Origin: Lentisphaerota bacterium
GTDB lineage: Bacteria > Verrucomicrobiota > Lentisphaeria > Victivallales > Victivallaceae
Direction of reading: 5' to 3'
DNA: 64,000 nucleotides
NCBI GenBank assembly: GCA_015061745.1
Contig: SUWB01000008.1
Span: 22,382 to 86,381, forward strand
Of the stretch, positions 1 to 64,000 are shown piece by piece. Below the pieces are notes generated by a model that was not told where the DNA came from, ran no database searches, and saw nothing but the letters and a program-made list of their open reading frames with translations. The translations under genes were made by a program, and so were the position numbers. How positions within the stretch are numbered: the stretch's first letter is position 1; the number at the start of each line of letters is the position of its first letter.

Positions 1-1
1 A

Positions 2-562
2 GTCATCTGTCTGGTGCTGGGCGGAATGAGCGTGCGTTCACCTTACAGCTGGATCGGCAGCCAGCGTAAAATTATGCAGATGCTGGCAGTTGAACCGGTT
101 TTTCTGCTGATGATCGTGGCTCTTTATCTGCGGGACGGAACCTTTTTAGGAAGTGACCTTTTTGCAAAAGGCGATCCCCTGCTGCCCTCTATGCCCCTGC
201 TCTTTCTGGCATTTCTCTGTGCCGTGGCCATTGAATTTGAAAAGTCCCCCTTTGACCTGGCAAGTTCCCACCACGCCCATCAGGAGATCGTCAAAGGAGT
301 AACTCTGGAATACTCCGGGCCTTTTCTGGGTCTGATTGAGATCGCACATTTTTATGAGATTGCCTTTTTCTTCGGACTGATGATGGCCTTCTGGCACACC
401 AACATCATCATTGCCCTGCTTCTGGCCCTGGGCGGACTTGTCTTTATGGTGGTCCTGGACAACTCCTTTGCGCGTCTGACGCCCAACTGGATGCTGAAGT
501 TTATGTGGACCTTTCCTCTTTCTATGGCATTGGCAAATCTTATCTGGTTATGGGTGAAATAA
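2..562 (+). CDS. echB: Ech-type hydrogenase membrane subunit (EchB/NuoH-like), 5' truncated by window edge
   Basis: Open from window start; hydrophobic NuoH-like segments (SPFDLASSHHAHQEIVKG...EYSGPFLGLIEIAHFYE); followed by EchC-D-E-F-like ORFs. Confidence 0.8.
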   Translation, partial: VICLVLGGMSVRSPYSWIGSQRKIMQMLAVEPVFLLMIVALYLRDGTFLGSDLFAKGDPLLPSMPLLFLAFLCAVAIEFEKSPFDLASSHHAHQEIVKGVTLEYSGPFLGLIEIAHFYEIAFFFGLMMAFWHTNIIIALLLALGGLVFMVVLDNSFARLTPNWMLKFMWTFPLSMALANLIWLWVK

Positions 563-1072
563 ATGAGTAAAGCAATATCCAAATCTCCGTGGGTGGTACA
601 TTTCAACTGCAACAGCTGCAACGGCTGTGACATTGAATTTCTCGCCTGCCTGACACCGACCTATGATGTGGAACGCTTCGGAGTGCTCCACGTGGGCAAC
701 CCCAAACACGCGGACGTTCTGGTGGTCACCGGTTCCGTCAATTTCCGCAACCGTCACGTTTTGAAAAACGTTTATGACCAGATGCCCGACCCCAAAGTGG
801 TGGTGGCAATGGGAGTTTGTCCCGCCACCGGCGGTATTTTTGCCGACTGCTACAATGTGGTGGGCGGAGTGGGTTCTGTCATTCCGGTGGATGTCCACGT
901 TCCGGGCTGCCCCCCGAAACCTGAAGCGATGATTGACGGCATCATTGAAGCTGTGGGTATCCTTGAAAAGAAGCGGCAGGGACTCGCTGTTGATCCGCCC
1001 CTGCTTGAAGTGCAGACAGTCAAGGGTCCTGCCCCGGCTCCCGCTCCTGAAGCAGAGACAAAAAAACCGTAA
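563..1072 (+). CDS. echC: [NiFe] hydrogenase small subunit, EchC/NuoB-like
   Basis: FNCNSCNGCDIEFLACLTP...VVAMGVCPATGG...VPGCPPKPEAMIDG: NuoB-like proximal FeS cluster motifs. Confidence 0.88.
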   Translation: MSKAISKSPWVVHFNCNSCNGCDIEFLACLTPTYDVERFGVLHVGNPKHADVLVVTGSVNFRNRHVLKNVYDQMPDPKVVVAMGVCPATGGIFADCYNVVGGVGSVIPVDVHVPGCPPKPEAMIDGIIEAVGILEKKRQGLAVDPPLLEVQTVKGPAPAPAPEAETKKP

Positions 1073-1092
1073 CCTTGTGAGGCAACAATACT

Positions 1093-1524
1093 ATGATGCA
1101 AGTAAATGAAACGCTGACTCTTGAAAATCAGCTTGAAAAAATCGGAGCTCTTCAACATCAGGGATACCGTTTTGTGACGATGACCGTGGTGGATAAAGGA
1201 GAGGAGTTTGACATCTTTTACCACTTCGATCTGGAGTATGAACTGCATACTTGTAAACTGGAACTGAAAAAAGGCGATCCCCTGCCCAGTATTTCAGGAG
1301 TCTGTTTCCCCGCAGTCGTGGTGGAAAATGAAATACAGGATCTTTTCGGCATTACCGTTACGGGTCTTGTTATTGATTACGAAAAACATTTTATTCTGGC
1401 TCCCGATGCTCCGGCACAGCCTTTCTGCCGGGTTCCCGGCGTAGGCGTTACCGCTGTGGCAAGAGATGCCAATGGAAACCTGACCGCCCCGGCGGTCCCT
1501 CAGGAAAAGGAAGGTGAAAAATGA
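1093..1524 (+). CDS. echD: Ech hydrogenase subunit D (NuoC-like 30 kDa subunit)
   Basis: Position between echC and echE; NuoC-like FPAVVVENEIQDLFGITVTGL. Confidence 0.75.
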   Translation: MMQVNETLTLENQLEKIGALQHQGYRFVTMTVVDKGEEFDIFYHFDLEYELHTCKLELKKGDPLPSISGVCFPAVVVENEIQDLFGITVTGLVIDYEKHFILAPDAPAQPFCRVPGVGVTAVARDANGNLTAPAVPQEKEGEK

Positions 1525-2594
1525 GTATGCTTGTACCTTTCGGTCCTCAGCACCCGGTGCTCCCTGAGCCCCTGCAGCTCCGTCTTGAACTCAACGACGA
1601 AAAAGTCGTTTCCGCCGTTCCCGTGGTGGGCTACGTCCACCGGGGACTGGAAAAACTGGCCGAACAAAAAGATTTCGTTCAGGACACGTTCCTTATTGAA
1701 CGGGTCTGCGGCATTTGCAGTTTTATGCATTCAATGGCTTACAGTATGGGCATTGAGGAGCTGATGAATATTGAAGTTCCCGACCGGGCAAGATATTTGC
1801 GGGTGATCTGGGCGGAACTCCACCGGATGCACAGTCATCTGCTGGCCCTGGGACTTCTGGCTGATGCCTTCGGCTTTGAAAATCTCTTTTACAATATCTG
1901 GAAGATCCGGGAAGAAATTATGGATGCTATGGAATGTACCACCGGAGCCCGGGTTATGCTGGGAACGTGCTGCATCGGCGGTGTCAGAAAAGATATTTCA
2001 CCGGAACAAGCCAAATTTGTGCTGGAAAAACTGGCAAACTTTGAAAAAATGTTCAAACGTTCTTCCGAAGTCCTTATGGGCGATTACAGTGTTAAAGAAC
2101 GTCTCGCAGGCGTCGGGATCATCGACGGTAAAAAGGCTTATGAAATGGGTGCCGTCGGCCCCACTCTCAGAGGCAGCGGCATTGCAAAGGACCACCGTAT
2201 GACGGGATATGCCGCCTACGGTGAACTGGGTTTTGAACCCGTCGTTGAAACAGACGGCGACTGTTACAGCCGCACAATGGTGCGGATCAGAGAGCTTTAT
2301 CAGTCAATGAACCTTGTCCGTGAAGCTCTTGCCAAACTTCCTGCCGGCGATTTGAAAACTCCTTTCAAAGGAAATCCTGCCGGTGAGGCCGCCGTCCGGG
2401 TGGAACAGCCCCGGGGCGAAGTGCTTTACTATCTCCGCGGAAACGGAACAGATAAGTTGGACCGCTTGCGGATAAGGACTCCTACATTCGCCAACATCGC
2501 CCCGCTGCTCACGATGCTTGTGGGCTGCAATCTGCCTGACGTGGCGGTGATTATTCTTTCCATTGATCCCTGTATCAGCTGTACGGAGCGTTAA
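1521..2594 (+). CDS. echE: Ech-type [NiFe] hydrogenase large subunit
   Basis: GPQHPVLPEPLQL; RVCGICSFMHS (L1) and DPCISCTER (L2) Ni-ligand motifs. Confidence 0.9.
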   Translation: MSMLVPFGPQHPVLPEPLQLRLELNDEKVVSAVPVVGYVHRGLEKLAEQKDFVQDTFLIERVCGICSFMHSMAYSMGIEELMNIEVPDRARYLRVIWAELHRMHSHLLALGLLADAFGFENLFYNIWKIREEIMDAMECTTGARVMLGTCCIGGVRKDISPEQAKFVLEKLANFEKMFKRSSEVLMGDYSVKERLAGVGIIDGKKAYEMGAVGPTLRGSGIAKDHRMTGYAAYGELGFEPVVETDGDCYSRTMVRIRELYQSMNLVREALAKLPAGDLKTPFKGNPAGEAAVRVEQPRGEVLYYLRGNGTDKLDRLRIRTPTFANIAPLLTMLVGCNLPDVAVIILSIDPCISCTER

Positions 2595-2595
2595 A

Positions 2596-2910
2596 ATGCG
2601 TCTTTTTTCCATATTCAAAGATATTCTCGGCAATCTGGTCAAAGGTCCCGTCACCCGTGACTACCCCTTTGAGAAGCGTGAACCCTTCCCCGGCGAAAGA
2701 GGAAAACTTGTCATCGAAGAAGACAAGTGTATTTTCTGCGGACTCTGTGCCAAGAAGTGTCCTTCCAACGCCATACAGGTCAGCCGCAACCCCAAAGAGT
2801 GGCGGTTTGAAAAGTTCCGCTGCATCCTCTGCGGCACTTGCGTTGACGGCTGTCCTAAAAAATGTCTGAAACTGCTGCCCCGGCTGGCAGAAACAGAAGA
2901 AAAACAATAA
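2596..2910 (+). CDS. echF: 2x[4Fe-4S] ferredoxin-like subunit EchF
   Basis: CIFCGLCAKKCP and CILCGTCVDGCP; in-frame ATG at 2596 just after the echE stop. Confidence 0.85.
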   Translation: MRLFSIFKDILGNLVKGPVTRDYPFEKREPFPGERGKLVIEEDKCIFCGLCAKKCPSNAIQVSRNPKEWRFEKFRCILCGTCVDGCPKKCLKLLPRLAETEEKQ

Positions 2911-2938
2911 CATCTTTTTCCGGGAGTTGTTCCGGAAT

Positions 2939-2976
2939 ACAGAGGAAATGAGCGTTCAAAAGTTCATTTCCTCTGT
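2939..2976. terminator. Hairpin terminator after the ech operon
   Basis: ACAGAGGAAATGA...TCATTTCCTCTGT 13-bp arms, then TATAAAT. Confidence 0.6.
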
Positions 2977-3220
2977 TATAAATCCACCGGGATCCCGGTA
3001 TGTTTGGCGGAAGAAGAAAATTTCTCCCGGAATAGTGGATTATCAAAGAGATACACGTAAAATTTTTTTTGCATTTTAATTTTTTCCCATTGATTTGTCA
3101 CTGTTTCCGGTATATATTACAGTGTTGTTACCTGAAAAAATTTCCGGTCACAGTTTTTTTCTGCATACGGAAACTTTATTTCGACTTTTACAGTTCGGTT
3201 ACAGAAATTTGGAGGAGCGT

Positions 3221-4264
3221 ATGAAAAAATACCGTTTGCTTTTTTTGTCTGATACCCAACATTCTCTTTTCACCTTGATAGAACTTCTTGTAAGCAAAGC
3301 TTGTCAAATATGTGTTTATATCTTGCGAAAAATTGCCTCTTGCCTTAATACTTGCCGTTGCAATTCTTCAAAATGCGGGATTGTCGGTTTTGCGGATGCA
3401 AAAACGGCAATCCACCAAAAGTTTTTGGCAAGGATGGATGGGGCCCGGGGAAGGAAGGGAGAACCTTTTTTCAAAAAGGGTTCCCTTCCTTCCCCGGCTC
3501 CTTTCACCTTGATCGAACTTCTGGTCGTTATTGCGATCATTGCCATTCTCGCAGCGATGCTGCTGCCTGCTCTTCAACAGGCAAGAGAACGGGCCCATAC
3601 CGTCAGCTGTTCAAGCAATCTGAAACAGCTGGGGACCTATTTCCAATACTACGCTTCCGACAACGGCGGATTCCTGATGCCCAGCCGCCAGTTCCGCGGC
3701 CAGTCCGCCTGGGTGGCGACCAGTACAAAGTATGCCCCCTGGTATGAATATATTGCCATTGATTATGTGGCAGGCAGTCAGAAATCCAAGATCAAGACCG
3801 CTCAGGCAAGCAAAGTTTTTCTCTGCCCCGGAGATAAAAAACCCCGTACTCACTACACCAGCTTTGAAATCTATTTGAGCTACGGTGCCAACGGCGGTAT
3901 CGGCGGCTGCTACACCCAGTTTACAAGTCCTGTGACTTACGGCAAACACGGGTATCTTCTGAAAAATGACGGCAAGGCTCATCATCTTTCCAAAATCGTT
4001 ATTTTCGGTGATACCTGGGCCTATTACCGTACCCCCGAAACAAGCGGCGACTGGTCAAAGGGTGCTTACTCATCTATGTATCTTTTCGGTCAGGCCCGTT
4101 CCAATGTGGGCCGTTTCGGAGCTCACGGCAAAAGTATGAACCGGGCACATCTGGACGGTCACGTTTCAAATGCAAAGTATTTTGAGTATTACAACACTAC
4201 AGGCGGTGCCGATTTGTGGAATATCTGTGACAACAGATATTTAAGCAGAACGTTCGCTCCGTAA
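3221..4264 (+). CDS. Prepilin-type N-terminal cleavage/methylation, H-X9-DG pseudopilin with duplicated FTLIELLV
   Basis: RBS GGAGGA before ATG 3221; LFTLIELLV at 3269 and [28 protein letters not shown] at 3503; C-terminal [12 protein letters not shown]. Confidence 0.85.
3378..3413. repeat. Imperfect inverted repeat inside pseudopilin leader insert
   Basis: GGATTGTCGGTTTTGC / GCAAAAACGGCAATCC, 14/16 pairing, loop GGAT. Confidence 0.7.
3447..3495. repeat. Long inverted repeat inside pseudopilin leader insert
   Basis: GGGGAAGGAAGGGAGAACCTTTTT / AAAAAGGGTTCCCTTCCTTCCCC. Confidence 0.85.
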
Positions 4265-4287
4265 AAAATAAGGAAAGCAACATAAAA

Positions 4288-7200
4288 ATGAAACGTTTTT
4301 TTCTCACAACTGTATTGCTGGCAGCAACACTTGTCAGCGGTGAAAATCTGCTGACAAACAGCTCTTTTGAAAGCACCCTGCCCCTGAAAAAACATAAGTG
4401 GAAGGTGGAACTTTTCAAAGAGTGGAACTGTATCCTCAACAGCAGTTCCCTCAAAGGGGACATACTTCTGGCAACTCCCGGATACAAGAGCAAGCAGGCT
4501 GTCCGGCTCAGAACTCTGGGCAAAGAGGGCTTCAATGCCGTCACCTATGCCAAAGATTTTCCTGTCACCCAGGGACAGAAAGTGACCGCTTCTGTTATGC
4601 TCAAAGGTAAAGGCAACGGTTATATCCGTGTTTACTACCTTGATAAAAACGGAAAATATCTCAAAAATTATACGATGCAGGGAACCTACGCAAAAAGTGA
4701 ATTTGCTCCGCTGCTGGTCAAATTCACCGTTCCTGCAGGAGTTGCAAAGATCCGTTACAGTCTGCAAACTCTGCGAAACAATGCAGACGTCATTTTTGAC
4801 GATGCAAAACTCGAGATCGAATCAGGGGAACTCCTTGAAAACAATATGCTCCGTGTCACTTTCAATCCCCGTCTGGGCGGCGGTATCGCCTCTTTTTACT
4901 GGAAAGAAAAAAATTACGAATTCACCTCCCCCAAAACCATTATCCGGGGCGGCGGTATGGCCAACTGCGTCATTCCCGCCAACCGCATACCGGGTGTTTT
5001 CTACAATCAGCCTTTCGTCAGAAAATCTGCCGCTGCCAATACCATTTCTTATGAAGCCCGCGTTGCCGCAGGTCCTATGCAGGATCTTGCAATGACCCGC
5101 ACCTATACCTTGCTCCCCGATGGGATCAAGATGGAAATCACCCTTGCCAACAAAGGGAAAAAAACGCAGGATATCAGCTGGAGGATCCAGAATTTCATCA
5201 GTTCCGCCAAAGGTGTCTGGTCCTGGCCGACTCCTGACTGGATCACCATTTTCCGTCAGACGGGCAAGCCCCTCAACGGTTTGAACTCCGTCGTGCAGGA
5301 TCTTTTCCGTGCCGGCTGGGAAGCCAAATATTATGAAGAACTCAAAGCAACGCTCCTTTTTGAGGTGGAAACCAATGATATCCGCCGTCTTTACTGCTTC
5401 TTTAATATGTTCCCCCGCACCAGCACCGCAGAGTGGTATTACCGTGAATTCAAACTGGCTCCCGGAGCAGAAAAGAAGTTGGTTTCCAAGATCCGTCTGC
5501 TGAAAAATCAGGAAAAGTTTTATGCTGATGCTCACGGCAAAACACAAAAATTTGAAGTCCTTGAACCTATCAAGATGCCCAAAGCTCCTGCAAAAGCAAA
5601 TATAACTCCTGTTTTCAAAGATTACTTTCCCTATGTGGGCGGCGGCGGCAACCTCAATCAGCCTGAAATGGCAGGGTTCACCAAACGTATTTCCTATCCT
5701 CAGAGCTATGCCATTCTTATTGAACGTCTTTTCCGTATCCAGACCGATGCCTATTTGAACTCCTTTGCTCCGGGACGACTGATCTACGGCGGTATGCACC
5801 AGTATCTGTGGAAAAAAGACGGCACTCACACTTTGGGCGAAATGATCAAACGTTTTGACCAGAAATATTTTCTTTCCACCCTTTTCCTCTACCGTGAAGA
5901 TGTGGATGTCCAGAAATATATGAAGGAAAAATGGCCCAAACTTCACCAGACGATGACTCATCCTGAACTGCAGCGTTTCATCAAAAAGTATCAGAAGCAC
6001 ATCCCTGTGATCTATACCGGTGACGAACTGCTGCCCCAGAATGTGGATGTGATGCTCAAGGTCAACGAAGAATTGAGCAAGATTCTGCCCAAACATATTC
6101 TGCCTTTCCCTTACTTGAATTCCTCAGCAGTGGACATTCTGCCCTATGTGCCGGTTTTTGTCGGTGACTGGTATCCGATCAAACGCCCCACCGCTTCAGG
6201 CAGAAATCCCTGGAACGTTTATCCTGAGTTTTCAGCTCTGGTCAAACGGGCCGGTGACACCCCTGTCTGGTTTATGCCTCAGGGATTTGCCGGTTCCGGT
6301 CTGACACTCGGAACGACTGTCTACGCTTTCCCCACCCCCGGAGAAACCCGTCTGATGCTCAATCTGGCCATTGCCGCCGGTGTCAAAGGAATCGGCTGGC
6401 ACGGATTCCCCTCCGGAACCTGGCCCTGGATGATGAATTACAGTATGTACCGTTACTCCTTCCTGGGCGGTGCCGGTCAGAAAAGCCCTGCCTGGGCCGC
6501 GGTCAAAGATGTGGGCCGAATCATCGCTTCAGCAGGACCTCTTTTCGTCCAATCCCGTCCCGCAGCCCTGCCCAAAAACTTCAAAATCGAGTGTGCTGAA
6601 TTCACCTCCTACAACAAATTCTACTCAGGTCCCGCTGTCAAGGCTTACGCATTGAAAGCCGAACAGGGAACACTCTTTGTCATCATCAATCAGAATCCGG
6701 TCAAAAACGAAAAATGCAAGGTCACTCTGCCCGGTCCCAAAGCCTTTGATATGGTCAAAGCGGCCTCTGTACCTTTGCAGCTGGCTCTGGACCTTGCTCC
6801 CGGCGATGGGGCCTATATCTACTGCGGCAAGGATCTCAAAGAACTTGACAGTTCTTTTGCATCCCGTTTCCGTGCTGAGCGTGCCCGTTATCTGCTCCGG
6901 AGCGACATTGCAGCCGGTTTCGGCATCAAAGCCGCCGATCCTGACACTTTCAAGAAGCTGCCTCCTTTGCAGGCTTTGAAAGCTCTTTTCAAAGAACAGG
7001 CCTTTCTTGAGAAAAAACTTGCTTCAGGCGAAGTCGGAAAGATCCTTGCCGATCTGGAAGAGACCCGGCAGACCCTCGACAAGATCGAGTTCCGTCTCTG
7101 CTGTGCCCTTGAGCTGACTGTGACGCCTGAAATGCGTAAAGCCACCAAGCGTTATGCCCGCTACGCTCCTCATCCGGACAAGAAGTTCCAGGCCATCCGT

Positions 7201-7389
7201 ATGGATCTTGCCAAAGCCTTTGCTCACTTCTACGCCCTTGCGGACAAGGTGGAAACAGGGGGCGGTTTCAAGGCCGCTGCCAATTTGAAGCAGGTCAAAG
7301 CCGCTGCATTGAAAGCCGCCCGTGATGCTCACAACTGGCTTGACAATCATCCCCGGCGCAATGAGATAGACGATCCCACTGCCCCCTGA
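4288..7389 (+). CDS. Large secreted protein, N-terminal carbohydrate-binding-like (LLTNSSFE) and glycoside-hydrolase-like regions, function unknown
   Basis: Signal peptide MKRFFLTTVLLAATLVSG; 1033 aa; 23 nt after the pseudopilin gene. Confidence 0.65.
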   Translation: MKRFFLTTVLLAATLVSGENLLTNSSFESTLPLKKHKWKVELFKEWNCILNSSSLKGDILLATPGYKSKQAVRLRTLGKEGFNAVTYAKDFPVTQGQKVTASVMLKGKGNGYIRVYYLDKNGKYLKNYTMQGTYAKSEFAPLLVKFTVPAGVAKIRYSLQTLRNNADVIFDDAKLEIESGELLENNMLRVTFNPRLGGGIASFYWKEKNYEFTSPKTIIRGGGMANCVIPANRIPGVFYNQPFVRKSAAANTISYEARVAAGPMQDLAMTRTYTLLPDGIKMEITLANKGKKTQDISWRIQNFISSAKGVWSWPTPDWITIFRQTGKPLNGLNSVVQDLFRAGWEAKYYEELKATLLFEVETNDIRRLYCFFNMFPRTSTAEWYYREFKLAPGAEKKLVSKIRLLKNQEKFYADAHGKTQKFEVLEPIKMPKAPAKANITPVFKDYFPYVGGGGNLNQPEMAGFTKRISYPQSYAILIERLFRIQTDAYLNSFAPGRLIYGGMHQYLWKKDGTHTLGEMIKRFDQKYFLSTLFLYREDVDVQKYMKEKWPKLHQTMTHPELQRFIKKYQKHIPVIYTGDELLPQNVDVMLKVNEELSKILPKHILPFPYLNSSAVDILPYVPVFVGDWYPIKRPTASGRNPWNVYPEFSALVKRAGDTPVWFMPQGFAGSGLTLGTTVYAFPTPGETRLMLNLAIAAGVKGIGWHGFPSGTWPWMMNYSMYRYSFLGGAGQKSPAWAAVKDVGRIIASAGPLFVQSRPAALPKNFKIECAEFTSYNKFYSGPAVKAYALKAEQGTLFVIINQNPVKNEKCKVTLPGPKAFDMVKAASVPLQLALDLAPGDGAYIYCGKDLKELDSSFASRFRAERARYLLRSDIAAGFGIKAADPDTFKKLPPLQALKALFKEQAFLEKKLASGEVGKILADLEETRQTLDKIEFRLCCALELTVTPEMRKATKRYARYAPHPDKKFQAIRMDLAKAFAHFYALADKVETGGGFKAAANLKQVKAAALKAARDAHNWLDNHPRRNEIDDPTAP

Positions 7390-7390
7390 T

Positions 7391-7530
7391 AAAAAGGTTG
7401 AGGGAGTTGGGGCGGGCCGAAACGTCGGCTTCGGAATAACTCGCAGCTGTAACTAGCTGCGAGAATCGAAAACTGAAGTTCCCTTTTCCCCTTGTCACGG
7501 CGTAGTTCAACGAAGCCGGAAAACCTTTTT
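7391..7530. repeat. Nested fold-back element
   Basis: Outer AAAAAGGTT/AACCTTTTT, middle GGCTTCG/CGAAGCC, inner CTCGCAGCT/AGCTGCGAG. Confidence 0.5.
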
Positions 7531-7536
7531 CAGTAA

Positions 7537-7575
7537 CGCTTTTAATTTTTGACAAAAAGTCAAAAATTAAAAGCG
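7537..7575. repeat. Perfect 17-bp inverted repeat, AAAAA loop
   Basis: CGCTTTTAATTTTTGAC-AAAAA-GTCAAAAATTAAAAGCG. Confidence 0.9.
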
Positions 7576-7650
7576 GTCTGTAAAAACTTTCTGGGGAAAA
7601 TAGTTTTCTTACCTACCCGTAATGGGAACAGAGCCAAAAATATACGCAGT

Positions 7651-7671
7651 GCCCCGGGAATTTCCCGGGGC
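7651..7671. terminator. GC-rich hairpin (terminator or 5' leader hairpin)
   Basis: GCCCCGGGAA-T-TTCCCGGGGC followed by TTTAATGTTTT. Confidence 0.5.
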
Positions 7672-7701
7672 TTTAATGTTTTGCAGAAAGGTTGATTTTT
7701 T

Positions 7702-8601
7702 ATGCTCGGGGCTATTATCAGTCTTGTTTTCGTTGGTGCAAGCTGGACACTTGTCGGTGTCGTTATGGGGGCGGCCCCCAAGAAAAAGCTGGATCCGGCA
7801 GTGGTTCAGCTGACGGGAGCTGTCATCTCTTTTTCTGTGGCTCTGATGCTTCTGTTGTTCACCAATGTGGGCGTGCTCCCCTTCCGGGATCTTTTCTGGT
7901 GCGGCCTGGCCTACTTCAGTGCGGGTGCCATCAACTGTATTATGCAGATCCTTATGTCCAATGCTATGCAAAAAGGACCTAACGGAATCATCTGGGCAGT
8001 GATCCAATCGGCAATGATTTTCCCTTTTATGCTGGGGATCTTATTCTTTAATGTGGAGCCCCGTCTGATCCGTTTTGCCGGACTTTTCAGTATCTTGCTG
8101 TCGCTTCTGCTTTCAGGCGTATGCAAGCAGAATAATTTTCAGCACGGCAGTTGGAAAATGCTCACCTTTATCTCTTTTCTTCTGACCGGAGTCACTCAAA
8201 CCCTGGTCAGTCTGCCTTCTTACTTTGAAAGTTCCCAGGCTGTGACGCCTGTGTTCCGGACGATGTGTCTGGCCCTGGGGGTGCTCTTTATGTCATTCGG
8301 CCGCATCGTCACAATCAGAAAGGAGATCTCACTGAAAGCGAACCTGACTTCAAAATGGTTGTGGATTTTTTCTTTATCGCTTCAATTTTTCGGACTTTTC
8401 TTTGCCATTAAGCTGCAATATCCCTCTATGGACGCCCTTGCCAAACACGGTGCAGGTTCGTTAGCTTATCCTTTACTGGTGGGCTCCTGCGTGGTAGGAT
8501 TTTCGCTGTACAGCATTTTCTTTCTGAAAGAAAAAGTGACCCCGCTGCAATGGGGGGCACTGGTAAGCTGTCTGGCAGGGATCATTCTGATCTGTCTGTA
8601 A
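7702..8601 (+). CDS. DMT/EamA-like multi-pass transporter
   Basis: About 10 hydrophobic segments, start region with internal GA/SF motifs; 299 aa. Confidence 0.65.
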   Translation: MLGAIISLVFVGASWTLVGVVMGAAPKKKLDPAVVQLTGAVISFSVALMLLLFTNVGVLPFRDLFWCGLAYFSAGAINCIMQILMSNAMQKGPNGIIWAVIQSAMIFPFMLGILFFNVEPRLIRFAGLFSILLSLLLSGVCKQNNFQHGSWKMLTFISFLLTGVTQTLVSLPSYFESSQAVTPVFRTMCLALGVLFMSFGRIVTIRKEISLKANLTSKWLWIFSLSLQFFGLFFAIKLQYPSMDALAKHGAGSLAYPLLVGSCVVGFSLYSIFFLKEKVTPLQWGALVSCLAGIILICL

Positions 8602-8607
8602 AATTTT

Positions 8608-9510
8608 TCAGAGTACGGTAATAATAAGTCCTGCGATGATCAGGACAACACCGATGAATTTGGGCAGTGCGGGACGTTCTTTAAGAATGAAGATTCCCCC
8701 CAGAAGTCCGAAAATAAGTCCCAGCTGACGGAACACTTGAACGTATGACACGTTGCTCACATAATTCATTGCCATAAGAACTGTAATATAGGTCAGTGAA
8801 GCAAACGCTCCTGCGGCAAAAGGCATCCAGTTTTTTTCCTTGAAAAAGGAAGAAAAATTCTGCTTTTCACCGGGAAACACAAGTACAGCCAAGCCCATAA
8901 GAGTGCTCAGAAAAATACCGCGGGTGGAATAAAAGGTCATAGAAACAACAGGTTTGGCAAGATCCGGATAGGCTTCACGCAAGACGACCTGAGCCTGACT
9001 GTCACAAATGGTATATCCGGTAGTTCCGCAGGCCACCAGAAAGATGAAAAACATTCTTGAACTCAAGTAATCCTTGAAGTTGAAACTTGAAAAATCCTTC
9101 ATAGGCATCATCATACACCCCACAAAGACCACTCCCATTCCCAAAAGTGCCAGAGGCGTCAGAGGAGCCCCCCAGCTGCAAAGTGACGTGACCGCCGCCG
9201 TCAAAAGCAAGGGCAGAGAACGCATCATCGGATAAGCGGTCGACATTTCCATTGTCCTGTAAGCTCTCACCAGCCCCAGACAGTAACACAAATCAAAACT
9301 CACAGAACAAAGAACATAGACAAAAAACGCCCCGGGCAGGTCCGGCACATTGACAGGAGTCCACAGCTGGGTATGAAGCCACATAGAAGCCGCGGTCATA
9401 CAAATTACCGCATAAAAAGCAATACTCATCGTTGAGCGTTTGGCAAGAAGATTCCAGGAAGCGTGAAGCCCCGCAGAAAAGACGATCAAAAGAAAAGCAA
9501 ATAAACTCAT
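8608..9510 (-). CDS. EamA/DMT family transporter
   Basis: ~300 aa with ~10 TM segments; likely start MSLFAFLLIVFSAGLHASWNLLAKRS. Confidence 0.75.
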   Translation of the reverse strand: MSLFAFLLIVFSAGLHASWNLLAKRSTMSIAFYAVICMTAASMWLHTQLWTPVNVPDLPGAFFVYVLCSVSFDLCYCLGLVRAYRTMEMSTAYPMMRSLPLLLTAAVTSLCSWGAPLTPLALLGMGVVFVGCMMMPMKDFSSFNFKDYLSSRMFFIFLVACGTTGYTICDSQAQVVLREAYPDLAKPVVSMTFYSTRGIFLSTLMGLAVLVFPGEKQNFSSFFKEKNWMPFAAGAFASLTYITVLMAMNYVSNVSYVQVFRQLGLIFGLLGGIFILKERPALPKFIGVVLIIAGLIITVL

Positions 9511-9735
9511 TTCAAAGTGTCCGTAAAAATATTTCAGGCCGGAACACACACTTTCCGGCTCATTTCATAATATACCACCTGTAAGAGATTTATTCAAGAA
9601 AACTGCAAAAATTCCTTAATAAATCAATACTTTGCCAAAGTTCCTGATTCCGTGCCGGAAAATTTGACAAAAGCCCATTGGACTGTTATATTAAAAAGTT
9701 GTATAATACTTACCCTCAAAAAAAAGTCAACTCTT

Positions 9736-11373
9736 ATGTCCTCTTTTAAACGCCGTCTGGTCTTTCTGACCGTCAACAGTTCATTTTCGCACTCATCTCT
9801 TGCGCTGTCTCTGCTTCACAGTGCGTGCAGCGGACTTACAGAATGGGAATGGCACCGCTGCGACATCACAACGGCTCAGGACTCTCTCAATGCAGTACGT
9901 GAAATATATGCCTGCCGGTGTGACCTGCTGGTGACTTCGCTATACCTTTTCAACCGGCAAAAGGCCCTTGAAATTTTACAACGGTACCATACGCTTGCTC
10001 CTGAATGCCGGATCGCAGCAGGAGGGCCGGAATGTCTGGGTTCCGGAGCTCAGGAGCTTCTTGATGAATACCCCTGGCTCGACTGTGTGTTCCGGGGTGA
10101 AGGGGAAGAAATGTTCCGCTATTACCTTGAAAACTTCGACACCTTTGACCGTACACAAAACCGCATACTTCCCGCGGAGGGCAATGGCGTATACAAGGAG
10201 TGGACTTCCTCATCCTATCCTGTCAACGATCCTTTTTTTGTAACAGACAAGCCTTTCGTTCAACTGGAAAGTTCACGGGGCTGCCCTATGCACTGTTTTT
10301 ACTGCACCAGCGGAAGCACGGCTGTCCGTTACCGCACACTGTCTCAGGTGCGTGAGGAGCTTTCTCTGCTCTCAGCCCAAGGGGTCAAAGAAGTGCGTAT
10401 CCTCGACAGGACATTCAATGTCCCCCAGGAACGGGGAGCTGCCTTGCTGAAACTTTTTCGTGAGGAGTTTCCCCAGATGCGTTTTCACCTGGAACTGCAT
10501 CCTCAATTTCTGAATGATGCATTGCGGCAGGAACTGCTCCAGGCCCTTCCCGGACAGCTGCATATAGAAGCAGGCGTCCAGTGCTTCGATCAGGAAGTTC
10601 AGAATTTATCCGGCCGCAGAAGCTGCGTTGAAGCTCTGAAAGAGGGGGTGGAATTTCTTTGCAGTATCCCCGCCTTTGAGACCCATACGGATCTTATTGC
10701 CGGACTTCCGGGGCAAAGCTTTGAGCATATTCTCAAAGACACAGGGACCTTACTGAAACTCAACGCGGCGGAAATCCAGCTGGAAGTACTGAAAGTTCTT
10801 CCGGGAACCCCTATGCGTGAAGTTGCTTTACAGCACGGATTGCGGTACAATCCGGCAGCTCCTTATGATGTAATGATGAGCAACACGATCTCTCTTGAAG
10901 AAATACAGCAAGTACGCGATCTGTCAAGGCTTCTTGACCTGACCTGTAATCATAAGGATTTACACAGCACCGTTGTGCTTATGAATGAAGAACTCCCGGA
11001 CTTTGTCGCCCGTATTCTTTCCTTTTTCCACGAAGCAAAGGGTAATTCAGCGACTTTGTGGGATCTGAAAAAACGTTTTCTCTTTCTGTTCGACATCTGC
11101 CGCAAAGAAAATCTGGAACGCTCTCAAAGAGAACTTGCCTGTCACTGGCTGCTGGCGGGATTTCCTCCGGGACAGGGCCCCGATGAATATTCAGAAAAAT
11201 GCAAATTCCCCCCCGTTCAGGTTCGTCTTATATCAGGAACAGACGCCTGCCTCGGACTCCCCGAAACCCGCTTCTGGCGTCTGCCGTTGCCGAACTGCAC
11301 CTGTTATTTTGCTTACAACCGCAGTTTCGCCCTCCATCTGCCCGCAGCAGTCTGGCTGTCAGACGATGAGTAA
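9736..11373 (+). CDS. B12-binding/radical SAM protein
   Basis: SSRGCPMHCFYCTSG (CxxxCxxC); N-terminal B12-binding-like domain; AGLPGQSFEHILKD. Confidence 0.85.
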   Translation: MSSFKRRLVFLTVNSSFSHSSLALSLLHSACSGLTEWEWHRCDITTAQDSLNAVREIYACRCDLLVTSLYLFNRQKALEILQRYHTLAPECRIAAGGPECLGSGAQELLDEYPWLDCVFRGEGEEMFRYYLENFDTFDRTQNRILPAEGNGVYKEWTSSSYPVNDPFFVTDKPFVQLESSRGCPMHCFYCTSGSTAVRYRTLSQVREELSLLSAQGVKEVRILDRTFNVPQERGAALLKLFREEFPQMRFHLELHPQFLNDALRQELLQALPGQLHIEAGVQCFDQEVQNLSGRRSCVEALKEGVEFLCSIPAFETHTDLIAGLPGQSFEHILKDTGTLLKLNAAEIQLEVLKVLPGTPMREVALQHGLRYNPAAPYDVMMSNTISLEEIQQVRDLSRLLDLTCNHKDLHSTVVLMNEELPDFVARILSFFHEAKGNSATLWDLKKRFLFLFDICRKENLERSQRELACHWLLAGFPPGQGPDEYSEKCKFPPVQVRLISGTDACLGLPETRFWRLPLPNCTCYFAYNRSFALHLPAAVWLSDDE

Positions 11374-11532
11374 AACAAAAGGGATGACTCAAAAAAAGAT
11401 GTTTTTTTTGCAAAACAGGAGTAAAAATTTCCTGCGAAACAGCGGCTTGATACGACGTAAATATTCATAAGCATCTTTGTCAGATTTTTAATAATCCGGT
11501 AAAATTAAGGACACGGATATATTACAGGTTTG

Positions 11533-11601
11533 AAAAAAAATGAAAAAATTTGAAAAAATGATAAAAAAACATTTGACTTTTTTCCTGTTGAGGTATAAAG
11601 T
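11533..11601 (+). promoter_or_regulatory. Phased A-tract curved DNA plus sigma-70-type promoter
   Basis: A-tracts begin at 11533, 11543, 11553, 11563; TTGACT 11573-11578; TATAAAGTATAA from 11594. Confidence 0.7.
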
Positions 11602-11705
11602 ATAACGGAAACCGGAACCCCCGCCGGGGATGGGGCACCGGTTTCAATGTAAAAAAACGAATCTCCGGATAAACAGTTGAATTTTTTTAGAAAGGAAATG
11701 GATTT

Positions 11706-12452
11706 ATGATTGCTGTATGGGTAGCTGTAATGGTCGTCGGTCTTATTGCAATGATTGTTTGCAGTAAAAAACAGAAAACCAATCCCGCGATGCAGCCCGT
11801 CGCCCTGGGTGTGTTTCTCGTGGTGATCGTCGCTGCTGTGATGCTGATGATTGAAACCAATATTTTCGGCGGAAGCAACTCCGCCATTATGGAAAGCGAA
11901 CTTGCTTTCCTTGCTTCCCGCGGTCACGCTGCCGGTGCTCACCTTGCCAAGGTCGCTCCCGGAAAGAAGGTCGTTATTGTTGCTGAACCCAACTACGACA
12001 AGAGCACCTACACCAAGGATCTGATCGAACAGCTCAAAAAGGCTTACGGTTCTGACAATGTTGTTGTCGAACCTATCGTCGTTCCCGGTGCCAACGAAGA
12101 AAATGCTATGCCTATCGAAGAACTTATGAAAGCTAAAGACTTCGACAAGGCTCTGGCCAATCACAGTGACGCCGGCGTCGTTGTTTCTCTCGTCGGTCTG
12201 CCCAACAATGCTGCCCGTATGAAAGCCTTTGGAGCCAAAGGTCCCACCTTCTTCCTGTTCAGCACCGGTATGGGAACCGGCAAATTTGTTGCCGCTCAGA
12301 TGAAAAAAGGCACCATCGCCGGTGTCATCGTTCCCAATCCCAAGGCTGACTATGAAGCCAAGGCTCCCAAAGATCCTGCAAAGGCTTTTGCCATCCGCTT
12401 TGTCCTGGTCACCAAGGACAATCTCGAAGCTCACAAGCAGTTCTTTGAATAA
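11706..12452 (+). CDS. N-terminally membrane-anchored protein of unknown function
   Basis: Two N-terminal TM segments; soluble C-terminal domain AKVAPGKKVVIVAEPNYD...; no family recognised. Confidence 0.7.
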   Translation: MIAVWVAVMVVGLIAMIVCSKKQKTNPAMQPVALGVFLVVIVAAVMLMIETNIFGGSNSAIMESELAFLASRGHAAGAHLAKVAPGKKVVIVAEPNYDKSTYTKDLIEQLKKAYGSDNVVVEPIVVPGANEENAMPIEELMKAKDFDKALANHSDAGVVVSLVGLPNNAARMKAFGAKGPTFFLFSTGMGTGKFVAAQMKKGTIAGVIVPNPKADYEAKAPKDPAKAFAIRFVLVTKDNLEAHKQFFE

Positions 12453-12534
12453 GAATTTCTGCAGCAGGTTTGCGGAAGAAACTCACTGGTTTCTTTCCGC
12501 ATCCTGTCAAAGTAGTAAAATGAAATTGAATTTG

Positions 12535-12577
12535 AAACGCCGTTCCGTATTGCAGCAGGGATGGCGTTTTTCTTTTC
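12535..12577 (+). terminator. Rho-independent terminator
   Basis: AAACGCC...GGCGTTTTTCTTTTCT. Confidence 0.6.
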
Positions 12578-12598
12578 TCCTGAGTTCAGAGGTCTGAT

Positions 12599-13936
12599 AT
12601 GGGTTCAGAAGATACTAAAAAAAGTTCATCATCTCCCCGGAAACGTTCAGAGGGGAGTGAATTTGCATCTTCTTTGCACTCCTATCTCAACAATGTAGGC
12701 AGGATTTGCGGCAATGATCAAACAGGACAAAGTGATCTGACCGCATCCATTGATGCAACTCAGAAGGAAATCGAATCCGAACTTGTCCGTTTCGGCTTTA
12801 CAGCGTTGGAGTTTTGCCGTATACTGGATGACTGCTGCTCCGCCGGAAGTTCTCCGGAAGATTATTTTCTGAGCTCATCTCTGAGGCAGGGTGCGGAGGT
12901 TCTGCCCCAGGATATGATGGAAAAACTCAAGAATTGGAAAGAGGAGATCCACACTGCTCACCAGGCCCTTGAAAAACGTTTCTCCGCCGGGAAGGACTCC
13001 CAAAAAGAACGTACCCATCTGGCAGAAATCCTTTTGCTTTACCGCCCCAATGGAGTCCTTGTTGATGAACTTTGTCAGACTGCTGTCGGTTATTCAAAAC
13101 TTGATTCCGGCAATACCGGACTCGCCGAAACCCGCTTTCTTATGACAAACACAGAGCTTGAGGATTCTGTTTCCCGCCTGAACCAGCTGTGTAAAAAACT
13201 TGAACGGCTCCATACCCGTATGGCGGAAACAAATTTGCGCCTCGTCATCAGTATCGCCAATAAATACCGGGAATGCAATGTCCCGCTCAACGACATTATT
13301 CAAGAGGGAAATCTGGGGCTGATGGTGGCGGTGCAGCGTTTTGATTTCAATCTTGGCAATCGTTTTTCCACCTATGCCGGGTGGTGGATCAAGCATTATA
13401 TTCTGCGTGCAGTGGCCGAACAATCCCGGGTGGTCCGGCTGCCGCTGCGCATTATTCAGTCGATTCAAAATATGAACCGGGCTGAACAGCGTTTTATTCA
13501 GAATGAAGGCAGAGAGCCGGATAACGCCGAACTCGCAGCCGTTCTTGAAATGCCGGTGGCACGGGTCAGTGCTATGCGAAAAATGGCTTCTCAAAGTATT
13601 TCGCTGCAGGCTTCTATCAATGCCGACGACAGCGGTCAGACTTTTGAAGATCTTATTGCCGGTGACGAAAATAATGAACCCTGGCGGAACTATGCCAGAA
13701 GACTTCTTTACGAAAAACTTTATGAAATGTTGAACAATCTGCCGGAACGTGAGCGACAGATCATCGTCTACCGCTTCGGACTTTGCGGAGAAAAAGCTTT
13801 GCAGCTGTGCGAGATCAGTGCCCGTTTGAATCTTTCACGGGAACGGGTCAGACAGTTGGAAAATAAGGTTATGACTCAATTGCGTTCCAAAGAGTACCTG
13901 AAATTCATTGACGGTCTCTCTCATATAGAAGACTAA
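12599..13936 (+). CDS. Divergent RNA polymerase sigma-70 family factor
   Basis: NLRLVISIANKY...DIIQEGNLGLMVAVQRFDF...FSTYAGWWIKHYILRAVAEQSRVVRLP...SRERVRQLENKVMTQLR. Confidence 0.9.
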   Translation: MGSEDTKKSSSSPRKRSEGSEFASSLHSYLNNVGRICGNDQTGQSDLTASIDATQKEIESELVRFGFTALEFCRILDDCCSAGSSPEDYFLSSSLRQGAEVLPQDMMEKLKNWKEEIHTAHQALEKRFSAGKDSQKERTHLAEILLLYRPNGVLVDELCQTAVGYSKLDSGNTGLAETRFLMTNTELEDSVSRLNQLCKKLERLHTRMAETNLRLVISIANKYRECNVPLNDIIQEGNLGLMVAVQRFDFNLGNRFSTYAGWWIKHYILRAVAEQSRVVRLPLRIIQSIQNMNRAEQRFIQNEGREPDNAELAAVLEMPVARVSAMRKMASQSISLQASINADDSGQTFEDLIAGDENNEPWRNYARRLLYEKLYEMLNNLPERERQIIVYRFGLCGEKALQLCEISARLNLSRERVRQLENKVMTQLRSKEYLKFIDGLSHIED

Positions 13937-13951
13937 CGGAGACAACAACTT

Positions 13952-15184
13952 ATGAAAACATTGCCCATCTGTTTGCTGATTTCTCTGGCACTTGTTTCCT
14001 TTGCCGCAGAAAAAAAGAATCCTCCCGGAAAGGACAAGGCAAAAGCTCAAGATACAAAACCTGCCGCCGCAGCATCTGCCAAACCTGCCGCCGCAGCGTC
14101 TGCCAAACCTGCCGCCGCAGCGTCTGCCAAACCTGCTGTTCCTGTCAAGCCTGTCGTGCCTGAAAAAAAGATGCCCTACGAATTGTGGATGACCGCCCAT
14201 TCTCAGGCTCTCGAGGCAGCAAAACAGAAAAAATATGATGAAGCTCTCAAGCTTTTTGATGAAGCTGCCAAAGTTGCAAACCGGGGTGTTTTCAAAAATA
14301 ATTCACTTTATGCCAAAGTTGAGCTTTTGAGTGAACTCGGGAAATATGATGAGGCTTTGCAGCAGCTTAAGGCTCCGGTCAGCTCCCGGGATCAGAAAAC
14401 CGCCTATCATCAGGCCCGATGCGAGTTTTTAGCCGGTACGATTCTGATGAAAAAAGGTGATCTTGAGGCCGCTGAAAAAGAATTTCAAAAGGCGGCGGCT
14501 TTTGAAGTGAACAACTGGATTTCTGCTGATGCGGAAATCAATCTGGGAAAAATCGCTTTTCTCCGTAAAGATCTCAATGGGGCAATGGCCCGTTTCAAAA
14601 AACTTTTCAACGATGAAACACGGCTGCCCGGGATCCGGGCAAAGGCTGTAATGGCTGCGGCTGAAGTGCTCAGACAGGAAAAACATCTTTTTGACGCTTA
14701 TGCTTCACTTGAATCATTGGATTCAATTGAACAGCTGCCGGCATCCAGTGCTGTTGCAGGGGCCTTTTTGCGCAGTGAACTGCTTATTGAGATGAAAGAT
14801 CTCAACAACGCAAAAAAACAGTTGGAAAAAGCCCTTTCCATTCCGGGGAAACCCGCATTTCAGCTTGCGGGGATCTATTCACGCATAGCAAAAATCCTCT
14901 TTATTCAGAAACGTTACCGTGAAGCTCAAAGTATGATCCGCAGGGCCAGAGGTATCAGGGGCCACGCAGAGGGATATGACAGGGAACTGCATAAAACGAT
15001 CGACCAGGCCGTTGCCAAAGAAAACCGGGAACGGGCCATTCGTGAACGTAAAGCCCGGCAGGAAAGAGAACGCAAAGCACGTCTCGACCGCCAGCGCAGA
15101 GCGGAAAAGGAACGCAAAGCCAAACAGGCACGCCAGAAACTTAAACAACAAAAAAATGCTCCCGGAGCGGCAGGAAATAAATAA
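13952..15184 (+). CDS. Secreted TPR-like protein with Ala/Pro/Lys-rich linker
   Basis: Signal peptide; PAAAASAK repeat; TPR-like helices; basic C-terminus. Confidence 0.6.
   Translation: MKTLPICLLISLALVSFAAEKKNPPGKDKAKAQDTKPAAAASAKPAAAASAKPAAAASAKPAVPVKPVVPEKKMPYELWMTAHSQALEAAKQKKYDEALKLFDEAAKVANRGVFKNNSLYAKVELLSELGKYDEALQQLKAPVSSRDQKTAYHQARCEFLAGTILMKKGDLEAAEKEFQKAAAFEVNNWISADAEINLGKIAFLRKDLNGAMARFKKLFNDETRLPGIRAKAVMAAAEVLRQEKHLFDAYASLESLDSIEQLPASSAVAGAFLRSELLIEMKDLNNAKKQLEKALSIPGKPAFQLAGIYSRIAKILFIQKRYREAQSMIRRARGIRGHAEGYDRELHKTIDQAVAKENRERAIRERKARQERERKARLDRQRRAEKERKAKQARQKLKQQKNAPGAAGNK
14069..14140 (+). repeat. 24-nt tandem repeat (~3 copies) encoding PAAAASAK
   Basis: CCTGCCGCCGCAGC(A/G)TCTGCCAAA repeated. 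Confidence 0.85.
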
Positions 15185-17034
15185 TGAACCCTATTCACTT
15201 TTCTTATCGGATCGCCGCTGCGGTCCCCCAACTCAAACCGGGTGATTGCCCGGCCAATACAAATGAGATCATCAACTGCTGTCAAAAGGCTGCCGACCGG
15301 GGAGCGGCCCTGCTCCTGACGCCGGAGCTTTCTATTACGGGAGCCGGATGCGGAGACCTTTTTAATTCAGCCGGATTCAGATCTGGCACTCTGGCAGCGG
15401 TGGAAAAACTAAAAGAGTTCACCCGGACTCTTAAAATGGGCGTTATTGCCGGATTCCCCCTGTGGCACAGAGGAAAAATTTTTAATTCGGCAGCACTTTT
15501 TTACAAGGGCCGTATTGCAGGGATCTGCTGCAAAAGTTCCGTTGCCAACGACCTTTTTACTTCAGGACAGAAACTTGATACAGAGACGATCTTCCTTTCC
15601 GGTGATGAAGTCCCCGTGTCAGATAAGCTGATCTTTGAAAGCGGAGAATTGCGTTTCTCTGTTGTCATCGGCGAAGATATGCTTCTTCCGGGGAACTTCA
15701 CTCCGGCTCTTGCCGCTGCCGGAGCGCAGATCATTTTCAATCCTTCTGCCGCAGCAGAGCTGACTCTGGTTTCCCGGGAACGGATGGATTTCCTCAAACA
15801 TACCAGCGGGGCACTTACTGCAGCTGTGGTTACGGCCAATGCCGGTATCGGAGAACCGGGGAGCGATTTTATCTGCGGCGGCAGAAGTGCTGTTTTCAAC
15901 AACGGAAGAATTGATGCACAGTGCGCTCCTCTTTCATTTGAAAGTACCCTTGTTTTTGCAGATATATTTCCGCAACGCCTTGAATACCGGCGGCTGCGGA
16001 AAAAGGAAAACAATCCCTTTATCAGGGAAGAAAAATGTTCTTTTATCACTTTGCCTGCCCTGCCCTTTTCTCCTGATCTTGAGGAGTTTCATCTGGATTC
16101 CAATCCCTTTGTCCCTGCCGACCGGGAGGAACTTCTCACCCGCTGCCGGGAGGTACTGGCGATCCAGAGTGCCGCTCTGGCACGCCGGATGCAATGTACC
16201 CGGTCAAAGAAAATGGTGATCGGCCTTTCCGGCGGTCTGGATTCCACCTGGGCCTTTCTGGTTTGTATTGAGTGCTGCAAAAAGCTCGGTCTTCCCTTTG
16301 ATACCATTTGTGCTGTGACGATGCCCGGATTCGGCACTTCAGACAGGACACGCAGCAATGCTGAAAAAATGGCTGAACTTTTTGGAGCCGAATTGCGTAT
16401 CATTCCCATTGCTGATGCTGTCAAAGGACACTTCAAAGATATCGGCCACGATCCGGAAGTCAAAGATGTGACCTATGAAAACAGTCAGGCCCGGGAACGG
16501 ACTCAGATCCTTATGGATCTCGCCAATGAACTTTCAGGAATTGTCATCGGAACAGGCGATCTTTCTGAAATTGCCCTCGGCTGGTGTACCTATAACGGCG
16601 ATCAGATGTCGATGTACGGTGTCAATGGTTCCATTCCCAAAACTCTGATGCGTCATCTGGTCACATTTTATGCTGAGTTTGTGGCACTGGACGCCCAAGG
16701 TGCTTTGCTGAAAGACGTAGTGGATACTCCTGTTTCTCCGGAGCTGCTCCCGGGAGCCCAGCATACGGAAGAACTGGTGGGCAGCTATGATCTGCACGAT
16801 TTCTTTATCTGGCATACTGTGCAGTACGGTGCTGACAGTGCGTTTCTGCAAAAGGCTGCGGAAAAGGTGTTCAAAGGAGTTTTTGCGGCTCAGGAAATAG
16901 CTTCAGCCCTCAAGGTTTTCAATACCAGGTTCCGCCGTCAGCAGTTCAAGCGCAATCCGATGCCCGACGGTGCCAAAGCGGGGACTCTTTCCCTGTCGCC
17001 CCGGGGGGATTGGAATATCCCGTCAGATTGTTGA
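15184..17034 (+). CDS. nadE: Glutamine-dependent NAD+ synthetase
   Basis: N-terminal nitrilase-like domain; GLSGGLDSTWAFLV; GTGDLSEIALGWCTYNGDQMSMYGVNGSIPKTL. Confidence 0.93.
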   Translation: MNPIHFSYRIAAAVPQLKPGDCPANTNEIINCCQKAADRGAALLLTPELSITGAGCGDLFNSAGFRSGTLAAVEKLKEFTRTLKMGVIAGFPLWHRGKIFNSAALFYKGRIAGICCKSSVANDLFTSGQKLDTETIFLSGDEVPVSDKLIFESGELRFSVVIGEDMLLPGNFTPALAAAGAQIIFNPSAAAELTLVSRERMDFLKHTSGALTAAVVTANAGIGEPGSDFICGGRSAVFNNGRIDAQCAPLSFESTLVFADIFPQRLEYRRLRKKENNPFIREEKCSFITLPALPFSPDLEEFHLDSNPFVPADREELLTRCREVLAIQSAALARRMQCTRSKKMVIGLSGGLDSTWAFLVCIECCKKLGLPFDTICAVTMPGFGTSDRTRSNAEKMAELFGAELRIIPIADAVKGHFKDIGHDPEVKDVTYENSQARERTQILMDLANELSGIVIGTGDLSEIALGWCTYNGDQMSMYGVNGSIPKTLMRHLVTFYAEFVALDAQGALLKDVVDTPVSPELLPGAQHTEELVGSYDLHDFFIWHTVQYGADSAFLQKAAEKVFKGVFAAQEIASALKVFNTRFRRQQFKRNPMPDGAKAGTLSLSPRGDWNIPSDC

Positions 17035-17085
17035 GCTTTATTTTGTTTCGGATTGAAGAGAGAGTATTAATCGACAGGAGAAAAT

Positions 17086-18423
17086 ATGAAATTGAAATGT
17101 TTGTTTTTACGCTTTGTTCAAAAAAAATCTTCCTTTTCTCTCAGATATGTGAAACAAAGCAGCTTTACGCAGATCGGACTGCCGGTTGCTGCTGAACGAC
17201 AGGATAGTCTTTTAAAAACAAAAAACGACACATCCTTACGCCCGTCGGGGCGTACTTCACGTTTGCCGGAGGCAAACACTTCACATCTTCACATCTTCAC
17301 TCAATCAGCGTTCACGCTGATTGAACTATTGGTGACTACTGCACAACAGAACTGTTCTTTGAAAAATAAAAGCAACACATCCTTACGCCCGTCAGGGCGC
17401 ACTTCACGTTTGCCGCAGGCAAACTCTTCACACCTTCACATCTTCACTCAATCAGCGTTCACGCTGATTGAACTTCTTGTGAGTACTACTTGTCAAACAG
17501 GTGTTTTGCCGTTGTATCTCTTCAAAAAAACAATCAGAAAAATGCCTTATAATGCTTGCAAAGCAAGTGCTTCATACACTGAAAGTGCGCTTCATATTTG
17601 CCGAAGGCAAATGCTTCATACGGTGAAACCGTGCTTCACTCAATCAGCGTTCACGCTGATTGAACTATTGGTTGTTATTGCCATCATCGCCATTCTCGCC
17701 GCTATGCTTCTGCCAGCCTTGCAGCAGGCAAAACAGCGTGCCAACGGAGCAAAATGTCTCTCCAACTTCAGTCAGCTTTCAAAAGCGGCTCAGTTTTACA
17801 CTGCAGACAACAACGGTTATCCGGTACTCTACCGCAATGTACAATCAGTGCCCGCCGGATCCAGCGGTCACAAAACCTGGTACTCAGGCAAAATTGACGG
17901 CGGTATGCTGACCTCCTATCTGGCTATGGAGTCCAACGCTCCCGTCGGCGGTGCGATCGTCAGAGCTCCTGCAGTGACCCGGCATCCGCTGCTTTGTCCC
18001 TCTGTGCCTCCTCCGCCTATGACGCCTGCGACCAAGGATTACTACGGTGTTGGTATTCTTTCCAAGCTGGCAGTCAATGAAGTATTGGCCGGAAATACGG
18101 GGAAACTCTCTATGGTTCCCCGGCCGTCGCGGGGATGTTATTTTGCTGAAATGGCTTTCAAAGGCGGTCTCTCCTCGTGCTCTTACTCCGGTGCCAACTG
18201 GCCGGCCTTCCCCCACCGTAATCCTCTGGCGGGCAGTGACGGCTCCGGAACTTCTTCTCCGCTGACCAAGGGGCCGGGGGATTGTTCAGTGCTGTTTCTT
18301 GACGGACACGGAACATTTCTTTCCAGGGACAGGATGCCCGCATATCAAAAGACGGTCAATGTGGATACCACGACTTTCTGGCATCCCTGGCGTAAGAAAC
18401 GTCCCTTCAACGATTCCTGGTAA
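17086..18423 (+). CDS. Prepilin-type N-terminal cleavage/methylation pseudopilin with three in-frame FTLIELLV copies
   Basis: [18 protein letters not shown] with ttc at 17311, 17458, 17650; last copy continues [23 protein letters not shown]. Confidence 0.85.
17161..17663. repeat. Leader-repeat region: FTLIELLV-coding palindromes plus mini-hairpin cassettes
   Basis: TCAATCAGCG-TTCA-CGCTGATTGA at 17301-17324, 17448-17471, 17640-17663, with hairpin cassettes between. Confidence 0.9.
17555..17639. repeat. Array of four triloop mini-hairpins with 9-nt TGCTTCATA spacers
   Basis: CTTGC-AAA-GCAAG; CACT-GAA-AGTG; TTTGCC-GAA-GGCAAA; CGGT-GAA-ACCG. Confidence 0.9.
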
Positions 18424-18463
18424 GTTGCACGGGATCTGAAAATTGAGGAGTTTGATAAAATTT

Positions 18464-21400
18464 ATGAAAAATTTGCTTTGTTTTTTAGTTTGTACATTCT
18501 TTTTCTGCAGTTGGGGAAATGAATTTTCCCCGGGGGGGACTTCTTTTGATTTCAGCACTTTCGGGGGCAAAGCTGCTCCAGTGGCAGACAAGGGGAAAAG
18601 TATTCTCGGCAACGGCAGTTTTGAGGATGCAAATACCGATTTCACCGGCCGCAGAAAAATGGGGGTATGGCGGGGCGGATTGAATATTCACGGAAAAACC
18701 CCCAACGCAGAAGAGATCAAAAAGATTTGCAGCCGCACGATTTCCACTGAAAAGCCTGCTGACGGCAAAGCGGCAGTTTTTTTGGATACTCCTGCAAAAG
18801 TTGCGAAACTTGCCCCCAAACTGGTTATTTCAAACCGGATCGTTCAGGAGGTGACCATTCCTGAAACCAGTGAGGAAACGGTGTGGGAACTTCGTTTCAA
18901 GATGAGAGGACAGCATCTGCCCTCCTATGGGACTTCCGCCCTGACGATTCTTTATGCACCGCTTAAAAAAGTTCCCGGCAAAAGCGGCCGTCTGAGCCCT
19001 GTCGGCGGTTATAAGAGCAAGATGTTTACTTTGCGCCCTGACTGGTACGACGGCACAGTGACCATCAAAGCTCCGGCCGGAACCGGTGGATTTTATATTT
19101 GTCCAGCCCTCTACGGTGCCGGACGTGCCTGGCTGGATGATTTCACTCTTGTCCGTTCCACCGGAGGAACAGCAGTTGACGTGCGGATATCTCCTCAGGG
19201 ATTTATGGATAATTTGTATGCAGTGGGCGAAAATCTCCCTGCTATGATGAATTTTGCCTTTGCTTCCGACAAGGCTCCCGTGAGAAAAGGTCTTCACCTT
19301 GAAGTCATCCTTCCTCCCGGTTTTCAGGCTCTGGGGACACGTGAATTTGTCCCCATACTGAGCAGGACACTCAATCCTGACGGAACGACCAGAGTTCTTA
19401 TTGACCTCAGACTGCTGCCTCCCATTGCCTTTACCCGTAAATTTTTCAAGATGCACGCAGCGGTGCTGATCGTCAGGGCTCCCGGACTCAAGGCAGGCGC
19501 AAAACGCTATCCTTTGCGTTACCGTCTGATCCAGGGGAAGTGGGCCGGAAAACAGCATACAGCCGATCTTCAGATCATTCCTGCCGTTCACGGAAAACGG
19601 CCTGCGTCTTTCCGGACTGCCGCTATGGTCGGTATGGAGTTCCGTTTCAAAGGGGAGATGGCCGTGCGTGCCGCTGAATTTTACAAGGCCAGCGGTTTTT
19701 CAGCCATCCACGGAGCTCAGGAGGATTTCAGCCGCGAGCTCCGGAAAATCGGCATTGAACGTTACAGAGGGCACTATTACATCTGTAACGGGTTCCGCAT
19801 CGGAAAAGGCGACAGACCGGAATCGGTCAAGTTCAGGCTTATTGACGGAAAGGCGTTTCCCCGGAAAATCTGTCCGGTCGAGGTTTACCGGGAAGGGACT
19901 TTCTTCAGGGAAAATGTGGTGAAGCTGATTGAGGATCTCATTGTTAAAGAAGATGTGGCGGAACACATTATGTCCAACTGGGAACCCTATTATCTCAACT
20001 CAAAAGGATGTTTCTGTGTCAGATGCCGGGATGAATTCATCAAATGGGCAAAAGGCAACCCTTCTGCTTCCGAAATCATCGCCGCATGGCCCCGTAACAC
20101 CTTGCAGAAGCACGGGGAAAAATGGATGAAGTTCCGCAGCTGGCAGCATGGCCGTCTGATGGTCACTCTTGAAAAGGCTGTCAGTGAAGCGGGGCGGAAA
20201 AAGGGTAAGGAATCCCACTTCATCCCCGAAATTTCGTGGTCAAGTATGACACCCCAGATGAATTTCTGGGCTAAACAGTACAATGTGACCGATTATATCA
20301 GCGAACTGCCCTGGCTGGAGCCCTGGGGACCCTATAACTGCTGGTATTGGGATACTCCCTACAGCTACTATCCTGCTCCTCAGCTCAGTGCCTGGCTTGC
20401 GGCAGAACAGGTGAAAGGTTTTGCAAGATCCAAATCAAAACCGGGCCGGATGCCCAAATTGATTGCTTTCCCCCACGGACGTATGGGCGATACCACCATA
20501 TCGCAGCCCGAGGGGATCGCTTTTGAAATGATCACCTACTTTATCCAGAAATGGCAGGGAGCTTTTCTTTTCACCTTCCCCGGCGGTTATGATTACCGTT
20601 ACTGGGGTAAAGTTGCTGAAGCCAACACAGCTATCGCAGACAACGAAAAAATCGTGACTGAAGGAAGAGATGTGACTTCACAAGTAAAAATCATTCCCCG
20701 TACACCCTTCCCGGAAAATCCTGATTTTGCCCCCCTGTGGGCTGAACCTTCACCCGGGGAAGGCAGATTGCCGGGACTTCACAAACTCAAGATCTATCAG
20801 TACCGTGCGTTCAAGCACAAGGGTGAATATCTGGCCGCTGTGGGGAACTTCTGGAAGAAGGGAGAACTCTTTTTTGATCTGCAGTTCAAGGGATTGGAAA
20901 AGGGAAATTGGCACGTAACAGTTGGGAAATATGATCTTGGAACTTTCTCAAGTCAGGAACTTGCAAAAGGGATCCTGCTTCAGACCGGAGCTTTACGCTG
21001 GCAATTCATTCGCATTTCATCCCGGAAAAAAGAGAATCTTACTCCTTTTACTCAGAAGCAGATGAACGGGCTTCTCAGAAAAAGAATCCCTGCAATCAGA
21101 AAAGCCGCTCAGGCCGAAGCCAGACTTCACGCTCAGCGTCAGGCGGCACAAAGCGTTGACCTCAAAGGAGTCAGAAGTGTCACTGTAAAGGATGTTTCAG
21201 CTGCTCCCGGCAAAGAGTCGATCCTGATCAAGACCCCTGTTTTTGAGGCGGTCGTGGATCTGAAACAGGGAGGGCGGATAACTGAACTCAAATCCCGGGG
21301 CGAACAGCTTTCTGTGAAAAACGGCAAAGGCTGGTTCGCCGTCCCCGGCATCTGGTATCCCAGAAAGTCCACCTTTATGCTCAACAGCGTGGTGGAAGTG

Positions 21401-21949
21401 CGGGAGCTGAAGGCTGCCGGAGGCGGGATCCGGCTGCAGCTCTACCGCAAACTGACTCCTCAGGATCAACAGCACTTTGCCGGAGCGGGACTTGTTATGC
21501 AGTATGACTTTTTCCCGGGGAAGATAGATTTTACCGGCAGGATCATTAACGAGACCCACGATGCTCTGGAATATGCCTTCCGTTTCCACTCTATGCCCGC
21601 CGTTCTGGGTAAAAAGGGAGATATAACAGGAGGCGCACTTTGGAAGGACGGAGTCAGGTTCCGCAGAGGTTATGTCGTTCAGCTCTTTCACTACGGGGCA
21701 AAAGATCCTTTGATGACCGGTAAGGAGTTCAACATTGCCGGTGCAACTCCTGCGGCTGCCCGTGAACTTGTGTTAAGTGCCCCCTTCCTCAAAAGCAAGC
21801 TGCAGATGACTCTGCCGGGCAATGTGCGTCAGGTGGTTTTCTGGGACAGTTCCGGACAGCAGAATTCCACTTTTGAAGTGATCTACGAAAGAGCGATCCT
21901 CCATCCCAAAGAAGAGGCGGAGTACCGTATGAGTATGAAGATCTTGTAA
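18464..21949 (+). CDS. Very large secreted protein with NGSFE-type carbohydrate-binding-like N-terminus, function unknown
   Basis: MKNLLCFLVCTFFFCSWG signal; ILGNGSFEDANTDF; beta-galactosidase-like central region (inferred). Confidence 0.65.
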   Translation: MKNLLCFLVCTFFFCSWGNEFSPGGTSFDFSTFGGKAAPVADKGKSILGNGSFEDANTDFTGRRKMGVWRGGLNIHGKTPNAEEIKKICSRTISTEKPADGKAAVFLDTPAKVAKLAPKLVISNRIVQEVTIPETSEETVWELRFKMRGQHLPSYGTSALTILYAPLKKVPGKSGRLSPVGGYKSKMFTLRPDWYDGTVTIKAPAGTGGFYICPALYGAGRAWLDDFTLVRSTGGTAVDVRISPQGFMDNLYAVGENLPAMMNFAFASDKAPVRKGLHLEVILPPGFQALGTREFVPILSRTLNPDGTTRVLIDLRLLPPIAFTRKFFKMHAAVLIVRAPGLKAGAKRYPLRYRLIQGKWAGKQHTADLQIIPAVHGKRPASFRTAAMVGMEFRFKGEMAVRAAEFYKASGFSAIHGAQEDFSRELRKIGIERYRGHYYICNGFRIGKGDRPESVKFRLIDGKAFPRKICPVEVYREGTFFRENVVKLIEDLIVKEDVAEHIMSNWEPYYLNSKGCFCVRCRDEFIKWAKGNPSASEIIAAWPRNTLQKHGEKWMKFRSWQHGRLMVTLEKAVSEAGRKKGKESHFIPEISWSSMTPQMNFWAKQYNVTDYISELPWLEPWGPYNCWYWDTPYSYYPAPQLSAWLAAEQVKGFARSKSKPGRMPKLIAFPHGRMGDTTISQPEGIAFEMITYFIQKWQGAFLFTFPGGYDYRYWGKVAEANTAIADNEKIVTEGRDVTSQVKIIPRTPFPENPDFAPLWAEPSPGEGRLPGLHKLKIYQYRAFKHKGEYLAAVGNFWKKGELFFDLQFKGLEKGNWHVTVGKYDLGTFSSQELAKGILLQTGALRWQFIRISSRKKENLTPFTQKQMNGLLRKRIPAIRKAAQAEARLHAQRQAAQSVDLKGVRSVTVKDVSAAPGKESILIKTPVFEAVVDLKQGGRITELKSRGEQLSVKNGKGWFAVPGIWYPRKSTFMLNSVVEVRELKAAGGGIRLQLYRKLTPQDQQHFAGAGLVMQYDFFPGKIDFTGRIINETHDALEYAFRFHSMPAVLGKKGDITGGALWKDGVRFRRGYVVQLFHYGAKDPLMTGKEFNIAGATPAAARELVLSAPFLKSKLQMTLPGNVRQVVFWDSSGQQNSTFEVIYERAILHPKEEAEYRMSMKIL

Positions 21950-21970
21950 AAACAATATTTCTTCTCCGTG

Positions 21971-22007
21971 CAAAAAGCTTTTGTCAAAGAGAGTTTTCAG
22001 CTTTTTG
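21971..22007. terminator. Hairpin terminator
   Basis: CAAAAAGCT...AGCTTTTTG. Confidence 0.5.
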
Positions 22008-22177
22008 TATGGAGAAGTTCTCCTGAGTTTAGGGGGGATATTGTTTCAGCTTTCTTGTTTTTTCTGTTAAAATCCATTGACAGAGTGGATTTTTCCATTT
22101 ACTTTCTTTTATTTATGTGCTATATTAAGGCACAAGTTTGTCAGAATCATACCAAAATTATATGGAAGGAATAAAAA

Positions 22178-23251
22178 ATGGCTTATGATTTCAATGCTGT
22201 GTGCAGCGGTTTTGCCGGTGCAGGAAAATTTGTTTCCGGAATCCCCTACGGTACCGGTCACATCAACGATACCTACAAAGTTGAAACCGATAAGAACACT
22301 CTGATCGTTCAGCGGGTCAACACCTCCATTTTCCGTCAGCCCGAAGAACTGATGGACAACTTTGTCCGGGTCACTTCTCATATCAGCAAAAAACTTGCCG
22401 GAACCGACTCTGCCGACAAGACTCTTTCTCCTTTGCGCAATGCCGAAGGAAAACCTTTCTTCCGCGATGCCGAAGGCAACTTCTGGCGCAGCTATATCTT
22501 TGTTGACAAAGCCCGCACCTATGATATTATCGAAAATGATACTCAGGCTTTTGAAGCTGCCGCCGCTTTCGGCAGATTCCAGAACTATCTGGCCGATATG
22601 GAAGGCCGTCTCTTTGAGACCATTCCCAACTTCCACCACACCGTGTCCCGTCTGGAAGCCCTCAAAGAAGCCATCGCCGCCGATAAGGTGGGACGTCTCA
22701 AAGAGGTGAGCCGGGAAGTCGATTTCGTTATGGCACGGGAAAAGGAATGCGGTCTGCTCCTCGATCTGCAGGCCAAAGGTGAGATCGTGGAACGCACCAC
22801 TCACAACGACACCAAGCTGAACAACGTGCTCATTGACGATGCCACCGGCAAAGGTATCTGCGTTATTGACCTTGACACGGTGATGCCCGGTCTGCCCCAT
22901 TACGATTTCGGCGATATGGTCCGTACCGGGACCAGTCCTGCTGCTGAAGACGAAACCGATCTTTCAAAGGTGCGTATGCGTTTTGAAATGTTTGAAGCTC
23001 TGCTCCGCGGTTATCTTTCAGCTGCCGGCAAGTTCCTCAATCCTCTGGAAAAATCTCTGCTGCCCTTCTCCGGCAAGCTCATCACTCTGGAAATCGGTAT
23101 CCGTTTCCTGACCGACTATCTTTCAGGCGACGTTTACTTCAAAACCAAACGCCCCGGCCACAACCTTGACCGCTGCCGTACCCAGCTGAAACTTGTATCT
23201 TCCATCGAAGAACAGTTCGATGCTATGCGCAAGCTGACCGATTCACTCTGA
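22178..23251 (+). CDS. Phosphotransferase (APH fold), N-acetylhexosamine kinase-like
   Basis: YGTGHINDTYKVET; THNDTKLNNVLIDDATGKGICVIDLDTVMPGLPHYDFGDMVR. Confidence 0.8.
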   Translation: MAYDFNAVCSGFAGAGKFVSGIPYGTGHINDTYKVETDKNTLIVQRVNTSIFRQPEELMDNFVRVTSHISKKLAGTDSADKTLSPLRNAEGKPFFRDAEGNFWRSYIFVDKARTYDIIENDTQAFEAAAAFGRFQNYLADMEGRLFETIPNFHHTVSRLEALKEAIAADKVGRLKEVSREVDFVMAREKECGLLLDLQAKGEIVERTTHNDTKLNNVLIDDATGKGICVIDLDTVMPGLPHYDFGDMVRTGTSPAAEDETDLSKVRMRFEMFEALLRGYLSAAGKFLNPLEKSLLPFSGKLITLEIGIRFLTDYLSGDVYFKTKRPGHNLDRCRTQLKLVSSIEEQFDAMRKLTDSL

Positions 23252-23276
23252 TAAAGTCTGAAAGGAACAAACGAGT

Positions 23277-24713
23277 ATGACAAAACAGGAAATTATCAGC
23301 GGACTCCAATCTCTGGGACTGAAAAAAGGTGATCTTGTGCTGCTGCACAGCTCTCTTTACAGTCTCGGTCACGTTGAAGGCGGTCCCGATGCTGTGATCG
23401 ATGCTTTTCTTGAAACTGTGGGCCCCGAAGGAACCCTTATGGTTCCCGTTTTCGGAGCTCTGGGGATTCTGACTTCCACTTTGAAAAACCGTCCCGGTGC
23501 CATTACCAGCCCCTGCCCCGTGGGAACTGTGGCCGCTCTCGGCAAAGATGCCGAAGAACTCTGCCGCGACCACTGGAAACCTGAAAGCTGCCACGGCGAA
23601 GGAACTCCTTTCAAACGTCTTGCCGATAAAGGCGGATATGTCTGCCTTATGGGGGTCGATCAGGATCGTAACACCTCTCTGCACGGCATTGAAGCGGAAC
23701 TCCGCCTCGCATATCTGGGTTCCACCACCAGAGAGTTCACCACTCCCGAAGGTGAAACCATCAACAAAACCTGGAAATATTATCCCGGTCCCCATCGTGA
23801 TTTTATCGCCCTCGATCATCACCTGAAAGAAAGAGGATTCCTGAAACAGGGCCGTATCGGCAACTCTCAGGTGCGTCTGATCCAGGCCAAAGGTATGTGG
23901 GAATGCGGTATGGAACTGGGGGCGGCTGATCCTGCGTTCATCCTCTGTGACAACCCCGGATGCAACGATTGTGTCCGTCAGCGTGCTGCCTTGATGAGTG
24001 ATTTTTTCAGCAAAGAAGATTTCAAACTGACTGCTTCTTCCCGTCTTGCCGGACGTTATGTCCCTGAAATGGTCGAAAAATGCAAGGCTGCCGGGGTGAA
24101 ATATCTTGAACTGGATTATATTCAGGGCGTTCCCGCTGCGTCTCTGCCTGAAGCCAAACTTGCTTCTGCCGTGGCGGAACTTGCCGCAGACGGTATTTCT
24201 GTCAGTGCGCTGCGTGCCTTTGCTGCCCCTGACAAAGCGGAAGATTTTGCCGCAAAACTCAAGAATGCCGGAATTACCCGGGTGATCCTGCCCCTCTCAG
24301 CTTCAGGCCCTGCTGCCGCTGCCTGTGCTGCTGCCGGAATTGCCATTGACTTCTTTAATGCCAATCTGACCAGCAGTGCTTCCAATGCTGCTCTTGCCCG
24401 CCGCAAGGAAAAGATTGCTGACTGCGGCATTTGTTTCAACCCGGCCAACTTTGTTATGGCAGGGGAACGTGCTTTTGCCATCTACCGTTCCGGCCGTTTT
24501 ATCAAAACGATGCGTCAGCTGGATATCAACGATATCCTCCCCGACGGCACTGTAACTGAGCTCGCCCGGGGCGGTGCAGAAATCAAAGAGATGATCTCCA
24601 TTGCCCGTTGTGCCAGCTTCTCAGGCTTTATGTGTCTGGCAGGCGGCATCAAGGTCGCTCAGGATCTTAAATCAATGGTCGCAGATTTCCGCAGACTCAT
24701 TGAGAATATGTAA
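23277..24713 (+). CDS. AAC(3)-family acetyltransferase-like domain fused to a TIM-barrel sugar isomerase/epimerase-like domain
   Basis: N-term LVLLHSSLYSLGHVEGGPDAVIDAFLETVGPEGTLMVPVFG and HGIEAELRLAYLG; C-term VKYLELDYIQGVPAASLPE...ISVSALRAFAAPD. Confidence 0.7.
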   Translation: MTKQEIISGLQSLGLKKGDLVLLHSSLYSLGHVEGGPDAVIDAFLETVGPEGTLMVPVFGALGILTSTLKNRPGAITSPCPVGTVAALGKDAEELCRDHWKPESCHGEGTPFKRLADKGGYVCLMGVDQDRNTSLHGIEAELRLAYLGSTTREFTTPEGETINKTWKYYPGPHRDFIALDHHLKERGFLKQGRIGNSQVRLIQAKGMWECGMELGAADPAFILCDNPGCNDCVRQRAALMSDFFSKEDFKLTASSRLAGRYVPEMVEKCKAAGVKYLELDYIQGVPAASLPEAKLASAVAELAADGISVSALRAFAAPDKAEDFAAKLKNAGITRVILPLSASGPAAAACAAAGIAIDFFNANLTSSASNAALARRKEKIADCGICFNPANFVMAGERAFAIYRSGRFIKTMRQLDINDILPDGTVTELARGGAEIKEMISIARCASFSGFMCLAGGIKVAQDLKSMVADFRRLIENM

Positions 24714-24729
24714 GCATTATTTGCATTAA

Positions 24730-24775
24730 AAACCCTCTGAATTTCCGTTGACACGAAAGTTCAGAGGGTTTCTTT
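24730..24775. terminator. Terminator between convergent genes
   Basis: AAACCCTCTGAA...TTCAGAGGGTTTCTTT. Confidence 0.8.
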
Positions 24776-24798
24776 ATGATGTCGTTTTGAAAAAGGGC

Positions 24799-25608
24799 TT
24801 ATTTGATTTTCCGCAGCCAGATGCTGCCGCCCAGATTCCGATTGCTCAAAGATTCTTCGAGGGCCATCAGACAGGATCCCCAGTAAACGATTTCATAATC
24901 AGGGTTATTCTGCAGAAAAGCCCGGAGAATATAGGCTTCATTCCAGGCACGGTTTTCTCTCAGCCATTCATTGGGATATTCAAAGGGATAGATGATATCG
25001 TGGAAGTGAATGAAAACTCCCTTTTTGAGCCGGGGCAGCAATTCAAAAAAGATACGGCTGACATCACTGTCAAGTTTTACCACGTGAGAAGAATCAATAA
25101 AGCAGATATCCCCTGGTTGAAGCTGATCAAAAACAGCCAGATCGACTTCCTGTAAACGCTGAGGATGAAGATTGACGTAATCCTGAACCCGGTCTCCCCA
25201 GGTGGCGATCAGACGGTCCGGGTAAGGTTCGATACAGGTGATCCGGGTTTTGCTGTTCAAATAAAGGTGATTGGTATCCTTCATAATAGCAGTTGAGTAG
25301 CCGGAGCCGATTTCGATAATACGTTCCGGACGAAGCAAACGCATAAAGGCATAGATGGTGTAACTGCACCCGTCAGTAAACTGATCGTTGTCCCAATAAA
25401 AATCCAATCCTTCCTGTTTGTCAGCTTTCCAGACATAGCCCTCCCGGAACTGTTCCAGCAGCTGGTGATAAGAGAGCTGGATATCATAATTGAGATTAAT
25501 ACCGGCCAACTCCCGGGGCGTTTTACGATTGGCAATAAATCTTTCGATGTCTTCTTCTGAAGGAACCGGATTATAAAAGTGCCCCATAGGGAATATAGAA
25601 TGAGTCAT
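24799..25608 (-). CDS. SAM-dependent methyltransferase (Methyltransf_24-like)
   Basis: RIIEIGSGYSTAIMKD; ITCIEPYPDRL; DICFIDSSHVVKLDSD. Confidence 0.75.
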   Translation of the reverse strand: MTHSIFPMGHFYNPVPSEEDIERFIANRKTPRELAGINLNYDIQLSYHQLLEQFREGYVWKADKQEGLDFYWDNDQFTDGCSYTIYAFMRLLRPERIIEIGSGYSTAIMKDTNHLYLNSKTRITCIEPYPDRLIATWGDRVQDYVNLHPQRLQEVDLAVFDQLQPGDICFIDSSHVVKLDSDVSRIFFELLPRLKKGVFIHFHDIIYPFEYPNEWLRENRAWNEAYILRAFLQNNPDYEIVYWGSCLMALEESLSNRNLGGSIWLRKIK

Positions 25609-25730
25609 CCTGGAAAATCTCCTGAAAATGATTTTTTGAAAAAAACAGCACCGTATAGAGGATAATATACGGTACTGTTGGTAAAAAAGCAAATGATATT
25701 GGAAAAAATATCAGGAAACAACAGTTTTTG

Positions 25731-26618
25731 TCAGTTGATCTCTGAAAGTTCGTTGAATTTTTCCACCAATTCTCTGATGTGAGTTCCGCTTGCAACAGGG
25801 ATCACTTCGCTCTGGATAACTTTGAGCCGAGGGGCGGATTTCAGCAGTTTGATGACCTTTTCCCAATTGACACATCCCTGCCCGGGGAGTTTGTGTTCAT
25901 CTTTCCAGCCATTGTTGTCGTGGAGATGACAGTTGACAATATGGGGGAGCATCTTTTCCAGGGCCTGGGGTTCCCAGCAGGGGACCGGTTTTCCTGAGGC
26001 CTGCCAGCCTCTCCAGGCGGTGCCGGTGGCGTACTGTCTGCCGTTGTCCATAATATTGGCGTGTCCGGCGTCGTAGCAGAATCCCAGCGCATCTGTGGGG
26101 AATTCCGCTTTGATGCTGTTGAGCACATCGGGAGTGTTGACGGAAAACCAGATGTTTTCAATACAGATGGTGATACCGAGTTTTTCAGCCAGGGGGAGCA
26201 ATTCGGCAAGGCTTTCTTTCATACGTCCGATATGGATAGAATCGGCAATCGTTGTGGCCGGTTCAAAGTGATTGTTGCCCAGGTGAATGGTGATCGTGTC
26301 AACATTCATATATTTGCAAAGTTCCAGAATCAGTTTCAGCCGTCCCAGCATAATGGGACGTTTTTCCACAAAGGGGCAGTTCAAATCGAGGACGGGGCCG
26401 AAAGGAGCGTGGGCATCGCAGAAACTCATTCCGGTGCCGGAAATTTCCTGAAGCAATGTATCTTCCAGACCGGGGTGTGAGATGATCTGCCTGATAAAAG
26501 TGTCGCTCAAGACCAGATGTCTGGCACCCGCAAGAGCGAATTCTTCCATAATGTAGGGACGCATACGATCAGAAACGTGCTCAAAATCGTAAAGAAAAGT
26601 AACAGGGACGTTAAACAT
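25731..26618 (-). CDS. Sugar phosphate isomerase/epimerase (AP endonuclease 2-type TIM barrel)
   Basis: VDTITIHLGNNHFEP; ITICIENIWFS; GFCYDAGHANI; HLHDNNGWKDEHKLPGQG. Confidence 0.85.
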   Translation of the reverse strand: MFNVPVTFLYDFEHVSDRMRPYIMEEFALAGARHLVLSDTFIRQIISHPGLEDTLLQEISGTGMSFCDAHAPFGPVLDLNCPFVEKRPIMLGRLKLILELCKYMNVDTITIHLGNNHFEPATTIADSIHIGRMKESLAELLPLAEKLGITICIENIWFSVNTPDVLNSIKAEFPTDALGFCYDAGHANIMDNGRQYATGTAWRGWQASGKPVPCWEPQALEKMLPHIVNCHLHDNNGWKDEHKLPGQGCVNWEKVIKLLKSAPRLKVIQSEVIPVASGTHIRELVEKFNELSEIN

Positions 26619-26643
26619 ACTTTGAAAAAATCCTGATTTGAAA

Positions 26644-27384
26644 TTATAAAACTTTTGAAAAGAATTCCCTGATCCGGGGATTGGGATTGTTGTTCATCAA
26701 AGAGTCGGGTGATTCCGAAGCAATGATTTTTCCGTGATCCATAAATATCATCCGGTTGGCACACTCACAAGCAAAACCTATTTCGTGAGTAACGACGATC
26801 ATCGTCATACCTTCGTTGACCAGTTCTTTCATCAAACTGAGGACTTCTCCCACCATTTCCGGATCAAGGGCACTGGTGGGCTCATCAAAGAGGAGAACTT
26901 CCGGATTCATCGCCAGAGCCCTGACAATGGCAATCCGCTGTTTCTGACCGCCTGAAAGCTGCATCGGATAGGAATCCGCCTTGTCGGCAAGGCCGATACG
27001 GTTGAGGAGTTCCAGAGCTTTGGCATCGGCAGCAGCGGCAGAAAGTTTCCCGGTTTTCACCGGTGCGAGAGTGATATTTTCTTTGATCGTCAGATTGGGA
27101 AAAAGATTGAAATGCTGAAAGACCATTCCCACTTGCTGCCGGAAACGTGTAATCTCTTTAGTTTTTCTGCCTACGGGAGCGTTGTGAAAGAGGATTTCCC
27201 CCGATGTGGGCTTTTCAAGCTGGTTGAGGCAACGCAGAAAGGTGCTTTTGCCGCTTCCAGAAGGCCCCACAACAAAAACAGCTTCTCCGGGAGAAATGGC
27301 AAAGTCAGCGTGATCGACGGCAACGACACCGGGAAATTCACAGGTGAGTTGTTTGACTTCAAAGACAAAATTGCTGTTACTCAT
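26644..27384 (-). CDS. Polar amino-acid ABC transporter ATP-binding protein (GlnQ-like)
   Basis: Walker A GPSGSGKST; LSGGQKQRIAIVRAL; LLFDEPTSALDPEMV. Confidence 0.93.
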   Translation of the reverse strand: MSNSNFVFEVKQLTCEFPGVVAVDHADFAISPGEAVFVVGPSGSGKSTFLRCLNQLEKPTSGEILFHNAPVGRKTKEITRFRQQVGMVFQHFNLFPNLTIKENITLAPVKTGKLSAAAADAKALELLNRIGLADKADSYPMQLSGGQKQRIAIVRALAMNPEVLLFDEPTSALDPEMVGEVLSLMKELVNEGMTMIVVTHEIGFACECANRMIFMDHGKIIASESPDSLMNNNPNPRIREFFSKVL

Positions 27385-28864
27385 TGCGTTTCAATCTCCT
27401 TTCAAAAATCCCCAGCAGCCAGGTCAGCAGCATAACGCAGGCAAGGTAAATTGCCGCCACGGCTATAAGAGGCATAAAAGCATCGTATGTCTGACTGCGG
27501 ATGATGTCTCCGGCTTTGGTCAGATCCTGAAGGGCGATATACCCTGAAACAGAGGTTTCTTTGATAAGTACGATAAATTCATTTCCCAGAGCGGGAAGGA
27601 CATTTTTCAAAGCCTGAGGCAGAATGATATACCGCATCGTCTGCCAATAGCTCAACCCCAAAGCGTCCCCTGCTTCAAACTGTCCTTTGTCGATAGACAT
27701 AATGCCGCTGCGGATGATTTCAGCCACATAAGCTCCCGAGTTGATCCCGAAAGCGATACAGGCAACCAATACCTTATTGTCACAGGATTTGAGAATGATA
27801 AAATAGATAATCAGCAATTGAACAACACAAGGCGTTCCCCGGATCACCGTCAGATAAATCCGGCAGAGGAAGTTGAGGAACTTCATCTTGCCCGTTCTGT
27901 CGTGCGTGGCACGGACAACTGCCACGGCAAACCCGAGAATAATGCCCAGAATAACTGCCCAAAAGGAGATTTGAACCGTTTTCAAAAAACCGCCCCAAAT
28001 GTAGAGCCACCGGTTGTCGGTTATGAAGTTTGTTTGAAAATCATCAGAAAGCCGGTGAAAAAAAGAAGAGAACTGCCCCTCTTTTTCCATTTCCCTGACC
28101 TGTTTTGCCAGGGTGGTATTTCTTTCAAACATCTGCCGCAGTTCACCGCTGTCTTTGAGTTCTTTGATGACGGCGTTGACAATGCCGCACAGTTCACGGT
28201 TGTTTTTGTTGATAGCAATGGCATACTCCTCACTGGTCAGAGGTTCTTTGAGAAAAACAACGGCACCGGGATTGAGTTTTGCCAGCACTTGAGCGGGTTC
28301 TTCATCGAGAACAACGGCGTCCAGTTTGCCGATTTTCAACGCTTCAACTGCCACGGAGGGATTATCAAACTGCTGGAGCAGCGGGGAGTTTTTGCGGGTA
28401 ATGATATGCTGCCTCAAATAATCGTAGGCGGTGGTGCCGCTCTGACAGCCGACACGTTTGTTTTTTTTCAAATCCTCGCCGCATTTAATGGAGGAGTTAC
28501 GGGGCACAAGGATCACCTGGGCTGAACGGCTGTAAGGAATGGTGAAAATAACCTTCTTTTTACGTTCTTCGGTGACAGTGATGCCGGAGGCCGCAATATC
28601 TGCTTTGCCGGTGACGATATGACCGATGACGGAGTCGAACTTTGTGTCGATAACGACCAGTTCACGCTTGAGTTTTCGGGCAACTGCTCTGGCGATATCC
28701 ACATCAATACCGACGATCTGCTGACCGTTGATAAATTCATAGGGGGGGAATCCTGCGGCAGTGACCAGGGTCAACGTTTCAGTGGATTGTTTTTCATTAC
28801 CGCACCCGCACAGCAGCAAAAGCAGCAGAGTAAACATTCCCTGTAAAAATTTTTGATATTTCAT
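27377..28864 (-). CDS. Amino-acid ABC transporter substrate-binding/permease fusion (GlnH-GlnP type)
   Basis: Lipoprotein signal LLLLLLCGCG; SBP domain FPPYEFINGQQIVGIDVDIARAVA; permease domain GTPCVVQLLIIYF...EIIRSGIMSIDKGQFEAGDALGL. Confidence 0.9.
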   Translation of the reverse strand: MKYQKFLQGMFTLLLLLLCGCGNEKQSTETLTLVTAAGFPPYEFINGQQIVGIDVDIARAVARKLKRELVVIDTKFDSVIGHIVTGKADIAASGITVTEERKKKVIFTIPYSRSAQVILVPRNSSIKCGEDLKKNKRVGCQSGTTAYDYLRQHIITRKNSPLLQQFDNPSVAVEALKIGKLDAVVLDEEPAQVLAKLNPGAVVFLKEPLTSEEYAIAINKNNRELCGIVNAVIKELKDSGELRQMFERNTTLAKQVREMEKEGQFSSFFHRLSDDFQTNFITDNRWLYIWGGFLKTVQISFWAVILGIILGFAVAVVRATHDRTGKMKFLNFLCRIYLTVIRGTPCVVQLLIIYFIILKSCDNKVLVACIAFGINSGAYVAEIIRSGIMSIDKGQFEAGDALGLSYWQTMRYIILPQALKNVLPALGNEFIVLIKETSVSGYIALQDLTKAGDIIRSQTYDAFMPLIAVAAIYLACVMLLTWLLGIFERRLKRNE

Positions 28865-29022
28865 AGAAAAACAGCCTTATGAAAAAAATAGATTAACAAC
28901 CTGCATAATATAGCACTTAAAGCGGGCAAATGCAATACTTCACCTTGAAAAGAAACCGTTTGAGATGTACATTAAATAACCGAACCTGAGTACAGGTCTG
29001 AAAAAGGAGAAGCCAGCAGTTT

Positions 29023-30192
29023 ATGAAAAATCAGTTTTCCGTCTTGAAATCCGGTGTTCAGGAGCCTTTCTTTCTGCCCGGATATCCCGATTATCCCGTT
29101 TATATCCACATCCCTGACTCCTACTCCCCTGACAAAGAAACGCCTTTGTTTTTCTTTATGCACGGCGGAGATAAAAACACCCCTCCCGAAGCACCCTTCA
29201 AGATGTATCTTGAACCGGAAAAAGGATACCTCGCCCCCCTCATCAAAGATGCCCCCTTTGTGACTGTCGCCCCCTGTGCGCCCTTTGCCAAAGACGGAAA
29301 GAGGTGGAACTATCCCGGCTCTGTGGAATATATCGATGCTGTTCTTGCCGCAGTCAAAGAAAGAATAAATGTTGATGAAGAAAGAATCATTTTCGGCGGC
29401 CACTCTATGGGGGGATTCGGAGCCTACCATAACGGCACCCTTATGGCCGACCGTTTTTCCTGTATGCTTCTGAGTGCCGGAGCGTGGCTTGAAACAGATT
29501 TCAAGGCATTTCTGGGAACGCCTGTTTATATTCTGCACGGCAAATATGACTGTGCCGCCAATTACAAGGAATTTCACGTTGAACCCCGTCATCACGACTG
29601 GTGCAGTGTTGATTTTGCCCGGGCCGCCCACGAACTTATGGTCAGAGACGGCGTAACTCACGTCTATGATGAACACGACGGCGGCCACGGTTTGCGCTGG
29701 GAACCGGCACAAATGGCTTTTTTCCGTTTTGTTGACTATGCAATGCAGTGCAAAAGAGATCCTTACCCGGTACGCTGCGCCGTGATTTCACCTGCCGGAT
29801 CAGCAGACCCCACCTTGACAGAGCACCGGGAATCCCGGTATCTCCGGATCGACAGTGTCAGGCAAGGCAATGTGGAACTGGACAAGATCGTGCTCCACGG
29901 CCCCAATATTGCCTGGAGTGTCAAAGAGTTCTGTCAGCAGAGCTACACCTTGACGACCGTCTCTTATGAGGGAGCGAAACTGATCGCTGAGAACAAGGGC
30001 GGCAATCGGTTTGAGATCCGCAGTGAAAATGTTACCGGCTTCACCCTCTTTCTCAGTTCTGCTATGGCAGATGTGAACTCTGAAATAAAACTTTTAGTCA
30101 ACGACAGGGAGTTCAATCTCCTTCCGACAGCCGTTTCAGGGAAAAAAGATTATACTCATCAGGTCAATATAGTGCTTGATGACTTGAATTAA
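29023..30192 (+). CDS. Alpha/beta hydrolase, predicted esterase
   Basis: FFFMHGGD; GGHSMGGFGAY; DEHDGGHGLRWEPAQM. Confidence 0.75.
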   Translation: MKNQFSVLKSGVQEPFFLPGYPDYPVYIHIPDSYSPDKETPLFFFMHGGDKNTPPEAPFKMYLEPEKGYLAPLIKDAPFVTVAPCAPFAKDGKRWNYPGSVEYIDAVLAAVKERINVDEERIIFGGHSMGGFGAYHNGTLMADRFSCMLLSAGAWLETDFKAFLGTPVYILHGKYDCAANYKEFHVEPRHHDWCSVDFARAAHELMVRDGVTHVYDEHDGGHGLRWEPAQMAFFRFVDYAMQCKRDPYPVRCAVISPAGSADPTLTEHRESRYLRIDSVRQGNVELDKIVLHGPNIAWSVKEFCQQSYTLTTVSYEGAKLIAENKGGNRFEIRSENVTGFTLFLSSAMADVNSEIKLLVNDREFNLLPTAVSGKKDYTHQVNIVLDDLN

Positions 30193-30254
30193 GCCCCTTT
30201 TGGGGATATAGTATGTAAATGATAAAACACCAGTTTTCATAAAAGGGAAAAAAA

Positions 30255-30548
30255 ATGGAATTCGGTAATTTCAGTATTTGGGAAGTTATTATGATGGTCT
30301 GCTTCGGATTCAGCTGGCCTTTTGCTATTGTAAAAACTGTCAAAGCAAAAAATCCGGCCGGCAAAAGTTATCTGTTCCTCACAATGATCATCATCGGTTA
30401 TGCTGCCGGATGCGTGCATAAACTTCTGCACAAGATGGACTGGGTCTTTGCCCTCTATGTGATCAATGCACTTATGGTGGCCACCGATATGGTCCTCTGC
30501 CTCTATTATCAGCACAAACTCAACAGGAAAAAGGATTCCGGCGTATGA
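30255..30548 (+). CDS. Small PQ-loop/SemiSWEET-like membrane protein
   Basis: 97 aa, 3 TM segments, CFGFSWPFAIVKTVKAKNPAGKS. Confidence 0.6.
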   Translation: MEFGNFSIWEVIMMVCFGFSWPFAIVKTVKAKNPAGKSYLFLTMIIIGYAAGCVHKLLHKMDWVFALYVINALMVATDMVLCLYYQHKLNRKKDSGV

Positions 30549-32407
30549 CCAAATTCGCTGCTGCATTCTTTTTGGCGGTATTGATCTATGCCGGAGGCTG
30601 TGCTTCCGGCATACGGGTGCAGGAAAACACACCCGGGGAACGCCGTGATTACGGTGTTACCGATTATTCTGCCGGCAAATTAAGCAGCGGCACGTTGAAT
30701 CTGCTGGGCAATTTTCTTCTGACAGAACTCTATCAAAAAGATCCTACTGCGGCTCTTTTGCGTTTGCAGCAGCTCTGGAACAGTGAAAAACGTCCGGAGT
30801 ACATCATTGCACTGGCTGATGCGGCACTTCAGGCGGGATACCGGTTCAGCAGCGATCCTGACCGCAGCAGCCGTTATTTTCTGGCTTCGGCTGTTTACAG
30901 TATGGCCTTTCTCAAATACCTGGACGATGAAAAAGATTTGTACTGTGAAAACCGTTTCCGTCTGATCCGGATCTGCAATCAGGCCGTAACAGAGCTGTTT
31001 TTTTACCTGAAGGCAAGAAAACTGGAACAGCGTTCCGGTTTTGCCATTCCTATGCTTGAGGACAGCAATGGCCGTCAGGTGCGTTTCAACGACCCCGTTT
31101 ACGACCTGCCTCTGTCTGCGGACAATATTGCCCGGTTCACCCCCTGTGCCAACTACCGGACTCTGGGTTTGACTCACGATACCCGGGTGTTCGGTCTGGG
31201 AGTTCCCCTCGTAGCGGAGCTTAAAGCAGGCTGCCGGGATGTGGGAGGAAAACTGATCGACGGATTGCCTGTGGCAGTAACCTTTGTCCTTGACATCGAA
31301 GAAAAAAACGGTACTATCAATGTCACCCCCCGTTACATCTATTCCCGTGTCAGAGAAAAGGTCACTTTAGGGAAAAGGGTCTTTCCTCTTGCGGCGGATT
31401 TTTCAGTTCCCCTTGCCTGTGCAGCAGGAGCTCCGCAGCATATGAATTTTATTGCCCGCACGATTCGCGTGGCAGAAGCAAATTCCTTTACCGGACTCTA
31501 TCACTTTGAACCTTACGACGAAAAAAGGATCCCTGTTATCTTTGTTCACGGCCTGATGTCGGATGCCCGGACTTGGGGGCAGATGCTCAACACCCTTTTC
31601 AGTGATCCTGTTTTGCGCCGCCAATATCAGTTTCTCGGGTTTGCTTATTCCAGCGGAGCTCCCATTTTTGTTTCTGCGGCCCGGCTGCGCAAAGAACTCA
31701 AAGAGCTCCGTGAAGCTCTGGTCAGACAGCAACGCTCCACAGCGCAATTTGACAAGATGGTTCTTGTCGGGCACTCTATGGGAGGATTGCTCAGCCGTCT
31801 GCAAATCACTGAATGTCAGGAGCAGCTTCTGGCAAAAGAGTTGAATATCAAAAACTTTGAAAACATCAAAAAACGCTTGAACAGTAAGCATAAAAAGTAT
31901 TTTTCCTCACTCTTGAATTTCACTCCCGCCCCCTTTGTCAAAAGAGTGATTTTTATCGCCGTCCCCCACCGGGGGTCTCAGGTGGCAACCAGCTGGATCG
32001 GCCGTATGGGAGCTGCTTTGATCCGGCTTCCGGCGGAATTGGTATACCGTAACATTCAATTGATCTCAGAATTGGTCAGCAAGGGGAAGCTGGTGCTGAA
32101 TGCGGGCAGTTACGGAACAGGTATCGACAATTTGCGTCCCGATGATACAATGCTTCAACTGCTCAACAAGTTAAAATTTGCCCCCGGGATTCCTTTTCAC
32201 TCCATTATCGGCAACAGGAGTGCGGCAGGTATTCCCGGCGGAAGTGACGGCATCGTCCCCTATTCCAGCAGTCATTTGGATGGAGCTGTAAGCGAACTCG
32301 TTGTCCAGTCAGGACACAGTGTACAGCGTAATGCGCTTGCAATTCAGGAGGTCCGCAGAATCCTTCTGCTTCATATTTCAAAGAATATGAAAGGTCAAAT
32401 AAAATGA
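30545..32407 (+). CDS. Lipoprotein alpha/beta hydrolase (lipase/esterase-like)
   Basis: Signal MTKFAAAFFLAVLIYAGGC; IPVIFVHGLMSDARTW; LVGHSMGGLLSRL; SDGIVPYSSSHL. Confidence 0.8.
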   Translation: MTKFAAAFFLAVLIYAGGCASGIRVQENTPGERRDYGVTDYSAGKLSSGTLNLLGNFLLTELYQKDPTAALLRLQQLWNSEKRPEYIIALADAALQAGYRFSSDPDRSSRYFLASAVYSMAFLKYLDDEKDLYCENRFRLIRICNQAVTELFFYLKARKLEQRSGFAIPMLEDSNGRQVRFNDPVYDLPLSADNIARFTPCANYRTLGLTHDTRVFGLGVPLVAELKAGCRDVGGKLIDGLPVAVTFVLDIEEKNGTINVTPRYIYSRVREKVTLGKRVFPLAADFSVPLACAAGAPQHMNFIARTIRVAEANSFTGLYHFEPYDEKRIPVIFVHGLMSDARTWGQMLNTLFSDPVLRRQYQFLGFAYSSGAPIFVSAARLRKELKELREALVRQQRSTAQFDKMVLVGHSMGGLLSRLQITECQEQLLAKELNIKNFENIKKRLNSKHKKYFSSLLNFTPAPFVKRVIFIAVPHRGSQVATSWIGRMGAALIRLPAELVYRNIQLISELVSKGKLVLNAGSYGTGIDNLRPDDTMLQLLNKLKFAPGIPFHSIIGNRSAAGIPGGSDGIVPYSSSHLDGAVSELVVQSGHSVQRNALAIQEVRRILLLHISKNMKGQIK

Positions 32408-34464
32408 AAAAATCATCTGTTCTCATATTACTGTTATGTGCCTTAACAGTTTCCCTTTCGGGCGGAGTTATCCGGCAGTTTGAGGAGAATTTGCGTAAAA
32501 GTTCTCCCGGTTTGCCGGAGTTCCGGGTCTTTTCTGATATGTTCGGGATCATCCGGACAGTGCGGACTCTGCCCGGAGAGAAAAACGGCGGTGTTTTCAA
32601 ACTGAAACTGCTTTCCGGACACCGCAGTATCAGTATGCTGGATGTTACAGGTGTCAAAGAAGCCGATCTTGAAGGAATCTCCGATTTCAAAGAACTGAAA
32701 AGCCTCCGTATCGGTGCCGATACAGTCAGGGGATTGGAAAAGGCTGTGCTGCCCAATGTGGTACGTCTGGATCTTGCCGGAACCGGGATAAAAGATATTT
32801 CCTGGATCAAAAATTTCCCGGGACTGAGAATACTGCGTCTTCCTGAAAGCGTAACCGATATTACGCCGTTGAAAGGACGTTCCTTCCGTGCGCTTTCCAT
32901 TCCCGGAGTTGCCCATTCCGACTATGTTTGCCGAAGTCTGAATATTTCTGTTGCCATCCGTACTGCTCACGCTTACCGCCGTCCCGGCCGGGACAGACTG
33001 CCGCCGGTGACAGCAGAGCGGGATAAAGAAGGCCGGATCACCGGATTGAAAGTGGTGCGTTTTTCGCAGCCCTCTGCAAAACTCAAAGGGTTCGCCGGGG
33101 AATTGTTCCCCGAAGAACGCCGGACACCCGGTGTGCCGCCGAAAATCGAAGATTATCCGAACTTCAAAGGACTTAAACGCTCTGCAATTCTCAATGCCTC
33201 ACTCTTTACCCAAGACAGTGCAGCTTTGCAGAAACTTGACCTGAGAGCTCTCAGAGGGGTACAGTTTGCCGGAGAATCCTTCCCCGAACTCCGGGAACTT
33301 TATCTTTCCGGGGCTGTGGGGGGACTGCATACTCTGAAAGCTCCAAAACTGAAAAAGGTTTATCTTGAAATGGTTGAAGGAGTCATACCGGGGGCTCCCC
33401 TTGAACATCGCCGGAAAGCTGTGCAAACTCTGCCGCTGCCGGAGCGGAAAGAGGCTCAGAAAATCCGTCTGGGAGCCGGGTGGAAGCTTGAGGAACTGGT
33501 CATACTGCCCCGCAGGGATGAATTTGATTTCAGCTCTTTGCAGCAGGTGCAGTTCAATTCCCTTAAGTGTTATTACAACGGAGGGGATCTTGCGTTCCTC
33601 AAAGGAAAGAAGGTAAGCCGTCTCATCCTTGATGCTCCGCAGGTGTCGGGCAAGGCCGGAGCTGTACTTGGCACACTCCCTCTCAAAGAACTGAAACTTG
33701 CTTTGAATCCCAAGACGGATTTTTCATTTTTCCGCAGACTCAAACTCCGCAAACTCGTTTTGAGCAATTGTTCCGGAAGTAATTTTTCCATTTCCTTTCT
33801 GCGCCAGATGCCTCTGGAATCCCTGCGGCTGCGGCACTGTTTCAACAGAAAGGTCGATCTGACACCCTTGAAGCTGCCCCGGCTCAAAGAGTTTGTTCTT
33901 GACAGCACCACTTTTACCAGAGCGGAATTCCTGAGAAATTTCCCCAAACTTGAAAGCCTTGCTCTGGAAAATTGTGTTTTTGCTCCTGCCGGACTGTCGC
34001 TCCGCACACCTGACATCGACTACCTGTGCGGAGACCGTTTGGCCAAGTCGATCTTGAAACTGGAAAAACTCCGGAATCTGCGTTTGGGGGCTATCGGCGT
34101 TTTCGGTACGGGAGACCGTCTGGCTAATTATGAATTTCCTCTGGAACGGTTCAAAGTGCTGAAACTGGAAAACTTTTCTTTCTGCGGCGCAAGAGCCGAT
34201 TTTGCCAAAGAGTATCCCGTGTTGAAACGACTCAAGATAGATGATATTTCCCGTTCCGGGCTCTCTCCTCTTGAAGTCAAGACGAAACACGAACTTGAAA
34301 CACTTGTTTTGACCAATGTCCGCCCCCGTCCCGACAGTCCGGTTCCTGAGCAGCGTTTTCTTTTCCGCCGCCCTGTGATGCCGGCTCCGCAGAAAGAACC
34401 GGGCGTAGCGAAACAGGTGTATCAAGGCGGCCCGGGAGGATTCAAAGGCGGATTTTTGCGTTAA
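32404..34464 (+). CDS. Secreted leucine-rich-repeat protein
   Basis: Signal peptide; repeated L-x-L-x-L...F/L patterns (LRDLSFK-like units). Confidence 0.7.
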   Translation: MKKSSVLILLLCALTVSLSGGVIRQFEENLRKSSPGLPEFRVFSDMFGIIRTVRTLPGEKNGGVFKLKLLSGHRSISMLDVTGVKEADLEGISDFKELKSLRIGADTVRGLEKAVLPNVVRLDLAGTGIKDISWIKNFPGLRILRLPESVTDITPLKGRSFRALSIPGVAHSDYVCRSLNISVAIRTAHAYRRPGRDRLPPVTAERDKEGRITGLKVVRFSQPSAKLKGFAGELFPEERRTPGVPPKIEDYPNFKGLKRSAILNASLFTQDSAALQKLDLRALRGVQFAGESFPELRELYLSGAVGGLHTLKAPKLKKVYLEMVEGVIPGAPLEHRRKAVQTLPLPERKEAQKIRLGAGWKLEELVILPRRDEFDFSSLQQVQFNSLKCYYNGGDLAFLKGKKVSRLILDAPQVSGKAGAVLGTLPLKELKLALNPKTDFSFFRRLKLRKLVLSNCSGSNFSISFLRQMPLESLRLRHCFNRKVDLTPLKLPRLKEFVLDSTTFTRAEFLRNFPKLESLALENCVFAPAGLSLRTPDIDYLCGDRLAKSILKLEKLRNLRLGAIGVFGTGDRLANYEFPLERFKVLKLENFSFCGARADFAKEYPVLKRLKIDDISRSGLSPLEVKTKHELETLVLTNVRPRPDSPVPEQRFLFRRPVMPAPQKEPGVAKQVYQGGPGGFKGGFLR

Positions 34465-34564
34465 AAGGGGCCGGATAATTCCTTTTTTTGCAACTTTTCC
34501 TTGAAATTTGACCACAAGTGTGGTATTTTATAAGAATATCATTTTAATTCAGAAAGATTATAAT

Positions 34565-35830
34565 ATGACGCAAGACGAGATGCAAGCAACCCTTGAAGCT
34601 ATGGGAACAAAGGCCCTGAGTGCTTCAAGAGCTTTGGCTGTTATGGCACCTGAAGTCAAAAGCTCCTTTCTGCTGCGTATGGCTGACTTGATCGAGCAGG
34701 AAACCGCCGCTATTATCACTGCCAATGCCGCAGATTTGGAATACGGACGGCAAAAAGGGCTTTCTGACGCAATGCTGGACCGGCTGAAATTGGATGAAAA
34801 ACGTATTTCCGCAATGGCTGCCGGTGTCCGCACCGTGGCCGCCCAGGAAGATCCCGTAGGCCGGATCATTGAAAAAAGAAACCGTCCCAACGGCTTGGAA
34901 ATAACCAAAGTGTCCGTACCTTTCGGTGTGATCGGCATTATTTATGAATCCCGTCCCAATGTGACTGTTGATGCGGCGGCTATCTGCCTCAAAGCTGGAA
35001 ATGCTGTTATGCTCAGAGGAGGAAGTGAGGCTTTCAATTCCAATATGTGTCTTGCAGGGCTCCTTGACCGTGCCGGAGTTGAATCCGGTATTCCTTCCGG
35101 AGCTGTGCAGCTGATCCCCTGGCGTGACAGAGAAGCCGTCAGGATGATGCTCAAGATGGACAGAGTCATCGACCTGATCATCCCCAGAGGCGGTGAAGGT
35201 CTGGTGCGTATGGTGACTGCAGAAGCAACGATGCCGGTTCTGAAACATTATAAAGGTGTCTGCCACCTCTACGTGGATGAAGTGTGCGATATGGCAAAAG
35301 CAGTCAAGATCCTTGTCAATGCAAAATGTCAGCGTCCCGGTACCTGCAACGCCCTTGAAACAGTGCTGATCAACCAAAAGATCCTGCCGGAATTTGCCCC
35401 TCTCTTTGCAGCGGCGATGGCTGAAAACAATGTGGAACTCCGGGCAGATGAGGCTTTTTGTTCTCTTGTTCCCGGTGCCGCTGCCGCAACGGATGAGGAT
35501 TATTATGCTGAATTTCTCAATCTGACACTGGCAGTAAAAACAGTTTCTTCTGTTGAAGAAGCTGTCAGCCATATCAATAAGTACGGCTCCCGCCACAGCG
35601 ACGGAATCATCTCTGAGGTGGAAGAGCATATCGGATATTTCTTCGGCAATGTGGATTCTTCCACACTCTATGCCAATGCTTCCACCCGTTTTACCGACGG
35701 CGGTGAGTTCGGTATGGGGGCCGAAATCGGTATCAGCACCGACAAACTGCACGCCCGCGGCCCTATGGGAGTCGATGAGTTGACCACCTATAAATATCTG
35801 GTCCGGGGCAATGGACAGGTCAGAGGATAA
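34565..35830 (+). CDS. proA: Glutamate-5-semialdehyde dehydrogenase (copy 1)
   Basis: FGVIGIIYESRPNVTVDAAAICLKAGNAVMLRGGSEA; CQRPGTCNALET; GAEIGISTDKLHARGPMG. Confidence 0.92.
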   Translation: MTQDEMQATLEAMGTKALSASRALAVMAPEVKSSFLLRMADLIEQETAAIITANAADLEYGRQKGLSDAMLDRLKLDEKRISAMAAGVRTVAAQEDPVGRIIEKRNRPNGLEITKVSVPFGVIGIIYESRPNVTVDAAAICLKAGNAVMLRGGSEAFNSNMCLAGLLDRAGVESGIPSGAVQLIPWRDREAVRMMLKMDRVIDLIIPRGGEGLVRMVTAEATMPVLKHYKGVCHLYVDEVCDMAKAVKILVNAKCQRPGTCNALETVLINQKILPEFAPLFAAAMAENNVELRADEAFCSLVPGAAAATDEDYYAEFLNLTLAVKTVSSVEEAVSHINKYGSRHSDGIISEVEEHIGYFFGNVDSSTLYANASTRFTDGGEFGMGAEIGISTDKLHARGPMGVDELTTYKYLVRGNGQVRG

Positions 35831-35833
35831 AAT

Positions 35834-37594
35834 ATGATCGTTTCAATGAAAAAAGTCCTGCTCCTGGCTTTGGAGTCCGACGCCCGCAACGCTCTTGAAG
35901 AGCTGCGTAACGCAGGAGTTATGCAAATCAACCAGGCTGCTCAAGTTTCCAATGATACTCTGCTTATTTCAGAAAACCGCAACCGGGCAGAGCGGATATT
36001 GAGCGAACTGGAAAAATATGAAGTTGCCCCCGCTGAAAAATGCTCTCTTTCCGGTACGGAGATCCTGGAACGGGCCGCTGCCGCAATTGAACGGCGCAAC
36101 AGTGCCGACGGTGAAGCAGAAAAACTCCGCCGCCGTCTGGTGAGATTGGAGCCCTGGGGAGATTTCAAACGCGACGACATCGCCGCTCTTGAAGCACAGG
36201 GGGTTTATGTCACACTCTGTGAAGGCGATGATGAAACATTTGAGGCAGCTCAGAAATTGGAAGGTTTCTGCTGCCGTGAAATTTCAAATGTGGGCCACGT
36301 TCACTACTTTGTCCTTATGGGGACAAAGAAAGCCGACGGGGAACGTTTCAGTGGCATTGTACTGGCTGATGATGACGATCCCCGGATGCTCAAAGAGCAG
36401 ATCGCAGCGATCAACGCCCGGGAAGATGCGGCTGTCAGGGAACTTGAAGAACTTGCCCGTTATGCGGATGTTCTGAAAAAAGAAATGGCAGTATTCAATG
36501 CTTCTCTGGAATTCCAACAGGCTGTCGATGCTCTGACTGCTGCCGGTACGGTGGTCTATCTTTCAGGATATGTTCCTGAACCTGATGTGGATGTGCTGCG
36601 TGAGAGTGCCCGGAAAAACGGTTGGGGGCTTGTGATCGACGATCCTGCTGAGGATGAGACTGTTCCCGTGCTTCTTAAAGACAATAAGTTTACCAGGATC
36701 ATTAAACCTCTCTTTGATTTTCTCGGTGTACTGCCCGGATATCGGGAAATGGATGTGGCCGGAGGCGTGCTGATTTTCTTCACCATTTTTTATGCGATGA
36801 TCATCGGTGATGCCGGTTACGGTATGATTTTCCTGCTGCTGGCTTTGGCGGCCCGGTGGAAATTCAAAGACAAACCGGCTTTGAAACTGCCTTTGGGATT
36901 GCTGATCCTTTTGAGTTCCGCCACCGTTGTGTGGGGTGCTTTGAGCGGCAGCTGGTTCGGTATTCCCGGGATCCCCGGGATCAAATGGCTCACCGATCCA
37001 GCCACAAAAGACCAGAACATCCAGTTTTTCTGCTTCTTGCTTGCCTTTGCCCAGTTGGCTCTGGGCCGGGTATGGCGGGCGATCCACGAGGGGGGCATCC
37101 GCAGTTATATCCGTCATATCGGCTGGGCGTTGATTGTTTTCGGCAACTTCATATTGACCTTGAAAATCATTGTCTGGCAGGGAGCGTTCCCCGTCTGGAT
37201 GTACTGGGTCTACGGAGCAGGTCTTCTTATGGTAATGGCGGCTGATGTGAACTGGAAAGATCCTGCTGACTGTTTTCAGTTTCCCTTTAACGTCATCGGC
37301 AGTTTTACCGACGTGCTGAGTTACATCCGTCTTTTTGCCGTCGGTATGGCAGGCGGCTGTATCGCATCAAGTTTCAACAATATGGGCTTGGATGTTTTCA
37401 AAGCATCCTGCTGGTTCATACCTTTCGGTATTCTCGCTATCCTTTGCGGTCATCTGCTCAATATTGCTCTGGGCTTTATGAGCGTGCTGGTCCATGGAGT
37501 GCGTCTTAATACGCTGGAATTCTCAAACCACACCGGTTTGAGCTGGAGCGGGCAAAAATTCAAACCATTCAAAAAAAATAATATGGAGGAATAA
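35834..37594 (+). CDS. ntpI: V-type ATPase subunit I
   Basis: Cytoplasmic coiled-coil N-term, multi-TM C-term; MIIGDAGYGMIFLLL; DVLSYIRLFAVGMAGG; VHGVRLNTLEFSNH. Confidence 0.92.
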   Translation: MIVSMKKVLLLALESDARNALEELRNAGVMQINQAAQVSNDTLLISENRNRAERILSELEKYEVAPAEKCSLSGTEILERAAAAIERRNSADGEAEKLRRRLVRLEPWGDFKRDDIAALEAQGVYVTLCEGDDETFEAAQKLEGFCCREISNVGHVHYFVLMGTKKADGERFSGIVLADDDDPRMLKEQIAAINAREDAAVRELEELARYADVLKKEMAVFNASLEFQQAVDALTAAGTVVYLSGYVPEPDVDVLRESARKNGWGLVIDDPAEDETVPVLLKDNKFTRIIKPLFDFLGVLPGYREMDVAGGVLIFFTIFYAMIIGDAGYGMIFLLLALAARWKFKDKPALKLPLGLLILLSSATVVWGALSGSWFGIPGIPGIKWLTDPATKDQNIQFFCFLLAFAQLALGRVWRAIHEGGIRSYIRHIGWALIVFGNFILTLKIIVWQGAFPVWMYWVYGAGLLMVMAADVNWKDPADCFQFPFNVIGSFTDVLSYIRLFAVGMAGGCIASSFNNMGLDVFKASCWFIPFGILAILCGHLLNIALGFMSVLVHGVRLNTLEFSNHTGLSWSGQKFKPFKKNNMEE

Positions 37595-37597
37595 AAA

Positions 37598-38065
37598 ATG
37601 ACTAAAGAAATCGCTTTGAAAATTATGGAGTTCATCTCCCTCGGTTCCGGTTACACCGCTGTGGCTCTCGCCGCCATCGGTTCATCCATCGGAACCGGTT
37701 ACGCCGGTGCCGCCGCTATCGGTGCCTGGAAAAAATGCTATCAGCAGGGTAAGCCTGCTCCCTTTTTGCTGATGGCTCTGGTGGGTGCCCCCCTGTCACA
37801 GACTATTTACGCTATGATTATGATGATCATTATCAAAGGTAAAATTATGAATCATCCTGAACATATGCCCATCTATATCTGCATCGGTCTGATCGGTGGT
37901 CTTGCCCAGATGACTTCTGCCATTTTCCAGGGCCGTGCCGCTGCCGGCGGCTGCGTTTCCTTTGCCGAAACCGGACAGGGCTTCGCCAACTCTCTTATGG
38001 TGCTGGGTGTGATTGAGACCTGTGCTATTTTTGCGCTGATCTTCTCCTTTATGGCTATGCCCTGA
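37598..38065 (+). CDS. ntpK: V-type ATPase subunit K (16-kDa c-ring proteolipid)
   Basis: 155 aa double-hairpin proteolipid; GSSIGTGYAGAAAIGAW; APLSQTIY; FQGRAAAGG; VIETCAIFALIF. Confidence 0.92.
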   Translation: MTKEIALKIMEFISLGSGYTAVALAAIGSSIGTGYAGAAAIGAWKKCYQQGKPAPFLLMALVGAPLSQTIYAMIMMIIIKGKIMNHPEHMPIYICIGLIGGLAQMTSAIFQGRAAAGGCVSFAETGQGFANSLMVLGVIETCAIFALIFSFMAMP

Positions 38066-38077
38066 TGGAAATGATTT

Positions 38078-41000
38078 ATGGCAGAGGAGGGATTGTCTGA
38101 CACTTCCCTGAACGGGAGTTTTCCCGGGGGAACTATATTGGGACATTACCGTCTTGAATGGTTTATCAGCCGGAACAAAACAGGCGAAATGTACTCTTCC
38201 ATTGATTTGGAGCGTAACAAAAACTGTTTTCTGTCTGTCGTATTCCCCTCTGTCTCAAAGCACGCACCTGAAATTGCGGCGCAATTGCTCCGCAATGCTC
38301 AGGAGGCGTGTGTTTTTTGCCACGAAAATATTGTCCGGATCACTGACACGTTTTCTTTGGAAAACTGCCATTGCATCGCATTTGAATATTTCAGCGGTGA
38401 CGCTGCCGAGCAACTTGTTTTGCGGGGGCCTTTGCCGGAATCACAGGTAATCAATATCATCTCTCAACTGGCTTCTCTGCTGGCTGCTGCTGAAAAACAC
38501 CCTTCGCTGATTCCGGATTTTACACCGGACACCCTTTTTATTGCCCCTCAGGGACAGGTCAAGATACTTTATCCGGGCATAAAAAAATATATCCACCGCC
38601 TGCCCGGCCAGGTGATCGCGGCTGACCGCTGCGTTTTGGATCATTTTGAATTTACAGCCCCCGAACTGCTTTTGGGCACAGGACAGCCCGGTATGCGTTC
38701 AGCCATATACAGCCTTGGTATGCTTATGGGCTTCCTGCTGTGCGGCAAAACGCCCCGGCCGGGAGCCAATATCTGCCATTCTGCCGGAAATGTTATTTCT
38801 GCTTCTGAGTGCGACATAGCTCCTTTGGCTCCTCAGGTCTCAGGGAAAACGGCAGAGCTGCTCAAGGCGATGACTGCCAGAGATCCGGAAAAACGTCCTG
38901 CATCCGGAGCGGAGCTGCTCAAAAAACTTGGTAAAAATGCACCCCACGGGAAAAAATCCCGTTTTCTGTGGTATGCCATAGCCGCAGGCGTTCTGTGCTG
39001 CGCTGTTGCATTGGCGGTCTTTTTTTACAAAATCCGTCAGCAGCAAACTGTGCAAAAGGGAGCCTTGCTGGAAAATCTTGAACGCTATGCTCTCCCCAAA
39101 GATACCAAACCCGATACCCCGGCTGCTCCTGCCGGAAAGAGAGAGCCCCAAAAGAAAAAAGCTCTATTTCGTCCCAAAGCTGTTCAGGGCAAGGAACTGA
39201 CTTCCCAAGCCCCCGAATTGGGAGCCGGCTTGAGTATTGATGAGCGGCTGAAATATTGTACCAGCCGTTTGCAGCAGCTCCAGAATGAATTGAAAAGCGG
39301 AAAACTCGCCCCCCGGATCGTTGAATTGCACAAAAAACGTATTGAATTCCGCCAGCGGCAGATTATGCATCTTACTTCACGTCGTAATTATCTTGCCGCC
39401 CGCAGCAGCCGCCAACAGCTGCCGGAAGTTCAGTCCGCCAATGAGCAGGTCCGCCGTGCCGTTGAAGCCTATCTGAAACCTTACCAGAGCAGAAGTGCTC
39501 TTATGCGGCACCGTTTCGATCTGGTGAGAAAGAAAAAGAGTCCTCTGCCGGGGAAATTGTTGCAGAATCAGGATTTGGATCTTGATATGCCCATTGCTGT
39601 CAGCGATTTTCACGGTCCGCGCGGCAGAAAAGGTGGAAAAAACACCCTGCCCCTCAGAACAGTGGTGTTGAATGGATTTCTTATGCCGGAGCCAGAGGCT
39701 TTGAAGCTGCTGGCCGGAGCGGGGGCGGTGTTGAAAGGAGTCAATCCCGGATTAATATTTTTTCAGAGCCGCAATAAAAGAGTGACTGCCGATGAAGTAC
39801 GCTGGCTTGTCAGAGAAACAGATCAGGGGAAAAGCCGTTTTTCGTCTCTGGATTTTATAGACTGTAACGGGACACAGTATGCTTACCCCGAAGATACATT
39901 GAGGGCCTATCTCCTTTCTGCCGGTCAATTGTCTCCCCTTTCTCTGCACAAGGCAGCTTCACTTCTTCCTGAATGTCCCGGGCTGGTCGAAATGCTGCTT
40001 GAAGCGGAAGCCCCCCTTGAACACGCCGATGAGACAGGAAAAACGCCGCTCTTTTATGCCTATATGAGCGGTACCCGGGCAAGCTGCAGCAAACTTCTTG
40101 CTGCCGGAGCTGATCCAAAACGGCTTGACAACGCAGGCCGGACTCCTGCATCTTACCGGTGGTACGGAGAATTATTCAGTGCCATTGCAAACAACGATCT
40201 TGAGCTTGCTCAGAAAGCGGTGGAAAAAAATGTGGATCTCAATTACCGATTTCCCTGGCGAAAAACCTATCTTGAAGAAGCCGTCCGCAGAGGCAATCCG
40301 AAAATGGTCGCTTTGCTTTTGCAAAAAGGGGCTGATGCCAATGTCGTTCAAACACGGGGCAAAACCCTTTTGAGCCGGGTGTTTATGACAGGAACACCAT
40401 CCGATCCTGAGATTTTCAAATTGCTTATGAACTACAATGCAGATGTGAATATCGCTCCGGTCCCATTTCCCCAAGATGCCACTTATATGTCAGAACTCTG
40501 CCGCCGCCTTTATCATCCTCAGGCAGCGAAGTTTGCTGAAATTATGCTTGCTTCCGGAAAATTCAAAACCAAACCGGAACAGCTGTTTGCCATTTGCCGC
40601 AGCAAGCAACAGGAGTTGTTTCAAGTCGCAGTGAAGTATTGGTCCGATATCGATACGTCCGCTTACAAAAATCTGCTGCTGGAGGCGTTGCAGCACAGAA
40701 TGTCTGTCAATGCCATCAAAACTCTTGTGGAACGCAAGGCTCCTATGCCGGAACCGCAGGTGCTTGCTGAAGCCATAAAAAATTGGAACTCCGAGGAAGT
40801 AAGAGAGATTTTTGCCGATATACTGCCCGCTTCGCAGAAGCAATCTGTTCCGGCAGCAAAAGAAAGTGTGCGGCAGAATCAGATAAAAACCGGGAAAGCT
40901 TCTCCTTTCGGAGTTTATATTGACGATAAATTGCTTCAAGAACAGGTGTTGAAAGCCTTTCGGAGCAATCGTATCAGCACTCTTGAACAACTCTTGCAGG

Positions 41001-41647
41001 AGAAAAAACTTTCTCCCGATGCGATCGTCGATGAACTGACCCTTTTGCAGCACGCAGTGGAGATAAATTCGGCGGCAATGGTTTCTATGCTGCTCAGGTA
41101 TAAAGCTGATCCATTCAAAGTGTCCCGCAGGAATCTTATGCCGCCAGTGATACTGGCTGTTGAAAAGGATTCTGCCAGTGCGTTCAACAAGCTGGCCCCC
41201 TGCAAGGCCGCACAGCATTCTATGTATGCAAGAGTTATGGGGGCGGTTGTAAGGAATCTGAAATCCGAAGTTTACCTCAGCGAATATCTGCGTCATCACG
41301 GTGAAGAAATCAAGAAGCTGCCTGTATGTTTTCTTACTGCAGCCTTGCGGGACAATGAAAAAGTACCCGTTTGGGCCATTGCCAGACTGCTGAATTTTTA
41401 CAGATTTCTTGATGCGCCGCGGCATCGTTCTGTGGTGCACCAGGCCGTTGCGGGCAGGTATCCTGTGCAGATAATCAATCAACTGCTCAGGCGAAAAGCC
41501 AATGTCAAGGGCAAAGCTCCTGTTTGGATAAGCGGAAAAAATTATAAAGGCCGCCGTTTGCAGATGTTGACTGTACTTGAAACAGCTGACAGAGTCCGTG
41601 CTGACCTGGCAACCTGTAAAATATTGCGGAATTACGGAGCAAAGTGA
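38078..41647 (+). CDS. Membrane-anchored pseudokinase with C-terminal ankyrin repeats
   Basis: Kinase-like fold signatures lacking VAIK Lys and DFG Asp; TM FLWYAIAAGVLCCAVALAVFFY; ankyrin-like TGKTPLFYAYMSGTRASCSKLLAAGADPKRLDNAGRTP. Confidence 0.75.
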   Translation: MAEEGLSDTSLNGSFPGGTILGHYRLEWFISRNKTGEMYSSIDLERNKNCFLSVVFPSVSKHAPEIAAQLLRNAQEACVFCHENIVRITDTFSLENCHCIAFEYFSGDAAEQLVLRGPLPESQVINIISQLASLLAAAEKHPSLIPDFTPDTLFIAPQGQVKILYPGIKKYIHRLPGQVIAADRCVLDHFEFTAPELLLGTGQPGMRSAIYSLGMLMGFLLCGKTPRPGANICHSAGNVISASECDIAPLAPQVSGKTAELLKAMTARDPEKRPASGAELLKKLGKNAPHGKKSRFLWYAIAAGVLCCAVALAVFFYKIRQQQTVQKGALLENLERYALPKDTKPDTPAAPAGKREPQKKKALFRPKAVQGKELTSQAPELGAGLSIDERLKYCTSRLQQLQNELKSGKLAPRIVELHKKRIEFRQRQIMHLTSRRNYLAARSSRQQLPEVQSANEQVRRAVEAYLKPYQSRSALMRHRFDLVRKKKSPLPGKLLQNQDLDLDMPIAVSDFHGPRGRKGGKNTLPLRTVVLNGFLMPEPEALKLLAGAGAVLKGVNPGLIFFQSRNKRVTADEVRWLVRETDQGKSRFSSLDFIDCNGTQYAYPEDTLRAYLLSAGQLSPLSLHKAASLLPECPGLVEMLLEAEAPLEHADETGKTPLFYAYMSGTRASCSKLLAAGADPKRLDNAGRTPASYRWYGELFSAIANNDLELAQKAVEKNVDLNYRFPWRKTYLEEAVRRGNPKMVALLLQKGADANVVQTRGKTLLSRVFMTGTPSDPEIFKLLMNYNADVNIAPVPFPQDATYMSELCRRLYHPQAAKFAEIMLASGKFKTKPEQLFAICRSKQQELFQVAVKYWSDIDTSAYKNLLLEALQHRMSVNAIKTLVERKAPMPEPQVLAEAIKNWNSEEVREIFADILPASQKQSVPAAKESVRQNQIKTGKASPFGVYIDDKLLQEQVLKAFRSNRISTLEQLLQEKKLSPDAIVDELTLLQHAVEINSAAMVSMLLRYKADPFKVSRRNLMPPVILAVEKDSASAFNKLAPCKAAQHSMYARVMGAVVRNLKSEVYLSEYLRHHGEEIKKLPVCFLTAALRDNEKVPVWAIARLLNFYRFLDAPRHRSVVHQAVAGRYPVQIINQLLRRKANVKGKAPVWISGKNYKGRRLQMLTVLETADRVRADLATCKILRNYGAK

Positions 41648-42621
41648 AAAAAATGCGTTTTTTTATCAACACTTCTTTTGATCCGGCATTCAATCTTGCT
41701 CTTGAGGAGCTTCTTTTCAAGGAGTTCCCTGAAGAACTGTTTATGTTATGGCGTAACCGTTCAGCTGTAATCGTCGGGAAAAATCAGAATACTCTTGCAG
41801 AAGTGGATCATCACTTTGCCGAAGCAAACAATATTGCCGTTGTCCGCCGGATCACCGGCGGCGGAGCTGTCTATCACGACCTCGGGAATGTGAATTACTC
41901 TCTGCTTGTTCACAAGCGTCAGCCGGGTCCCGATTCTTTTGCCCGTTTTGCCAGCCCCGTGGTCGAAGCTCTGCAGAAAATGGGGATCAATGCCGCCTTT
42001 TCAGGAAGAAATGATATTGAAGTTGACGGGAAAAAAATTTCCGGCAGTGCCCAGTGCTGCTTTCAGAACCGGACACTTTTTCACGGGACTCTGCTTTTTG
42101 AAATCAATATGGAACTGCTCAGTAAAGTACTGACTCCCCGGCAAATCAAGCTGGAATCCAAAGGAGTCCGTTCCGTCCGTGCCAGAGTGGGCAATTTGAA
42201 GGAATTGCTGCCCGGTATGAATGTGGATAAGTTCATTGAGGAATTTGCAAAACAGTTTGCTGACTTTGCAGGAACTCCCGAACCTGTGCCCCAGGAGTGG
42301 TGTCAACGGGCTGAGAAGCTGGCAGAGGAACGTTACCGTCAGCAGGAGTGGAACTGGGGCAGCCCCTTTGAATGTACTTGGGAAAACAGTGCAAAATTTC
42401 CTGCCGGTCTGGTGGAAATCAAAGTCCGTGCCACCGGGGGACGAATCGAAGAAATACGCATACAGGGAGATTTTTTCGGTGAAGCCAAAGCCCTTGAAGA
42501 AACTCTCAAGGGAACTTATTTTTATAAAAACGCCATAGCTGAACGTCTGAAAAATCAGGATATGGAAAAACATATCAAAGGGTTGAAACAGGAAGAATTC
42601 CTTTCCCTTTTCAATTTATAA
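41644..42621 (+). CDS. lplA: Lipoate-protein ligase A
   Basis: NLALEELLF; VVRRITGGGAVYHDLGNVNYSLLV; GTLLFEINMELLSKVL. Confidence 0.92.
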   Translation: MKKMRFFINTSFDPAFNLALEELLFKEFPEELFMLWRNRSAVIVGKNQNTLAEVDHHFAEANNIAVVRRITGGGAVYHDLGNVNYSLLVHKRQPGPDSFARFASPVVEALQKMGINAAFSGRNDIEVDGKKISGSAQCCFQNRTLFHGTLLFEINMELLSKVLTPRQIKLESKGVRSVRARVGNLKELLPGMNVDKFIEEFAKQFADFAGTPEPVPQEWCQRAEKLAEERYRQQEWNWGSPFECTWENSAKFPAGLVEIKVRATGGRIEEIRIQGDFFGEAKALEETLKGTYFYKNAIAERLKNQDMEKHIKGLKQEEFLSLFNL

Positions 42622-42646
42622 ATAATCAACATTATGAGGTGAAATA

Positions 42647-43447
42647 ATGAACAAAGTCGCTATTGCAGGTGCCGCAGGTCGTATGGGCTGTCGTCTTATT
42701 GCCAATATTATGGCTGATGAAAGATTTGAACTTTCAGGAGCTCTCGAACATCCCCAGTGCCCCAAACTGGGTGTCGATGCCGGTGTCAATGCCGGTTGCG
42801 GCCCTGCCGGAATATTGATTACTGCTGATTTGAACAAAGCTCTCGAAGGGGCTGATTCCGTCATCATCTTTTCCACCGGCTCCGCCATTGAAATGGTCCG
42901 TGCCGCCGTGGAAAAAGGTGTGGCAGTTGTCCTGGGAACAACTGCCCTGCCCGCTGAAGAACGTGCTGCTATTGCCGAACTTGGCAAAAAGGGACGTATC
43001 GTTTTTGCCAGCAATATGAGCGTCGGCGTGAATCTGCTTTGCAAACTTGCCGCTGAGGCCGCAAAAATCCTCGGCCTTGACTACGATGTGGAAATCGTTG
43101 AAATGCACCATAATCAGAAAAAAGATGCTCCTTCCGGCACGGCTGTCACTCTGGCTGAAACCGTCGCCGCAGAACTGGGCCTTGATTATGAAAAAGATAC
43201 CCGCCACGGCAGACAGGGCCTTGTGGGAGCCCGTACCAAAAAGGAAATCGGTATGCACTCTTTGCGGGGCGGCGATGTGGTGGGCGATCACACTGTGATC
43301 TTTGCCGCCGAAGGAGAACGGATCGAACTGACCCATAAAGCCAGCAGCCGGGACACCTTTGTTCACGGAGCACTCCGGGCCGCAGAATTTCTGCAGAGTG
43401 TTCCCAACGGTCTGTATGATATGCGTGATGTCCTCGGATTCAAATGA
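42647..43447 (+). CDS. dapB: 4-hydroxy-tetrahydrodipicolinate reductase
   Basis: VAIAGAAGRMGCRL; NMSVGVNLLCKL; EIVEMHHNQKKDAPSGTA; HSLRGGDVVGDHTV. Confidence 0.95.
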   Translation: MNKVAIAGAAGRMGCRLIANIMADERFELSGALEHPQCPKLGVDAGVNAGCGPAGILITADLNKALEGADSVIIFSTGSAIEMVRAAVEKGVAVVLGTTALPAEERAAIAELGKKGRIVFASNMSVGVNLLCKLAAEAAKILGLDYDVEIVEMHHNQKKDAPSGTAVTLAETVAAELGLDYEKDTRHGRQGLVGARTKKEIGMHSLRGGDVVGDHTVIFAAEGERIELTHKASSRDTFVHGALRAAEFLQSVPNGLYDMRDVLGFK

Positions 43448-44607
43448 GCCGTAAAGAGGAATTACGCCGCCGGATACTGAAATATATACTGCTCCGGGGC
43501 AAGGCCACCCGTCCGGAACTTGTGGAATACACAGGCGTCCGGGCGGCGACGGTCTTTGACGTCATTGCTGAACTGAAACTCCGTGGTTTTCTCGTTGAAC
43601 CCGGCCGCCGGGGCAAAAAAACAGGCCGGAAAGCCCCCAATCTGGCACTCCACGGTGCCGCCGGTTACTGGCTGGGAGTGGATTTCCGGCAGGAGTGTTC
43701 CGCCGGAGTCATCATCGACGGCTGCGGTGAAGTCATCTGCCGGGAGGAACTTTCCTGTGCCCGCCGGGATCTCAATGACTGCCGCAGAGAAATTGGAGAA
43801 CTGGTAAGACGGCTGCGTAAAAAAGCAGGCAAAGAATGGGAACTTGTTTCCGGCATCGGTTTCGCCGACCCGGGAGTGGTCGATCCCAACAATGCCGTTT
43901 CCCGTAAGGCGGTCAATATTCCCGGCTGGGAAAATGCCGCAACCGGAGAATGGCTCAAAGGGGAATTTCATCTGCCTGTGGGCATCTGGCCGGAAACGAT
44001 GATAAAAACCCGTATGGAGTATATGCTCCGTATGCCTGAAGTGCCTGAAAGTATTTTTCTGCTGACCCTTGATGAGGGAGTCGGCGGCGGATTCATCAGC
44101 AATGGTGAACTTTTTGCCGGTTCTTCAGGGTGCGGTATGGAAATAGGACATTTGGTCATTGATCCGGCAGGTCCCGTATGCAAGTGCGGCAACAGAGGAT
44201 GTGTGGAAGCTCTTGTAGGCGAAGCCGGTATCCGCAGCAAGATGGAACAGGCTGTCCGCAGCGGGATGCAAAGTTCCATTGATATGGAACATTTTACCCT
44301 CACTGATTTTCTCAATGCCGTCTGCAGCGACAAAGCAGCCCGTATTGTGGCAGATCAGGTGTGCAAAAATATCGGACAGGCTCTTTCTGCGGTGGTCACG
44401 CTGCTCAATCCGGCGATGATCGTTTTCGGCGGCCGCTTGAGCAAGCTGGATTCCCTTTTGCTGACAGGAGTCCGCAGAGTTCTGGAACTCAACTGTTTTG
44501 CCGGTGCCTTGCAGGATTTGAAACTGGAACTTGCCCGCTCTGACGAATACGATACCGCCAGGGGGGCTGCATTGCGGATGAGAGACAAACTCTGGCTTGA
44601 AGAATAG
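43444..44607 (+). CDS. ROK family protein with N-terminal winged helix
   Basis: N-term wHTH-like; LLTLDEGVGGGFISNGELFAGSSGCGMEIGHLVI; CKCGNRGCVEAL. Confidence 0.9.
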   Translation: MSRKEELRRRILKYILLRGKATRPELVEYTGVRAATVFDVIAELKLRGFLVEPGRRGKKTGRKAPNLALHGAAGYWLGVDFRQECSAGVIIDGCGEVICREELSCARRDLNDCRREIGELVRRLRKKAGKEWELVSGIGFADPGVVDPNNAVSRKAVNIPGWENAATGEWLKGEFHLPVGIWPETMIKTRMEYMLRMPEVPESIFLLTLDEGVGGGFISNGELFAGSSGCGMEIGHLVIDPAGPVCKCGNRGCVEALVGEAGIRSKMEQAVRSGMQSSIDMEHFTLTDFLNAVCSDKAARIVADQVCKNIGQALSAVVTLLNPAMIVFGGRLSKLDSLLLTGVRRVLELNCFAGALQDLKLELARSDEYDTARGAALRMRDKLWLEE

Positions 44608-44698
44608 ACCATATCCCAAAAAAATAAAGAAAAATTAAAAAATCTTTAAAAGTCAGCTTGAAAAAAACAAAAGTTGAGTATATATTATGTAACATCAG

Positions 44699-44774
44699 GC
44701 GCTCATAGCTCAGTTGGTAGAGCAAGTGACTCTTAATCACTGGGTCCTGGGTTCGAGTCCCCGTGAGCGCACCA
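44699..44774 (+). tRNA. tRNA-Lys (CTT)
   Basis: Acceptor GCGCTCA/TGAGCGC, D-arm GCTCAGTTGGTAGAGC, anticodon loop CTCTTAA, GGTTCGAGTCC, encoded CCA. Confidence 0.95.
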
Positions 44775-44788
44775 TTTTAAGATTACGG

Positions 44789-44816
44789 CCAGCCTTTACA
44801 GGTTGGTCTTTTTTTT
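44789..44816 (+). terminator. Terminator after tRNA-Lys
   Basis: CCAGCC...GGTTGG followed by T8. Confidence 0.55.
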
Positions 44817-44840
44817 GTTACAGGTTGGTCTTTTTTTTGT
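44797..44840 (+). repeat. Perfect 22-bp tandem duplication
   Basis: TACAGGTTGGTCTTTTTTTTGT x2. Confidence 0.95.
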
Positions 44841-44887
44841 GTACTGCCTGCTCTTTTCCTGTGTTTGTATGAATCTGGAAAGAAGGT

Positions 44888-44916
44888 TTGAAATATTCTC
44901 TTGGGTGTGCTATATT
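44888..44916 (+). promoter_or_regulatory. Sigma-70-type promoter
   Basis: TTGAAA - 17 nt - TATATT, 45 nt upstream of ATG 44961. Confidence 0.6.
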
Positions 44917-44960
44917 TCATCACTTGCAACCAAAGAGGATTTCGGGGGGGAAAGCAAAAG

Positions 44961-45680
44961 ATGCTTGACAAATCACTTCAATACTTTGACTTCATTATGA
45001 AAATGCCGGCAGAAAAAGTAACTGCTCTGCCGGAAGTTCATCTTCCTGACGGATATGTTCTTGATTTTTTCCGGGAAGGGGATGAACTTTCCTGGGCCCG
45101 CCTTGAAGCTGCGGTGCTGGAGTTCCCGTCTGAAGAAAAGGCCCTTGAGTATTTCAAAAAGAACTATTCTGATCCCTTTATGCCCCAATTGAAACAGCGG
45201 TGCGTTTTTGTCAGAGAAGCGAGTTCCGGTAAAGCCGTTTCCACCGCAACAGCGTGGTTTATGCCATCTTCTCTGGGAAACAGAGGGTGGCTGCAGTGGA
45301 TTTCCACCGATCCCGCTCATCAGGGAAAAGGTCTGGCACGTGCGGCAATCGTCAGGGCATTGCAGCTTTTTCCCAAATATGAACCGGGCTCTGATATCTA
45401 CCTGCACACCCAAACCTGGAGCCACAAAGCCATATATCTTTATCACAAGCTGGGCTTTGAAGCCTTTGATATCGACCACGTCAAAGTCACCTGGGATAAC
45501 GAAGAAGGGTTCAGAGTTATGCATAATGATACGGCAAAAGCTCTGAAAGAACTTGAAAAGGTTTATTCCCCTGAGCTGATTGTTTCACTGAAAAACAATA
45601 TGCTCCACCCCACTCCTTTTGAACGGACCGATCATCCCCCTGCGCAGGATATTCTTTTTCCGGCAGATTTTCAAAAATAA
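44961..45680 (+). CDS. GNAT family N-acetyltransferase
   Basis: LQWISTDPAHQGKGLARAAIVRALQLF; AIYLYHKLGFEAF. Confidence 0.85.
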   Translation: MLDKSLQYFDFIMKMPAEKVTALPEVHLPDGYVLDFFREGDELSWARLEAAVLEFPSEEKALEYFKKNYSDPFMPQLKQRCVFVREASSGKAVSTATAWFMPSSLGNRGWLQWISTDPAHQGKGLARAAIVRALQLFPKYEPGSDIYLHTQTWSHKAIYLYHKLGFEAFDIDHVKVTWDNEEGFRVMHNDTAKALKELEKVYSPELIVSLKNNMLHPTPFERTDHPPAQDILFPADFQK

Positions 45681-45711
45681 AACATAAATCATAAACGAAA
45701 GAATACTTTAT

Positions 45712-46956
45712 ATGAACAACTCGATCACTGACATCGCCCGCCGTGCCCGGAACGCCTCCCGGCAGCTCAAAGCCATTTCAGGAGAATGCCGTGCCGCAGC
45801 CCTCAATCTTATGGCTGGAAAACTCATCAGCTGCAAAGAGGAACTTTTAGCCGCAAATGCCGCCGACCTTGCCGCAGCTCCCGGCCTTTCTGATGCTTTC
45901 AAAAAGCGGCTTCAGGTCACAGAAAAGATTTTTACATATATGGTGAATCGTTTGCAGGAAGCTGCCGCCCTGCCCGACCCGGTGGGAAAAATCCTTGAAG
46001 GCCATACGATGCCCTCCGGCTTGCAAGTCAAGCGTGTCGCCATTCCTATCGGCGTTATTGCCATTATTTACGAAGCCCGCCCCAATGTGACCACTGATGC
46101 CGCCGCTGTTGCCCTTAAAAGCGGCAATGCCGTTATTCTTAAAGGGGGCTCCGAATCTTTGCATACCAATAAAGTTCTTGCCGCTGCTATGCGTTCCGCC
46201 GCAATAGAAGCGGGATTGCCTGAAGATTCCGTTCAACTGATTGAAAGCACCGATCACGCCGCTGTTGCCGAACTTCTCAAACAGGACGAATTTATCGACC
46301 TCATTATTCCCCGGGGCGGCAAGAGTCTCATCAAAGCCATTTCAGAAGGAACCCGCATTCCTGTGCTCAAACATTATGACGGGATCTGTCATCTGTATGC
46401 GGCAGCAGATGCCAATACTGAAATGACAGTTTCTCTGGTTGTCAATTCCAAATGCCAGCGGGTGGAAGTCTGCAACGCACTGGAAACATTGCTGATAGAC
46501 CGTGCTTCCGCCCCCCGGCTGCTGCCCGCCATTGCCGCAGCTCTGAAAGAAAAAGGTGTTGAACTCCGGGGCTGTCACGTCTGCCGTGAAATCCTCCCCG
46601 GACTGGCGGAGGCCACAGAAGAAGACTGGAGCACTGAATATCTGGGGCCCATTCTCTCTGTCAAGATCGTTGATAATATCGCAGAAGCTATGGAACATAT
46701 CGCCCGTTACGGTTCAGGCCATACAGACGGCATCATCACCAACAGCCTTGATCTGTCAGAAACCTTTGTGGCGGGAGTCGATTCAGCTTCAGTGCTGGTC
46801 AATGCATCGACCCGCCTTTCAGGAGGCGGAGATTACGGTATGGGAGCCGTTGTTGGCATCAGTACCGATAAACTTCACGCCCGCGGTCCTGTTGGCCCTG
46901 CTGAACTTTGCACCTATAAATGGGTCGCCGTCGGCAACGGTCAAACCCGTTCCTGA
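45712..46956 (+). CDS. proA: Glutamate-5-semialdehyde dehydrogenase (copy 2)
   Basis: IGVIAIIYEARPNVTTDAAAVALKSGNAVILKGGSES; CQRVEVCNALET; GAVVGISTDKLHARGPVG. Confidence 0.93.
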   Translation: MNNSITDIARRARNASRQLKAISGECRAAALNLMAGKLISCKEELLAANAADLAAAPGLSDAFKKRLQVTEKIFTYMVNRLQEAAALPDPVGKILEGHTMPSGLQVKRVAIPIGVIAIIYEARPNVTTDAAAVALKSGNAVILKGGSESLHTNKVLAAAMRSAAIEAGLPEDSVQLIESTDHAAVAELLKQDEFIDLIIPRGGKSLIKAISEGTRIPVLKHYDGICHLYAAADANTEMTVSLVVNSKCQRVEVCNALETLLIDRASAPRLLPAIAAALKEKGVELRGCHVCREILPGLAEATEEDWSTEYLGPILSVKIVDNIAEAMEHIARYGSGHTDGIITNSLDLSETFVAGVDSASVLVNASTRLSGGGDYGMGAVVGISTDKLHARGPVGPAELCTYKWVAVGNGQTRS

Positions 46957-46980
46957 AAAAACAACAGGCCATACTGGCGA

Positions 46981-47016
46981 GGGGGAAAAGGGCTTTTGGA
47001 AAGGCTCTTTTCTCCC
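46981..47016. terminator. Bidirectional hairpin between convergent genes
   Basis: GGGGGAAAAGGGCTTT...AAAGGCTCTTTTCTCCC. Confidence 0.6.
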
Positions 47017-47051
47017 GTTCTAACTTCTCTAAAACCCTTTTTATCGACTCT

Positions 47052-49295
47052 TTAATGGCGTTTCAGGCGAACATTGTCGATAAAACCGCCCCGGGGGGAT
47101 TTGGAAGTGCAATAGATGGTTATGTTTGTGATTCCGGCGGGAACTTTGAAGCGGCCGGAACTCTTTTTCCAGGAGTTGCCTTTACAGTTGGCTCTGAGCT
47201 GGCAGAGATCTTTGTTTGTGTTATTTCTGACCCGCAATCTGAATGATCCCCCGGCAGGAGCTTTAGTTTCAAAAGAAACGGTATATTCGGCTCCGGGCGT
47301 AACAGGAATGGCGTGTTTTGAAATAACGTATACTTCCTGACTGCTTTTTTTGCTCTGCACGCTGAATTTGCCTGAAGCAGCTTCCTTACCGGAAAACTTT
47401 TCAAAACCGTTGCGCAATCTCCACCCCTGAGGGGAAGGAGCATCAAAGGAGTTGTACCACCCGGCAGCGGGATCATCTACATTCAATTCATCTTTCAGCA
47501 CATACTTGTGATAGAGGGCGGTTTTTTCCCAGAAACGTTTTTCTTCCGTTCCAAAGGCCCTGCCCCAGCAAATGGGAAGCTCTTTTCCGGCGTTGTGCCG
47601 GAAATCCCACAGAACTTTTGCCGCTTCTTCAAGACGGTTTTTCTGATTGGCAAGTTTCCGCTGCCCTTCCTGAGTAAAACGGGCGATATAAAGAGAATGT
47701 TCCGCATTGAGTTTCAATCTGCGGAAACGTTTTTGTTCAAGGGGGGAAAGTGTGGAATCAGGAAAAGCCTTGAGTTTTTTGACCTCTTTTTCCAGAGCAG
47801 CAATAAAGGCACTGTCGGAGCTGCTGCGTACCATTGAGTCATCAAGATATCTGGTGTTTTTATTGCTGACCCAGCTCTGATACATCTTTTCACCCAGAGG
47901 ACGCATCGTGTTGTAGAAGTTTTCCGCAACTTTCGCGGCCTTGCCGAAGCCGGAACAGAAATCCCTTTGGATTTTTTCAAAACTTTCTTCCGGAAAGGCG
48001 ATCATACGGACGGCGGTGTAAGATTCAAGATCAAGAGCAGGACTCCAGGCCCCCGCATCGTAATCGGCTCCGAAAAGTTTGAATTCCCGGCGGGTGGCCT
48101 GAAATTTATCGTAAATGCGTTTTTCCATAAAACGCAGCAGTTGTGAACGGTAGCAAAGGTCATTGGGACGGAGAAAACTGTTTTTCATACCGGCCTTTTT
48201 CCAGGCATCAAAAAGAGCTTTTGTGTCTTCTCCCAAAGTGGGGACAAGGCCGCAAAGCAGATTGTCAGGGTACTGGACCCGTTCCCGCCGGGGGGCGTGG
48301 CGGTAGTAGCTGTAAACGTAGGTGACAGCCATAATATCCGGCTTTTCTTCACGGGCCCGTTTGAGAAAGCGGTTCCAGAAGTTCAGATAACGGTCGGTCA
48401 GGTGGGCATAAAAGTCTTCACCGGGTTTCCGGGCATCCAGTTTCAAACACTCCGGGCAGCGGCAGAAGCCGGGGGTACCGTCGTTGGGACAAATGTTGAC
48501 AGTGGGCTGTTTGCCCGCCGTTTTCCATTCAGCAATGATCTGCTCGATCACAGCCGGGTTGGACAGACAGAGTTTTGCCCGGGTTTTATCTCTGGGAAGA
48601 GTCCGTTTGCCGTTCAGATCCATTCCGAAGTATTCCGGGTGGGTCTTATAATAGCGGTCAGCCCATTTGATAAAGGCGTGTCCGTACTTGGGACGATCCA
48701 CCCGCCCCATACGCTGACGGAGAAGAAAAAGTCTGACTTCTTCGGCAAAGGCCATTTCTTCAGCAAGCGTTTTGCGGAGAGCTTCAGGAGCATCCACATA
48801 AGATTGTGCCGCAGCAGCCGCTCCGTAACCGCGGACATAGCCCCATTTCAAAGGGGGTATTCTGCTGAAAGATTCATTATCTTTGAAAGTGATTTTTTTG
48901 ACCTTTTCAATAACGATCCCTTCATCTCCCGGGAAGATCCAACGTGCTTTGAGTTTGTTTTCAAGAAAAGCGTAGACACCGAAAAGCGTTCCGTTGCGCC
49001 GTGGGGTGTCGTCGCCCCAGATATACAGTTTGTTGTTCTTAAAAAGATACCGGGATTCGCCGGGCTTGAGGAGACTTTTTTCGCCGGGGCGGCCGATAAA
49101 AATTTCTAAAGCTCCCTTGGCGACAGGCGTTGCGGGGGCTCCGGCAAGAATAAGATGTTTTTTTAATTCAGATGCGGCAAACTGATGATCGGCCCTGGTG
49201 GACGCTGTGATCTTTATGGACGAAAGGGCAAAATCCCCGCCGTAAAGGAGCGAAAAGGACATTGCAAAAACGAGAAGGCTCTTTTTGAAAAACAT
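47052..49295 (-). CDS. Secreted DUF4838-type protein
   Basis: Signal peptide MFFKKSLLVFAMSFSLLYG; ASELKKHLILAGA; ICPNDGTPGFCRCPECLKLD; C-terminal CBM-like beta domain. Confidence 0.75.
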   Translation of the reverse strand: MFFKKSLLVFAMSFSLLYGGDFALSSIKITASTRADHQFAASELKKHLILAGAPATPVAKGALEIFIGRPGEKSLLKPGESRYLFKNNKLYIWGDDTPRRNGTLFGVYAFLENKLKARWIFPGDEGIVIEKVKKITFKDNESFSRIPPLKWGYVRGYGAAAAAQSYVDAPEALRKTLAEEMAFAEEVRLFLLRQRMGRVDRPKYGHAFIKWADRYYKTHPEYFGMDLNGKRTLPRDKTRAKLCLSNPAVIEQIIAEWKTAGKQPTVNICPNDGTPGFCRCPECLKLDARKPGEDFYAHLTDRYLNFWNRFLKRAREEKPDIMAVTYVYSYYRHAPRRERVQYPDNLLCGLVPTLGEDTKALFDAWKKAGMKNSFLRPNDLCYRSQLLRFMEKRIYDKFQATRREFKLFGADYDAGAWSPALDLESYTAVRMIAFPEESFEKIQRDFCSGFGKAAKVAENFYNTMRPLGEKMYQSWVSNKNTRYLDDSMVRSSSDSAFIAALEKEVKKLKAFPDSTLSPLEQKRFRRLKLNAEHSLYIARFTQEGQRKLANQKNRLEEAAKVLWDFRHNAGKELPICWGRAFGTEEKRFWEKTALYHKYVLKDELNVDDPAAGWYNSFDAPSPQGWRLRNGFEKFSGKEAASGKFSVQSKKSSQEVYVISKHAIPVTPGAEYTVSFETKAPAGGSFRLRVRNNTNKDLCQLRANCKGNSWKKSSGRFKVPAGITNITIYCTSKSPRGGFIDNVRLKRH

Positions 49296-49469
49296 AATTT
49301 TTTCCTCCTGAAAATAATAAATGGCTGACCTGTTGTCTTTTTTTAAATTACAGCATAATTCTTCTTTTGTCAAGAAAAATTTTTATTATCCGGAAACAGT
49401 GCCTTTGTTTATTTCAGGCTGTGTTTCTTTTGCGGATCAGGTAAAATAACTTTTCTTTTTACTGAAACC

Positions 49470-49498
49470 TTGTATTTTGTCCGGGTGAAGATTATATT
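49470..49498 (+). promoter_or_regulatory. Sigma-70-type promoter
   Basis: TTGTAT - 17 nt - TATATT, 53 nt upstream of ATG 49551. Confidence 0.55.
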
Positions 49499-49550
49499 AA
49501 GTTCCATACAGAAATTTCAGAATTTTATTTGTTGAAAGGAGTTTGTTAAT

Positions 49551-51746
49551 ATGAATAAAGTCAGATTTATATTCGTTTCATTTCTGACGGCATTGGTGTG
49601 TGCGGGCGGTGAATTGGAGCTGCGGCCCCTTTTTAACAGTTGCAGTGTTTACTTCAAAACCGAGTGTCCCCGCAATTGTATTGTGACCTACCGTGAAAAG
49701 GGCACTTCCAAATGGCTGCCCGCTTTGGAAGCCACTTATGACAGAAGTTACTCTGCTCAGTTCCGTACCGGTATCGTTGACCTTAAACCCGATACAGTTT
49801 ACGAAGTAAAAGCTGAAGCCCGTTCAGGCAGACAGATCGACCGGGCTTCAGGGACTTTCCGTACCTGGGCAGAGAAAGTTCCTGTGGCCAAAAGGATCGT
49901 TCTTTCTCAGGAACAGGTCAACAAAGGTTTGGTCATCAGAGATAAAGGGACTCCCGACGGCTGGATCCTTTATACAACCGCCCCCGGAGTGGTCGTCGAC
50001 GGAACGGGACTCCGCAGTGCTCTCGTACTGGATCGGGCAGAATATGTCATTGTGGAAAATATGGTCATCCGCGGCGGAGAACGGAATGCGGTTACTTTGA
50101 ATTTGTGCAAATATGTCCGTCTGCGCAATTGCGATATCAGCCGCTGGGGCGATCCACAGAACTGGAAATTTGACAAAGGTACCGGCAGAATGCGTAACAG
50201 TGCCGGAAAACATCTGCATAACAAAAACGCCATTTATATCAACCGGGGCTTCGGACAGGTCATTGAACGCTGTTACATCCACGATCCTCTTTTGAGTTCC
50301 AACTGCTGGCGTTACGGTCATCCTGACGGCCCTCAGGGAATTTCCCCCTGGAAACCTGAATCCACAGTGATCCGTTACAATGACATTTGCGGCAGCGACC
50401 TCAAATGGTGGAACGACGGTATTGCCGGAACCGGCAACTTTGACCTTGACGGAGGACTTAACAAGGATTGCGACGTGTACGGCAACTTCATTGCTTTTGC
50501 CAATGATGACTGTATTGAACTTGACGGCGGCCAGCAGAATGTGCGCTGTTACAGAAACCGTTTTGAAAACAGCTTTATGGGTATCAGTATCCAGGGGTGT
50601 ATGACAGGACCTTCTTATGTGTTTGAAAACTGCATCACCGATTTGAAAGATGAACTCGGTACTTGTTCCTCTGCTTTCAAAACTGCCGACATTTGGGCCG
50701 GATATTATGCTGCTTCTTTTATTTTTAACAATACGACAGATCAGATTAACGCCAATCTCCGGCTGGGACGCAATTTCAAGATCGTGGCAAAGAACAATAT
50801 TCTTGAAAGCATCTTCGCCCCCACGGGCATCTTTTCTTTCCTCGGTGTAAAGCAGGAAAACAACCTCGTTGCCCAGGAAAGCGGCAAAAAGAATATAAAA
50901 GGAAGTGCTCTTTTTACCAATGCCGACCGGGGAATTTATACTTTGAAAAAGAATTCCCCAGGAGCCCGCAAGGCTGTCCCCATTCCCGGATTGAACTACA
51001 AGAATCCTGATCTGGGCGTTCCCCGGAATCTGGAATTGCCCTACCGTCCCTTTGCTCTTTCTCTCACCGATGGCCGCAAAGCTCTGTTTACTGTGAAACG
51101 CGGCAAAGCTTCCGCTCCTCAGAAATTCACGGTCAAGGCTTCTGCTCCTGTAACGTTTGAAGTGAGAAAGAGTCTGGATTCCGACTGGTACGAAGTAACT
51201 CCTGCCAAAGTCTCTCTCAAGGCCAACGAAAGTGTCACTCTCACTGTCAAAGTCGATCCCCGTAAAATGAACAGCCGCATCAATTACCGCAGTGTCTTCT
51301 TTTTACGTACCGCCGAGGGCTGGTCACGGCCTGTGACTGTTATGGCTCAGACGGACTTCAAATACCCTGAAACTGGTGAAGGTATGCAAATTTTCAAACC
51401 GGGAGCTCCTTTCAGAAAGGTTGACGGCGGAGTGCGTTTTGACGATCCGAAAAAGAAATTCCAATTTCAGTTCACCCTCACTGAGCCGTCAGGCATTTTT
51501 ATCACCATTGAAGCCCGGGCTCTTGAACCTGTCGGACAGCACGATTCCGTAAAACTGGGCGTCAATAATGAAAAGCCCAGCTATTGTTCCCTGCAGAAAA
51601 TGTCCACTTCACGCTACCTTACCAATCAGGTCAGAAGTTACAACCTTCCCGCCGGGACCCACACGATTACGGTCGTCCCCCGTGAAAGTCTTGACCTGAA
51701 ACAAGTGACGGTCATTACCGATGTCCGTTCTACTGAAAGACGCTGA
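49551..51746 (+). CDS. Secreted right-handed parallel beta-helix protein
   Basis: Signal peptide; fibronectin-like N-term; repeated N/D-rich beta-helix turns (YVIVENMVIRGG, YVRLRNCDIS, VIERCYIHD, CDVYGNFIAF). Confidence 0.75.
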   Translation: MNKVRFIFVSFLTALVCAGGELELRPLFNSCSVYFKTECPRNCIVTYREKGTSKWLPALEATYDRSYSAQFRTGIVDLKPDTVYEVKAEARSGRQIDRASGTFRTWAEKVPVAKRIVLSQEQVNKGLVIRDKGTPDGWILYTTAPGVVVDGTGLRSALVLDRAEYVIVENMVIRGGERNAVTLNLCKYVRLRNCDISRWGDPQNWKFDKGTGRMRNSAGKHLHNKNAIYINRGFGQVIERCYIHDPLLSSNCWRYGHPDGPQGISPWKPESTVIRYNDICGSDLKWWNDGIAGTGNFDLDGGLNKDCDVYGNFIAFANDDCIELDGGQQNVRCYRNRFENSFMGISIQGCMTGPSYVFENCITDLKDELGTCSSAFKTADIWAGYYAASFIFNNTTDQINANLRLGRNFKIVAKNNILESIFAPTGIFSFLGVKQENNLVAQESGKKNIKGSALFTNADRGIYTLKKNSPGARKAVPIPGLNYKNPDLGVPRNLELPYRPFALSLTDGRKALFTVKRGKASAPQKFTVKASAPVTFEVRKSLDSDWYEVTPAKVSLKANESVTLTVKVDPRKMNSRINYRSVFFLRTAEGWSRPVTVMAQTDFKYPETGEGMQIFKPGAPFRKVDGGVRFDDPKKKFQFQFTLTEPSGIFITIEARALEPVGQHDSVKLGVNNEKPSYCSLQKMSTSRYLTNQVRSYNLPAGTHTITVVPRESLDLKQVTVITDVRSTERR

Positions 51747-51769
51747 AAAGGAACTTCTGGGAGAGTGTT

Positions 51770-52468
51770 GTGAAAATCCTTTTGTGCATTTTTTTCGCAT
51801 CCATATTTGTGCTTAGAGGAGCGGAAACTTCAGCTGAACAGCTGGGCCGACTGAAAAAAGAAGTCGCTCAGAAACAGCAGGAGCTGGATCGGTTGACTGC
51901 TTTACTCACAGCAAGAGAAAATGAACTGCGTAAACTCCGCATCTGGATGAGCAACCTGAGTGCAGACGGAAAAATGCTTCAGGTATCTGACCGGGAACAG
52001 CGGCTTTTGACCGGACTGAAAGTGCTTTCTGATACATCAGGAGCTATGGTGCTCAAAACGATGGAACTTGCCGAACAGCTCCGGCCCAAACTCAATCAGC
52101 TGCCTCTGAGTTCTGCCGACCGGGTGCGGCTGGTTATGGCTCTGGAAGACCTTGAACGCAGTGCCGCCAAAGTCAATTCCATTACCGATACAGTCAATAC
52201 AAAAGAAGATCTGCTTCTCAAAAATGTGCGGGTCATAGCCATAAAATATGAATTGGGAATGGTGGTCATATCTGCGGGAGCACTCCACGGCGTGTTTCCC
52301 GGTATGAACTTTGTTTCTGCTGATGGAAAAGTTGTTCTCCGGGTGCTGGACACCCGTTCTATGATTTCCGGGGCTCTGCCTGTGTCGGGGACCCTCAACG
52401 ATCTTGTTCCCGGCAGCAGGGTCAGCTTGCAGATCACAAGAGTCCCCCGGGAAAAAAAAAGGATATAA
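51770..52468 (+). CDS. Secreted coiled-coil protein, unknown function
   Basis: GTG start; signal peptide MKILLCIFFASIFVLRG; heptad-like QLGRLKKEVAQKQQELDRLTALLTARENELRKL. Confidence 0.6.
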   Translation: MKILLCIFFASIFVLRGAETSAEQLGRLKKEVAQKQQELDRLTALLTARENELRKLRIWMSNLSADGKMLQVSDREQRLLTGLKVLSDTSGAMVLKTMELAEQLRPKLNQLPLSSADRVRLVMALEDLERSAAKVNSITDTVNTKEDLLLKNVRVIAIKYELGMVVISAGALHGVFPGMNFVSADGKVVLRVLDTRSMISGALPVSGTLNDLVPGSRVSLQITRVPREKKRI

Positions 52469-52472
52469 ATAA

Positions 52473-53735
52473 ATGGCTTCTACTGAAAAACCTTTGCTCA
52501 AGGCCGGTATTCTCAGCGATATTCAGGCTCTACCTTCCCGCCACGACTGGGGGATGTACAATTTTTCCAAAGCCCTTGAACTTTTTAGAGAAAAAGGGAT
52601 CAAACTGCTGATAAATGCCGGAGATATCGCCGAAAACGGGAATCCTGAAACTTACGCCCTTTACTGGCAGTTGATCGGCGAATATTTCCCGGAAGGAGTT
52701 GAACATACTGCCTGTGAAGGAAATCACGACTGCAGCCCCAAAGTCCCTTTCCCTGAAGCCTTTGCAAAAGCTTGCCAAGGTTTACGCAGGGAGGCCTGTA
52801 ATCCGGAACACAGAGTCATCGGCGGATATGACTTCATCACCTTTGCAACTTTTGACAGGCTCCACTACGCCGAAAGCGAACTCCCCGCATTGGAAAAGGC
52901 ATTGCAGAAAGCTGTTGACAGAGATCCTTTGAAACCGGTTTTTGTCATTACCCATTTCCCCCCGGATCAAACTGTTTCAGGCAGTTTCACTTCAGGCTCC
53001 AAGGAGCTGCTGGAAGTTTTTAAGAAGTTTCCTCAGGTGATCTCACTTTCGGGTCATACCCATTATCCGCTTTTGGATGAACGGACCATCTGGCAGGGGA
53101 ATTTTACTGCCATTGAAACATCGACTCTTGCTTATGGATGTATGAGTGAGGAAAACTGTTTCAACTGTGTCAACGGCATACTGCCCTTTGGCCGCGAAGT
53201 GACAGAAGCTGTCTATATGGAAATTTTTGAAACCCGGGTCGAATTCCACCGTTACAATGTGACCGACGGCAGAGAATTGGGAGTTCCCTGGGTGGTGGAT
53301 GTTCCCTTTGTGCCGGAAAAGGCTTCTTACACTTCCGCCCGGGCTCAGTTCCGGCAGGCTCCGGAATTTGCACAAGATGCCGCTTTGCTCTTACGCTATG
53401 ATTACGGATACGCCTACATCATCTTTGACCGGGCAGTCAAAGGCGACTTTGCCCAGTTCTATGATGTGGAGTTTTCTCTTTATGATGAAGAAAAAGGCCT
53501 CTGGGAAGATAAGCAGCTTTACCGTTATGCTTCTGACTTCTACCGTTTTGAATTCAACCGTCAGGACAAACTCTATTTCAAACTTCCCGGTACTTTGCAG
53601 GAAAACCGTCTCTGCAAATTCCAGGTTTACGGTGTGGAATCCTTTGGCAAACGGGGAACTCCTCTGGAAATGGAATGCCGCCTCTGGCCCGGATATAAGT
53701 TCAAAGACGGTTCCCCCCTCTATCCCCAGGAGTGA
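52473..53735 (+). CDS. Calcineurin-like metallophosphoesterase
   Basis: GILSDIQ; INAGDIAENG; CEGNHD; ITHFPP; LSGHTHYPL. Confidence 0.88.
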   Translation: MASTEKPLLKAGILSDIQALPSRHDWGMYNFSKALELFREKGIKLLINAGDIAENGNPETYALYWQLIGEYFPEGVEHTACEGNHDCSPKVPFPEAFAKACQGLRREACNPEHRVIGGYDFITFATFDRLHYAESELPALEKALQKAVDRDPLKPVFVITHFPPDQTVSGSFTSGSKELLEVFKKFPQVISLSGHTHYPLLDERTIWQGNFTAIETSTLAYGCMSEENCFNCVNGILPFGREVTEAVYMEIFETRVEFHRYNVTDGRELGVPWVVDVPFVPEKASYTSARAQFRQAPEFAQDAALLLRYDYGYAYIIFDRAVKGDFAQFYDVEFSLYDEEKGLWEDKQLYRYASDFYRFEFNRQDKLYFKLPGTLQENRLCKFQVYGVESFGKRGTPLEMECRLWPGYKFKDGSPLYPQE

Positions 53736-53761
53736 TTTGCAGAACATTTTTTTTCCGGCTC

Positions 53762-53789
53762 TTGAAAAAAAATTTTTTAATGGTATAGT
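53762..53789 (+). promoter_or_regulatory. Sigma-70-type promoter
   Basis: TTGAAA - 16 nt - TATAGT upstream of ATG 53853. Confidence 0.55.
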
Positions 53790-53852
53790 ATGTACAGGCA
53801 GCAGAATCCTGTCTGTACCTTTGAAACAATCAACTTTGAGGAAAAATATTCT

Positions 53853-54719
53853 ATGAAAATCGGTTTGAGCAGTTACAGTCTTTCCCGTGCCATCGCCAAA
53901 GGCGAGCTGGGCATTCTTGAAGCCATTGACTGGGTCGCCAACGCAGGCGGTGAACATATCGAACTCGTCCCCGGTGCAACTTGGGACAGTCATACGCCCG
54001 GTCTGGTCGAAAAAATCGTCGCCCGTGCCAAAGAAGCCGGGATCGATCTTTCAAGCTACACCATTGGAGCCAACTTCATTCAGCCCGATGATGCCGCCCG
54101 TGCCAAAGAGGTGGCCCGTATCAAGGCTGAAGTGGATATCGCCGGAGCTCTGGGGGTGAAGTTTATGCGTTACGACGCAGGAAGTCGTCCTATCCCTGAA
54201 ACTTCTCTTGAAAACTTTGAAAAAGATCTGCCTGTGGTGGCTGACTGCTGCCGCGAAGTGGCCGCTTACGCTGCCAAGTACGGCATTACCTGCAGTGTGG
54301 AAAATCACGGCTATCACTTCCAGAATTGCGAACGTGTCCGCCGTCTGGTCAATATGGTGAATCTGCCCAACTACCGTACCACTCTTGATGTGGGCAACTT
54401 TATGTGTGCCGACGGTGATTCTGTGGCCTCTGTCCGCAGCAATATCGACATTGCTTCATTTATTCATTTCAAGGACTTCTTCCGCCGCACTGCCGGCAAT
54501 CCTCCTTTGGGTGAAGGCTGGATGCGTACCAGAGCCGGTCACTATCTGCGTGCCACCGTTATCGGTCACGGCAGTGTGGAACTTGTGCCCATTGCCAAGA
54601 TCATCAAAGAATCCGGTTATGACGGCTATATTTCCGTTGAATTTGAAGGCAAAGAAGATTGCCTCTGGGCTTGCAAGGTCAGCCTGGACAATGCTAAAAA
54701 GCTTTTTGCTGAGGCATAA
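53853..54719 (+). CDS. Sugar phosphate isomerase/epimerase (TIM barrel)
   Basis: GLSSYSLSRAI; VKFMRYDAGS; ITCSVENHGYHFQN; TTLDVGNFM; YISVEFEGKED. Confidence 0.88.
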   Translation: MKIGLSSYSLSRAIAKGELGILEAIDWVANAGGEHIELVPGATWDSHTPGLVEKIVARAKEAGIDLSSYTIGANFIQPDDAARAKEVARIKAEVDIAGALGVKFMRYDAGSRPIPETSLENFEKDLPVVADCCREVAAYAAKYGITCSVENHGYHFQNCERVRRLVNMVNLPNYRTTLDVGNFMCADGDSVASVRSNIDIASFIHFKDFFRRTAGNPPLGEGWMRTRAGHYLRATVIGHGSVELVPIAKIIKESGYDGYISVEFEGKEDCLWACKVSLDNAKKLFAEA

Positions 54720-54733
54720 GGGATCTCTTTCTT

Positions 54734-54997
54734 ATGGATGATGAAGGTCTTGATCCGCAAGTCAAATTGAAACTGCTGGAAGCATCCCGTGCCGCAGGCC
54801 CTGATTATCCCAATGTCAAAAAAGGCATTGGCTGCGGGGCAGCGGCACTGGTGGCGGCACTGCTTTGTTCGGTGTTGTTTTTAAGTTTCTTCCGGCAGCT
54901 TTCCACCGGCTCCAAGATATCTATTGCAGTCGGAGTCACCTTGATTTCCGCTATGATCGCAGGCGGACTGGCGGCATTCCGGCCGCCTGCCGGATGA
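54734..54997 (+). CDS. Small two-TM membrane protein
   Basis: ATG overlaps the helicase start (ATGA); two hydrophobic helices. Confidence 0.55.
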   Translation: MDDEGLDPQVKLKLLEASRAAGPDYPNVKKGIGCGAAALVAALLCSVLFLSFFRQLSTGSKISIAVGVTLISAMIAGGLAAFRPPAG

Positions 54998-56370
54998 AAC
55001 TGGAATTCTTTTCCGGAACTCTGGAGCTTTCTTGCGGCAAAGAAGAAAGTTTCCCTGAGTGTCTGGAACATATCTTCAAATATGATCCCCGTACCCGGAA
55101 CTACCGGGCCCGGGGATGTGATTATGCTGCCGCAGTGATAGAGCTCCGGATGAACCGGATTCCCTTTACCGACCTTGCGGCAGATTATGCTTTTGACGGA
55201 GATTGGACTCTTAAAGAAAAAATCACTCCCCGGCCTCACCAGAAAGATGCCCTTGAGCTTTGGAAACAGGCCGGCAGCAAAGGCATTGCCGCTTTGCCTA
55301 CGGGCAGCGGTAAAACCATTCTGGCAGTTCTCGCCATTGCAGAAGTCAAGCGTCCGACTATCGTTTTAGTTCCTACCATAGATCTGCTTACCCAGTGGGC
55401 AGGTGTTCTTGAAAAATTTTTGTCCGTCCCCGTGGGAATGCTTGGGGGCGGTTCCCGTCAAATCGAAGCTGTTACCGTCAGCACCTACGATTCAGCTGTA
55501 CTCAATATGGAGTTTATCGGCAACCGTTTCGGATTGCTGATCGCAGATGAGTGTCACCATTTGCCGGGTCCGGAAACGCGCTTGGGAGCGTCGATGTGCA
55601 TTGCGCCTTACCGTTTGGGGCTTTCGGCAACGCCGGAGCTGCCTGAGGAGCGTATGGCAGTGATGAAAGATCTTCTGGGCGAGATCGTCTGTCAGGTCAA
55701 CATTGATGAACTGGAAGGCAAGGTACTCTCTCCCTATCTGGTGAAACATTGGGAAATACCTCTTGATCCTGAGGAATACGATCTTTATACCCGTGCCCGC
55801 AGCTGTTATCTTGAATTTATCCGCCGCAACCGTATAGATTTCCGTCAGGAGTCCGGCTGGGGGCGTTTTCTTGCCCTTGCGGCCCGTTCACCAGAGGGGC
55901 GTCAGGCGTTCAGAGCCTTTCTTGACCAACGCCGTCTTGCCCGTGGGGGCGAAGCAAAAGTTCGGGCTTTATGGGAAATACTCCGCCGTCACGCAGGCGA
56001 AAGGATCATTGTTTTCACTGCGGACAACTCCACGGCCTATGAATTGGGCCGCCGTTTTATGCTGCCGGTAATGACTCATCTGACCCGGGCGGCGGAACGG
56101 AAGGAATTTCTTGAAAAATTCCGTGACGGCACCTACAGTGTTCTCATTACCAACCGTGTTCTCAACGAAGGAGTCGACGTTCCGGCAGCAGCCGTGGGGA
56201 TCATTCTTGCCGGCAGCGGCAGTGTCCGTGAACACGTCCAGCGTCTGGGGCGTGTGCTCCGTGCCGCTCCGGGCAAAAAACAGGCGGTGCTTTACGAACT
56301 GGTCAGTGCCGGAACCTCTGAAGAAAGCGTCAGTTCCCGCCGCCGCTCCCACCGGGCCTACACAAGGTAA
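54994..56370 (+). CDS. XPB/SSL2-like SF2 DNA helicase
   Basis: PRPHQKDALELW; ALPTGSGKTILAVL; LIADECHHLPG; LGLSATPE; LGRVLRAAPGKK. Confidence 0.88.
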   Translation: MKLEFFSGTLELSCGKEESFPECLEHIFKYDPRTRNYRARGCDYAAAVIELRMNRIPFTDLAADYAFDGDWTLKEKITPRPHQKDALELWKQAGSKGIAALPTGSGKTILAVLAIAEVKRPTIVLVPTIDLLTQWAGVLEKFLSVPVGMLGGGSRQIEAVTVSTYDSAVLNMEFIGNRFGLLIADECHHLPGPETRLGASMCIAPYRLGLSATPELPEERMAVMKDLLGEIVCQVNIDELEGKVLSPYLVKHWEIPLDPEEYDLYTRARSCYLEFIRRNRIDFRQESGWGRFLALAARSPEGRQAFRAFLDQRRLARGGEAKVRALWEILRRHAGERIIVFTADNSTAYELGRRFMLPVMTHLTRAAERKEFLEKFRDGTYSVLITNRVLNEGVDVPAAAVGIILAGSGSVREHVQRLGRVLRAAPGKKQAVLYELVSAGTSEESVSSRRRSHRAYTR

Positions 56371-56411
56371 CATACGGGGTCTTGTTGTGATAACCCGCAG
56401 GGGAACAGCCC

Positions 56412-56439
56412 TTGATTTTTTTATTTTCTGTGCTATATT
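56412..56439 (+). promoter_or_regulatory. Sigma-70-type promoter
   Basis: TTGATT - 16 nt - TATATT. Confidence 0.5.
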
Positions 56440-56600
56440 AAGTACAGTGGTGCAGCGTAAGCATTTGACAATGCCGTTAAAGGGCATCCGGCGGAAGTTT
56501 TCTGCTGTCTGTCGGGGAATGCAGCTTGATACAAACAGATATTTTTACCGGAAAGGCTTTGAGCTCAAGTTTTTCCGGTTTTGTTATACAATATAAACTT

Positions 56601-58163
56601 ATGGAACCGGATTTGAAAAAAATCAGTGTCACAATATGGATTATTCTTGCGGGAATACTCCTTTATACCGCCACATTATGGCAGCGGCCTCTTTTTATTT
56701 TTGAATTTCCGAGCGAAGAAATCCTGTCAGGTTCTTCTCTGAAAGGTAATTTACTGCCCCTGTCACAGCATCTTGAGCTTTTTATCCTCAAAAATGCCGG
56801 CGGCGTTCCTTTCTGGAACCGGATTTTTACTGCACTTATGACCATTGCCGCAGGAGGAGTCCTTTTTCTTGCCGGCAGCAGAGGAGCTCTTGCCAACAGT
56901 GCCAAGGCCGGAGCTTTGATCTTTTTGCTTATGCCTGCGGTCTTTCTCTTTGGAACTTCCGCTTCTCCATACCTTCAGCAGGGCGCACTGCTCACAATAA
57001 CGCTGTTTTCTCTTTTTGCTTTTGCTGAAAGCACATCAAAAGGTAAACTTGCCCTCTGGGGAGCTGCCGGAATACTGGCCGTGACCGGTACACTCACGCT
57101 CTTTACGGCACCCTTGCTTTATCTGACAGCATTGGCCGTACTGCTGCTTTATCTGCTCTGCCGCCGGATATTTATTTCCGGACACAAACATTCCTCTTAC
57201 CTGGTTCTGCTTGCCTTTATTCCGGGAGCCTTCCTGCTTCCCGGTACAAATTGGCAAACCCTTCAGGTGCCGCCGGGAACGGTCAGCTTGAAATCGGTTG
57301 CCGCCCTGCTTTCGGCAGGCTGCTTTCCCTGGATCGTGCTTGTGCCATTTCTTCTTAAAAATTTCCGCGCCAGACTGCGGACGATTTCAAATGAACCTTT
57401 CACGTTGTTTTCTCTGATCGTTTTTCTCTGTTCTCTGGCTGGAATATTTTTCACCGGACTTTCCGGAGGGCTGTTCGCCGCAGCATTAGCCGGTCTGGCA
57501 ATTCTTATGGCCGCATTTATGGAAATGGAGTATTTGGAAAACGGTTCCCGAATTTTCAACACACTCCTGTGGGTCCTTGCCATTATCTTCTTTTCGGCAG
57601 CATTATTTCTGGGAGGATATGGGGCTCTGACTCTTTACACCAAGATGCTTCCTGCTTCCTGTAAAATTTTCACTCCCCGGGATGCCTGGGCATTGACGGC
57701 CCTGGTCCCCGCAGTCTCCGGGATCTGGTTCATTACAGCTGCCGGGGAAATGCTCCACAAGGAACGTAAATTCCTTGCTTTTTGTGCTGGAACGGCCTTC
57801 GTTCTTCTTGCTTTTCACGGCCTTGTCCCCCTCAAGATCGTAGAAAACAATGCTCCTGTGAAATTTCTGACGCAGGCCGTTTCTCCCCGCTTGCCCTTGT
57901 CGGCCCCGATTTACTGTGACAAAACTCTCCTGGTTCCGGCCAGTGGGGTTTTTGAAGCTGAAAGAATCAAATATCTCCCCTCTCCGGAGGACCTTGCACC
58001 TCTCAAATCCGCAGCAAAAGAAAAAAAGAGTTTCTGTGTTCTCACCCTGTCACGCAAGGTCAGCGATGCTTTGCCTTTTCCCAAAACCACAATCCGTTCC
58101 GGCAGATTCATCGCCGTTTTTTATAACATCGATTTCCCTGAAATGCGTGTGAGGAAACAATGA
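56601..58163 (+). CDS. Multi-TM GT-C-like membrane protein (divergent ArnT/PMT-like)
   Basis: ~11 TM segments; paralog-like layout to the next gene but without a clear DE-type catalytic loop. Confidence 0.5.
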   Translation: MEPDLKKISVTIWIILAGILLYTATLWQRPLFIFEFPSEEILSGSSLKGNLLPLSQHLELFILKNAGGVPFWNRIFTALMTIAAGGVLFLAGSRGALANSAKAGALIFLLMPAVFLFGTSASPYLQQGALLTITLFSLFAFAESTSKGKLALWGAAGILAVTGTLTLFTAPLLYLTALAVLLLYLLCRRIFISGHKHSSYLVLLAFIPGAFLLPGTNWQTLQVPPGTVSLKSVAALLSAGCFPWIVLVPFLLKNFRARLRTISNEPFTLFSLIVFLCSLAGIFFTGLSGGLFAAALAGLAILMAAFMEMEYLENGSRIFNTLLWVLAIIFFSAALFLGGYGALTLYTKMLPASCKIFTPRDAWALTALVPAVSGIWFITAAGEMLHKERKFLAFCAGTAFVLLAFHGLVPLKIVENNAPVKFLTQAVSPRLPLSAPIYCDKTLLVPASGVFEAERIKYLPSPEDLAPLKSAAKEKKSFCVLTLSRKVSDALPFPKTTIRSGRFIAVFYNIDFPEMRVRKQ

Positions 58164-59875
58164 AGAAGACTCTTTGCATTTTCTTATTTCTGGCAGCGGC
58201 TCTTTATCTGACTCCGGCTTTCTTCCGCCCCCTGGCGGCACCGGAGGAGTTCCGCTATGCTGAAATGGCCCGTGAAATGCTTGTCGGGGGAAACTACGTT
58301 ACGCCGACCTTGCTGGGAGGACGTTTGTTTGAAATGCCCCCTATGGCAAGCTGGTTGACAGCAGCAAGTTTCAACATCTTCGGATTCAATGGTTTTGCTG
58401 CACGTTTCTTTTCTCTCGCAGGAGCCTTGGGCAGTGCGCTGCTTCTTTATCTGTGGGGCCGCAGACAGACCTTGTCTCAAGCCTCCTCCTGCAACAGTGC
58501 GTTCCTTTATTTGAGCAGTACCGTGATCGTTGCAGCAGGCTCTATGGCAGCTCCGGAAATGATTTGGGGATTTTTCCTGACGGGAGCATTGGTATCTTTT
58601 GGAATTGCTGCCGAAAGCCGTTCCCCTGCGGAACGTTTTTTCTTTCTTGCCGGAGCCGGAATAGCTATGGGATGCGGATTCCTGACAAAAGGTTTTCTCG
58701 GCTTTGCATTGCCCCTTTTGGCTGTTTGCACCTGGCTGCTGTCCGGAAAACGCTGGAAAGAGTTTCTTTACCTGCCCTGGCTGCCCCTGGCGGCAGCGTT
58801 GCTCGTTGCTGCCCCCTGGGCATTGGCCATCCACAAAGCAGAACCGGACTTCTGGCACCAGTTTGCCATATACGGTGAATGGAGACGCTTCACAACCGTC
58901 GCTTCTTTCCCCTATTGGCTGCGCCTTGCCCTTTTGGCGGCGGGGTTGTTCCCCGGCATTTTTCCGGTATTGGCAGGCGTATTCCACCTGTCCCCGGAAG
59001 CCTGGAGGGAGTTCCGGCAATCCCAGACAGTTCGTTTATCTTTCTGCTTTCTGGCACTCCCGGTTCTGTTGCTTTTGCTGCCCTGGGGCGATCCTGTGAG
59101 CTGCCTGTACGCCTGTATCGCTCCTGCGGCAATGTTGGGAGCATTGCTTCTGGATAAGGCAGACTCCAACAAACTTTTCGCAAGCCTGCGCAAAAATACC
59201 ACAGTATTTGCCTGTCTCTTTATACTTGCGGGAGCTGCGGTTCTTTTGTCTGAACTTCTGTATTTGCTTGGGGGGACTGGGATTGTTTCTGTTCTGCCTC
59301 TGAAAGTTGCTGTTTGGGCTCCCTTTCTTACGACGGCGGCTCTGGGAATGGTGGTATCAGGAACTATTCTTTTCGTCAACCGCAAAAGCAAATTGCCTGA
59401 ACCGGAAAGTTTTTTCACCCTCTTTCCCATTGTCGCAGCAGTCTGTGTCGTTTTTTTCCCCGGATTTACCGCGCACAGCAAGCTGCCTGAGTATGAACTG
59501 CTCGACATCGCCAGTCAACTTTCAGCAGAAAAGATCCGCCACCCCCGGCTTCTTGCCGCCCCGGAACTGATGCACGCCGCCGCCTGGAGCTTCAAAGACA
59601 ATACGGTGCAAATCATCAACACCCCGGATGAATTGGAATACGGCCACCGCTATGCCCTCTCCCGGGGCGAACGTCCCTTGATGCTCACCTATGAACAGAT
59701 CAGTGCCCTGGTTAATAACTCCGGACGTAAAGAGGGGATACTGCTTCTGATGCGTAAAGACAATCTGTATAAACTGCCCGAAAAACTCCTGACAACCGGC
59801 AAAACATTTTCCACTGCGGGAGCAATCAGTGCAATCTACTACCCTGGAAAAGAGGATAAAAAGACTGAAAAATGA
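58160..59875 (+). CDS. GT39/ArnT-like glycosyltransferase
   Basis: APEEFRYAEMAREMLVGGNYVTPTLLGGRLFEMPPMASWLTAASFNIFG. Confidence 0.8.
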   Translation: MKKTLCIFLFLAAALYLTPAFFRPLAAPEEFRYAEMAREMLVGGNYVTPTLLGGRLFEMPPMASWLTAASFNIFGFNGFAARFFSLAGALGSALLLYLWGRRQTLSQASSCNSAFLYLSSTVIVAAGSMAAPEMIWGFFLTGALVSFGIAAESRSPAERFFFLAGAGIAMGCGFLTKGFLGFALPLLAVCTWLLSGKRWKEFLYLPWLPLAAALLVAAPWALAIHKAEPDFWHQFAIYGEWRRFTTVASFPYWLRLALLAAGLFPGIFPVLAGVFHLSPEAWREFRQSQTVRLSFCFLALPVLLLLLPWGDPVSCLYACIAPAAMLGALLLDKADSNKLFASLRKNTTVFACLFILAGAAVLLSELLYLLGGTGIVSVLPLKVAVWAPFLTTAALGMVVSGTILFVNRKSKLPEPESFFTLFPIVAAVCVVFFPGFTAHSKLPEYELLDIASQLSAEKIRHPRLLAAPELMHAAAWSFKDNTVQIINTPDELEYGHRYALSRGERPLMLTYEQISALVNNSGRKEGILLLMRKDNLYKLPEKLLTTGKTFSTAGAISAIYYPGKEDKKTEK

Positions 59876-60450
59876 GTAGCCTTTTTTGGAAATTTTTGAA
59901 AAACCCCCGGCAAGTAGGAGCCTGCTGTGCATCTTCGCCTGCACTGTGCCGTGAAATCACATCCGCCATTGGAGTTGAAAGCGCAGATCTTATTGCCGAA
60001 CTGGGTCCCGGCACAGGGGTCATCACCGAAGAAATTTGTTCAAAACTGAAACCGGGAGCAAAACTCGCCGCCGTTGAATTGGACGAAGCTCTGGCTAACG
60101 GCATTGAACGCCGCTTCAAAAATGTCACTGTTTTCAGGGGGTGTGCTTCTCAGCTGGATACAATGCTGAACTCCCGGGCCCTTCCCAAAGCTGACGTGGT
60201 CATTTCCGGTTTACCTTTTGCTATTTTTCCCGAGGAGCTTCAGGAAAAAATCCTGCGGGGGATCGTCCGCAGTCTCGTTCCCGGCGGCACCTTTGCCACA
60301 TTTGCTTATTTGCAGGGAGTGATCCTGCCTGCCGGAGTCCGGTTCCGCAGGAAATTGGAAAACACATTTCCTGAAGTCACCACCAGTCAAATCGTCTGGA
60401 ACAATATGCCGCCTGCATTTGTTTACAGATGCCGTAAGCTCGGAGAGTAA
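59872..60450 (+). CDS. SAM-dependent methyltransferase (rRNA dimethylase/PmtA-like)
   Basis: IAELGPGTGVITEEICSKL; VISGLPFAIFPEELQEKIL. Confidence 0.8.
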   Translation: MSSLFWKFLKNPRQVGACCASSPALCREITSAIGVESADLIAELGPGTGVITEEICSKLKPGAKLAAVELDEALANGIERRFKNVTVFRGCASQLDTMLNSRALPKADVVISGLPFAIFPEELQEKILRGIVRSLVPGGTFATFAYLQGVILPAGVRFRRKLENTFPEVTTSQIVWNNMPPAFVYRCRKLGE

Positions 60451-60454
60451 AAAT

Positions 60455-60892
60455 ATGGAATCAATCAAGATCGTAATGGCAGAAGGTTCTGAAGATCTTT
60501 TTCCCCGCAAAGCTCATTCCGGCGATGCCGCCTGGGATCTGCGGGCAAGAGTGGCTTTGGAACTGCCTGTCGGCCGCAGCACCCTTGTGCCGACAGGGGT
60601 TTTTATTGAACTTCCTGAGGATTACGAAGCCCAGATCCGCCCCAGGAGCGGTTTGGCTCTGAAACACGACCTGATGCTCACCAACTCCCCCGGAACGGTC
60701 GATTCCGGATACCGGGGCGAAGTGGGGGTTATTATGTACAACGGCGGCAGTGCCCCCTATAAAATCGAACGGGGTGACCGGATCGCCCAAATGGTCATCT
60801 GCAAACTGCCCGCAGTGACTTTGGAACTTTGTTCACACTTGAGTGATTCCGACAGAGGTACAGGCGGATTCGGAAGTTCCGGCAAAAACTGA
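60455..60892 (+). CDS. dut: dUTP diphosphatase
   Basis: SGDAAWDLRA; RPRSGLALK; PGTVDSGYRGEVGV; RIAQMVI; RGTGGFGSSG. Confidence 0.95.
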   Translation: MESIKIVMAEGSEDLFPRKAHSGDAAWDLRARVALELPVGRSTLVPTGVFIELPEDYEAQIRPRSGLALKHDLMLTNSPGTVDSGYRGEVGVIMYNGGSAPYKIERGDRIAQMVICKLPAVTLELCSHLSDSDRGTGGFGSSGKN

Positions 60893-60904
60893 ATTTTATA
60901 TTGT

Positions 60905-60990
60905 GCACGGCTGGCGAAATTGGCAGACGCAACGGGTTTAGGTCCCGTCGCCCTAAAAGCGTGTGGGTTCGAGTCCCACGCCGTGTACCA
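60905..60990 (+). tRNA. tRNA-Leu (TAG)
   Basis: Class II tRNA, GCACGGC/GCCGTGT acceptor, anticodon loop TTTAGGT, GGTTCGAGTCC, encoded CCA. Confidence 0.95.
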
Positions 60991-61047
60991 TTTTCAGTAA
61001 AAGATATTGAGAAGGGAAAACTCCCCATACAGGGAACGCCTAAAAAA

Positions 61048-61085
61048 AAGGAGTGCTGCAAACATAAGGTGCAGCACTCCTTCTT
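61048..61085. terminator. Bidirectional terminator
   Basis: AAAAAAAAGGAGTGCTGCA...TGCAGCACTCCTTCTTT. Confidence 0.85.
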
Positions 61086-61098
61086 TGTGAGAACTTTG

Positions 61099-61932
61099 TT
61101 AAAGGATAGTACGGGTACCCCGGTACCAATTCCAAAAGTTTTTCAGATATTCCACCTGCTGACGGTGGTCGGGGCGGCAGAAAAATCCGCTCTGCAAAGC
61201 ACACCAGCCGTCGATGCGGCCCTTGTCAAGTTCAGTGGCAATCTTTTCACACTGCAATATCATCTGATCCATAGGCTGAGCACCGCCCGCATCGCCGTAA
61301 GCGTGAATGAACTGGCCCTGAATAATATCTTTTTCAGGATAAGTCCGCCGGATCAAACGCACCTGATCTTCATAAAGGGCGTTCCAGAAGTAATCAGTTG
61401 AGTGCCAGGACCAGATGCTCAAACCGTCAAAGTCCTTGCGGCAGCTTTCAAGCCGGGTAAAATCCTGAGTTGTGTGATAATGAACGATGTAAAGTTTCAG
61501 ATCGGGATTGACATCCTTCATTGCAGCATTGATGACGTGCAGATCCTCATCGGTCATATTTTTGCTGGGCCCTTCGGGAGAACGGAAGTCATCCAGGATA
61601 GCCCCTTTGATATTGGGGAATTTGAGAGAAAGTTCAGCGATCTTTGCGGCAGACTCTTTGTAAAGCAGCTCCCAGTCTCCGGAGCCTTCGTAACCGTGTT
61701 CAATATGGGTAAGGCCGCAGAAAACAGTTTCAAACTCCTGAAGCCGCTCACATTTTTTCTCAGTGAGACAATCCATTGTATGCAGAGAATTCATCCAGCA
61801 GACATTGGTACAGTCCAGATAGTTGGCGGCAGTCTCAAGGCTGCAGGAGGTGGGGCCGTTGACAAAGAAAGCCTTGCCGGGAACTTCGTCGAGGGTATAT
61901 CCCCAGACCCAGAAGCGTTTATCTTTTTTCAT
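61099..61932 (-). CDS. TIM-barrel-like protein of unknown function
   Basis: 277 aa; IKGAILDDFRSPEG, LKLYIVHYHT, DGLSIWSWHSTDYF. Confidence 0.6.
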   Translation of the reverse strand: MKKDKRFWVWGYTLDEVPGKAFFVNGPTSCSLETAANYLDCTNVCWMNSLHTMDCLTEKKCERLQEFETVFCGLTHIEHGYEGSGDWELLYKESAAKIAELSLKFPNIKGAILDDFRSPEGPSKNMTDEDLHVINAAMKDVNPDLKLYIVHYHTTQDFTRLESCRKDFDGLSIWSWHSTDYFWNALYEDQVRLIRRTYPEKDIIQGQFIHAYGDAGGAQPMDQMILQCEKIATELDKGRIDGWCALQSGFFCRPDHRQQVEYLKNFWNWYRGTRTIL

Positions 61933-62042
61933 TTTTCTCCTTTTGTGTCATTTTCTTTGATTAAAGAATTGCATTTTCTGTTGTATGTACTATATTATAC
62001 ACTTGAAATCAAAAAAATAAATGTCATAAACGTGAAAAAAAT

Positions 62043-62813
62043 ATGTCAAATTCCACCACATTTGAAAATTTTTCTTTGCACATCCACATTACCCGTTATC
62101 TGAAAAGTGTCCAATGGGAATGCAATGAAGTGCTCCATCCCACCTGGTTCCTTTTCTGGAACCCTTCAGCGGGAGCCCGGATCATCTGCGGAAATCAGGA
62201 GTTTGAAATCACACCTGAATATGCTTTTCTCATCCCCGGATACACTGTCATTTCAGGCTTTTCCCAAAAGCCTTTTTCGCATCTCTACACCCATTTTTCC
62301 GTGGGAGCCCCTTTTGACACAGTAAAAAATCAAATTTTCCGTCTGCCCCCCGAACCGGCAAAACATTTCTTTGAAAACCACTTGTCCGCCCCTCCTTTTC
62401 AGCAGCAGCTCTACTGGCGGATCCTGATTCTGGAATACCTTGCCCTGCTGCCCAAAGAAGCCTTCGGCAGCACTCCTCAAACCGATCAGAGGATCCGCAA
62501 AGTCCTTGAATGGGCGGAAAAGCACAACTTTGTCAACATTGACAATGAACAGCTTGCCAAAACAGCAGGAATGTCCGTCAACAATTTCTACCGCTGTTTC
62601 CGCAGGGAACTGCAAATTTCTCCCAAACGTTATTTTTTGAGTATGAGACTGAACCGGGCAAGAAATATGCTGGCCTCAGGGAAAAAGGATATTGCAGAAG
62701 TTGCAAGAAGTTGCGGATTTGCCGACCGTTATCAATTTTCCAAAGCCTATAAACAATTTTTCGGCATCTCCCCGGGAGCATTTCGCCGCCATACAACAGA
62801 AACAGACAACTGA
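62043..62813 (+). CDS. AraC family transcriptional regulator
   Basis: Two C-terminal HTHs: AKTAGMSVNNFYRCFRRELQISPKRYFLSMRLNRA and IAEVARSCGFADRYQFSKAYKQFFGISPGAFRR. Confidence 0.93.
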   Translation: MSNSTTFENFSLHIHITRYLKSVQWECNEVLHPTWFLFWNPSAGARIICGNQEFEITPEYAFLIPGYTVISGFSQKPFSHLYTHFSVGAPFDTVKNQIFRLPPEPAKHFFENHLSAPPFQQQLYWRILILEYLALLPKEAFGSTPQTDQRIRKVLEWAEKHNFVNIDNEQLAKTAGMSVNNFYRCFRRELQISPKRYFLSMRLNRARNMLASGKKDIAEVARSCGFADRYQFSKAYKQFFGISPGAFRRHTTETDN

Positions 62814-62916
62814 AACACAAATTTCGGCGGCCTGCCATTGAATTATTCTCCTTCCAAAGATATATTATACGCAATACAATTTAAGAAAATAAACAAAAAG
62901 ATAGAATAATTGTTTT

Positions 62917-63855
62917 ATGAAAAGTGCACTGGGTTTGCTTTTGGGTTTTTTAGCCACCGCAGCGTGGGGAAGTTTTTATATCGTAGGCCGCTGGCTTTTC
63001 GGAGAGGAAGACGGGGGAAATCTCAATCCCTATCTTGCCAATCTGTTGAGATTTTCTCTGGCAGTTTGCACCCTGTCCCCCTTGCTTCTGATGCCGAAAA
63101 ACCGTACACTTATCAAGCGGGCCTTTGTCAAAGACTGGAAAATATTTCTTCTCATCGCCCTTGTGGGCATCGTTCTGGAAAGTTATTTCGTCCTCTACGC
63201 ATTGAATTTCACCACAGCCTCCCGCTGTTCCCTTATGGCCAACTGTTCTCCCATTGCCACAGTCATTCTGGCCTTTCTGCTGCTCAAGGAAAAAATGACG
63301 CCCAATGCGGTCATCGGTATGCTCATCGGTTTTGCCGGAATCATTCTCGCCGGCACAGCTCAGGGCGGCGATATCTATGCCGACACCGGCTGGCGTACCC
63401 TTATCGGTGACGGAATGGCACTGGCTTCAGGATTCTGTTGGGCCTTTTTCACGGTTTTCGGAGCTAAAGTCTCTGACGAATACGGCGGTCCTGTCAGTAT
63501 GTTCGTCTCTTTTGTGCTGGGGTGCGTATTGATGCTGCCGGTGGTCTGCCTGACCACAAGCATACAGGAATTTCAAGCTCTCACTCCCCGGATCTGGGGC
63601 GGATTTGTTTATACGGGCATTATTACTCTGGCCCTTGCCAATGCCTGTTGGTATGCGGCCCTCAAATATCTGAAACCCAGCGTACTGGGAGCTTTCGGAT
63701 ATCTTTCAGCCGCCATTACTTTCACACTCTCTGGCCTTGTTCTGAAAGAAAAGTTCAGCCTTCCCTTTATTATTGCTATCGCACTTGTTCTGGGGGGTAT
63801 GGCTCTGATGATGGCCCGTCCCGGCAAAGAGGAAAAAAAACCAAACAGAGAATAA
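62917..63855 (+). CDS. EamA/DMT family transporter
   Basis: 10 TM segments; FLATAAWGSFYIVGRW; ASRCSLMANCSPIATVILAFLLLKEKM. Confidence 0.88.
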   Translation: MKSALGLLLGFLATAAWGSFYIVGRWLFGEEDGGNLNPYLANLLRFSLAVCTLSPLLLMPKNRTLIKRAFVKDWKIFLLIALVGIVLESYFVLYALNFTTASRCSLMANCSPIATVILAFLLLKEKMTPNAVIGMLIGFAGIILAGTAQGGDIYADTGWRTLIGDGMALASGFCWAFFTVFGAKVSDEYGGPVSMFVSFVLGCVLMLPVVCLTTSIQEFQALTPRIWGGFVYTGIITLALANACWYAALKYLKPSVLGAFGYLSAAITFTLSGLVLKEKFSLPFIIAIALVLGGMALMMARPGKEEKKPNRE

Positions 63856-63871
63856 TCCCCTTCCCTCTTTT

Positions 63872-64000
63872 ATAATCGAGTAGGAGGCTGTCCATTATTT
63901 GGACAGCCGTCCTCTCACACCACCGTACGTGCCGTTCGGCATACGGCGGTTCAGTAACTTGAGTGCAGTTCATTATACCGGATGAAGATATCGTCATATC
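63872..64000 (-). mobile_element. 3' end of a group II intron (domains V and VI), truncated by window edge
   Basis: Minus strand GAACCGCCGTATGCCGAACGGCACGTACGGTGGT (34-nt D5, 63952-63919), then GAGGACGGCTGTCC...GGACAGCCTCCTACTCGATTAT (D6 and 3' end). Confidence 0.85.

Follow-up and report, generated by a model that had tools for sequence, protein, structure and literature searches.

A promoter-aligned array of helically phased A-tracts and a 5' hairpin upstream of a membrane-anchored protein gene of Victivallis

The gene considered here, which lies in a 64-kb stretch of a Victivallis genome (hereafter, the window; 64,000 nucleotides), is preceded by four A-tracts that start exactly 10 bp apart immediately upstream of a near-consensus promoter, and its predicted transcript begins with a hairpin. 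Both the array and the hairpin persist across the genus despite their changed letters and, judged from sequence comparison, are probably functional. We read the region as an extended UP-element or curved-DNA promoter combined with an ompA-like protective 5' stem, which would give constitutive high output of a membrane-anchored protein, and assign this reading a probability of roughly 0.7. The 3.1-Mb assembly was placed in Victivallis (Lentisphaerota), its named relatives being Lentisphaeria and Victivallis, including V. vadensis DSM 14823.

Results

Layout of the promoter region

The features on which the analysis is based are given below, with their source in brackets.

11477..11505, plus strand: second promoter-like site, TTGTCA-17-TAAAAT (promoter scan)
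11533..11540, plus strand: A-tract 1 (A8), centred at -71.5 from the predicted +1 (sequence, homolog alignment)
11543..11548, plus strand: A-tract 2 (A6), centred at -62.5 from the predicted +1 (sequence, homolog alignment)
11553..11558, plus strand: A-tract 3 (A6), centred at -52.5, distal UP subsite (sequence, homologs, subsite limits from PMC2613000)
11563..11569, plus strand: A-tract 4 (A7), centred at -42, proximal UP subsite (sequence, homologs, subsite limits from PMC2613000)
11573..11578, plus strand: -35 element TTGACT (sequence; TTGACT or TTGACA in most homologs of the genus)
11596..11601, plus strand: -10 element TAAAGT after a 17-bp spacer (sequence; TAAAGT kept in close homologs)
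11608, plus strand: predicted transcription start, +1 (from the position of the -10 element)
11608..11645, plus strand: predicted 5'-terminal RNA hairpin, GAAACCGG pairing with CCGGTTTC, with an inner CCCC/GGGG stem (folding)
11692..11696, plus strand: Shine-Dalgarno-like AAGGA, nine bases 5' of the ATG at 11706 (sequence)
11706..12452, plus strand: predicted 248-aa membrane-anchored protein with a periplasmic-binding-protein-like domain (structure prediction, Foldseek, codon index)

The A-tract starts given in a preliminary description of this DNA (11533, 11543, 11553 and 11563) are exact to the base, and TTGACT at 11573, the inverted repeat at 11608-11645 and the ATG at 11706 all lie where it had placed them. 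Its promoter was retained in the -35 element, while the -10 element was re-read as TAAAGT (11596-11601) and the start moved from 11606 to 11608. Several overlapping -10 candidates are found within TATAAAGTATAA. One of them, TATAAA (11594), was rejected, as it leaves a spacer of only 15 bp, and TAAAGT was chosen because it offers the standard 17-bp spacer and is kept in close relatives. This puts the predicted +1 at 11608, where the inverted repeat begins. A free promoter picker run on the window scored the upstream site at 11477-11505 slightly above the proximal one (10.3 vs 10.1), although the promoter scan picked no equivalent of the upstream site in the nearest relatives. The conserved proximal promoter, rather than the top-scoring site, was used for the window in the homolog comparisons.

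Two open reading frames that overlap these features were set aside. A small ORF of 21 aa (11540-11605) inside the A-tract array has no Shine-Dalgarno sequence before it and no equivalent in the near relatives that were read, and a 309-aa antisense ORF (11505-12434, minus strand) has a codon index of 0.49, as compared to 0.76 for the sense gene, and was taken as spurious. Further upstream, directly after a radical SAM gene, an A7-GATG-T8 inverted repeat (11391-11412), which may be a terminator without G+C pairs, is more strongly curved in the wedge model than any other 40-bp segment of the window.

Rarity and modelled curvature of the array

Within the 64-kb window, this is the only array of at least four A-tracts (at least A4) whose starts lie 10 or 11 bp apart; nine other stretches of the genome contain none, and dinucleotide shuffles of the intergenic region yield such an array at P=0.0007. 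A genome search for the same architecture, as the preliminary description had proposed, located the pattern of four A5 tracts at 10-bp intervals at two places in the 3.1-Mb genome. Curvature was modelled as a simplified sum of wedges; on this scale, the DNA upstream of the window gene falls in the top 0.4% of its own locus, that upstream of most homologs falls in the top 1% of their loci, and the A-tract region ranks fourth in the window for 40-bp segments.

Conservation of the helical register

When 26 Victivallis homologs were aligned on the -35 box, A/T tracts peaked every 10 bp, near -42, -52, -62 and -72, with weaker peaks further out and low occupancy between the peaks. Counted from the -35 box, a tract was found in 18 of the 26 homologs at -6, in 25 at -17, in 20 at -26 and in 19 at -36. 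Upstream identity among the homologs is mostly about 50%, and as the register persists in such diverged sequence, it is the register that is conserved and not the sequence. In a dereplicated set of 16 loci with less than 50% upstream identity, the coherent 10-bp component reached 124.5, as compared to 19.1±10.1 for dinucleotide shuffles (maximum of 61 in 2000), with a phase resultant of R=0.91; it should be noted that the homologs are related by descent, such that dereplication reduces this relatedness but leaves some of it, and the P-values are optimistic. The signal persists without the window sequence and under other tract definitions, an almost identical phase is obtained from plain A+T content (R=0.91), and T-tracts are in phase with A-tracts. 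Tracts beyond about -59 taken alone still give 79.9, as compared to 15.2±8.1 for shuffles. Order-level relatives show the same phase at a lower amplitude (4.7 per sequence, phase of 126 degrees).

In E. coli, the proximal UP subsite spans -45 to -37 and the distal one spans -58 to -45 (PMC2613000). Tracts 4 and 3, which cover -45 to -39 and -55 to -50 when counted from -35TTGACA-30, match these subsites. In the RpoA of this genome, all eight α-CTD positions that were compared are identical to those of E. coli, including R265, N268, N294, G296, K298, S299 and E302. The suggestion of a curved or UP-type promoter in the preliminary description thus gains support, at the level of sequence, from the conservation of promoter and tract register across the genus and from the intact α-CTD contact residues.

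The same register elsewhere in the genome

As genome background, we used 569 kb of stretches from the same genome. The register is shared by 54 strong promoters (192, as compared to 34.7±17.5 for shuffles) and is not significant for weak promoter matches in the same 569 kb. The window gene ranks sixth of 185 for in-phase amplitude, and the array is thus an extreme of a general architecture common to strong promoters of this genome, not peculiar to the window gene. In-phase amplitude correlates with codon index over 184 promoters (rho of 0.25, P=5e-4); within strong promoters alone, the correlation is not significant (rho of 0.14, P=0.30). The same pipeline applied to 200 kb of E. coli found no significant register, yet only nine promoters scored 9 or more there, making this comparison uninformative. 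Among the sampled promoters, that of 15309-16094 (minus strand) in locus L048, with a codon index of 0.81, carries one of the most strongly phased arrays.

The 5' hairpin

In the folded RNA, GAAACCGG (11608-11615) pairs with CCGGTTTC (11638-11645) and the inner CCCC pairs with GGGG. The leader beyond the hairpin is 60 nt long, in agreement with the approximate length first proposed. Taken alone, the window hairpin does not stand out against composition-matched shuffles of its GC-rich sequence (z=-1.33, p=0.11), while its energy of -20.3 kcal/mol is the lowest of 185 predicted 5' ends of the genome. Across the 26 homologs, the first 45 nt of the leaders form more stable structures than shuffles of the same segments do (mean z of -1.29, Wilcoxon 5e-7); at the 3' end of these leaders, the final 45 nt have a mean z of +0.35. 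Such a hairpin is not common to strong promoters in general, as 28 strong control promoters of the genome present a mean z of 0.01. Stem sequences are unrelated between subgroups of the genus while the structure is kept. By sequence comparison, the hairpin is thus conserved as a structure, not as a sequence, which favors the protective 5' stem put forward in the preliminary description.

A hairpin at the predicted 5' end, followed by a less structured leader with a ribosome-binding site, resembles the 5' stabilising stem-loop of the ompA type that was reportedly described by Emory in 1992 (cited in PMC3997798), although the offset of the hairpin varies among the relatives considered here and stabilisation is something that we infer. 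The offset from the predicted +1 is 0-2 nt in some loci, including the window (0-1 nt), and 5-9 nt in several relatives, in which strict 5'-terminal protection is weakened because the hairpin starts that far after the predicted +1. Direct 5'-end protection, which depends on a predicted start site, fits the window best and is less certain for the loci with longer offsets. RppH of B. subtilis requires at least two unpaired 5' nucleotides, and bla mRNA in E. coli becomes more stable when given a 5' hairpin, a structure known to hinder the conversion of 5' ends by RppH (PMC3997798).

Codon usage as a sign of expression

With seven ribosomal proteins of the same genome as reference, the codon adaptation index of the window gene is 0.758, within the range of the ribosomal proteins themselves (0.66-0.85, each left out in turn) and above the flanking genes (0.49-0.55). 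Encoded with background codons, this protein would be expected to reach 0.581±0.032, placing the window gene at z=5.4 above this expectation, and its index ranks 13th of 437 ORFs. Of the independent indications of high expression, such ribosomal-protein-level codon usage is the best that we have and, although it is read from sequence, is consistent with the very high expression that had been suspected. Another gene of the window (22178-23251) has a ribosomal-protein-level codon index of 0.76, about equal to that of the gene studied here.

The protein product and its surroundings

The product was initially described as membrane-anchored, and two N-terminal transmembrane helices with a conserved KKQKTNP loop are indeed predicted, followed by a domain of 190 residues that is modelled with high confidence (AF2 pLDDT of 91.6 and 94.1). 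Searches of Pfam, NCBIfam and PDB sequences yielded no significant family for the window protein; a Peripla_BP_6 profile matched in 1 of 32 homologs (1.1e-5), the window protein itself having no Peripla_BP match. Foldseek, run on residues 57-248, found type I periplasmic sugar-binding proteins (E of about 1e-4, probability of 1.00, TM-score of about 0.5 on the query). Residues 57-248 thus share the predicted fold of RbsB, AraP and XylFII, but the domain comprises about 190 aa rather than 270-320, shows 10-19% identity to them and is held in the membrane by two N-terminal helices. Based on the structural model, the product is a reduced, membrane-anchored relative or analogue of type I sugar-binding proteins.

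Of 34 genomes of the genus, 23 encode a homolog of the product, as do 42 of 60 relatives from across the order. V. vadensis DSM 14823 carries a member of the family, and no homolog was detected in several near-complete Victivallis genomes. The homolog of one genus member (L025) contains an in-frame TAA stop. The next gene downstream (12599-13936) encodes a sigma-70 family factor with regions 2-4; the four nearest relatives (L006-L009) retain such a sigma-70-like neighbour, but none was recognised in the others. Elsewhere in the window, positions 63875-63951 (minus strand) match the Rfam model of a group II catalytic intron (48.3 bits, above the gathering score).

Discussion

None of the individual elements is new: promoters preceded by phased A-tracts, UP elements and 5' stems that stabilise mRNA have all been described before. 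In the mechanism that we propose, RNA polymerase with the housekeeping sigma factor would bind TTGACT-17-TAAAGT, and at the proximal and distal UP subsites the two α-CTDs would meet the narrow minor grooves of the A-tracts at -42 and -52. The tracts at -62 and -72, on the same helical face, may offer alternative α-CTD contacts or bend the upstream DNA towards the polymerase. The transcript would start at or beside the hairpin, hiding its 5' end from end-dependent decay and lengthening the life of the mRNA. Promoter and hairpin together would then yield a high level of a membrane-anchored protein with a periplasmic-binding-protein-like domain, whose abundance and ligand, like the start site, α-CTD binding, real curvature and mRNA stabilisation, we infer.

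As in UP elements of the rrnB P1 type (PMC2613000), A/T-rich tracts are found at both subsites on one helical face. The array described here differs in that it continues in phase to about -75 as separate A-tracts and in that α-CTD binding is predicted. In Synechocystis, helically phased A-tracts occur genome-wide in promoters, in phase with the start site, and are tied to supercoiling (PMC9825172). The register found here is likewise genome-wide and aligned with the core promoter, but belongs to another phylum, was measured upstream of the -35 element and is strongest at a highly codon-biased gene family.

It is conceivable, if on balance unlikely, that the array acts mainly through global curvature, wrapping or a response to supercoiling, as part of a genome-wide structural code, and not through α-CTD contacts. 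The extension of the register past the UP-element region, the phase that T-tracts share with A-tracts and the link of the Synechocystis tracts to supercoiling (PMC9825172) would all agree with this, whereas the peaks of occupancy at both UP subsites (18/26 proximal, 25/26 distal) and the integrity of all checked α-CTD DNA contacts speak for contact with the polymerase. The two mechanisms are not mutually exclusive. Expression would be regulated, not constitutive, were the 5' inverted repeat a DNA operator for a regulator, or a riboswitch or attenuator. The repeat does overlap the start site, where the nearest relatives have an ACCGGAA motif in common, but stem sequences are unrelated across the genus while the structure is kept, no U-run follows the stem, and an Rfam search for a riboswitch gave nothing at the gathering score and only chance-level matches at a relaxed threshold, such that we regard this as improbable.

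Phased A-tracts also attract nucleoid proteins that prefer curved AT-rich DNA, and the array could accordingly serve as a silencing site for such a protein. Ribosomal-protein-level codon usage, a near-consensus promoter and the association of the register with a high codon index across the genome make this very hard to reconcile with the data. A chance origin of both array and hairpin in AT-rich intergenic DNA agrees with the window hairpin considered by itself (p=0.11 vs shuffles), but is contradicted by the conservation of register and structure in diverged homologs, unless relatedness explains everything, and can barely be credited. The extended UP-element or curved-DNA promoter with a protective 5' stem thus remains our preferred reading.

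On a wider scale, we would suggest, tentatively and at somewhat less than even odds, that in Victivallis, and perhaps in all Lentisphaerota, helically phased A/T tracts locked to the -35 element act throughout the genome as a determinant of promoter strength, selection bearing on their register, not on their sequence, across several helical turns, and that a lineage-specific envelope protein found across the order, with a domain like that of periplasmic-binding proteins, ranks among the most abundant proteins of these bacteria. The locus provides an unusually clear new case of promoter-aligned A-tract register in a phylum other than that of Synechocystis, and a clear natural case of helical register being conserved during sequence turnover, which bears on the role of A-tracts in bacterial promoters. 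It does so in Lentisphaerota, a phylum with little promoter biology, and draws attention to a family of envelope proteins in gut Lentisphaerota that is uncharacterised and probably abundant.
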